From Nitrosomonas sp. (GTDB lineage Bacteria > Pseudomonadota > Gammaproteobacteria > Burkholderiales > Nitrosomonadaceae), in the NCBI GenBank assembly GCA_030682075.1, contig JAUXRH010000163.1:1-37373 (forward strand): DNA of 37,373 bases, written 5' to 3'. Under the pieces are notes generated by a model that saw nothing but the letters and a program-made list of their open reading frames with translations, did no database searches and was not told the origin of the DNA. The number at the start of each line of letters is the position of its first letter. Positions within the stretch are counted from its first letter, which is position 1. Positions 1 through 37,373 of this stretch are shown piece by piece. The translations under genes were made by a program, and so were the position numbers.

Positions 1-106
1 ATGATGGATAGGTAAGGAAACATTTTTTGTGAGCAACGAAGTATGGTGACGAAACGGGGTAAGCAGGCAAGCCGCAAAGCGGCTGCTCGCAAATATGGAT
101 TTTTAG
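1..106 (-). repeat. MITE-like repeat, copy 1 (cut by window start)
   Basis: This stretch matches the internal and one terminal part of the ~180-bp repeat seen complete at 3787-3966, 21694-21873 and 29429-29610. It has the same AGCCGCAAAGCGGCT hairpin and ends in GGATTTTTAG, but the last bases of the terminal inverted repeat (AGGTGCCC) do not follow here. A matching AGAGGTGCCC lies at 218-227, so the end may have been displaced. No open reading frame of note lies inside. Confidence 0.75.
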
Positions 107-329
107 CGTAGTAATCGGCCTTCGACCGCAAGGCGTCAGGAAGAAACATGATGAAGTTAGCAAAATGGATCTTTTTTCTTTTTTCTTATAATCAGTAACT
201 TATAACTGTTTCTTGAAAGAGGTGCCCGGAATTTAATTGTTAGCACTGCTACAGATGAAATATACTGACTGCTTTATCACTCAGGTTACAATTAATACTC
301 AGTACTTAATTCAGTTGGAGCGGCTTTAT

Positions 330-842
330 ATGAAAATTTCCATTTCTATCACGATATTACTGGGCCTGTTCCTGGCAGGTACCGCTTTCGCCAGTAATCA
401 AATGCCTTTTGGCAGTCAGGCCCCTGCTGTAAAAAATTACAACCGCGCCACATCACAGATCGCCACTTCAGGCATCATCGGTGAAGAAGGCATAAAAGTA
501 TTGGCGGTACACGGTTTTAAAACCATTATCGATTTACGTACCGAAGCAGAAGGAACCCATGAGGAGAAACTGGCAGTGGAAGCTACAGGTATGCGTTATG
601 TCAATATACCGGTGACCGGTACTGGCATTAATGACGATCAACTAACCGCCTTTACCAAAACAATTGAAGCTACCCAAACACCCGTATTAGTCCATTGTGG
701 CTCAGGTAACCGCGCGGGTGCCCTATGGGCAACCTACCGTATCAGCAAAGGCGTCGCGCCCGAGATTGCTTTGGAGGAAGGTCGCACGGCTGGCATGGGA
801 CTGGAAATGGAACAAAAAGTTAAAGCTGCACTGCAGAAATAA
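330..842 (+). CDS. Secreted DUF442 / BLH-type phosphatase-like protein
   Basis: The product is 170 residues with an N-terminal signal peptide (about residues 1-22, hydrophobic core ILLGLFLAGTAFA) and one domain of the DUF442 family, a relative of protein tyrosine phosphatases. The family loop reads HCGSGNRAG, with Cys123 and Arg128 four residues apart, as is usual for DUF442 rather than classical CX5R phosphatases. In sulfur gene clusters such domains accompany persulfide enzymes and may handle persulfide sulfur. A longer frame opens at 237, but the start at 330 has a GGAG ribosome site about 9 bases upstream and exposes the signal peptide. The gene converges on the TauE gene with 37 bases between stops. 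A second copy of the domain is fused to the SQR at 1721-3343, so this is probably its periplasmic counterpart. Its real substrate is unknown. Confidence 0.8.
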   Translation: MKISISITILLGLFLAGTAFASNQMPFGSQAPAVKNYNRATSQIATSGIIGEEGIKVLAVHGFKTIIDLRTEAEGTHEEKLAVEATGMRYVNIPVTGTGINDDQLTAFTKTIEATQTPVLVHCGSGNRAGALWATYRISKGVAPEIALEEGRTAGMGLEMEQKVKAALQK

Positions 843-879
843 AACTTCATCAAGAACGATCAAAGGCGATTACGAATCG

Positions 880-1716
880 TTAATTCTGCAGCGCAATAAA
901 AACCGTCACCACTTTGGCAACCATGCCAATCGATACACAAAGCGCCAATACAGCGAAATATTGCTGTAGCTTTGGACCCGCAAAACGATTAGCAAATAAA
1001 CGCCCAAGCAGCATTCCCGCCATTGCTCCGCCAGTAAAGGGAAGTGCAATTGATCCGTTCAATCCGCCGATTAACACAGCAAAAGCAACACCCGTTGCCG
1101 AAATAAGCGCAACCACCGCCAGAGATGTTGCAACAATAGATTGCATCTGAAGATTGGTTACTTTCTTGAGAGCAGGTACGATAACAAAGCCGCCCCCCAC
1201 CCCCAGCAAACCTGACAGGAAACCGGCTGAAAAACCCGACAGCGCCAACACCCTGACGCAGGGCCAGGTCCACACCAAGCGACCCCCCGGCGCCTCCAGC
1301 AGGCAAGGTGCCACAAAAGGCCTGGATCCTGAAGCCATGGCGGCCTTTTCATTACGCGTACTATGACGAAACATATCCCACGCGACATACATCAAGATCG
1401 CGGCAAATAACAGCGTCAGCGGTGCATTGGGTACTTTCTGTGCCAGCCATATCCCAAATGGTGCAGCGACGGCACCCGTGACTGCAATAAAGCCAGCTGC
1501 ACGATATCTCACTTTACCATGCATGAATGCAAATAATGCGCCGCTCGCCGCCGATAGGCAGACAGCCAGCAAGGCAATGGGCGCGGCTTCCGCCATAGAT
1601 AGATGCAAACCAAAAATAAGCAGTGGCACGGCAATAATGGCACCCCCTGCGCCTGTCAGCGCAAGGACGGCCCCTGCAAATGAGCCTAGAAGAATACTGA
1701 TTATCTGGATTTCCAT
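880..1716 (-). CDS. TauE/SafE (TSUP, DUF81) family permease
   Basis: A 278-residue, strongly hydrophobic protein with the internal two-fold repeat of the TSUP family: the first half carries LTGAGGAIIAVPLL near residue 20 and the second half GLLGVGGGFVIVPAL near residue 170. Eight or so membrane segments are expected, placing it in the inner membrane. Members export sulfite, sulfoacetate or other organosulfur anions. It starts 4 bases after the stop of the DUF442-SQR gene on the same strand, so the two are surely cotranscribed. The likely role is removal of sulfite or another product of sulfide or persulfide oxidation. The exact substrate cannot be read from the sequence. Confidence 0.85.
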   Translation of the reverse strand: MEIQIISILLGSFAGAVLALTGAGGAIIAVPLLIFGLHLSMAEAAPIALLAVCLSAASGALFAFMHGKVRYRAAGFIAVTGAVAAPFGIWLAQKVPNAPLTLLFAAILMYVAWDMFRHSTRNEKAAMASGSRPFVAPCLLEAPGGRLVWTWPCVRVLALSGFSAGFLSGLLGVGGGFVIVPALKKVTNLQMQSIVATSLAVVALISATGVAFAVLIGGLNGSIALPFTGGAMAGMLLGRLFANRFAGPKLQQYFAVLALCVSIGMVAKVVTVFIALQN

Positions 1717-1720
1717 AGAC

Positions 1721-3343
1721 TTACTTTAATTTGACAGGTCGGGCAAGCCATTCACGACCCTTTAACATCCCATTCCAGTAAAGCCACGGGAAAAATTTGG
1801 CCTTGAGAAACCAGGCAGTTGCTCTTGGCACGGTGGGATCAAGCGGAAAAGTGGGTAATAATTTACCACCAAATCCGAACTCGGCAAGTATGACCTTACC
1901 GTTCTCGACAGTCAGTGGACATGCGCCATAGCCATCATAGGTGGTTGTCATTTCCCGGTCTTCTTTTGCCGCCAGTAGATTCTCGGCGACGACAACAATT
2001 TGTTTTCTAACGGCAGCGGCCGTTTTTGCGTTGGGAGAAGAACACGCATCACCCAGTGAAAAGACGTTCGGATAAACTGGGTGCTGGAGTGTCTTTTCAT
2101 TTACCTTACAAAAGCCATTCTCGTCTGCAAAAGGGCTATTCCGAATAAAATCGGGTGCCATTTGAGGCGGCGTAACATGCAACATATCAAAATTCCTGGC
2201 TACACAGGTAATATTTCCCGCCTCATCTTTAACATCGAAATAGGCAATCCTGCCCGCGCCATCGACCTTAACCAAATTGGAATTAAATATCAGTCTCGCG
2301 CCATACCGTTTCACATATTTCATCAGGGGCGGCACAAAATCAGCAACACCGAACAGCACCGCAGCAGCGGTATCGAACTCAACCTCGATCTGCTCTAAGC
2401 AATGGGAACGTAACCAGTAATCACCTGCAAGATACATGGCCTTCTGGGGCGCTCCCGCACATTTAATCGGCATCGGCGGCTGGGTGAAGATTGCCTTGCC
2501 TGCCTTGAGATTTTTAACCAGAGACCAGGTATAGGGCGCTAAATCATAGTGATAGTTTGAGGTCACCCCATTCTTACCCAGCGTTTCTTCCAGTCCCTCA
2601 ATTTTTTCCCATGCCAGACGAATACCAGGACAAACGATTAACTGCTGGTAACCCATGGTACGCCCATCAGCCAGACGAACCAGATGATTGTCTGGATCAA
2701 AACCGGAGGCTGCGGCCTGAATCCATTCCGCCTGCTGGGGCATAACCTCAGACATATGCCTTACAGTTTCGGCTATGTCATAGGCACCGCCACCCACAAG
2801 CGTCCAGGCTGCTTGATAATAATGCTTGTCGCTCGGTTCGATAAGGGCAATCCGCAGGGCTGGCCTCCGTTTCAATAGACTGGCCGTCACACCAATGCCC
2901 GCTGAGCCACCGCCAATTACGACCACGTCAAAAGCATTACTCCAATTACACGCGTCAATAACCGGTGTTTGTTGATTAATCGTTTCATGTTTCGCAACCA
3001 CATCCTGTTTTGCCAGATCATACAGGGCTGCCGCCCGTTTACCAGAACCGCAAAAAGCAAGAATCGGCCCCGGCAATTCGTTGATGAGTTTTTTGAATGC
3101 CGCGCCATGCTCAGTCGAAATCGCACCAATCGCCACCGGCAAATAAGTAAAAGTAATGCCCATCGATTTTGCCGCCGCTTCCAGTTCCTCGCTGGACGGT
3201 TGATCTCCTCCGCCCTCGTCATTCGGACGGTTACAAATAATAGACTTGAAGCCAGACTCAGCAATTTCATGGATGTCGTCAATACTGATCTGGCCGGTAA
3301 CCGAAAGTTTCTCATCAAGCTGGGTCATCACGATGCGCATCAT
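1721..3343 (-). CDS. DUF442 domain fused to sulfide:quinone oxidoreductase-like flavoprotein
   Basis: A 540-residue two-domain protein. Residues 1-115 are a DUF442 phosphatase-like domain with the loop FCGSGKRA (Cys98, Arg103). Residues 137-540 are an FAD-dependent sulfide:quinone oxidoreductase-like domain with the dinucleotide motif VVIGGGSAGIG (141-151). Cys295 lies in IKCAGAPQK and Cys434 in GDACSSPNAKTAAA. These segments resemble the redox Cys regions of the mitochondrial-type (type II) SQR, although the second Cys is shifted by one position. SQR oxidises sulfide to persulfide or polysulfide and passes electrons to quinone; the fused domain may accept the sulfur. The start has an AGGAGAGG ribosome site just upstream. 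The gene is first in an operon with the TauE permease and lies 105 bases downstream of the BigR-like repressor. The fusion is in frame and both domains look intact. Confidence 0.85.
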   Translation of the reverse strand: MMRIVMTQLDEKLSVTGQISIDDIHEIAESGFKSIICNRPNDEGGGDQPSSEELEAAAKSMGITFTYLPVAIGAISTEHGAAFKKLINELPGPILAFCGSGKRAAALYDLAKQDVVAKHETINQQTPVIDACNWSNAFDVVVIGGGSAGIGVTASLLKRRPALRIALIEPSDKHYYQAAWTLVGGGAYDIAETVRHMSEVMPQQAEWIQAAASGFDPDNHLVRLADGRTMGYQQLIVCPGIRLAWEKIEGLEETLGKNGVTSNYHYDLAPYTWSLVKNLKAGKAIFTQPPMPIKCAGAPQKAMYLAGDYWLRSHCLEQIEVEFDTAAAVLFGVADFVPPLMKYVKRYGARLIFNSNLVKVDGAGRIAYFDVKDEAGNITCVARNFDMLHVTPPQMAPDFIRNSPFADENGFCKVNEKTLQHPVYPNVFSLGDACSSPNAKTAAAVRKQIVVVAENLLAAKEDREMTTTYDGYGACPLTVENGKVILAEFGFGGKLLPTFPLDPTVPRATAWFLKAKFFPWLYWNGMLKGREWLARPVKLK

Positions 3344-3393
3344 CCTCTCCTGTATTGATTCGTTATTTCAACCCTTCACTCAGTCTCTATTTA

Positions 3394-3417
3394 GATGAAT
3401 CTTTTTAAAAATACATC
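3394..3417 (-). promoter_or_regulatory. Candidate operator of the BigR/SqrR-like repressor
   Basis: An imperfect AT-rich palindrome of 24 bases (GATG...TTTTTAAAAA...CATC, 9 of 12 positions paired) lies in the 105-base gap between the repressor gene and the DUF442-SQR gene. This is where the operon promoter must sit if the two are not read through. ArsR-family repressors bind such AT-rich dyads. The assignment is by position and symmetry only. Confidence 0.35.
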
Positions 3418-3448
3418 GCATTACTGCTGATAGTGAAATTTACCGGAT

Positions 3449-3772
3449 TTACTCGTGACCATCACAATAAAGCTTAAATAAAGTCTCCATAATCTTAGTA
3501 GCTTCTGGACTTGCCATACTGTAATAGATATATTTCCCCATACGTTGCGTTTCAACCAGTTTTTCTTCACGAAGCACCGTCAGTTGTTGAGAAAGTGTGG
3601 GCTGGTGAATATTCAGCAGTTCCTGTAATTCACCCACATTTTTCGCGCCTTGACTAAGCTGACATAAAATAAGCAATCTGTCTTCGTTTGCCAGCACTTT
3701 CAGCATAGCACAAGCTGCAGAAGCCGATGCGCGTATGGCTGAAATATCGGGTAAATCTGATTGTATCTTCAT
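3449..3772 (-). CDS. bigR: ArsR/SmtB-family repressor, BigR/SqrR (persulfide-sensing) type
   Basis: A 107-residue winged-helix regulator. The recognition segment (VGELQELLNIHQPTLSQQL) and the wing (KYIYYSM) are those of ArsR proteins. There is no metal-binding CXC. Instead Cys37 (in LLILCQLS) and Cys103 (in KLYCDGHE) are 66 residues apart, the same spacing as the sensing pair Cys41/Cys107 of SqrR and Cys42/Cys108 of BigR. Reactive sulfur links that pair and releases DNA. A third Cys at 21 is extra. The target is presumably the DUF442-SQR/TauE operon directly downstream on the same strand. A MITE ends only 14 bases before the start codon and no good ribosome site is visible, so the native promoter appears to have been displaced. 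Some other ArsR role is possible but less likely. Confidence 0.85.
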   Translation of the reverse strand: MKIQSDLPDISAIRASASAACAMLKVLANEDRLLILCQLSQGAKNVGELQELLNIHQPTLSQQLTVLREEKLVETQRMGKYIYYSMASPEATKIMETLFKLYCDGHE

Positions 3773-3786
3773 AACTGAAATCTAAG

Positions 3787-3966
3787 TGGCACCGCTAAAA
3801 ATTCAGAGTTCTAAACAAGACCAGGCGCGAATAAAAAATATTGACGCAGCATATGATGGATAGGTAAGGAAATATTTTTTGTGAGCAACGAAGTATTGTA
3901 ACGAAACGGGGTAAGCAGGCAAGCCGCAAAGCGGCTGCTCGCAAATATGGATTTTTAGAGGTTCCC
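3787..3966 (-). repeat. MITE-like element, copy 2 (180 bp)
   Basis: A complete 180-base copy of the repeat family. Its ends form an imperfect inverted repeat (TGGCACCGCTAAAAATT at the left and, reading inward from the right, GGGAACCTCTAAAAATC). Inside is the hairpin AGCCGC-AAA-GCGGCT. It encodes nothing. It sits between the BigR-like gene and an IS3-type orfA remnant, and its right end supplies the stop codon of that remnant. Confidence 0.85.
3895..3922 (-). promoter_or_regulatory. Possible outward promoter inside MITE copy 2
   Basis: Reading the minus strand toward the BigR-like gene, TTGCCT (3917-3922) and TACAAT (3895-3900) are separated by 16 bases, a reasonable sigma70 arrangement. The other three copies have weaker forms of the second hexamer (CACAAT, CGCAAT, CACCAT). 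A transcript from here would have a leader of about 115 bases. Only sequence resemblance supports this. Confidence 0.35.
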
Positions 3967-4167
3967 TTCATAGAAATGTTCGTCAGTGCGCACTGCCTTT
4001 ATGTTATCAACCGGTCGACTGTATTTACTGATCCAAGTATGCAAGATGTTTTCATTCACACCAATATCCCCGGCAGTTTCGGCTACCGGTTTATCCGATT
4101 CAGTGGCCAACTTTACCGATGACTCCCTAAATTCAGCTGTATAGACTTTGGGTTTTTCTTGGTTCAT
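3955..4167 (-). pseudogene. IS3-family transposase OrfA remnant
   Basis: The 70-residue frame begins MNQEKPKVYTAEFRESSVKL and continues with AETAGDIGVNENILHTWISKYS, the N-terminal helix-turn-helix of IS3-family OrfA proteins (usual length about 90-100). The reading frame is cut where MITE copy 2 begins: the final residues EGNL and the stop codon come from the MITE terminal repeat. No OrfB follows on the other side of the MITE, so the element is dead. Confidence 0.75.
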
Positions 4168-4235
4168 TTAGATACACTCCTTCTTTCAGTTATTTTAAGG
4201 AATGTGTCCGATTTAGTGTAACCACATCAAATAGC

Positions 4236-4328
4236 AAGGGGCACAAACCAGCGGCTCGTCACCCTTGGAAAACAATGCTTATCGGCAAGCCCGCCACCGA
4301 TAGCAAAACTGTTATCCAATCCAGATAA
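4236..4328 (+). pseudogene. Possible transposase C-terminal remnant
   Basis: This short + frame without a start reads KGHKPAARHPWK and ends at TAA, 13 bases before a repeated IS-end-like sequence. The HKPA..HPW pattern resembles the basic C-terminal tails of some DDE transposases. The identification rests on this short motif and on its position next to a terminal repeat, so it is tentative. Confidence 0.35.
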
Positions 4329-4341
4329 TTAAAGAGAGGAA

Positions 4342-4391
4342 GGGACATTTCTACTTTGCAGGCGAGGAGACATTTCTATTTAGCATTGACA
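4342..4391 (+). repeat. Relic IS terminus with doubled GACATTTCTA motif
   Basis: GACATTTCTACTTTGC is followed 25 bases later by GACATTTCTATTTAGC and the block ends in ATTGACA. Doubled terminal repeats ending in TTGACA are typical of IS21-like ends, which read TGTCAA inward. Related single or degenerate copies lie at 12361-12389 and 32601-32619. From here to 4783 the sequence is AT-rich and I see no gene; it must hold the promoter of the next cluster, but no convincing -35/-10 pair stands out. Confidence 0.4.
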
Positions 4392-4783
4392 GTATCTTTA
4401 AGCCCGATTGCCCTGCAAAATTCAGTTTTCATCATTGCGCATCGATCAGATAAGTAATATTATGAACGAGGTTGGATATAAAACAATACCGATAATTCAA
4501 AAGAATGGATCAATTTTTTCATTATCTGGATTAACATTGAAGATGTAATTTCAATAGACTTAAATAGAAACTAGCGGACGCCGACTTTTAAACATTCAAA
4601 CTATTAATTGTTAATTGACCCATTTCAGGTATTGACAGATGTTTGCGTTCTAGTCAAGAATACTTGTGTCTTTTAATTGGATAAAATACAAAACGTTAAA
4701 TAAATTACCAAGTAACTACATGATCGAAATAACGATAAATCATAGTGCAATTATAGCAAACTAACTCTGTCAAGGAATATTTT

Positions 4784-5434
4784 ATGTCAAATATAGCTGG
4801 TAAAGCCTATGCCATGAATGTTATTACGCCCATACCTTGGTATAAGGTTTGGGTTAATCGTCTTATATTTAAAATTGCACTGAATAAACCCTCTACACTT
4901 AAGGGACTCATTACCCTTTCTTTAATTCATTATGCACGCTGGGTCATTATTCCACGCGATGCATTTCCACACCTTGATTCAAGTCAGCCAAAAGAAAATC
5001 TTAATTACTCATATATGTTATTTTTTAGTAACTTTAATGGGAGTTGGGATCAGTATGTGGATTCGTTTACATTTGCAATACCTTCTGGATTGGATCTCTT
5101 TTGGAAGATGAATGTCAGGTATCCAAAATCAGTGCCATTAACACCATTTCATAACTATATACAACACAACCAAATTGATACATCGCATTACTACAATGCA
5201 TATCCTATGGCAGCTTCGAATGATGTGAAATCTGCTAAAAATGTTAAGAAAGCGCTTATTGATTTTAACGCAGTGTCTAGTAATAAAGTGCCTGAGGAAT
5301 TTCTTGTAGATTACTATAAGTTGCTTAATCAACTACAGCATGATTTTGGTGAGATGAGTCCCACTCCAATTGTGAGTCTGGCGGCGGATGCTGTTAAACA
5401 ACGTTACCTGAAGTCACATGCGCAGAATTATTAA
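4784..5434 (+). CDS. Uncharacterised DyP/P450-associated protein, paralogue A
   Basis: A 216-residue soluble-looking protein of no assigned function. Visible landmarks are NVITPIPW near residue 13, LIHYARWVII near 48, the block LFFSNFNGSWDQYVDSF near 79, and NYIQHNQIDTSHYYNAYP near 125. The same landmarks recur in order in the next gene, so the two are divergent paralogues. From memory, proteins with a THFAR-like segment followed by a SNFDG-like block accompany or are joined to DyP peroxidases and P450s in other bacteria; I cannot verify this here. It is first in a + strand run of six genes, 30 bases before the next. The start has an AAGGA ribosome site 8 bases upstream. A scaffolding or substrate-binding role is possible but unproven. 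Confidence 0.7.
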   Translation: MSNIAGKAYAMNVITPIPWYKVWVNRLIFKIALNKPSTLKGLITLSLIHYARWVIIPRDAFPHLDSSQPKENLNYSYMLFFSNFNGSWDQYVDSFTFAIPSGLDLFWKMNVRYPKSVPLTPFHNYIQHNQIDTSHYYNAYPMAASNDVKSAKNVKKALIDFNAVSSNKVPEEFLVDYYKLLNQLQHDFGEMSPTPIVSLAADAVKQRYLKSHAQNY

Positions 5435-5464
5435 TTAGATGAGACGAATTAAAAGGAAATCATT

Positions 5465-6169
5465 ATGGCAACCAAAAGTGGTAATGCAACAGCCCTGACT
5501 GTTCTATCCCCTATAAAGAATGGCATTGTAAATGGCGTATCATATGCAGACATAACGCGTGAACGTTGTCTTCGTTTACCCATTCATGAAAGAAGCCCCT
5601 TAGCCAGGGTACCCAACACCTATCTGGCCCGATTGTTTATATTGGATGATGTTTTTTATGAATCTTTACCGGGTAGTGATTCGGTATTTAATTTCTCTGA
5701 AATTACCTCGATCTTTTCAGACTCAGCTCGTAGAGATGCATTGCCACGTATAGATCATCTGAAATCGAAATATCTTGTTTTTTCCAGTAATTTTTATGGT
5801 GATTTAGACGAATATTTAGTCGGTATGTGGGAAAAATGGGCTTATTATGATAAAGGACAACAGCGGGATGTTCGTCATATATGGGAACATTGCGTTGCAT
5901 TTGAAGCGGTTACAGATTGCAACCGCTTCATGGATTACATCAAAAGGTGTCAGTTTGATGCAGCGCTATTTTTTAATGGTTCAACAGACGATTCATTGCA
6001 GGAACAACTAAAAGCACTTTATTTAAAACAGGAATTCTCAAAATTTGTTGCTGTTCATCAAGGTAAAAGTGCTGCTGAAATACAACGGGCATTTAAAACA
6101 TTTATTGAACAAGTTCAACCAGAAAACTTGGATCAGCCTTCATGGTTACCTGGGCAGTCAACGCCTTAA
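5465..6169 (+). CDS. Uncharacterised DyP/P450-associated protein, paralogue B
   Basis: A 234-residue protein with no signal peptide or membrane segment. It carries the same ordered landmarks as its upstream neighbour: TVLSPIKNG near residue 12, NTYLARLFILDDV near 51, YLVFSSNFYGDLDEYL near 101, a Trp-Glu-His-Cys segment (HIWEHC) near 137 and FMDYIKRCQFDAALFF near 155. Length and order suggest the same fold, probably an alpha/beta sandwich, with low identity. An AAAAGGAAA ribosome site precedes the ATG. The stop lies 62 bases before the DyP peroxidase start. The function is unknown; close linkage suggests it acts with the peroxidase and P450, perhaps as part of a complex. Confidence 0.7.
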   Translation: MATKSGNATALTVLSPIKNGIVNGVSYADITRERCLRLPIHERSPLARVPNTYLARLFILDDVFYESLPGSDSVFNFSEITSIFSDSARRDALPRIDHLKSKYLVFSSNFYGDLDEYLVGMWEKWAYYDKGQQRDVRHIWEHCVAFEAVTDCNRFMDYIKRCQFDAALFFNGSTDDSLQEQLKALYLKQEFSKFVAVHQGKSAAEIQRAFKTFIEQVQPENLDQPSWLPGQSTP

Positions 6170-6231
6170 CCTTACCCTCCGTAGAAATAAATAGTAAGAA
6201 ATTTTGTAATCAAATATATGAGGGTGTAATC

Positions 6232-7734
6232 ATGGCACAGAATCTAGACTTAACGGATATTCAGGGAAATATTGTAAAAGCTTATGGTTCTTTTGGATTT
6301 CTTAAAGCACGCTATCTTTTCTTAAGTATTGCTGATGGGGATAGAGGTAGAGCTTTTGTTGGTGCTATGACAACAAAGGTCACCTCTGCCGAACGGTGGG
6401 ACAAAAAATCATCACCACTAGTCACAACAAATATAGGGTTTACTTTCTCCGGGTTACAGGCACTGGAACTGCCCACAGCATCCCTGATTGGGTTTCCTGA
6501 AGATTTTGTAATGGGTATGAAAAAACGTAAAGCTATTTTAGGAGATGATGGACCAAGCGACCCTGAGAATTGGGATAAAATATGGCAGGAAACAGCGCAC
6601 ATCTGGATGTCGATTAATGGTAAATCAATTGAAGCGATAGAAGAACGATATCAATGGATTGTAGAACAGATTGAAGCGTCAGGTGGCGGTGTTACTTTAT
6701 TGACAGGTCATCGCGGTGAGAAGGGTGAGGAAGATCTGCCCTATCAAGATGCCAGTGTTTTATATGATCAAGATGGAAAACCTTCAGCAAAAGAACATTT
6801 CGGATATACCGATGGCATTAGCGACCCGGTTTTTGAAGGACAAACTAATAATCAAGCGCGTGTACTTGGGCGTGGAAAGTTAACCAGCACTGGTGGTTGG
6901 GAGCCACTGGCTACCGGTGAATTTATTCTTGGCCACATTGATGAGGCCATGGAATATCCGAACACTGCACCGCGACCAGATCTTCTTTCGAATAACGGTA
7001 CTTATATGGTTTACCGTAAATTACATGAAAATGTAGGCAGCTTTAATCGATTCCTGGATGAGCAAAGTGAATCTTTTCCTGGCAGTAAGGAAATGCTGGC
7101 CGCAAAGTTTTCTGGTCGCTGGCGTGACAATGGCGCACCAGTTGTTAATGCACCTGATGATGCGAGCAAAACCGAGTGGGATAAAAAATATGCGGCTGCT
7201 GATCCTGCGGCACAAAGAAGGATGTTGACTGACTTTAATTATAATGACGATATCAGTGGCGCTAAATGTCCACTAAGCGCACATACTCGGCGTATTAATC
7301 CACGTGGTTCACTGGAGTTTGGAGTTAAGGATGCGTTTGATACCCCTGGTGCGTTAGTCAATCGGCGTCGAATATTACGCCGTGGTTTACCCTATGGTAT
7401 TGTCAAGGACGCATCAAAGGATGATGGTAACCACGGCATTATATTTATGGTGATAAATGTAGATATCAAGCGACAATTCGAGTTTGTCCAGCAACAATGG
7501 ATTAATTTTGGCAATGATTTTAAGCAAGGTAATGATAGAGATGTATTGCTCGGAAATCAGAGCGCCCAGAATCCTGGGAGAGTCGTGATACAGGTTGAAC
7601 CAGGTTCAGGTAAACCACCGCATTTTGTGACCAACATCCCGCGGCTAGTCGAAACACGTGGTGGAGATTATTTTTTTATTCCAAGCATTACCGCATTAAA
7701 AATGATTGCTGGTGGAATTATTGACCCAACGTAA
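6232..7734 (+). CDS. DyP-type heme peroxidase
   Basis: A 500-residue dye-decolourising peroxidase. The family signature GYTDG is at 191-195, with Asp194 as the acid that cleaves peroxide. The proximal heme ligand His351 is in SAHTRRINPRG, and the Arg-rich distal segment NRRRILRRGLPYG spans 377-389. The C-terminal strand block GIIFMVINVDIKRQFEFVQQQW is intact but given here only in part as HGIIFMVINV (401-410). DyPs use hydrogen peroxide or organic hydroperoxides. At 500 residues this is longer than the short, encapsulin-linked type (about 310-350) and closer to the long class. There is no Tat or Sec signal, so it is cytoplasmic. A longer frame opens at 6142 but overlaps the previous gene; the ATG at 6232 has a GAGGGTG ribosome site. 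The P450 follows after 44 bases. Confidence 0.92.
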   Translation: MAQNLDLTDIQGNIVKAYGSFGFLKARYLFLSIADGDRGRAFVGAMTTKVTSAERWDKKSSPLVTTNIGFTFSGLQALELPTASLIGFPEDFVMGMKKRKAILGDDGPSDPENWDKIWQETAHIWMSINGKSIEAIEERYQWIVEQIEASGGGVTLLTGHRGEKGEEDLPYQDASVLYDQDGKPSAKEHFGYTDGISDPVFEGQTNNQARVLGRGKLTSTGGWEPLATGEFILGHIDEAMEYPNTAPRPDLLSNNGTYMVYRKLHENVGSFNRFLDEQSESFPGSKEMLAAKFSGRWRDNGAPVVNAPDDASKTEWDKKYAAADPAAQRRMLTDFNYNDDISGAKCPLSAHTRRINPRGSLEFGVKDAFDTPGALVNRRRILRRGLPYGIVKDASKDDGNHGIIFMVINVDIKRQFEFVQQQWINFGNDFKQGNDRDVLLGNQSAQNPGRVVIQVEPGSGKPPHFVTNIPRLVETRGGDYFFIPSITALKMIAGGIIDPT

Positions 7735-7778
7735 TACACTGGAAATTTTCTTACTTTATAAATATTAGGATAAGGTAC

Positions 7779-8978
7779 ATGATGACTAAAGAAAATAAAC
7801 CTGATGGTGGATTAATTGGCTGGGCTTTCAATCACCTTGACCTGATCTTTTCAATTCTTCGCTGGATTAAACCGACCGTAGTTTTTAAAGGTAAGGCGTT
7901 TGTTACTCGATTTGATGATGTAACAGAAGTGCTGGATCGTGATTGGGTTTTTCAAGTGCCGTATGCTGAAAAAATGAGTAAAGTTACCAATGGAAGTGAT
8001 TTTTTCCTGGGCATGCAAGATACTGAACAATATACGCGTGATGTTTCAAATATGCGTCTTGCTGCCCGGCGTGAAGATATTAGCGAGATAGTCACCCCAT
8101 TTGTTAATAATACCTGTATGGACATTCTAGCAGCCAGTTCTGGAAAAATGGATGTTGTTCAGGAGTTGACGCGAGTGGTCCCCACTCGTTTACTTGGTAG
8201 ATATTTTGGCACACCCGGCTGGAACGAAGCTGAATTTACTGATGCAGCGACCAGTATGTTCGAGTACTTGTTTTATCCGGATAATCCTGAAGTTGAGGAG
8301 AAAGCGTTAGTTGCAGCTGAAAAAACACGTAATTATCTTGATCAAACAATAGCAGATCGAAAGTTGAATCGTATTCAGTGCGATGATGTATTAGAGCGAT
8401 GCCTAAAACTACAAGACGCGGATATGCCAGGAATGAGAGATTTGGACATTCGTAATAATTTTATCGGTTTAATTATAGGTGCGATTCCAACCACCTCAAA
8501 ATCTGCTGCTATTACATTAAATCATCTGTTTAATCACCCGGAACTATTAGTAAAAGCTCAGCAAGCTGCACGCGTTGATGATGATGCCGCAATGGTTCAA
8601 TATGTACAGGAAAGTCTACGCCTGAATCCCTTTGCAGCGGGCATCCAACGAATCTGCGCAGAAGACTACGTGGTTGCCAAAGGGACAATGCGTACAACCA
8701 AAATTCCAAAAGGAACGGTAGTATTAGCTGCGACACAATCTGCCATGATGGATTGGCGGAAAGTTGACAAACCATCAGAGTTTCGTTTGGACCGCCCTGA
8801 TTATATTTATATGCATTTTGGTTACGGTTTGCATACATGTTTCGGCCAATACATTAATCTTTCACAGATTCCTGCGATTGTTAAGTCTGTACTGAAACAG
8901 AAAGGCTTACGTCGAATTTCTGAAATGAACAGTGCAGGACCTTTCCCAGTCAGTCTTGGAATTGAATTTGATATTTAG
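7779..8978 (+). CDS. Divergent cytochrome P450
   Basis: A 399-residue soluble P450. The K-helix ExxR is Glu278-Ser-Leu-Arg281 and the heme loop FGYGLHTCFG (347-356) has the thiolate Cys354. The I-helix, normally A/G-G-x-D/E-T-T, reads GAIPTT (234-239), so the acidic residue that helps deliver protons to bound oxygen is replaced by Pro. That favours chemistry on a peroxide, such as hydroperoxide isomerase, lyase or peroxygenase action, over classical monooxygenation. No ferredoxin or ferredoxin reductase gene is nearby, which fits. The tail (GPFPVSLGIEFDI) resembles P450s that I recall beside peroxidases. It lies 44 bases after the DyP gene. The two paralogous unknowns upstream and the GST downstream complete the setting. 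The substrate is unknown, perhaps a lipid hydroperoxide. Confidence 0.9.
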   Translation: MMTKENKPDGGLIGWAFNHLDLIFSILRWIKPTVVFKGKAFVTRFDDVTEVLDRDWVFQVPYAEKMSKVTNGSDFFLGMQDTEQYTRDVSNMRLAARREDISEIVTPFVNNTCMDILAASSGKMDVVQELTRVVPTRLLGRYFGTPGWNEAEFTDAATSMFEYLFYPDNPEVEEKALVAAEKTRNYLDQTIADRKLNRIQCDDVLERCLKLQDADMPGMRDLDIRNNFIGLIIGAIPTTSKSAAITLNHLFNHPELLVKAQQAARVDDDAAMVQYVQESLRLNPFAAGIQRICAEDYVVAKGTMRTTKIPKGTVVLAATQSAMMDWRKVDKPSEFRLDRPDYIYMHFGYGLHTCFGQYINLSQIPAIVKSVLKQKGLRRISEMNSAGPFPVSLGIEFDI

Positions 8979-9061
8979 ATTGCGAGATCATTGTAAAAAT
9001 AATGCATGTTAAGTATGAATAAGGGAAGTTATTTTTCAAAACCAGTTTCCAGGATTAATAG

Positions 9062-9859
9062 ATGGATAATCAACAAAAAGTAGCAAAATTAATTTCTTTT
9101 CCTCCCAGTGCTGATTGTGAACTAGGTCGCTGGGTTTTATTTTACCATGGCATAAATTTTGTCGAGAAAAGGCATGCGACCCCATTTTTTTTGCTATTCA
9201 TCTGGCTAAATGGAGGAAAAGAATTTCCTTTGTTTATTTGGCAGAAACTCATACTTGATGGTGTGCGGCCAATTATTGATCATTTTGATAACTTAGCTGA
9301 TCCGGATAGAAAACTTATTCCGAGTGCTTATGCTAATGATATCGAGACAAGCTGGCAAAGCTTTAACGCCGAATTAGGTAACGCAGTAGTTACCTGGGCT
9401 TATGCAAATCTCCTGCCGCACAGAGATATCATGGTTCGACCCTTGAGTCTAGGCAGTCCATGGCTTGAACGATTTTTTGTCGAACATTGCTATAACATAC
9501 CTAAGAATCTTTTATGGAAATCACTGAAGCTGGATAAAGCGGCGGCTGATGAGGCATTAGTTATTATTCAGAAGAAATTCCTGGATGTTGATAAAATGTT
9601 AGCCGATGGTCGAAAGTATTTGTTTGGTGATCGTATGACACTGGCAGATATGGCTTTTGCAACCTGTGGCGCGCCTTTGGTTTTACCTGCAGGCTATGGT
9701 GGTTACCAATATGAACAGGGACCAATTCCATCATTTGAGCAGTTCCCAAAAGAATTACAGGAAATCATTAGTTCTATACGCCAAACGCCTGCTGGTAAGT
9801 TTATTTTGCGATTGTATGCAGAGGAACGGTATCGTGGTATGGCAGAATCTGAGCAGTGA
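9062..9859 (+). CDS. Glutathione S-transferase-like protein
   Basis: A 265-residue protein with the two-domain GST plan. The thioredoxin-like half begins SFPPSADCELGRWVLFYHG (12-30) and has a cis-Pro candidate at Pro56 (KEFPLF). The helical half carries the N-capping box MTLADMAF (192-199) after KYLFGD. GSTs conjugate or reduce electrophiles and peroxides with glutathione. In this cluster it could act on the product of the peroxidase/P450 pair or protect against reactive aldehydes. An AGGA ribosome site precedes the ATG and the gap to the P450 is 83 bases. The thioredoxin-like half is divergent in its middle, so a non-catalytic binding role cannot be excluded. Confidence 0.75.
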   Translation: MDNQQKVAKLISFPPSADCELGRWVLFYHGINFVEKRHATPFFLLFIWLNGGKEFPLFIWQKLILDGVRPIIDHFDNLADPDRKLIPSAYANDIETSWQSFNAELGNAVVTWAYANLLPHRDIMVRPLSLGSPWLERFFVEHCYNIPKNLLWKSLKLDKAAADEALVIIQKKFLDVDKMLADGRKYLFGDRMTLADMAFATCGAPLVLPAGYGGYQYEQGPIPSFEQFPKELQEIISSIRQTPAGKFILRLYAEERYRGMAESEQ

Positions 9860-9997
9860 CAGAAAAGTAATATTATCTATCATTCTTTCATCCAATTAAT
9901 TTCCTCTCATAATCCGTGTCAACATGGCCGGATCTACCTGATAGTAGTTATCTTCTGCTCATTAAAATTTTAATTTTCTATTTATTATAAGGTTTTC

Positions 9998-11458
9998 ATG
10001 CTCAAATTATTTGATGTGGCAATAATTGGTGCTGGTCCTGGAGGTTATGTCGCTGCAATTCGCAGTGCACAGCTTGGACTTAATACGGTTTGTATTGATG
10101 AATGGGAGAATACAAAAGGTAAAGCCAGTCTTGGTGGAACATGTCTTAATGTCGGCTGTATTCCATCTAAAGCGTTACTTGAGTCATCAGAAAATTTTTA
10201 TCGTTCTGTGCACAAATTTCCTGCACATGGAATCAAGGTGGAAGGTGTTTCAATTGATGTTTCTGTAATGATCTCGCGCAAAGATAAAATTGTTACCACT
10301 TTCACGGGTGGAATAGCGGCCTTATTCAAAAAGAACAAAGTAACTTCAATCCATGGAAAGGCAAAGCTACTTAAGCATGGCAAGCAAGAAGAAACATGGA
10401 AAATTGAGATTGATAACAAAAAGGAACTGGAAACTGTCTACGCAAAGCATGTCATTGTCGCAACGGGTTCTACCCCACGTCAACTATTGTCCACCCCCAT
10501 TGATAATGTGCGCATACTTGATAATTCAGGTGCTTTGGATTTAACTGAGAGGCCTGAGCGTCTCGGTGTGATTGGTGCGGGCGTTATTGGTTTAGAGATG
10601 GGCAGTGTTTGGCGAAGATTGGGGTCAGAAGTGACGATTCTGGAAGCAATGCCTGAGTTTCTCATGGCTGCAGATGAGCAAATAGCTAAGGAAGCCCGTA
10701 AAATATTTAGTAAAGAGCCTGGATTGTCAATACAAACTGGAATTGAGATCAAAGAAATTAAAACCAACAAAAATAATGTCATTGTAACGTTTACAGATAA
10801 CAGTGGTAAATCACAAAAATTGGAAGTAGATAAACTGATCGTCGCCGTTGGTCGAGTGCCCAATACGGCAGGGTTAGGACTAACTGATCTCGATCTTAAG
10901 GTTGATGAGCGCGGTTATATTGTGGTCGATGATTTCTGTTGCACGGATTTGCCTAATTTATATGCCGTCGGTGATGTTGTTAGAGGCCCTATGCTCGCAC
11001 ACAAAGCTTCTGAAGAAGGGGTTGCAGTTGCAGAAATGATTGCGGCAATAGAAAAAGGAAATACGAGGAAACCCGAGAAAGTTAATTTTAATACCATCCC
11101 ACGGGTTATTTACACTTCACCAGAGATCGCATGGGTAGGTAAGACCGAACAGGAATTGAAGTCGGCCAATATTTCCTACAAAGTGGGTCAATTCCCTTTT
11201 ATTGCAAATGGACGAGCGCGTGCGCTAGGCGATACCGTGGGGTTTGTTAAAGTATTGGCTGACGCAACAAGCGATCGTATCCTTGGTGTTCATATGATTG
11301 GTCCGTATGTTTCAGAGTTAATTTCTGAAGCCGTTGTAGCCATGGAGTTCTCAGCCAGTAGTGAAGATATCGCTCGCATCATCCACGCACACCCTTCATT
11401 ATCAGAAGTACTGCATGAAGCTGCGTTAGGAGTGGATAAGCGAGCTTTACATATTTAA
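9998..11458 (+). CDS. lpdA: Dihydrolipoamide dehydrogenase (E3)
   Basis: A 486-residue FAD disulfide oxidoreductase. It has the FAD motif IIGAGPGGYVAA (9-20), the redox disulfide Cys49/Cys54 in GGTCLNVGCIPSK, the NAD motif GVIGAGVIGLEMG near 190, and the C-terminal catalytic segment HAHPSLSE with the His-Glu pair. Length is normal for E3. This enzyme reoxidises lipoamide in 2-oxoacid dehydrogenases and the glycine cleavage system. No E1 or E2 gene is in the window; the upstream neighbours are the GST and P450 genes, 138 bases away. It may be cotranscribed with them or have its own promoter. It could be the cell's general E3 or could supply reducing power to the cluster. An AAGG ribosome site lies upstream. 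It is convergent with the next gene, 9 bases away. Confidence 0.9.
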   Translation: MLKLFDVAIIGAGPGGYVAAIRSAQLGLNTVCIDEWENTKGKASLGGTCLNVGCIPSKALLESSENFYRSVHKFPAHGIKVEGVSIDVSVMISRKDKIVTTFTGGIAALFKKNKVTSIHGKAKLLKHGKQEETWKIEIDNKKELETVYAKHVIVATGSTPRQLLSTPIDNVRILDNSGALDLTERPERLGVIGAGVIGLEMGSVWRRLGSEVTILEAMPEFLMAADEQIAKEARKIFSKEPGLSIQTGIEIKEIKTNKNNVIVTFTDNSGKSQKLEVDKLIVAVGRVPNTAGLGLTDLDLKVDERGYIVVDDFCCTDLPNLYAVGDVVRGPMLAHKASEEGVAVAEMIAAIEKGNTRKPEKVNFNTIPRVIYTSPEIAWVGKTEQELKSANISYKVGQFPFIANGRARALGDTVGFVKVLADATSDRILGVHMIGPYVSELISEAVVAMEFSASSEDIARIIHAHPSLSEVLHEAALGVDKRALHI

Positions 11459-11467
11459 TTTAATGGG

Positions 11468-11932
11468 TTACTGGGCAATACAATCTTCACTATTGGGGTC
11501 CACGGAGCAAGACCACTGTAATCTATGCATACCCGCAGTCCGGTTAAATAGATGCTCAGCTTTTAATTGCTGGTATTGCTCAGTGGTGATTGATATTCTG
11601 TCTGGAATAAACCGCTCCTGACTCCAAAATCGAATTCTACAGAATTCGTCTTGTCCTCGGCATAACTTGCTAATTGCCGCACTGTATATCGTTTTGTCAG
11701 TATACCGATCCTGTTCAATGAGAACCATATTGACGAATTTTCCTGTATTTCCCATTTCTATTGAACGCATAAGTTTCCAGCCAATACCGGAGTCTAGAGG
11801 TTCAGAGGGATTTTCTACATGCACTTCTCCATTTTCTTTCTCACTTTTATCTTTTTCTGGTTGTGATGCAGCAAGAACTGACCATGATATAGACAAAGCT
11901 AAAAATAAAAATACGACTATTTTTTTGTTCAT
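11468..11932 (-). CDS. Small secreted protein of unknown function with four Cys
   Basis: A 154-residue protein with a clear signal peptide (KKIVVFLFLALSISWSVLA, cleavage near residue 21) followed by a Lys/Glu-rich linker and a compact domain. Four Cys are present in the mature part, in LCRGQDEFCRI and WSCSVDPNSEDCIAQ, suggesting two disulfides in the periplasm. A GGAG ribosome site sits 5 bases before the ATG. I recognise no family. It converges on lpdA with 9 bases between stops and has no obvious partner upstream. Confidence 0.7.
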   Translation of the reverse strand: MNKKIVVFLFLALSISWSVLAASQPEKDKSEKENGEVHVENPSEPLDSGIGWKLMRSIEMGNTGKFVNMVLIEQDRYTDKTIYSAAISKLCRGQDEFCRIRFWSQERFIPDRISITTEQYQQLKAEHLFNRTAGMHRLQWSCSVDPNSEDCIAQ

Positions 11933-12205
11933 AATTACTCCATGACGAAAACTATTTATACTTGAACTTGTTATCTTTATTTTTGTAAAGCTTTACTGTT
12001 TAAAGAATTTGCAAAACCGGACACTAACAACAATTATTTACTTAATCACGCAAATTTTCTCATACTATCCATGCGAGTGTGACTTTAGAGTATTTGTTAT
12101 GTGATACAAGCTCAATTTTAATCACGACAGACATCAATGAAGTATAGAGTTAGAGTATTTCACTGATTCTATGATGTAAATTAACGAAATCGCTAAGTAA
12201 CAATA

Positions 12206-12297
12206 TGGCGGAGAAGGCGGGATTCGAACCCGCGGTACGGTTTGAGCCGTACACACGCTTTCCAGGCGTGCACCTTAAGCCGCTCGGTCACTTCTCC
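12206..12297 (-). tRNA. tRNA-Ser (anticodon GGA)
   Basis: The minus strand folds as a class II tRNA. The acceptor stem is GGAGAAG (5') with CTTCTCC (3'), followed by discriminator G and an encoded CCA. The anticodon stem CACGC/GCGTG encloses CTGGAAA (anticodon GGA, serine). The long variable arm GTACGGCTCAAACCGTAC is typical of tRNA-Ser, and the T arm has GGTTCGAATCC. Length is 92 bases including CCA. The flanks 11933-12205 and 12298-12478 hold no gene that I can see. Confidence 0.96.
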
Positions 12298-12360
12298 GTT
12301 CAGCTTTTAAGAATCAGCAAGGAGGCAAAGGATAAACCAGAACAGCGTTTTGAGCAACTA

Positions 12361-12389
12361 AGTGTTCCAATTTCTATTTAGCGTTGACA
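12361..12389 (+). repeat. Relic IS-end-like sequence
   Basis: AGTGTTCCAATTTCTATTTAGCGTTGACA resembles the right half of the doubled terminus at 4342-4391 (ATTTCTATTTAGC then TTGACA), and a partial second unit (AGTGTTCCATTTTTATTT) follows at once. No transposase frame adjoins it. It is read as a solo relic end between the tRNA and earP. Confidence 0.35.
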
Positions 12390-12464
12390 CTAAGTGTTCC
12401 ATTTTTATTTCATTAAATAGGGCCATTGAGTAAATTTGATACGTACTATGACTCGCCTTACTAT

Positions 12465-12470
12465 TATAAT
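12465..12470 (+). promoter_or_regulatory. Perfect -10 hexamer just before earP
   Basis: TATAAT ends 8 bases before the earP ATG, so a transcript from it would begin at or almost at the start codon. No good -35 hexamer lies 16-18 bases upstream (CGTACT at 17). Together with the lack of a ribosome site, this suggests a leaderless or near-leaderless message. Confidence 0.4.
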
Positions 12471-12478
12471 CATTTGCT

Positions 12479-13615
12479 ATGAAGCAACATTGGGATATTT
12501 TTTGTACTGTTGTCGATAATTACGGTGATATCGGAATATGTTGGCGACTTGCACGTGAACTAGTATCACGTCATCAATTAACGGTAAGGTTATGGGTTGA
12601 TGATATGGTTACCTTTTCTCATATTGCACCCAATGTTAATTTTAATAAAAGCCAACAGTGGTTAAATGGGGTCGAGATACGTTATTGGTCACACCCTTTT
12701 GAAGAAGGTATTAAGCCTGCTGATGTGGTAATTGAAGCATTTGCTTGCAAGTTGCCCGAAAGTTATATGACTGTAATGGCTGAATTACCTCTGCATCCAG
12801 TATGGATCAATTTAGAGTATCTTAGTGCCGAGAACTGGGTTGCCAATTACCACTGCTTACCTTCACCACATCCATATCTGTCATTGGTCAAATATTTTTT
12901 CTTTCCAGGATTTTCACTTGGAACGGGTGGTTTATTGCGGACCAAACATCATTTGTCAGATAAAAATATATTTGATGACAAGGCGCGATCAAAATTTCTA
13001 CAGCAATTAAATGTGCGGGCTTGCATGCCAAGTGAATTACGAATTTCATTATTTTGCTATGACACTGCACCATTGAATGAATTACTAACTGCATGGAGTA
13101 AATCTACCGCATCAATTCACGTAATGGTCCCTCAAGGATCCATTGCAAAAGTAGTTGGAGCATATTTTCACTGTTCATTGCCTAAAGTTGGTACGATTTT
13201 GCATAAAGGAAAACTAACAGTACAATTCATTCCATTCCTGGAACAATCTGAATATGACCAATTACTTAGATGTTGCGATTTTAATTTTATCCGTGGGGAG
13301 GATTCTTTTGTTAGCGCTCAGTGGAGTGCACGTCCTTTTGTCTGGCATATCTATCCACAAGCGGATAATGCGCACCAAGTTAAACTAGAATCTTTTCTTG
13401 ATCTTTACACCGCTAAAATGATACCGAGTATGGCTGCTGCAGTTCGTGCATTTTGGTTAAGCTGGAATAATAATGATCTCATTAGCGAAACCTGGCCCGA
13501 TTACTTGGCTTTCCATATGGCTTTGAAGCAGTATGGTGATAATTGGGTTAGACAGTTAAATACCCATACGGATCTTGCTTCTAATCTGGTGCAGTTTGCG
13601 GAAAATCAGATATAA
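12479..13615 (+). CDS. earP: EF-P arginine rhamnosyltransferase EarP
   Basis: A 378-residue GT-B fold glycosyltransferase (formerly DUF2331). It transfers rhamnose from dTDP-rhamnose to Arg32 of elongation factor P, which EF-P needs to rescue ribosomes at polyproline. The N-terminal motif DIFCTVVDNYGDIGICWRLA carries Asp13 and Asp17, the positions known to be essential in characterised EarPs. The C-terminal nucleotide-sugar site RGEDSFVSAQW has RGEDS at 272-276, including Glu274. Length matches the family. The efp gene follows after 80 bases and has Arg at position 32, confirming the pairing. The start agrees with family N-termini, although no ribosome site is seen. Confidence 0.95.
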   Translation: MKQHWDIFCTVVDNYGDIGICWRLARELVSRHQLTVRLWVDDMVTFSHIAPNVNFNKSQQWLNGVEIRYWSHPFEEGIKPADVVIEAFACKLPESYMTVMAELPLHPVWINLEYLSAENWVANYHCLPSPHPYLSLVKYFFFPGFSLGTGGLLRTKHHLSDKNIFDDKARSKFLQQLNVRACMPSELRISLFCYDTAPLNELLTAWSKSTASIHVMVPQGSIAKVVGAYFHCSLPKVGTILHKGKLTVQFIPFLEQSEYDQLLRCCDFNFIRGEDSFVSAQWSARPFVWHIYPQADNAHQVKLESFLDLYTAKMIPSMAAAVRAFWLSWNNNDLISETWPDYLAFHMALKQYGDNWVRQLNTHTDLASNLVQFAENQI

Positions 13616-13695
13616 TCTGCACCAATTAAAACCAGGTTGCTTGGTAAACTTTAGGCTATCTGGCCACTATCTAAAAGATCATATTAGGATTAAAA

Positions 13696-14259
13696 ATGAA
13701 AACTGCAATGGAACTACGTATAGGTAATGTTGTTATGATTGGAAATGATCCAATGATTTTGCAACGCACCGAATTCGTTAAATCTGGTCGTAACGCTTCA
13801 GTGGTTAAGATGAAACTTAAAAACCTCTTTTCCGATACAACAGCTGAATCCGTTTACAAAGCTGATGAGAAATTTGATATTGTCGTGCTCGATCGTAAAC
13901 AATGTACTTATAGTTATTATTCTGAACCGCACTATGTATTTATGGATTCTGACTATAATCAGATAGAAGTAGAAGCAGATAATATGTCTGATGTTCTGCA
14001 CTACCTGATCGATGGGATGGAAGATATTTGCCAAGTTACTTTCTATGAAGAGAAAGCAATTTCAGTTGAATTACCAACGACAATTGTTAGAGAGGTGGAA
14101 TATACTGAACCCGCTATTCGTGGTGACACAACCGGAAAAATAATGAAGCCAGCACGTCTAAAGGGTTCAAATTATGAGCTTCCCGTTGCTGCCTTCGTTG
14201 AAATTGGTGACAGGATAGAAATTGATTCGCGTACGAATGAATTTAAGAAACGCGTTTAA
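13696..14259 (+). CDS. efp: Translation elongation factor P (Arg32 type)
   Basis: A 187-residue EF-P of normal length with the KOW-like N-terminal domain and two OB domains. The loop that reaches the peptidyl-transferase centre reads [13 protein letters not shown], with Arg32 at the modification position in place of the Lys of E. coli. This is the form rhamnosylated by EarP, encoded directly upstream. It stimulates peptide-bond formation at consecutive prolines. The conserved C-terminal segment [17 protein letters not shown] is present. An AGGA ribosome site lies upstream. The gene ends 43 bases from the stop of the convergent nfu gene. Confidence 0.97.
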
Positions 14260-14302
14260 TACTAATTGGTTATCCGTTTGAGAAGAACGATCTGGGAAAG
14301 AT

Positions 14303-14863
14303 TTAATTTGCAATAACTTGTATATCTGGTTCAATTGCTTTTAACAACTGCTCTATACCCCTGAGCGTCCCTGTTATGGCACTTGGACAGGTGCCACAAG
14401 CCCCCTGATAATGTATTCTGAGAACATTATCTTCGAGCCCCAATACATAAAGATCACCGCCATCGTTTTGCAGAAATGGTCGCACTTCCTCGTCAAGTAG
14501 AACATTGATCTTTTCAAGACGCTGTTGATCTTCTTGACTTAAGTTAGCCAATGTTTCATTTGCCTCTGCAACAACTTTCTTCGATTGTGCTGAAGCTGCG
14601 GGCGCTGCGCGGATTGGGTCAGCAATTTCTCGTGCTAAATCCTGCCAATTCGCTTCACCATCTTGCGTGACCGTAATCCAGTTATCAATATAAAATACAT
14701 TGGTTACATGATCAATATCAAACAGCGCTGATGCCAGTGGATCATCTATTGCTTCATCAGCTGTATCATATGAGTATGTTATCCCCCAAGTTAGCGGTTC
14801 TTTGAGAATAAACTTCAGTGCATTCTTATTTGGTGTACCTTCAATATCAGCTATTTTAGGCAT
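14303..14863 (-). CDS. Nfu-type Fe-S carrier protein
   Basis: A 186-residue protein with an Nfu N-terminal domain (residues 1-85), an Ala/Ser-rich linker and a NifU C-terminal domain (115-186). The cluster-binding pair is Cys156 and Cys159 in GACGTCPSA. Such proteins hold a [4Fe-4S] cluster at a dimer interface and deliver it to apo-enzymes. A longer frame opens at 14917, but the ATG at 14863 has a GGAGA ribosome site 5 bases upstream and matches family N-termini (MPKIADIEGTPN). It lies 140 bases downstream of sufU on the same strand, so it is either the last gene of the SUF operon or separately transcribed. It is not the E. coli NfuA layout, whose N-terminal domain is A-type. Confidence 0.88.
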   Translation of the reverse strand: MPKIADIEGTPNKNALKFILKEPLTWGITYSYDTADEAIDDPLASALFDIDHVTNVFYIDNWITVTQDGEANWQDLAREIADPIRAAPAASAQSKKVVAEANETLANLSQEDQQRLEKINVLLDEEVRPFLQNDGGDLYVLGLEDNVLRIHYQGACGTCPSAITGTLRGIEQLLKAIEPDIQVIAN

Positions 14864-15003
14864 TAAATCTCCATAACAATAATAGCTCAATAAATTATGC
14901 TTGATTGAATAAGTCAATAAGAAAAATTATTGAGAAGACGCAATTTAATTAATAATTAAACAACCAACCTAAAGAGAATTTATTAATTTATAGATTAAAC
15001 AAA

Positions 15004-15486
15004 CTAAGCTTTTCCAGCTGTAGCATGTACTGGATCATTTCTAGCTTCAGTTGAGGTGGTTGTGACTGAATTGAGCGCGGCATGTAGCGTATGCCATGGG
15101 AGAATGGCACATTTAACGCGAGTCGGTAAATCCCGTATACCAGAAAACACCGTCAGACGACCAAGATGATGGGGGCTTTCAAGATCAAGTTTGCCTATTG
15201 CCATTTCACGAAATTCTTGTATTAATGTTTCGACATCTGTAAGTGGTTTACCCTTAACAGCGGTAGTCATCATTGAAGCAGATGCTTTGCAAATTGCACA
15301 GGACTCACCCTGAAATGCAATATCGTCAATATGATCATTTTCAAGATTAAGCGCGACATCCAGTCGGTCACCACATAATGGATTGTGTCCAACTGCATGG
15401 TGGCTGGCTTCATTAAGCGTACCGTAATTTCTTGGTTTTCTATTGTGATCAAGAATGACTTCCTGATAAAGCGATTTTGTATTCAT
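15004..15486 (-). CDS. sufU: SufU-type Fe-S scaffold / sulfur acceptor
   Basis: A 160-residue SufU protein. Cys38 and Asp40 (NPLCGD), Cys63 and Cys66 (GESCAICKAS) and Cys126 (VKCAILPWHTL) give the Cys-Asp-Cys-Cys set of SufU/IscU. In characterised SufU, these residues bind Zn and accept sulfur from SufS. A 12-residue insertion before the last Cys and the absence of the IscU chaperone motif LPPVK mark it as SufU. The start codon overlaps the sufS stop (TAATG), so translation is coupled. It replaces SufE here. The tail after residue 138 is a Thr/Ser-rich extension with no known role. Confidence 0.9.
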   Translation of the reverse strand: MNTKSLYQEVILDHNRKPRNYGTLNEASHHAVGHNPLCGDRLDVALNLENDHIDDIAFQGESCAICKASASMMTTAVKGKPLTDVETLIQEFREMAIGKLDLESPHHLGRLTVFSGIRDLPTRVKCAILPWHTLHAALNSVTTTSTEARNDPVHATAGKA

Positions 15487-16745
15487 TATAAAAATACCTT
15501 CTGTACCTTACGGATACCCGCAATCAAGGCATCAACTTCTAATTTATTATTGTAAAACGCAAATGAAGCACGGGAGGTTGCAGGTATGTTAAAACGCTGC
15601 ATCACTGGCTGTGCGCAATGATGTCCAGTGCGAACGGCAATTCCCTCCTGATTTAGTAGTGTTCCAATATCATGCGGATGAATTCCATCAACCACAAATG
15701 ACAGGACGGCAGTTTTATTGATTGCGTTACCGACGATATGCACACCCGGTATATCATTTATTAGTTCAGTTGCGTAGTTAAGTAGATCAAGCTCGTAGAG
15801 ATGAATCTTATCCATGCCAATCGTTGATAAATAATCAATTGCAGCACCAAACCCGATTGCAGCAGCTATCGGAGGTGTGCCCGCTTCAAATTTGTGCGGA
15901 ATGACATTGTAGGTAGTTTTTTCAAATGTTACAGATGCGATCATATCGCCACCACCTTTGAAAGGTTGCATGGCTTCAAGTTGCGCCGCTTTTCCATACA
16001 ACATGCCAACGCCAGTTGGACCGCACAGTTTATGCGCTGAAAAAGCATAAAAATCACAATCAAGGTCCTGAACATCAACTTTTATATGTGGCGCAGCTTG
16101 TGCGCCATCAATTAATACTGGCACATGATGCAAATGCGCAAATGCGATCATCTGTTTTATCGGATTAATAGTACCCAATGCATTTGAAACATGGATTAAG
16201 CCAACAAATTTAGTACGTTTGTTAAATAGTTTTTCATACGCGTCAATTAAAAGCTCACCCTTATCATTGATAGGTACAATGCGAATTTTTGCTCCGGTTT
16301 CTTCTGCCAACATTTGCCAGGGTACAATATTCGAATGATGCTCAAGTGTAGTTAAAATGATTTCATCACCAGCTTTGATAAATTTTCGGCCATATCCATG
16401 CATGACCAGATTAATCGAATCCGTTGTGCCGCTGGTAAAAATTACTTCTCTATCTTCTCGAGCATTGATAAATTTCTGTAATTTATGACGTGCGCCCTCA
16501 TATTCTGAAGTCGCTATTTCTGAGAGGTAATACACCGCACGATTGATATTCGCATGTTGTGCGGTTTGATAATGGACTAACCGATCAATGACGACTTGTG
16601 GCATCTGACTGGAAGCTGCACTATCAAGATAGATTAATGGCTTGTCATTAATTTTAAGTTTTAGAATTGGAAAATCAGCGCGAAATTTTTCCATGCTATT
16701 GGTTTGTATCTTTCTGGGTTGTATTGAGGTATCGATAATTTTCAT
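15486..16745 (-). CDS. sufS: Cysteine desulfurase SufS
   Basis: A 419-residue PLP enzyme of group II that converts cysteine to alanine and a protein persulfide for Fe-S assembly. PLP Lys239 is in FSAHKLCGP, the catalytic Cys377 is in RTGHHCAQP, and the cofactor-stacking His is in LEHHSN (135-140). The frame is open to 16844, inside sufD. The ATG at 16745, 4 bases past the sufD stop, is preferred for coupling, and an inner ATG at 16694 (MEKFRADFP) would give the 402-residue form closest to E. coli SufS (406). It overlaps sufU by one base. All catalytic residues are present. Confidence 0.93.
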   Translation of the reverse strand: MKIIDTSIQPRKIQTNSMEKFRADFPILKLKINDKPLIYLDSAASSQMPQVVIDRLVHYQTAQHANINRAVYYLSEIATSEYEGARHKLQKFINAREDREVIFTSGTTDSINLVMHGYGRKFIKAGDEIILTTLEHHSNIVPWQMLAEETGAKIRIVPINDKGELLIDAYEKLFNKRTKFVGLIHVSNALGTINPIKQMIAFAHLHHVPVLIDGAQAAPHIKVDVQDLDCDFYAFSAHKLCGPTGVGMLYGKAAQLEAMQPFKGGGDMIASVTFEKTTYNVIPHKFEAGTPPIAAAIGFGAAIDYLSTIGMDKIHLYELDLLNYATELINDIPGVHIVGNAINKTAVLSFVVDGIHPHDIGTLLNQEGIAVRTGHHCAQPVMQRFNIPATSRASFAFYNNKLEVDALIAGIRKVQKVFL

Positions 16746-16749
16746 GGAT

Positions 16750-18054
16750 TTAATTGCGCTGGGTCTGCTTAAGAACTGTCTGCTCAAGCTGATGCCTAAG
16801 TGATATGACGGGTATTCGCTCCAATATTTCCGCACCAAAAGCATAGGTCAACAAGTTTCTCGCCGTGATTTCTGATAAACCACGACTTCTCAAATAAAAA
16901 ATTTCTTCGTTATCCAGTTGGCCAACTGTGGCGCCATGCGCGCATTTAACGTCATCAGCAAAGATTTCAAGCTGTGGTTTAGTATCAACTTGAGCTTTGC
17001 CGCTCAAAAGTAGATTACGACTTGATTGCGTGGAATTGGTGCACTGTGCTTTAGGGCGAACCATAATCTTTCCATTAAATACAGCATGCGCCGTATCATC
17101 GACAATGCATTTATGGAGCTGCTGACTGCAACCATTTGGTTTTATATGATCAATAAACGTATGGGTATCAGCAAGTTGCTGCCCTTTTATCAGTGCGAGG
17201 CCGTTAATTGAACATTCAGCACCTTCATCTGCCAACTTAACATTTAAGTCGTAGCGTGAAATACGTGCGCCAAGTGCAACACTAGTGGATTTATACTGAC
17301 TGCCTTGTGCAAGGGATGCGGTACAATCGGCAATATGAAATGCCTGATCACTTTCTCGTTGAATCCGAATATGATTAACTTGTGCATTGTCAGCAATACT
17401 TATTTCAGTTACTGAATTGGTAACATAAGTTACTTCCTGCAAGGCAACATAATCTTCAATAACGGTGACATTACTGCTAGATTCAGCAATTATTAAACAG
17501 CGTGAATAACTGGTGACTTCTTTTTGCGTGGAAATAAATAATAAATGTATGGGAGCTGTAACTGATTTATTGTGGGGAACAAGAATTAATGCACCATCAT
17601 GAAGATACGATGTATTCAATGCAGCAAATACATTATTTTTAAAATCAGTATATTGACCGAGATGCGTTGCTATTTCAGATGAATGGCAAGAGATTAGCGC
17701 TGACAAATTACCAACGATAATATCGTTATCATGGGTGATACAGGATAATTGTGGGGAATATTGACCATCAACAAACACCATTCTAATTTTTGCTTCCCCA
17801 AGAAAAAAATGATCAATATCTTTAATCTTAAGCTGTGATGGTTCTTTTGCTACTTGAAACGGTAGTTTAATAAGCGGTGAAATGTCGGTAAATCGCCATT
17901 CTTCATCGCGTGTTGTTGGCATTTTTAATGCGTTGACACAATCAACAGCTTCAGACCTCAGCTGATCCAGCCATGGCAGAGTGCTAGTAGAAGGTTCAGA
18001 CCACGTTTTGAGCATGTTCGCGAGGTAGTCATCATTACAGACAGCTTCGTTCAT
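16750..18054 (-). CDS. sufD: SUF scaffold subunit SufD
   Basis: A 434-residue beta-helix protein. The N-terminal segment [15 protein letters not shown] (46-60) is the SufBD N-terminal signature, and the C-terminal block [22 protein letters not shown] contains the conserved Cys-His pair. SufD pairs with SufB and two SufC ATPases to form the SufBC2D scaffold on which clusters are built. Its start overlaps the sufC stop by four bases (ATGA). The length is close to that of E. coli SufD (423). Confidence 0.93.
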
Positions 18055-18845
18055 GATACGACACCTTCAGCGGTACGATTTTCCGCACTTACCCATTCAT
18101 AACCACGCGTTTCAAGTGCTAATGCAAGTTCTTTTCCACCGGTCTTTATAATGCGGCCTGATTCCATAACGTGTACATAGTCAGGCACAATATAGTCCAG
18201 TAGGCGTTGGTAATGTGTTACCAGTATGATTGCATTCTCTTTGTTTGCTATTTGATTTACACCATTTGCGACTATTCTCAATGCGTCAATGTCTAAACCG
18301 GAGTCAGTCTCATCAAGAATACTAATTCGTGGCTCAAGCAATGCCATTTGAAGAATTTCATTGCGTTTTTTTTCACCACCCGAAAAGCCTTCGTTAACAC
18401 TGCGATCAAGAAATTCCGGGTTCATTTCCAGCAATTTCATTTTGTCACGTACAAAATCATCAAATTCAAGAGGGTCAAGTTCCTCCTTGCCACGTTGAGC
18501 TTGTACCGTATTATATGCAAGGCGCAGAAATTGGTTGTTTGCCACGCCTGGTATTTCAATTGGATACTGAAACGCGAGAAAAATACCTGCGCGTGCACGT
18601 TCTTCTGGCTCAAGCTCAAAAAGATCCTTGCCTTCGAACATGACGGATCCCGCAGTAACTATATATGCAGAATGACCAGCCAGCACCTTGGTTAAGGTGC
18701 TTTTGCCTGATCCATTAACTCCCATAATGGCATGGATTTCACCACTTTTAATGGTGAGGTTGATCCCTTTTAATACTTCAATATTATTAACTGTCGCATG
18801 TAAATCTCGTATTTCGAGCAATGTCTTGCTGTCTTTATCTATCAT
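18051..18845 (-). CDS. sufC: SUF ATPase SufC
   Basis: A 264-residue ABC-type ATPase of the SufBC2D complex. The Walker A motif GVNGSGKST is at 42-50, the signature SGGEKKR at 155-161, the Walker B region [12 protein letters not shown] at 175-186, and the switch His in LVTHY near 211. ATP hydrolysis drives rearrangement of SufBD. The start overlaps the sufB stop (ATGA) and the stop overlaps the sufD start (ATGA), so the three are translationally coupled. Confidence 0.96.
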
Positions 18846-20278
18846 CCGACACTTCCTTCAAGCTTGAAACTAAGCAGCTTAGTTGCTTCGACGGCGAATT
18901 CCATCGGTAATTGCTGAAATACATCTTTACAGAATCCATTAATTATCATTGATACAGCTTCTTCAGCACCAATACCACGCTGTGCGAAATAAAACAGCTG
19001 GTCTTCACCGATTTTTGAAGTAGATGCTTCATGTTCAACTTTCGCGCTATTATTTCGTACTTGAATATAGGGAAAAGTATGTGCGCCACATTGGTCTCCA
19101 ATCAACATGGAATCGCATTGCGAGTAATTCCGTGCGCCATCTGCAGTAGGCGTAACTCTAACCAGGCCACGATAGCTGCTGTTTGAATGGCCCGCAGCAA
19201 TACCTTTACTGACAATAGTGCTCCGTGTATTTTTCCCAATATGAATCATTTTGGTTCCAGTATCCGCCTGTTGATAATTATTGGTAACAGCAACGGAATA
19301 AAACTCACCAACTGAATTATCTCCACGCAAGATACAGGAGGGATATTTCCATGTAATAGCAGAGCCGGTTTCTACCTGGGTCCAAGAAATACGTGAGTTA
19401 ATACCTTTGGCTAAACCACGCTTAGTAACAAAATTATAAATACCCCCAATACCATTTTCGTCACCCGCATACCAGTTCTGTACGGTTGAATATTTGATAT
19501 CCGCATTATCCAGAGCAACCAGTTCAACCACGGCCGCATGAAGCTGATTGGTATCAAATCTGGGGGCAGTGCAACCTTCAAGGTATGAGACTGATGCACC
19601 ATCCTCAGCAATAATAAGTGTACGTTCAAACTGACCTGAAGACTCAGTATTAATGCGGAAATAGGTCGATAAATCCATTGGGCATTTGACGCCTTTTGGA
19701 ATGAAGCAAAATGAACCGTCAGTAAATACAGCTGAATTTAATGCGGCATAATAGTTATCACCAACCGGCACGACCGTACCAAGGTATTTCTTTATCAGAT
19801 CGGGATATTTTTGAACGGCTTCAGAAATTGAACAGAAAATAATTCCAACTTCAGCAAGCCTTTCTTTATAGGTAGTAGCAACCGAGACGCTATCAAAGAT
19901 TACATCAACGGCAACACCCGCAAGTGCGGCGCGTTCATGCAAGGGGATACCCAGTTTTTCAAAAGTTCGCAGTAATTCAGGATCAACCTCATCCATACTG
20001 GCAAATTTCTTCTTTGATTTTGGCGCAGAATAATAACTGATCGACTGAAAATCAATTTTTGGATATTTAACATTCTGCCAATGCGGCTCAGTCATGCTAA
20101 GCCACTTCTTATATGCTTCAAGCCTAAAAGTCAGCAACCACTCAGGCTCCTTTTTTTTGGCTGAGATCATACGAATAACGGCTTCATTCAGTCCTTTAGG
20201 TGCGACTTCAGATTCTATTTCAGTGACGAAACCATGTTTATATGGTTGGTTAACCAGATTTTGCAATACTGCACTCAT
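18842..20278 (-). CDS. sufB: SUF scaffold subunit SufB
   Basis: A 478-residue SufB, the core scaffold of the SUF complex. It has the family segments [31 protein letters not shown] and [18 protein letters not shown], and the near-invariant C-terminal end [21 protein letters not shown] is present. The Cys in QCDSMLIG and the neighbouring Cys are cluster-assembly residues in characterised SufB. The length is similar to E. coli SufB (495). It lies 111 bases downstream of the A-type carrier gene and overlaps sufC by four bases. Confidence 0.97.
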
Positions 20279-20389
20279 TTGGTCTACTCCTTTTACATTT
20301 AGAGATCTTCAGATAAAACACACCTTAATTCGCAAGGTGGCCAGAGAAATCGTATTTTTTTATCCTGAAGCCGCTATATTATTTTATAG

Positions 20390-20731
20390 TTAGGTTTTAA
20401 CCTGTTCTTTAAAACTAAAACTCTCACCACAGCCACAAGCATTATCAATATTTGGGTTGTTAAATTTGAATGTGCTATTGAGACCATCCTTGACAAAGTC
20501 AACTTGTGAGCCATCAAGAAAAGGTAAATTATTTACATTAACAACGATACCAACATTAAGTGAATCAAAAAATTTCTCATCTGCGCGCACTTCATCTGCG
20601 TAATCGAATGTGTAAGCAAAACCGGAACACCCGGATTTTTTAATACCAACACGCAAAGCCAAGCCTTTGCCACGTTTTGCAAGCTGTTGTTTGACGTGAT
20701 TTGCTGCGTACTCAGTCAATGTAATTGCCAT
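20390..20731 (-). CDS. A-type Fe-S carrier (SufA/IscA/ErpA family)
   Basis: A 113-residue A-type carrier. The three conserved cluster ligands are Cys35 (KSGCSGFAY) and Cys99/Cys101 (NACGCGESF). These proteins receive a nascent cluster and pass it to targets. An upstream TTG at 20743 keeps the frame open, but the ATG at 20731 (MAITLTEYAA) fits family N-termini. It lies 151 bases after iscR and 111 before sufB, consistent with the iscR-sufA-sufB order of a SUF operon. Whether to call it SufA or IscA cannot be decided by motif alone. Confidence 0.9.
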   Translation of the reverse strand: MAITLTEYAANHVKQQLAKRGKGLALRVGIKKSGCSGFAYTFDYADEVRADEKFFDSLNVGIVVNVNNLPFLDGSQVDFVKDGLNSTFKFNNPNIDNACGCGESFSFKEQVKT

Positions 20732-20882
20732 AATGTGTCTCAATTATTATCTATAAGTATGATTAATTAATATTACTGGAAGTTCAAATTCAGTATCAGT
20801 ATTTATAGTTTTCAGGATGATTGATTTTAATCTATATTTAAATCGTTATTAAAGATAGGGAGATAGTCAGTTTCAAGAGAGA

Positions 20883-21368
20883 TTAGGCGGTTGTCGATTC
20901 ACGCATATCAAATAATTTTACAACAACAGCATCTTGTTGCTGTATCAGTTGCTGCTGCTGTATCAGTTGCTGGTTGTCTACAAGTTGTTTAAGCGTAACC
21001 GCACCCAAATACTCAAAAATAAGTTCATTCAGTTTGGCCCATAGATCATGCGTCATACATTTGCTATCATTATGGCAATTCTCCTTTCCGCCGCATTGTG
21101 TTGCGTCTATTGGTTCATCAACGGCAAGAATAATATCTGCGACTGATACTTCTTCTAAAGCTTTGGCAAGACAATAACCACCACCTGGACCGCGCACACT
21201 GCCTACTAGTTTCGATTGACGTAATTTGGCAAATAATTGTTCCAGATAAGACAGAGATATTTTCTGACGATGACTAATATCTGCAAGTGTTACCGGACTG
21301 TTGTTATTCTGCAAAGCAAGATCTAATAGCGCGGTTACTGCAAATCTTCCTTTTGTTGTTAATCGCAT
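20883..21368 (-). CDS. iscR: Fe-S cluster regulator IscR (Rrf2 family)
   Basis: A 161-residue Rrf2 repressor. It has the winged helix-turn-helix (MRLTTKGRFAVTALLDLAL; recognition helix LSYLEQLFAKLR) and the cluster ligands Cys92, Cys98 and Cys104 in CGGKENCHNDSKC, at the same numbers as in E. coli IscR. Cluster-bound IscR represses its own promoter through type 1 sites and so measures Fe-S supply. Three such sites lie upstream (21430-21510). The C-terminus carries an unusual Gln-rich tail made of an 18-base repeat (QQLIQQQQLIQQQ). It heads the SUF operon on the minus strand. Confidence 0.95.
   Translation of the reverse strand: MRLTTKGRFAVTALLDLALQNNNSPVTLADISHRQKISLSYLEQLFAKLRQSKLVGSVRGPGGGYCLAKALEEVSVADIILAVDEPIDATQCGGKENCHNDSKCMTHDLWAKLNELIFEYLGAVTLKQLVDNQQLIQQQQLIQQQDAVVVKLFDMRESTTA
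20941..20976 (-). repeat. 18-base tandem repeat in the iscR tail
   Basis: Two 18-base units (containing TGTATCAGTTGCTG on the + strand, starting at 20941 and 20959) encode LIQQQQ twice in the C-terminal part of IscR. It lies after the DNA-binding and cluster domains, so it may vary without loss of function. Confidence 0.8.
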
Positions 21369-21429
21369 TTTACAAATTCCTTTAAAAAATGGGACGTTGT
21401 TTACTAAAGAGTGACATCTACGGTAAAAA

Positions 21430-21510
21430 ATACCCGATGTATTTAGTCAACTATACAATACCCGATGTATTTAGTCAACTATACAATACCCGATTGTTTT
21501 GATCGACTGT
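21430..21510 (-). promoter_or_regulatory. Three tandem IscR type 1-like operators
   Basis: A 28-base unit occurs three times head to tail (from 21431, 21459 and 21487), the first two identical and the third diverged. On the minus strand, each unit contains a 25-base site of the form ATASYYGACT-RWWWY-AGTCRRSTAT, the E. coli IscR type 1 consensus. Sites 21430-21454 and 21458-21482 match at 22 of 25 positions (ATAGTTGACT...CATCGGGTAT) and 21486-21510 at 21 of 25. They lie 62-142 bases upstream of the iscR start, as expected for autoregulation. Confidence 0.8.
21450..21478 (-). promoter_or_regulatory. iscR/suf promoter
   Basis: On the minus strand TTGACT (21473-21478) and TATAGT (21450-21455) are separated by exactly 17 bases, a good sigma70 promoter. 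The -35 lies inside the second IscR-like box and the -10 inside the first, so bound IscR would block polymerase. The predicted start is near 21443, leaving a leader of about 75 bases. Confidence 0.7.
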
Positions 21511-21693
21511 AGTCAGATTGAACATTAAAGGGTCCGCTCTATTTTTAATCAATTGAAATGTCAGTAAATATTTCAGGAAGGAAACTGGTAAAACGGAGAA
21601 ATACCAAGAAATCTAAAAATATAACGCTATTTATTGCGCTTCAGTCATTGGAGACATCTGTATTTTATTTTGATCAGGATACTAATGAATTCA

Positions 21694-21873
21694 GGGCGCC
21701 TCTAAAAATCCAATTTTGCGAGCAGCCGCTTTGCGGCTTGCCTGCTTACTCCGTTTCGTCGCAATACAGCGTTGCTCATAAAAAATTTTCTCTTACATAT
21801 CAACCATATGCTACGCTAAAATTTTTTTCTCGCGCCTTGTCTTGCCTGGAAACTTGAATTTTTAGAGATGCCC
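21694..21873 (+). repeat. MITE-like element, copy 3 (180 bp)
   Basis: A complete 180-base copy with ends GGGCGCCTCTAAAAATCC and (inward from the right) GGGCATCTCTAAAAATTC. It shares the GCCGC-TTT-GCGGC hairpin with the other copies but is the most diverged internally. It lies between the iscR promoter and the terminator of the copper operon. The stretch 21515-21693 holds no gene that I recognise. Confidence 0.85.
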
Positions 21874-21891
21874 TCCAAACGAATTACCTAA

Positions 21892-21935
21892 AAAGGCTTG
21901 GCAGAGAAATTATAACAAATTCCCGCCAAGCCTTT
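21892..21935 (-). terminator. Rho-independent terminator of the copper oxidase operon
   Basis: A perfect 11-base inverted repeat (AAAGGCTTGGC at 21892-21902, GCCAAGCCTTT at 21925-21935) with a 22-base loop starts 4 bases after the cupredoxin stop. On the minus strand the stem is followed by TTTTT. The long loop is unusual, but the perfect stem and the position support a terminator. Confidence 0.75.
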
Positions 21936-21939
21936 AAAA

Positions 21940-22848
21940 TCATTGGTTATTATTGTTGCTTTTTCTGATGGGCTTTAATTTTCTGATCAATGGCACGCTC
22001 AAAACACCAAAGAGCAGCCCAAAAATTAACATTCCTGAGTTTAGTGAGTTAGAATCAAAAAGATCTGCTACTTGCTTCATAATTGAATCTTCGTCAGTTT
22101 TATCTGAAACTTGTGGCAGGTCCACATGCTTATAGATATCGGTAAATGCGTAAGGCGTTAATCCCGGGATGCTGGGCAGATTTTCTCCACCTTTACCAAC
22201 AACTAATTGTGCTTTCATGCCGTTTTCCATATGCTGGGCAATATCGCAGTGGACAAGATAGGTTTCATCAGCGCCGGGCATAATAATCGTGCCAGAGATT
22301 GTTTTAGGTCCGGTGACTTCGAGATGAAACATGCCATACTTATATAAGTATCTTGGCAGTCCATGCATCATGAACTGATGGCGCACATGATCTTCATTAA
22401 TAAAATGCCAGGTTACTTTTGCACAGGGTTTAACGCGCCATTCCTGATTATCAAAGGCAAAGGCAGTGCCAGGAAATTTTTCAGCATACTTCCTGCCAGC
22501 ACGAACTGTAATCTCAATTTCTTCTGAAATACTGTCACAGCTGGTGGGTAATTTGTCGAAATTTTGACCCATAATCATGCCACCCTCATGATCCATAATA
22601 TGATCCTCATCCATATGATGATGGCCGTCACCCTGGTGAGAGGTATGGCCTTCTGGTGTTGTATGGCCTTTCGAATGCTCACTGGGGGGGGCATCCATCA
22701 TATGGTCATCCCCATGCACCATGTCATGGCCATCATCGTGTTGCATAGTATGACCACTATGATCTACTGGTTTTATGGGTTCGGTCGCATAGGCATGTGG
22801 GCCAATAACTAAAGAACCTACGAGTAAGATTGAGAAATACTTAATCAT
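21940..22848 (-). CDS. Membrane-anchored His/Met-rich cupredoxin
   Basis: A 302-residue periplasmic protein. Residues 1-21 are a signal peptide, about 27-95 form a His/Met/Asp-rich segment suited to binding copper ions, about 100-220 are a cupredoxin domain, and 272-288 are a C-terminal membrane anchor. Type 1 copper ligands are visible: a His in EDHVRHQF (154-157) and Cys201, His206 and Met211 in HCDIAQHMENGM. The spacing Cys-x4-His-x4-Met equals that in the neighbouring multicopper oxidase. Its start overlaps the oxidase stop by 8 bases, so the two are coupled. It may carry electrons to or from the oxidase or buffer periplasmic copper. Confidence 0.85.
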   Translation of the reverse strand: MIKYFSILLVGSLVIGPHAYATEPIKPVDHSGHTMQHDDGHDMVHGDDHMMDAPPSEHSKGHTTPEGHTSHQGDGHHHMDEDHIMDHEGGMIMGQNFDKLPTSCDSISEEIEITVRAGRKYAEKFPGTAFAFDNQEWRVKPCAKVTWHFINEDHVRHQFMMHGLPRYLYKYGMFHLEVTGPKTISGTIIMPGADETYLVHCDIAQHMENGMKAQLVVGKGGENLPSIPGLTPYAFTDIYKHVDLPQVSDKTDEDSIMKQVADLFDSNSLNSGMLIFGLLFGVLSVPLIRKLKPIRKSNNNNQ

Positions 22849-24562
22849 TTTTTATGCTTCCTTTAGAACCTTTAAGTAGAGAAACCACTCGAAGAACGGC
22901 TTGCTTTGCCAGCTGACGTTTGGCTATTAACAAATAAATTGAGATACCCAGTAGCAGTCCATACAAAAAGTTGAGTAGTGAGGTACGTGTCGCAGGATCA
23001 ATCCCGGCAGTCATCCCTGTTTGCCCAGCAGGTGTCCCTAGAGTCCCTGCCTTATCAAGATCCTGCCATACCGGCACCTTTCTCTGATAAAACTCTTTAG
23101 AGAAATAGGTGTTTAAATCAACACCATGGCTCCCTTTAGGCAGACCGATTTCGGTAAGATATGATTTGTATACAATGGCACTCATACTGCCACCTTCACT
23201 CATGCCATCCGTGGTAATTCCTTTTTCCCTGTGGTCATGAAAAAGCCAGTTACCTTCGCCATAGCTATGTAACCCATCATTGGTGGTATTCAGCGTCAGA
23301 TCGAGACGTTGCGCTGGAGCAAGATCGAAAACATCACGCATGATCTGGGCAATTGGATTATGTTCAACCCCGTCGTAGTGGGTAATCGTAGCATGATGAC
23401 CATGGGTATGCAGCGCCAGCAATTCACCGCCACTATTCAGTACGCGAAGTTTTATTTTCTGGTCGGGTTCAACCGTTATTAAAGATTCTCGTAAAGTATA
23501 AGGGAATGACAAGCCGTTCAGGGTGAAGTAGTCTTCTGTTGAATCGGTGATGTCATATCGCTGATTCATTTCATGTGCAATTAACCTGGGATCATTATAT
23601 TTCTGTATAATTCCAGTAAGTTCTTTGTCCATAGCGTGATAATGCAAGTCGTATTCCTGATCAAAATCTTCTTTAATGGCTACAGACGGATGACGGACTT
23701 GCCCGCCGCCGATATTCAAGGTTTGAAGCCAGTTATTGGGCCGATTCTCTTCGACAATAATTATGCCGCCTAAACCCATGGCCAGGTGCGTATGAGTTTG
23801 CACATGGCAGTGATAAAACATGGTGCCCGCATGACGCGGTTGGAACTCATAGACTCGTCTTTCACCTGGCATCAAGTGCATTTCATTGGTTTGTGGTACG
23901 CCGTCATTACCGCCATATTCATGATGTGAAAAGGGATGATCAACACCATGTAAATGAATACTATGTGGGAAATAATGTGTATTTTCAAGCACTATCTGTA
24001 CAATATCACCGACCTCAACCCGAATCACGGGGGATGGTAACCGCAACAAGGGATTAGCTCTCACGCTTTCAAAATTTTCGGTCGACATGCCGCTTGTTTT
24101 TGGGGCAAATACCCAGGCACCGGGTTGAATACCGGGTGCAATATCAAAAGTAGGCACCAGCCCATCAAAATCACGTGATGATCCATTTAACTCCATGATT
24201 TCAAGCTTGATGGTAATCCGATCAGGATCGCCATCACCATCAAGATCATCCGTTTTTATAATGGCATCTGGCGACAGACCCGTCTGCATCAGTGTCGCCA
24301 TGGAAATATTGTTGGTTCCCTTGACCGCTGCCGCGATCCAGGCAGGATTATCTGGATTACAAAGACGTGATTCCTTAATTTTAACGCCTTCTATTTCCTG
24401 CGCCTCCCGCCAGGAAGCAGCTATTTTTGGATCACAAATGGGCTCAATATTTAACGCTGCCGGGTCAACTTTTACTGTTTCAGGCAGTTTTGCTGTTTGG
24501 GCAATAACCGCTGTAGACATACAGCAGAAGGACAGGATGGCAATCAAAAAATGAATAGGCAT
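22841..24562 (-). CDS. Membrane-anchored multicopper oxidase, T1 copper in the first domain
   Basis: A 573-residue secreted oxidase with a signal peptide (1-22) and a C-terminal membrane segment (about 529-547). Domain 1 has FPHSIHLHG (199-206) and the blue-copper motif HCHVQTHTHLAM with Cys252, His257 and Met262. Domain 2 has LHTHGHH (384-390) and FHDHREKG, where Asp443 replaces the Cys of the usual HCH. So T2/T3 ligands come from both domains but the T1 site is only in domain 1, as in type C two-domain oxidases such as the one crystallised from Nitrosomonas europaea. An acidic DLDGDGDPDRI loop (106-116) resembles a calcium-binding DxDxDG loop. It probably oxidises Cu(I) or a small reductant in the periplasm. 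The operon promoter would lie in 24563-24700, which is AT-rich. Confidence 0.85.
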   Translation of the reverse strand: MPIHFLIAILSFCCMSTAVIAQTAKLPETVKVDPAALNIEPICDPKIAASWREAQEIEGVKIKESRLCNPDNPAWIAAAVKGTNNISMATLMQTGLSPDAIIKTDDLDGDGDPDRITIKLEIMELNGSSRDFDGLVPTFDIAPGIQPGAWVFAPKTSGMSTENFESVRANPLLRLPSPVIRVEVGDIVQIVLENTHYFPHSIHLHGVDHPFSHHEYGGNDGVPQTNEMHLMPGERRVYEFQPRHAGTMFYHCHVQTHTHLAMGLGGIIIVEENRPNNWLQTLNIGGGQVRHPSVAIKEDFDQEYDLHYHAMDKELTGIIQKYNDPRLIAHEMNQRYDITDSTEDYFTLNGLSFPYTLRESLITVEPDQKIKLRVLNSGGELLALHTHGHHATITHYDGVEHNPIAQIMRDVFDLAPAQRLDLTLNTTNDGLHSYGEGNWLFHDHREKGITTDGMSEGGSMSAIVYKSYLTEIGLPKGSHGVDLNTYFSKEFYQRKVPVWQDLDKAGTLGTPAGQTGMTAGIDPATRTSLLNFLYGLLLGISIYLLIAKRQLAKQAVLRVVSLLKGSKGSIKND

Positions 24563-24718
24563 TTCAAAGCACCTTTTTTAGTTTAAATTGCTTAAAATTA
24601 AGTGAAATTAACAAAAATATTAATTATTTTAGATCGTTATTTATATTTGTTGTCTATTTTAGTAGCAATAGCTGAATATTCTTTCGTTACGATAATTTTT
24701 AAATCAAAAAATAAGTTT

Positions 24719-24889
24719 TCAGATATTAATTTCTAAATGAAACCGCATATTAAAGACATATTTCCAACTTCCAACCTTTAGTAACCAGGGTATCCCTATC
24801 TGAGGTGCTTCTATACCTCCCACACCACCTGTAACGTTATCAGTAGTGCCATTATACAGAACCCCTTTGTGCATATGTGGTCTTTTCAT
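24719..24889 (-). CDS. Possible 56-residue small protein
   Basis: The ATG at 24889 has AAGGGA 5 bases upstream, a strong ribosome site. The peptide (MKRPHMHKGVLYNGTTDNV... to ...FHLEINI) has a Gly-rich middle, TGGVGGIEAPQIGIP, and no signal peptide or Cys. The frame extends upstream to 24949 without a ribosome site. It sits alone in the 469-base gap between the copper oxidase and the RND adaptor. I recognise no family. The rest of that gap is AT-rich and holds the promoters of both flanking operons, of which I cannot place the boxes with confidence. Confidence 0.3.
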   Translation of the reverse strand: MKRPHMHKGVLYNGTTDNVTGGVGGIEAPQIGIPWLLKVGSWKYVFNMRFHLEINI

Positions 24890-25031
24890 TTGATTCCCTT
24901 CAACACAAAATTGTGTTTTCTGGTTAAATTCTTGTTTGACTAAATGCATGATATAACCATTTAAGCGACTACAATTATTTCCTTCACAAAGTTTTTACCA
25001 ATTTAATTACTACGCACACGGAGTAAAGATA

Positions 25032-26204
25032 GTGGTTTTGAGATTTAAACAAAATACTGCCGGTCAGAAACTGGCAAGTAATTACCATTCGACTATTATA
25101 TTATTGGTTAGTTTACTACTAGCTGCTTGTAGTAACAGCGAACCGATACCAGAAATCACCTCCGTAAATGAAGCGATACCGGTTAGTGTAATTCAAGTGC
25201 AACCAACCAGTGTTCCGATCAGCGTTGAAACTGTCGCTCAAGCTGAAGGGGCTAAAGAAGTGGAAATTCGTCCGCGAGTTAGTGGAATATTGTTAAAGCA
25301 ATTGTACACAGAGGGAAGCCCTGTCGATGCAGGCCAACCTTTGTTTTTGATCGATCCGGCGCCATTTAAGAATACTTTGGCAGAAGTTCGAGCGCAATTA
25401 TTAGAGCAAAGTATCGTTGTTGAGCAAGCCAAAGTTGAAGAAAGTCGCCAACATAGACTAGTCACAGAGAATTTTGTCAGTCAACGCGTGTATGATTCTG
25501 CAGCGGCAAACCTTGCCATTGCAAAAGCGGCATTACAGTCAGCGAAAGTTCGTGTACAACAAGCTGAGCTGAATTTATCCTATACCACGGTTACTGCACC
25601 TGTAAACGGTGTAACAGGTCGTTCCGAATTTTCAGAAGGATCGCTGGTGACGGCTCATACCAGTTTGTTGACAACGATAGCTCAGTTATCTCCGATTTGG
25701 GTACGTTTTAGTTTTTCTGACAATGAACTGGTGCGTTTTGGTGGTCGGTTAAATGAACAAAATGTAGAGAAAGTGTGGGTGATATTACCCGATGGTTCGA
25801 CGTATCAGCAAGAAGGTGAAATAAATTTTGCTGCCAGTCAAATTGACCCGTTACTGGGCACGCAGCAACTCCGTGCCACATTTGAAAATGAGGATCAACG
25901 TTTGCTGCCCGGACAGTTTGTTCGTGTCCGCGTGACAGCAGGTGAATCCACCAATGTTTTTATTGTGCCGCAAGTTGCAGTATTGACATCTGATCTGGGT
26001 AGATATGTCTATGTGGTCAATGAAAAAAATGAAGTTACGGTACGCGCAGTTGTAGCGGGTGATTGGATAGGTAAAGATTGGATCATTCTGGAAGGGCTGA
26101 ATGCTGGCGACAAAGTGATTGTTGACAATATCATCAGATTAAGTCCTGGTAAAGTTGTTGTGCCGCAGTTAAGTGATACTTCTTTGATGCAATCAACGCT
26201 TTAG
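25032..26204 (+). CDS. RND efflux periplasmic adaptor lipoprotein
   Basis: A 390-residue membrane fusion protein of the AcrA/MexA type. It starts at GTG with a GGAG ribosome site 8 bases upstream. A lipobox LLAAC places the lipidated Cys at 33. Beyond it are the barrel-sandwich segment VEIRPRVSGILLKQLYTEGSPVDAGQPLF (split around the helical hairpin), the hairpin rich in Glu/Gln/Ala (about 105-175), and the second lipoyl half APVNGVTGRSEFSEGSLV. It links the inner-membrane pump to an outer-membrane channel. The pump gene follows after 35 bases. No local regulator is seen. Confidence 0.92.
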   Translation: MVLRFKQNTAGQKLASNYHSTIILLVSLLLAACSNSEPIPEITSVNEAIPVSVIQVQPTSVPISVETVAQAEGAKEVEIRPRVSGILLKQLYTEGSPVDAGQPLFLIDPAPFKNTLAEVRAQLLEQSIVVEQAKVEESRQHRLVTENFVSQRVYDSAAANLAIAKAALQSAKVRVQQAELNLSYTTVTAPVNGVTGRSEFSEGSLVTAHTSLLTTIAQLSPIWVRFSFSDNELVRFGGRLNEQNVEKVWVILPDGSTYQQEGEINFAASQIDPLLGTQQLRATFENEDQRLLPGQFVRVRVTAGESTNVFIVPQVAVLTSDLGRYVYVVNEKNEVTVRAVVAGDWIGKDWIILEGLNAGDKVIVDNIIRLSPGKVVVPQLSDTSLMQSTL

Positions 26205-26239
26205 CCTATTTTGAGTAAGTAGCGAAACCAGTAAACAGA

Positions 26240-29200
26240 ATGACCCAATTCTTTATTACAAGACCCATCTTTGCGTCAGTATTATCCATCGTTATTGTGC
26301 TGGCAGGTTTTGCTGCAGCCATGCAACTGCCGATTGCACAATATCCTCAGATTACGCCGCCCACAGTTTTAGTCACCGCAACTTTCCCAGGGGCCAGTGC
26401 TGAAACGCTGATAAAAACTGTTGCTGCACCCATAGAAGAGAAACTCAGCGGTATTGAAGGGTTGCTGTATTTCAGTTCAAGTGCTGATTCAAGTGGCAGG
26501 TTAACCATTACCGTCACTTTTGAGATTGGTACAGATGCTGATCGCGCTACTTTTAATGTAAGTAACGAAGTCAATACCGCTTTAGCGCGTTTGCCGGATG
26601 AAGTCAGGCGCACGGGTGTTATCGTGCAGAAGCGTTCCAATGATTTATTATTGGTCTTTGCGGTGACATCGAAAGATGAGAAACATACGCCACTTTTCTT
26701 AAGTAATTACATTTCCAATAATATTCTGGATCAGCTGAGACGTACTTCAGGTGTGGGTGAAGCAAGAATTTTTGGCGCGCAGGATTACTCAATGCGCATC
26801 TGGCTCCGCCCTGACCGTATGGCGCAGTTGGGAATTACCACCAGTGATATTGCTAACGCCATCCGGACACAAAATACACAGTACGCTGCCGGTAAAATTG
26901 GTCAGGAGCCTGCATTGGCTGATCAGCAATTGGTTTATACCGTGACAGCAAAAGGCAGACTACTCGAGCCTGAGCAGTTTGGTAATATCATTTTGCGTGC
27001 TGATGGTTCGCGCGGGGTGTTATATCTTAAGGACGTGGCACGGATTGAGCTGGGCGCACAAGATTATAATATTCATACCGTGCTCAATGGTAAACCCGGT
27101 GTTGGTATTGGCATCTTCTTGCAAACGGGATTCAACGCGCTGGATACGGCGGCTGCCATCAAATCTAAAATGAATGAATTGAAGCAGCACTTACCCGTTG
27201 GTATTGAATATGTGATTCCGTACGATACCAGTGAATTTGTCAAAGCATCAATCTGGGAAGTGGTCAAGACATTGGGTGAAGCCATGATCCTGGTTATTTT
27301 GGTGGTCTATGTTTTTTTGCAAAGCTGGCGGGCAACTTTAATTCCAATTATTGCTGTACCTATCTCCTTAATTGGTACATTTGCTGGTTTATGGATGTTG
27401 GGTTATTCAATTAACACCATGACGCTGTTTGCCATGGTGTTATCAATTGGTATCGTGGTGGATGATGCCATTGTGGTGCTGGAAAATATCGAACGATTAA
27501 TGGCGCAAGAGAAACTGTCGCCAATTAATGCTGCCATTAAGGCAATGGAACAGGTATCCAGTGCAGTGGTTGCGATGACACTGGTATTGGTCGCAGTATT
27601 TGTACCTGTTGCTTTCCTGGGTGGTATTGCGGGAGAGTTATATCGTCAATTTGCAGTAACGGTGGCAGTAGCAGGTGTTATTTCTGGTATCGTCGCCTTA
27701 ACACTTACCCCCACACTATGCGCAATGTTACTTAAAGCATCGCATAATAATTCCATATTTTTTCAGTGGTTTAACAGTGGTTTTGATCGTGTACGTCGCT
27801 TTTATGTGAGTATGGTCAGCTCGACGCTTCACCACGCAAGTATTAGCTTATTAATATTTTTGGTTATTATCGGCGGGGTGATTTATTTGGTTAAAACAAT
27901 CCCGGGAAGTTTCGTTCCGCCAGAAGATCAGGGTTATGTAATAACTGCTGTCATTTTGCCTGATAGTGCAACGCTTGCCCGAACAATTAAAACAACTGAT
28001 GCTATTCGTACTGAGATGGAAAATGACACTGCGGTGGCTTTTCAATTTGCAGTCAATGGATTAGATTTTATTGGCGGAGGGAATAAGACCAATGTAGCAA
28101 CAATGTTTATACGTATGACAGACTGGGCTGAACGCACAACTACTGCGGATGATATGGTCAAAAAACTATTTGATATTGGTTCACAGCAGCCAGATGGATT
28201 AGCGGTTGCTTTTAATCCACCCGCTATTCGTGGACTAGGCAGTACCGGCGGATTTGAACTCTATGTGCAAAGTCGCATTAACTCGGACCCTTTCCAGTTA
28301 GCCAGTGTGGTCAATGAGTTTGTTGATACTTTGCGACGAGAACCCTCGTTGGCCTCGGTAAATACGTTCTTTCGCCCAACTGTCCCACAATTCTTTGTAG
28401 CCGTTGATGAAGCCAAAGCAATTACGCAAGGTGTTGCCATCGCAGATATTTACGCTACCTTGGAAAGTACCATAGGATCATTTTATGTTAATGACTTCAA
28501 TCGTTCGGGGCGGACTTACCGTGTGCAATTGCAAGCCGAAACAGCCTATCGTATGAAACCTGAGGACCTGGGCAAAGTATATGTCCGTTCTCAGTCGGGT
28601 TTGATGATTCCATTATCTGCTTTGAGTGAAGTGATGCCTGTCGTTGGCGCAGAACAATTAGAACGCTTCAATGGATTATTATCAGCAAAGTTAATGGGGG
28701 AGGGCGTCGCCGATATCAGCTCCGGTGACGCCATTAATTTAGTGCAACGAATTGCTGAAGATACATTGCCCGATGGTTATCAAATTGCCTGGACCGGCAA
28801 AGCTTTTCAGGAGATAACGACGGGCGATGCCGCGCTTTTTGCCTTTAGTCTGGCCATTATCATGGTTTTTCTAATTCTTGCGGCTCAGTTTGAAACCTGG
28901 GCACTCCCACTCGCTGTAATTATGGCGGTACCTTTTGCAATTGCAGGTGCGTTGATCGCAGTATTATTGCGAGGAATGCCTAATGATATCTATTTTCAAA
29001 TTGGAATGGTGACCCTTATTGGATTAGCCGCAAAAAATGCAATTTTACTGGTTGAATTTGCTAATCAGAAAATGAAAGAAGGGTTGACAGTTAAACAAGC
29101 CGCTATCGAATCTGCACAATTACGGTTTAGACCTATTGTGATGACTTCAATGGCATTTATTCTGGGCGTAATTCCTTTGGTAATTGCAACGGGTGCAGGC

Positions 29201-29392
29201 TCGGCTGCAAGGCAATCAATGGGTACCGGTGTATTTGGCGGCATGATTATGGCTGCGTTTGTTGCCACCATATTTGTTCCATTATTTTTCTCCTGGTTTA
29301 TTGGCAAACATGAGCCAAAGCAACCGGTTGTCAAGAAATCTATTCCCTTATCGAACTTAAGTGATCATAACCCTCAAAGTGAGGAAGGGTGA
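26240..29392 (+). CDS. RND multidrug efflux transporter (HAE1 family)
   Basis: A 1050-residue inner-membrane proton antiporter of the AcrB/MexB type and of normal length. The proton-relay pair is Asp408/Asp409 in IGIVVDDAIVVLENIER, and the matching Lys is in the TM10 segment GLAAKNAILLVEFA. Twelve membrane helices in two halves and large periplasmic loops are evident. It expels lipophilic compounds together with the upstream adaptor and a TolC-like channel that must be encoded elsewhere, since none is in the window. A MITE begins 36 bases after the stop; no separate terminator is visible. Confidence 0.95.
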   Translation: MTQFFITRPIFASVLSIVIVLAGFAAAMQLPIAQYPQITPPTVLVTATFPGASAETLIKTVAAPIEEKLSGIEGLLYFSSSADSSGRLTITVTFEIGTDADRATFNVSNEVNTALARLPDEVRRTGVIVQKRSNDLLLVFAVTSKDEKHTPLFLSNYISNNILDQLRRTSGVGEARIFGAQDYSMRIWLRPDRMAQLGITTSDIANAIRTQNTQYAAGKIGQEPALADQQLVYTVTAKGRLLEPEQFGNIILRADGSRGVLYLKDVARIELGAQDYNIHTVLNGKPGVGIGIFLQTGFNALDTAAAIKSKMNELKQHLPVGIEYVIPYDTSEFVKASIWEVVKTLGEAMILVILVVYVFLQSWRATLIPIIAVPISLIGTFAGLWMLGYSINTMTLFAMVLSIGIVVDDAIVVLENIERLMAQEKLSPINAAIKAMEQVSSAVVAMTLVLVAVFVPVAFLGGIAGELYRQFAVTVAVAGVISGIVALTLTPTLCAMLLKASHNNSIFFQWFNSGFDRVRRFYVSMVSSTLHHASISLLIFLVIIGGVIYLVKTIPGSFVPPEDQGYVITAVILPDSATLARTIKTTDAIRTEMENDTAVAFQFAVNGLDFIGGGNKTNVATMFIRMTDWAERTTTADDMVKKLFDIGSQQPDGLAVAFNPPAIRGLGSTGGFELYVQSRINSDPFQLASVVNEFVDTLRREPSLASVNTFFRPTVPQFFVAVDEAKAITQGVAIADIYATLESTIGSFYVNDFNRSGRTYRVQLQAETAYRMKPEDLGKVYVRSQSGLMIPLSALSEVMPVVGAEQLERFNGLLSAKLMGEGVADISSGDAINLVQRIAEDTLPDGYQIAWTGKAFQEITTGDAALFAFSLAIIMVFLILAAQFETWALPLAVIMAVPFAIAGALIAVLLRGMPNDIYFQIGMVTLIGLAAKNAILLVEFANQKMKEGLTVKQAAIESAQLRFRPIVMTSMAFILGVIPLVIATGAGSAARQSMGTGVFGGMIMAAFVATIFVPLFFSWFIGKHEPKQPVVKKSIPLSNLSDHNPQSEEG

Positions 29393-29428
29393 AAGAAGTC
29401 CGATTAGCTCGGTAATGTCTCCTTTTAA

Positions 29429-29610
29429 GGGCACCTCTAAAAATCCATATTTGCAAGCAGCCGCTTTGCGGCTTGCCTGCTTACCCCGTTTCGTCACAAT
29501 ACCTCGTTGCTCACAAAAAATGTTTCCTTACCTATCAATCATATGTTGCGTCAATATTTTTTATTCGCGCTTGGTCTTGTTTAGAACTCTGAATTTTTAG
29601 AGGTGCGCCC
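29429..29610 (+). repeat. MITE-like element, copy 4 (182 bp)
   Basis: A complete copy with ends GGGCACCTCTAAAAATCC and (inward from the right) GGGCGCACCTCTAAAAATTC. It is flanked on both sides by TTAA, which may be a target duplication or part of the inverted repeat. It lies between the RND pump and aroKB. The rest of the gap (29611-29749) carries a small dyad GATCTAT/ATAGATC at 29664-29682 and presumably the aroKB promoter. Confidence 0.85.
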
Positions 29611-29749
29611 TTAAGTGTAATGAAGAGATATTGCACCTGTGATCTGTATATCAATGCACTATTGATCTATTAATGATAGATCATGCGCCTGTTATTTCAA
29701 TTTCCTTTGTAACTGCGCATGTCGTTGCATTTCCGCTACAATTGCAAAT

Positions 29750-31426
29750 ATGCAATCAACTAACAAAAACCGGAACGTAAAGATTAGTAAAGGGAATATT
29801 TTCTTAGTGGGAATGATGGGATCTGGGAAAACAACCGTTGGCAGATCTTTAGCGAATTACACAGGTAAAACCTTTATTGATTCTGATCATGAAATTCAGG
29901 AACGTACAGGTGTCAAAATCCCGATAATTTTTGAAATTGAAGGAGAAGCTGGATTTCGCAAACGTGAAACAGAGGTGTTACGTGAACTGGTAAAGATAGA
30001 TAACATTGTGCTTGCGACGGGTGGTGGTGCCATATTAAGCAGGGAAAATCGTAAATTGCTCCAACGTCACGGGACTGTGGTTTATTTGCGCGCAACAGTG
30101 AATGACATTCAGCGGCGTACCCGACATGATAAAAATCGCCCCTTACTTCAAACGAAAAATCTACACGCCAGGCTAACCGAGCTATATGCACAGCGTGACT
30201 CGCTTTATCGCGAAGCAGCCGATCTTATCGTGGATAGTGGAGCGCAGGGTATACGCTATCTGGTAAGTAAACTGACACGAAAGCTCGCTGCTCTGAAACT
30301 TAAACAACATACTAACAAGCATATTATGCAGACCATTAATGTAGATCTGGCCACTTCACCGGATCCCCGTAGCTATCCGATACACATTGGCTGCGGCATA
30401 CTGGAACAGGCAGATCTGATTCTGCCTTATCTGGCACAAAAACGAGTGGCAATTATCAGTAATACCACTGTAGCGCCTCTTTATATGGATAAATTGCGGG
30501 CATCGCTGGAGAGTTATGATGTGGCGTCTGTTCCCATTATTCTTCCCGACGGTGAATCTTATAAAAACTGGGAGACAATGAACCAGATTTTTGATGCGCT
30601 TCTGAGTCATTCCTGTGAACGTAACACGACAATTATGGCGCTCGGCGGTGGTGTTATTGGTGATCTATCAGGTTTCGCTGCGGCGACTTATTTGCGCGGA
30701 GTGCCTTTTATTCAAATTCCCACCACATTACTTGCGCAAGTAGACTCTTCAGTTGGAGGTAAAACCGGCATCAATCATCCGCGAGGTAAAAACATGATTG
30801 GCGCATTTTATCAACCGCGCTTGGTTCTGGCTGATAGTGCGGCATTGGACACCTTGCCGGAAAGAGAATTTCGTTCTGGTATCGCTGAGATTATCAAATA
30901 CGGCTTGATTCGAGATCTCGTTTTCTTCGAGTGGCTGGAACTGAATATGGCTCGATTACTTGCACGGGATCCTGAAACACTGCATGAGGCGATTCGGCGT
31001 AGCTGTGAAAATAAAGCTGAAATTGTTGCGGAGGATGAAAAGGAAAATGGCATTCGCGCATTACTTAATCTGGGTCATACATTTGGTCATGCCATTGAAA
31101 ATGGCATGGGTTATGGTGCGTGGCTGCATGGTGAAGCAATAGCCGCAGGAATCATCATGGCCGCTGATTTATCACGGCGTATGGCACTAATAGGTGAATC
31201 AGATGTAATGCGCATTCACAGGATTTTTCTGCAGGCTGGATTACCTGTTACAGCGCCTAAGTTATCTCCTGAAAAATATCTACAGCTCATGGCATTAGAC
31301 AAAAAAGTAAGTGCCGGGAAAATACGTTTTATTCTACTGAATCGTATTGGTGAAGCTGTGATACACACAGATATTCCGGTTGCAATGTTAACTGAGACTA
31401 TCCAGGCTTGTGCGACACATGAATAA
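29750..31426 (+). CDS. aroKB: Bifunctional shikimate kinase / 3-dehydroquinate synthase
   Basis: A 558-residue fusion of two shikimate-pathway enzymes that are usually separate adjacent genes. Residues 15-180 are AroK: Walker A GMMGSGKT (21-28), Asp44/Asp46, Arg70, GGG at 91-93 and Arg130 in NRPLL. Residues 193-558 are AroB: NAD site [31 protein letters not shown] (active-site Lys/Asn), and zinc ligands in [15 protein letters not shown] and HGEAIAAG. The join (181-192) is in frame with no stop, and the AroB start equivalent (Met193) lacks a ribosome site. All key residues for both activities are present. The dGTPase start overlaps its end. Confidence 0.95.
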
Positions 31427-32540
31427 TCTGGCCCCTTATGCGGTATCTTCAAGCAATAGCCGTGGGCGGCGTATTATGGAGGCTTCTCCCGACGGACGCA
31501 GTGAATTTCAACGTGATCGTGATCGAATAATTCACTCCACTGCATTTCGTCGACTCGAGTATAAAACACAAGTTTTTGTCAATCATGAAGGCGATCTTTT
31601 CCGTACACGTCTGACGCACAGTTTAGAAGTTGCGCAGATTAGTCGTTCTATCGCCCGCAATTTATTTCTTAACGAGGACCTGGTTGAAGCAATTTCACTG
31701 GCACATGATCTTGGACATACGCCATTCGGTCATGCCGGTCAGGATGCATTAAATGCCTGTATGAAAGATTATGGCGGCTTTGAACATAACCTTCAATCCT
31801 TGCGTGTTGTCGATGTTTTAGAAGAACGTTATGCTGCATTTGATGGCTTAAATCTATGCTATGAAACACGTGAAGGGATACTTAAACATGTTACAAAAAA
31901 GTATGCTCAAAATTTGGGTGAGATAGGAAAGCGCTTTCTGACAAATCAGCAGCCATCGCTGGAAGCACAACTGGCTAATCTGGCTGATGAAGTTGCTTAT
32001 AATAATCATGATGTTGATGATGGGCTGCGGTCGGGATTGATCACACAGGCACAATTAGAAGATGTCGCACTCTTTTCTCGCCACTTGACCCAGATAAAAA
32101 CACAGCACCCGGAATTAGCCGGGCGACGTATGATTCACGAAACCGTGCGAAGAATGATAAATACCCTGGCGAATGACTTAACTCATCAAAGTATCATTAA
32201 TATTAAAAATGCCAAACTTGGAGATCTTGCTGATGTCCGTGCGTCACCCCCCTTAATTGGTTTCAGTGATGGAATCAAGAAAGAACAACAAGCGCTTAAG
32301 AAATTTCTTCGAGAAAATCTATACACTCACTACCATGTTGTACGCATGAGCAACAAAGCAAAGCACACGGTAGAAAGATTATTTAATATATTTAATTCGG
32401 ACATCAAACTTCTTCCGCACAAATATCAAATAAAAGCCAGGCTCGAAAAACAGCAAGCGATTGCTGATTATATTGCTGGAATGACTGACCGATTTGCAAT
32501 CAAGGAATATCGACGGATATTTGCTATCGAAGAGGACTGA
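31419..32540 (+). CDS. dgt: Deoxyguanosine triphosphate triphosphohydrolase-like protein
   Basis: A 373-residue HD-domain hydrolase that splits dGTP (or other dNTPs) into nucleoside and tripolyphosphate. The metal ligands are seen in RLTHS (His67), AHDLGH (His96/Asp97) and NNHDVDDG. The N-terminal segment [22 protein letters not shown] is typical of the short bacterial type. The frame opens at a GTG at 31410, but the ATG at 31419 overlaps the aroKB stop and is preferred. This aroB-dgt linkage is common in Proteobacteria. After the stop, 32541-32768 holds no gene; a relic IS-end-like sequence is at 32601 and a small dyad (GTCAGT/ACTGAC) at 32671-32689. Confidence 0.9.
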
Positions 32541-32600
32541 TAATCTGATTTTTACGTAAAATTGGAGCTTGTATTGATAATTTAATAACCAGTTAAAAGT

Positions 32601-32619
32601 GACATTTCTATTAGAAGCG
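32601..32619 (+). repeat. Relic IS-end-like fragment
   Basis: GACATTTCTATTAGAAGCG closely resembles GACATTTCTATTTAGC of the terminus at 4342-4391. It stands alone upstream of hemE without a transposase. The match is short, so chance cannot be excluded. Confidence 0.25.
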
Positions 32620-32768
32620 TCCTGAATGTAAGATAGGCAATATACGCAAGGTCCAATCACTGATACCATTGTCAGTCAGAAAAACTGACCAAGAGAGATA
32701 GGTAAATTTATTTATTTCTACTTTAAGGGAAACTATTCCCATAGAATTAATTGTAACCGGGCTTTTTA

Positions 32769-33842
32769 ATGACTAAACCTAAAAACGACACACTCCTGCG
32801 AGCACTTCTAAAGCAACCCGTTGAATACACGCCTGTCTGGCTAATGCGTCAAGCAGGCCGCTACCTTTCCGAATACAACGAAACACGTGCGCGTGCAGGG
32901 AGTTTTCTCGCATTATGCAAAAATCGTGATTTTGCAACTGAAGTGACCATGCAGCCATTGGCGCGATTTCCATTGGATGCCGCGATATTATTCTCAGACA
33001 TTCTTACGATTCCAGACGCCATGGGATTAGGATTGTATTTTTCTGAAGGTGAGGGGCCACAATTTGAACGTCCTTTACGCGAGGAAAATGAAATCCGTGC
33101 GTTAAAAGTACCTGACCCTAATACAGATTTGCGTTACGTGATGGATGCCGTGTCACAAATTCGCAAAACACTGGACAATCAAGTTCCATTAATTGGCTTT
33201 TCTGGAAGCCCGTTCACGCTTGCCTGCTATATGGTAGAAGGGCGTGGCAGTACTGATTTTCGCCAGATTAAAACCATGCTGTATCAACGACCCGAGCTAC
33301 TACACCATATCCTGGATATTAATGCCCAGGCCGTAACTGCTTATCTTAATGCTCAGATTGAATCTGGCGCACAGGCAGTCATGATATTTGATACCTGGGG
33401 CGGCGCCTTATCACATAATGCCTACCAGGAATTTTCTTTACGTTATATGGAACAGATTTTATCTGGACTGAAACGTGAGCATGAAGGTGCGCGCATACCC
33501 AACGTTATTTTCACTAAAGGGGGAGGGTTATGGTTAGAGCAAATTGCTGATAGTGGTTGCGACGCGATAGGCCTTGACTGGACTATAGATATTGGTGAAG
33601 CGCGTCAGCGTGTGGGTGATCAAGTGGCATTGCAAGGCAATCTTGATCCAAACGTATTATTTGCCGGGCCTGAGACCATAACCGCTGAAGTAGAAAAAGT
33701 TCTTTCCAGCTTTGGCAGTGGTAATGGACATGTGTTTAATCTTGGGCATGGTATTTCCCAATTTACTCCGCCAGAAAGCGTGACAACCTTAGTAGAAGCG
33801 GTTCATACACTCAGCCGTAAATTTCATTTGAAAGAATGCTGA
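32769..33842 (+). CDS. hemE: Uroporphyrinogen decarboxylase
   Basis: A 357-residue TIM-barrel enzyme that removes four carboxylates from uroporphyrinogen III to give coproporphyrinogen III in heme synthesis. The N-terminal signature [12 protein letters not shown] includes Arg27 and Arg31, and Asp77 in FSDIL is the key catalytic acid. The second signature [19 protein letters not shown] is complete, given here as [13 protein letters not shown]. The length is normal. It stands alone on the + strand. The two-component genes follow after 31 bases and could be read from the same transcript. Confidence 0.97.
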
Positions 33843-33873
33843 AAATTATTCAACTGTTTTAACAATGTGATTC

Positions 33874-34563
33874 GTGCATATATTAATTATCGAAGATGAT
33901 TTGGCAATTGCTGCTAATTTATATGACTTCCTGGAGTCACGGGGTCATAGTGCGGATGCCGCCGCTGATGGTATTGAAGGGCTGCGTCTCGCGGTAACAC
34001 AGCGCTTTGACTGTATCCTTCTTGATGTGGGTTTGCCGGGGATGAATGGCATGAGCTTATGTCGTAAACTTCGGCAGGTGTCGCAAATTGACACGCCCGT
34101 ATTAATGTTGACGGCACGCGACACACTCGAAGACAAATTGGCGGGTTTTGAATTTGGCGCTGACGACTATCTGGTAAAGCCATTCGCACTAAAAGAAGTT
34201 GAAGCACGCCTTACTGCGATGCATAAACGATACGGTGGTAAGGTCTCCAATCGTATGCTGGAGGTCGCTAACCTTTCATATGACCCGAAAACTTTATTAA
34301 TCCGATTTGCTGATCAGAATGTCAAGCTGCCCCCTAAATGCATTCGTTTGCTTGCACTCATGATGAGTGAACCCGGTCGTGTATTCAGTCGCAAGGAGCT
34401 TGAAGCAGAGGCCTGGGAGGATATTCAGGAAACCAGTGATACCTTGCGCAGCCATATGCATATACTGCGGCGTACCCTAACCAAGGTCGGCGGCTATGAC
34501 CCGATTGAAACAATACATGGCCTTGGCTATTACCTGATTCCAAGTGCCAGAAATCAGGATTGA
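33874..34563 (+). CDS. OmpR-family response regulator
   Basis: A 229-residue regulator starting at GTG. The receiver domain (1-118) has the acidic pair Asp8/Asp9, the phosphoacceptor Asp51 in LLDVGLPG, Thr80 and Lys102 (VKPF). The C-terminal winged helix (130-225) has the OmpR-type recognition segment SDTLRSHMHILRRTL. It overlaps the histidine kinase by 20 bases and surely works with it. Targets are unknown; the SulP gene downstream is one candidate, the hemE gene upstream another. Confidence 0.92.
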   Translation: MHILIIEDDLAIAANLYDFLESRGHSADAAADGIEGLRLAVTQRFDCILLDVGLPGMNGMSLCRKLRQVSQIDTPVLMLTARDTLEDKLAGFEFGADDYLVKPFALKEVEARLTAMHKRYGGKVSNRMLEVANLSYDPKTLLIRFADQNVKLPPKCIRLLALMMSEPGRVFSRKELEAEAWEDIQETSDTLRSHMHILRRTLTKVGGYDPIETIHGLGYYLIPSARNQD

Positions 34564-35818
34564 AGGGGGTCTTCGTTTACGTGTTGCATTAGCATTGGCA
34601 GCATTCTGTATTTTTATTGTTGGCACCCTGAGCATCAGCCTTTATTTTGCTTCTGACAATTTTGAAGAAGCGCATATCGAACAAGTGATACAAATGGAGA
34701 TGGATCACCTGATTCATCTTTATCGGAAACATTCTGATTTCACCCCGCAAATAGGTTCTAACCTGCAAAGTTATGTCGTGCGCGACATTAATGAAGAATT
34801 AAAACTTCCTGGATATTTGCGCGGATTGGATTACGATCGTCTTGAAATCGTTCATAACTACCAGGTTACTCGTGTTTCGGTAGAACATGTCGATGACGTT
34901 AAATTTCTCGTTGCTTATCAAACGACACTGCACGAACAGCGCCTAAGCAAATTAAGATTTCTAATCCTGTTTTCATTAATCGCAGTTGTCGCCATTGCAT
35001 TTGTGGTGGGATATCTAATTGCCGGCTTACTCGTTAAACAAGTGACAGATCTTGCCGAACGCGTAAAGCTACTCGCCCCTGGCGATGGAAAAAACGCGAT
35101 GCTGGTACAGCCTGATATGGATGAAGAAGTCGCGCAACTTGCACATGCACTGGATGATTATCAAAATCGTATCCAGCGTATGCTGCAGCGCGAACAGGAA
35201 TTTACCGCCAATATCAGTCATGAATTACGCACCCCGATTACTACCATTCTAACCAGCTGTGAATTATTAATCGTAGAACCTGACCTGCCAGATAAGGTAT
35301 GTGTACGTATTAACAGGATTGTCGCGGCAACAACCCGTATGGGCGAACAATTGCAGGCGCTGTTATTTCTAGCGCGAGAACAAGCCTTGGGAGTTATGGA
35401 GCCGGTTGCCATAGCCGAATGTGTTTTTGATGCAGTTGAACCTTTATGCGTAGAAATTTATCGGAAAAAATTAAATTTTGAAGTAAGTATTACACCCGAA
35501 GTGACTATTACGCTGAACCGTCAAGCGTTACATACCGTACTGATGAACTTGCTTCGAAATGCGGTTCAGTATACCGAAAGTGGTTTTATCCGGGTTGAAT
35601 TTAACAATCGTCGCCTGTCAATCATGGATTCCGGTATCGGCATTGAACCGGCTTATATGCCCTTACTTTATGAACGTTTTTTTCGTGGTTCTGCACAAGG
35701 CCAGGGTCTTGGGATTGGCCTCGCGATTGTCCAGCGTATCTGCAATCATTATGCCTGGCTGATTGAAGTTGAAAGTACTCCCGGACAAGGTTCGACCTTC
35801 CATATCACGTTTCCATAA
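34544..35818 (+). CDS. Sensor histidine kinase
   Basis: A 424-residue membrane kinase, start GTG inside the response-regulator gene. TM1 spans about 14-34, a periplasmic sensor of about 100 residues spans 35-138, TM2 about 139-163, then a HAMP-like linker. Phosphoacceptor His226 is in ISHELRTP, the N box is LMNLLRNAVQYT (Asn339), G1 is DSGIGIE (362-368) and G2 is GQGLGIGLAI (386-395). The sensor has an acidic stretch NFEEAHIEQVIQMEMD, which could bind a cation, but no known ligand motif. All catalytic boxes are present. Confidence 0.92.
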   Translation: MPEIRIEGGLRLRVALALAAFCIFIVGTLSISLYFASDNFEEAHIEQVIQMEMDHLIHLYRKHSDFTPQIGSNLQSYVVRDINEELKLPGYLRGLDYDRLEIVHNYQVTRVSVEHVDDVKFLVAYQTTLHEQRLSKLRFLILFSLIAVVAIAFVVGYLIAGLLVKQVTDLAERVKLLAPGDGKNAMLVQPDMDEEVAQLAHALDDYQNRIQRMLQREQEFTANISHELRTPITTILTSCELLIVEPDLPDKVCVRINRIVAATTRMGEQLQALLFLAREQALGVMEPVAIAECVFDAVEPLCVEIYRKKLNFEVSITPEVTITLNRQALHTVLMNLLRNAVQYTESGFIRVEFNNRRLSIMDSGIGIEPAYMPLLYERFFRGSAQGQGLGIGLAIVQRICNHYAWLIEVESTPGQGSTFHITFP

Positions 35819-35828
35819 ATATCTTTAT

Positions 35829-35955
35829 GGGCACCTGAAAAATTTAATATCTGTCATTTTCACGCAGGCGGGAATACGGAAGCTACTGATTTATAGAATG
35901 TTTCAAAATTCTGGATACCTGTCGGCACGGAAATGACGAATAATTGGAGGTGCTC
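35829..35955. repeat. REP-like palindrome within MITE-like ends
   Basis: The block opens GGGCACCTGAAAAATTT and closes GGAGGTGCTC, resembling the MITE ends. Inside, GTCATTTTCACGCAGGCGGG (35854 on) pairs imperfectly with GGCACGGAAATGAC near 35925-35938, the widespread 'GTCATTCCCGC..GGCGGGAAT' type of intergenic palindrome. It lies between the histidine kinase and the SulP gene. The rest of the gap to 36061 contains no gene. Confidence 0.5.
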
Positions 35956-36061
35956 TCAATAACAGCCTTCACGGAATCTTCACATTTGCTATGTTAAATT
36001 TTCATGACTTGAGGAAATTTCAGTCATCGTAAGAATTTATTAACTTGGGAGATAGTTATTC

Positions 36062-37373
36062 ATGAGTTCAGAAACAGTAAATAAGCCGCCTGCGAACGGC
36101 CACGAAGAAAACAAACCTTCGACAGATGACCAAGGAATCCAGGACACAGGCTCAGTTGCGCCACCGGGTTCTGCGGGCTTTCAGCTTAAATATGCCTATC
36201 GCGATACGGCCGCTGGTGTGGTTACGGGTGCAATGGCGATACCGTTATCAATTGGTATTGCCATGATGTCCGATTATCCAATTAAAGTCGGATTAGCGAC
36301 CGTAGCCTTTGCTTGTCTTGTCGGCTGGATTAATGCATTTATCCGACCGGGTAACTACATTGGTGCCCCGGGAATTGCGGCAGGACTCGCGCCGGTATTA
36401 GCGTTGGGTGTCGCCTCTTTTGGTATCCAGAACATGGCATTTTGTATTTGCCTGACAGCGGTCATGCAGGCAGTCATCTGGAAATTTAACTGGCAAAAAT
36501 ACCTGCTGGTTGCGGTACCGGTTTATTTGGTTGAGGGACTGCTGGCGGGTGTCGGCTTGAAGATTTTCCTGAAATTTTTCGAATTCACTTATGAACTGCC
36601 CGCAGGAATGGAATCTGTGGAATTCTGGAACGCGGCGCGGGTACAAATGGTTATGATCTCTGCGGTTGGTTTTGCTGGTTTTGTTTACCTGTTTTCCAAA
36701 TTCAAGGACACACAACCGGCCATTCCGTATTTTGTTTTAATCATTGCAGGCGTGATATTGGCACAATTTGTGCCTGTACCTATGATCTTTGTTGAAGATG
36801 TGCCGCTCCATCTTGCTTTGCCGATACCCGACCCAGAGAGCGCTATGATGCTGGTTTATATGGTGCTTTTCTGTCTGATGCTCGCGGTTATTGACGTGAT
36901 TGAGCAGGTGATGAGTAATGCGGCTATCGAGAAAATTGATCCGTTAAAGCGTAAATGTAACAGTAACAACAGTTTGCTGGCGATCTGGATTGCTAACCTG
37001 GGATCGAGTTTCTTCGGTGGTATGACTAACCTGGATGGCTTGGCAAAAAGTACCACTAACAAATTAGCCGGGGCTTATACCAAATTTTCCGTTTTGATTA
37101 TCGGTTTAGTGGTTGTTTTCTTTACGTTTAATATAGAATATCTGGACTACCTGCCGAAGTTTGCGTTAGCCGCCATTATGATGTTCTCGGGTTACAAGAT
37201 GATTGCGGGGCTTGTGCATGTGACCCATTTTGGCCCTTATGCCCTGATGCTCGCGCTTATCTGCGGTGGTTTGGTCTATAAAGTTGGGATCTTTGAAGGG
37301 TTATTGATTGCGATGGCAGTACATGCGATTGTACATTTTCTGGTTTATACCAAGCATGACCAAATGCCTGGAA
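36062..37373 (+). CDS. SulP-family anion transporter (3' end beyond window)
   Basis: The frame starts MSSETVNKPPANGHEE and stays open for 437 codons to the window edge with no stop. After a hydrophilic, Pro/Asp-rich N-terminus (about 1-40) come many membrane segments with SulP features: YRDTAAGVVTGAMAIPLSIG, a proline/glycine-rich RPGNYIGAPGIAAGLAP, and GGMTNLDGLAKSTTNKLAGA. SulP proteins carry sulfate, bicarbonate or other anions across the inner membrane; for a chemolithoautotroph bicarbonate is an attractive guess, not a deduction. A GGGAG ribosome site precedes the ATG. Whether a STAS or carbonic anhydrase domain follows cannot be seen. Confidence 0.88.
   Translation, partial: MSSETVNKPPANGHEENKPSTDDQGIQDTGSVAPPGSAGFQLKYAYRDTAAGVVTGAMAIPLSIGIAMMSDYPIKVGLATVAFACLVGWINAFIRPGNYIGAPGIAAGLAPVLALGVASFGIQNMAFCICLTAVMQAVIWKFNWQKYLLVAVPVYLVEGLLAGVGLKIFLKFFEFTYELPAGMESVEFWNAARVQMVMISAVGFAGFVYLFSKFKDTQPAIPYFVLIIAGVILAQFVPVPMIFVEDVPLHLALPIPDPESAMMLVYMVLFCLMLAVIDVIEQVMSNAAIEKIDPLKRKCNSNNSLLAIWIANLGSSFFGGMTNLDGLAKSTTNKLAGAYTKFSVLIIGLVVVFFTFNIEYLDYLPKFALAAIMMFSGYKMIAGLVHVTHFGPYALMLALICGGLVYKVGIFEGLLIAMAVHAIVHFLVYTKHDQMPG

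Follow-up and report, generated by a model that had tools for sequence, protein, structure and literature searches.

Tandem IscR type 1-like boxes at a 28-bp step overlap the predicted iscR-suf promoter in Nitrosomonas

The iscR-suf locus and its box array

The window, a contig of 37,373 nucleotides from Nitrosomonas sp., carries on its minus strand an iscR gene (20883..21368) encoding a protein of 161 aa, which scores 211.3 bits with the TIGR02010 model (cut-off 207.55), and stays below the cut-off of the IscR model PRK10857 (187.6 versus 275). A profile search of the genome found this protein as its sole Rrf2-family match. Alignment with E. coli IscR places C92, C98, C104, H107 and E43 at the same positions, the three cysteines and the histidine being the cluster ligands. 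Downstream of iscR and on the same strand follow an iscA/sufA-like A-type carrier gene (20390..20743; above the cut-off of TIGR00049, with the IscA and SufA equivalogs below theirs), sufB (18842..20278), sufC (18051..18845) and sufD (16750..18054), all three recognised by profile matches, sufS (15486..16844; above the cut-off of TIGR01979, with an uncertain startcodon and an ORF overlapping sufD), and, by domain matches, an iscU/sufU-like scaffold gene (NifU_N, 15004..15486) and a gene for an Nfu-like carrier (Nfu_N and NifU, 14303..14917). The genes from iscR through the Nfu-like carrier presumably form one operon. No IscS was found above the cut-off in the profile search, with the top one of three matches reaching 297 bits against a cut-off of 643.

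A repeat search of the window identified one repeat family upstream of iscR, consisting of three 28-nt copies at 21424–21451, 21452–21479 and 21480–21507 (spacing 28 + 28), with copies 2 and 3 being 93% and 71% identical to copy 1, respectively. The boxes were scored against the 25-bp sequence ATASYYGACTRWWWYAGTCRRSTAT, used here as the E. coli IscR type 1 consensus, which gives 24/25 and 22/25 for the two sites at iscR of E. coli K-12. On the minus strand of the window, three type 1-like boxes lie 28 bp apart and together extend over 21430–21510: box 1 (ACAGTCGATCAAAACAATCGGGTAT, 21486..21510) matches the consensus at 21/25 positions and has a −35-like hexamer TCGATC with 3/6 matches, box 2 (ATAGTTGACTAAATACATCGGGTAT, 21458..21482) matches at 22/25, and box 3 (21430..21454), also 22/25, has the same 25-mer as box 2. 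The top site in the window outside the array scored 19/25, and the maximum in 60 first-order Markov copies of the window was 20/25, reached in 10 of the 60. An earlier note on this DNA had described three 28-base units at the iscR promoter, each with a type 1-like box, which these scores (21, 22 and 22 against a Markov maximum of 20) confirm; it had also called two of the copies identical, which holds for the 25-bp boxes but not for the 28-nt units, which differ at 2/28 positions.

The 2.73-Mb draft genome, in which the window is contig 127, was searched with a type 1-like pattern stricter than the 25-bp consensus, and perfect matches were found only at boxes 2 and 3. With three mismatches allowed, box 1 and eight sites elsewhere matched, as compared to 12 for the reversed-pattern control, and box 1 is thus not above background in its own genome. 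A wider type 1 regulon was considered for this genome and rejected, since nothing beyond boxes 2 and 3, box 1 included, rose above background in this search, with a pattern strict enough that weak or type 2 sites could escape it.

A promoter scan recovered the combination TTGACT-17-TATAGT (21478–21450, minus strand), in which the −35 hexamer TTGACT (21473..21478) lies inside box 2 and the −10 hexamer TATAGT (21450..21455) consists of one linker T and the first five bases of box 3. The placement of the two hexamers in different copies, 17 bp apart, is as the earlier note had described it. The region 21000–22000 contained four promoter-like sites where 3.3 were expected from shuffles, and as this is no excess, the hexamers by themselves prove nothing and the comparative evidence has to carry the case. 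This evidence is the conservation of a σ70 −35/−10 pair at spacer 17, in this phase, in 94 two-box relatives (see below). The transcription start is predicted near 21443, where it would be covered by box 3, and counted from this start the boxes would occupy −67 to −43 (box 1), −39 to −15 (box 2) and −11 to +14 (box 3).

Box number and promoter layout in Nitrosomonadaceae

The assignment of the window to Nitrosomonas agrees with the 200-bp iscR upstreams of loci from its genus, some of which are identical to those of named Nitrosomonas records, as with L008 and L034. An IscR match was present in 121 of 125 Nitrosomonadaceae genomes. Upstream regions were taken from every genome of genus g1 with an IscR match, from the eight genomes of g26, 9/23 of g27 and 3/9 of g28, with further records added and second iscR copies included, giving 145 loci; after removal of one locus that is not iscR (L225) and merging of 26 identical upstreams, 118 distinct upstream regions remained. 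Two boxes at a 28-bp step were found in 94 of these and three at 28/28 in four, while the remainder had one box (18), none (1) or an off-register pair at 41 bp (1), so that 117/118 have at least one type 1 site at iscR. In none of the 94 two-box loci does a site one 28-bp step beyond the pair, on either side, score more than 15/25. The paired motif occurs with zero mismatches in 91/125 family genomes (reversed control 0), and with up to two mismatches in at least 119/125, a figure that includes chance matches, as the control then also matches.

Three boxes occur in the window and in the clade formed by L014, L016 and L038. The predominance of two boxes (94/118) over three (4/118) argues for an old pair and a recent third box, and the two-box form with a 28-bp step is probably both the usual and the ancestral state of Nitrosomonadaceae. 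The earlier note had suggested that duplication of the unit built both promoter and operators; this does not hold, as the two-box 28-bp layout is the family standard (94/118) and only the third copy is a recent event.

Several loci differ in other respects. In the 350 bp upstream of iscR at L026 (G011), the two boxes start at −288 and −260 relative to the gene, compared to approximately −113 and −85 elsewhere, which looks like an insertion of about 175 bp between promoter and gene. A second iscR on a 3.9-kb contig (L216, G095:C25) has no type 1 box of at least 20/25 within 350 bp, and is an extra copy or a contaminant. Two IscR matches were present in 22/23 g27 genomes and 7/9 g28 genomes (for example G118:C11), and in those g27 genomes that have both on one contig, they are approximately 20–50 kb apart.

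Outside the family, rows with an alignment starting after residue 3 were dropped, identical upstreams were merged, and a counted pair required 18/25 or more in both boxes and 20/25 or more in one of them. Among 90 distinct upstreams from the same order, pairs were found at 28 bp (11), 29 bp (7), 27 bp (2), 25 bp (5) and other steps (3), with a −10-like hexamer at spacer 17 in 11/11 pairs at 28 and at spacer 18 in 7/7 pairs at 29. In 63/90 there is no counted pair, which indicates that the paired layout is not general in the wider order. A second set of 50 upstreams, mostly from Gammaproteobacteria, had any box in 42/50 and pairs at 25 bp (15), 29 bp (2) and 28, 32 and 36 bp (one each); the 28 and 29 pairs belong to records labelled Rhodocyclaceae and Betaproteobacteria.

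The step of 28 bp can be related to the left end of the box, (T)ATAGTTGAC, which together with the preceding T reads TATAGTTGAC and contains a −10 (TATAGT) overlapping a −35 (TTGAC). Because the left end holds both elements, a step of 28 bp leaves a spacer of 17 bp between a −35 and the −10 in the box that follows. The arithmetic of step and spacer is trivial, but the restriction of pairs to such steps is not. In the 94 two-box promoters, the −35 is TTGACT or TTGACC in 92 and the −10 is TATAGT or TATACT in 92, and conservation differs between the boxes according to phase: the T that forms the first base of the −10 is present before box 2 in 94/94 loci and before box 1 in 65/94, the box starts with ATA in 92/94 for box 2 versus 71/94 for box 1, and the end of the −35 (C9 with T or C10) is found in 92/94 for box 1 versus 56/94 for box 2. 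Fisher tests of these phase differences gave values from 5e-6 to 2e-11, although the 94 rows are related and are not independent tests, and conservation of the box 2 bases could partly reflect operator rather than promoter constraint. Loci with decayed boxes display the same phase. One Nitrosomonas clade with eight single-box loci has lost box 2 to decay (7–16/25) but keeps TATAGT or TACAGT at spacer 17, and at the second, Nitrosospira-type iscR (ten loci) the first box is degenerate (10–19/25 at the 28-bp position), with TATACT opening the next box in 10/10 and TTGAC[CT] 17 bp before it in nine. Across the family, the letters of the repressor site would thus double as those of the promoter element, which would explain the odd 28-bp step.

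Helix phasing was also considered as the cause of the 28-bp step and was rejected. The earlier note had placed neighbouring boxes on different helix faces, and while 28 bp does correspond to 240 degrees, this is not distinctive, as E. coli and Pseudomonas have a 25-bp step of 137 degrees; the 17-bp promoter spacer is the better explanation.

The core A15C16 is found in boxes 2 and 3 of the window and in 0/217 other boxes, which suggests that one of the two is probably a copy of the other. A recent duplication, as the earlier note had supposed from the identity of the boxes, is the best reading of these sequences, and it is the shared core that supports it, since identical box pairs also occur in five two-box loci and identity alone is no proof of recency. 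The last box starts 86 nt before the ATG in the window versus a median of 85 in the two-box relatives, which would fit an origin of the extra unit within the array. The downstream box may have been duplicated first, providing a new −35/−10 pair 28 bp further on, after which the old −35 of box 1 would have decayed, leaving box 1 as an operator only. The three-box state requires two changes on the iscR tree, in which bootstrap values were still unsettled and the window iscR occupies a long branch, and a single origin of three boxes is a possible alternative. General concerted evolution of the boxes was rejected: of 26 mutual nearest-neighbour pairs, two spoke for it, one against and 23 were ties, unlike a naive permutation for box homogenisation, which gave P=0.0007.

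A proposed autorepression switch and its alternatives

Tandem type 1 sites at iscR are known from other bacteria, and two such sites often accompany Fe-S biogenesis genes (PMC6599224). The iscR promoter of P. aeruginosa has type 1 sites A (−67 to −43) and B (−42 to −18) near the promoter elements, of which B is the primary and A a minor site, and is repressed by [Fe-S]-IscR (PMC6599224). The E. coli K-12 iscRSUA promoter likewise has two type 1 sites, with a −35-like TTGACC inside one of them, and is autorepressed by [2Fe-2S]-IscR, the clusterless form being inactive at type 1 sites (PMC12594620). In both species the −35 lies in the downstream box, the −10 (in E. coli the −10-like CAGACT) lies outside the boxes, and the step is 25 bp, with the sites abutting and the accessory site upstream in P. 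aeruginosa (PMC6599224). The window does not have this layout, as its step is 28 bp, its −10 is completed by box 3, which would also cover the predicted start, and it has three boxes; in addition, the E. coli promoter drives isc rather than suf. The two-box iscR promoters of Nitrosomonadaceae share the gene, the 28-bp step and the split of −35 and −10 between boxes, but have two boxes rather than three. A betaproteobacterial IscR that represses its own promoter through two sites has also been reported from Comamonas testosteroni S44, although its site A is unlike known IscR sites and the portion of the article available describes no 28-bp repeat (PMC4683182). No prior description of a Nitrosomonas iscR promoter or of a 28-bp tandem layout was found among the matches listed from the open-licence literature; a Caulobacter paper aligns a Nitrosomonas IscR, with nothing further on Nitrosomonas in the part available (PMC11475020). 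As tandem IscR operators at iscR are known and two are standard in Nitrosomonadaceae, the third copy is a small and recent variation.

The boxes, their step, their phase-specific conservation and their copy numbers, all obtained by sequence comparison, very probably reflect autorepression by [2Fe-2S]-IscR at an iscR-suf promoter that is built of its own operators. IscR carrying its cluster would bind the tandem type 1 operators and exclude RNA polymerase, with box 2 covering the −35 and the spacer, box 3 the −10 and the start, and box 1 serving as an upstream accessory operator. When clusters are scarce, apo-IscR would release the operators and the SUF operon would be made, and when clusters are sufficient the operon would be switched off, a feedback proposed by analogy with E. 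coli and P. aeruginosa.

Box 1 may be a functionless, decaying remnant, with boxes 2 and 3 working as an ordinary two-box switch; it is the weakest of the three (21/25) with a damaged left half, it is at background under the stricter genome-wide pattern, and just two boxes are found in 94/118 Nitrosomonadaceae upstreams. We nevertheless consider this rather unlikely, as box 1 outscores all 60 Markov controls and, if the start is placed correctly, would share the position −67 to −43 with the P. aeruginosa accessory site A. Conversely, all three boxes could be functional with each neighbouring pair live, which would make the array a pair of promoters that overlap at a distance of 28 bp and answer to one regulator. 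The clade of L014, L016 and L038 has the sequences for this, as both pairs there have a TTGA-type −35 and TATAGT at spacer 17, whereas in the window the −35 of the upstream pair is TCGATC (3/6), so that only the downstream pair looks usable, which makes two live promoters in the window a distinctly less probable arrangement. Binding of the boxes by a regulator other than IscR is very improbable, since the genome has no Rrf2 match other than IscR, and the sites follow the type 1 consensus and are located at iscR in 117/118 distinct family upstreams.

Beyond autorepression at a promoter made of operators, the shared letters allow for a further suggestion, which we offer tentatively and hold to be doubtful. 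As a unit would close one promoter and open the following one, any further copy would supply an operator together with a promoter in register, and the 28-bp unit could thus be a self-extending promoter-operator cassette, which shifts the start in 28-bp steps and can be copied elsewhere. If true, lineages could move the start site in steps of 28 bp and add regulation by one mutation. The natural one-, two- and three-box versions could be used to ask what effect extra operators have on Fe-S homeostasis in ammonia oxidisers.

A promoter copy at rubrerythrin and neighbouring elements

In one relative (G062), a stretch of 153 bp upstream of a rubrerythrin gene is 78% identical to the iscR promoter of the same genome, flank included, and the iscR promoter stretch has just two matches in that genome, at iscR and at rubrerythrin. 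This diverged copy (L225:650–720, on G062:C142) keeps the 28-bp steps, with two boxes and, of a third, the left part, as would suit a unit that acts as a portable cassette. Rubrerythrin would then exemplify how duplication of a promoter can bring a gene into a regulon. In the related genome G063, approximately 158 bp do not align at the corresponding place, compared to 162 bp in G062, which indicates that the copy in G062 is not a clean insertion. None of 11 other genomes had a site of at least 19/25 within 250 bp of the rubrerythrin gene, and rubrerythrin was rejected as a conserved IscR target, as such a site was present in only 1/12 genomes.

Two further features lie upstream of the iscR promoter in the window. 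At 21940–24562, two genes on the minus strand match multicopper oxidase domains, the shorter one weakly. A MITE-like element (21690–21875) with inverted ends CTCTAAAAAT and ATTTTTAGAG is located between the iscR promoter and the next gene, and has at least 42 further matches in its own genome, a lower bound as 40 of 401 candidates were scored; 41 of these are at least 158 bp long with 85–97% identity, and one is short.
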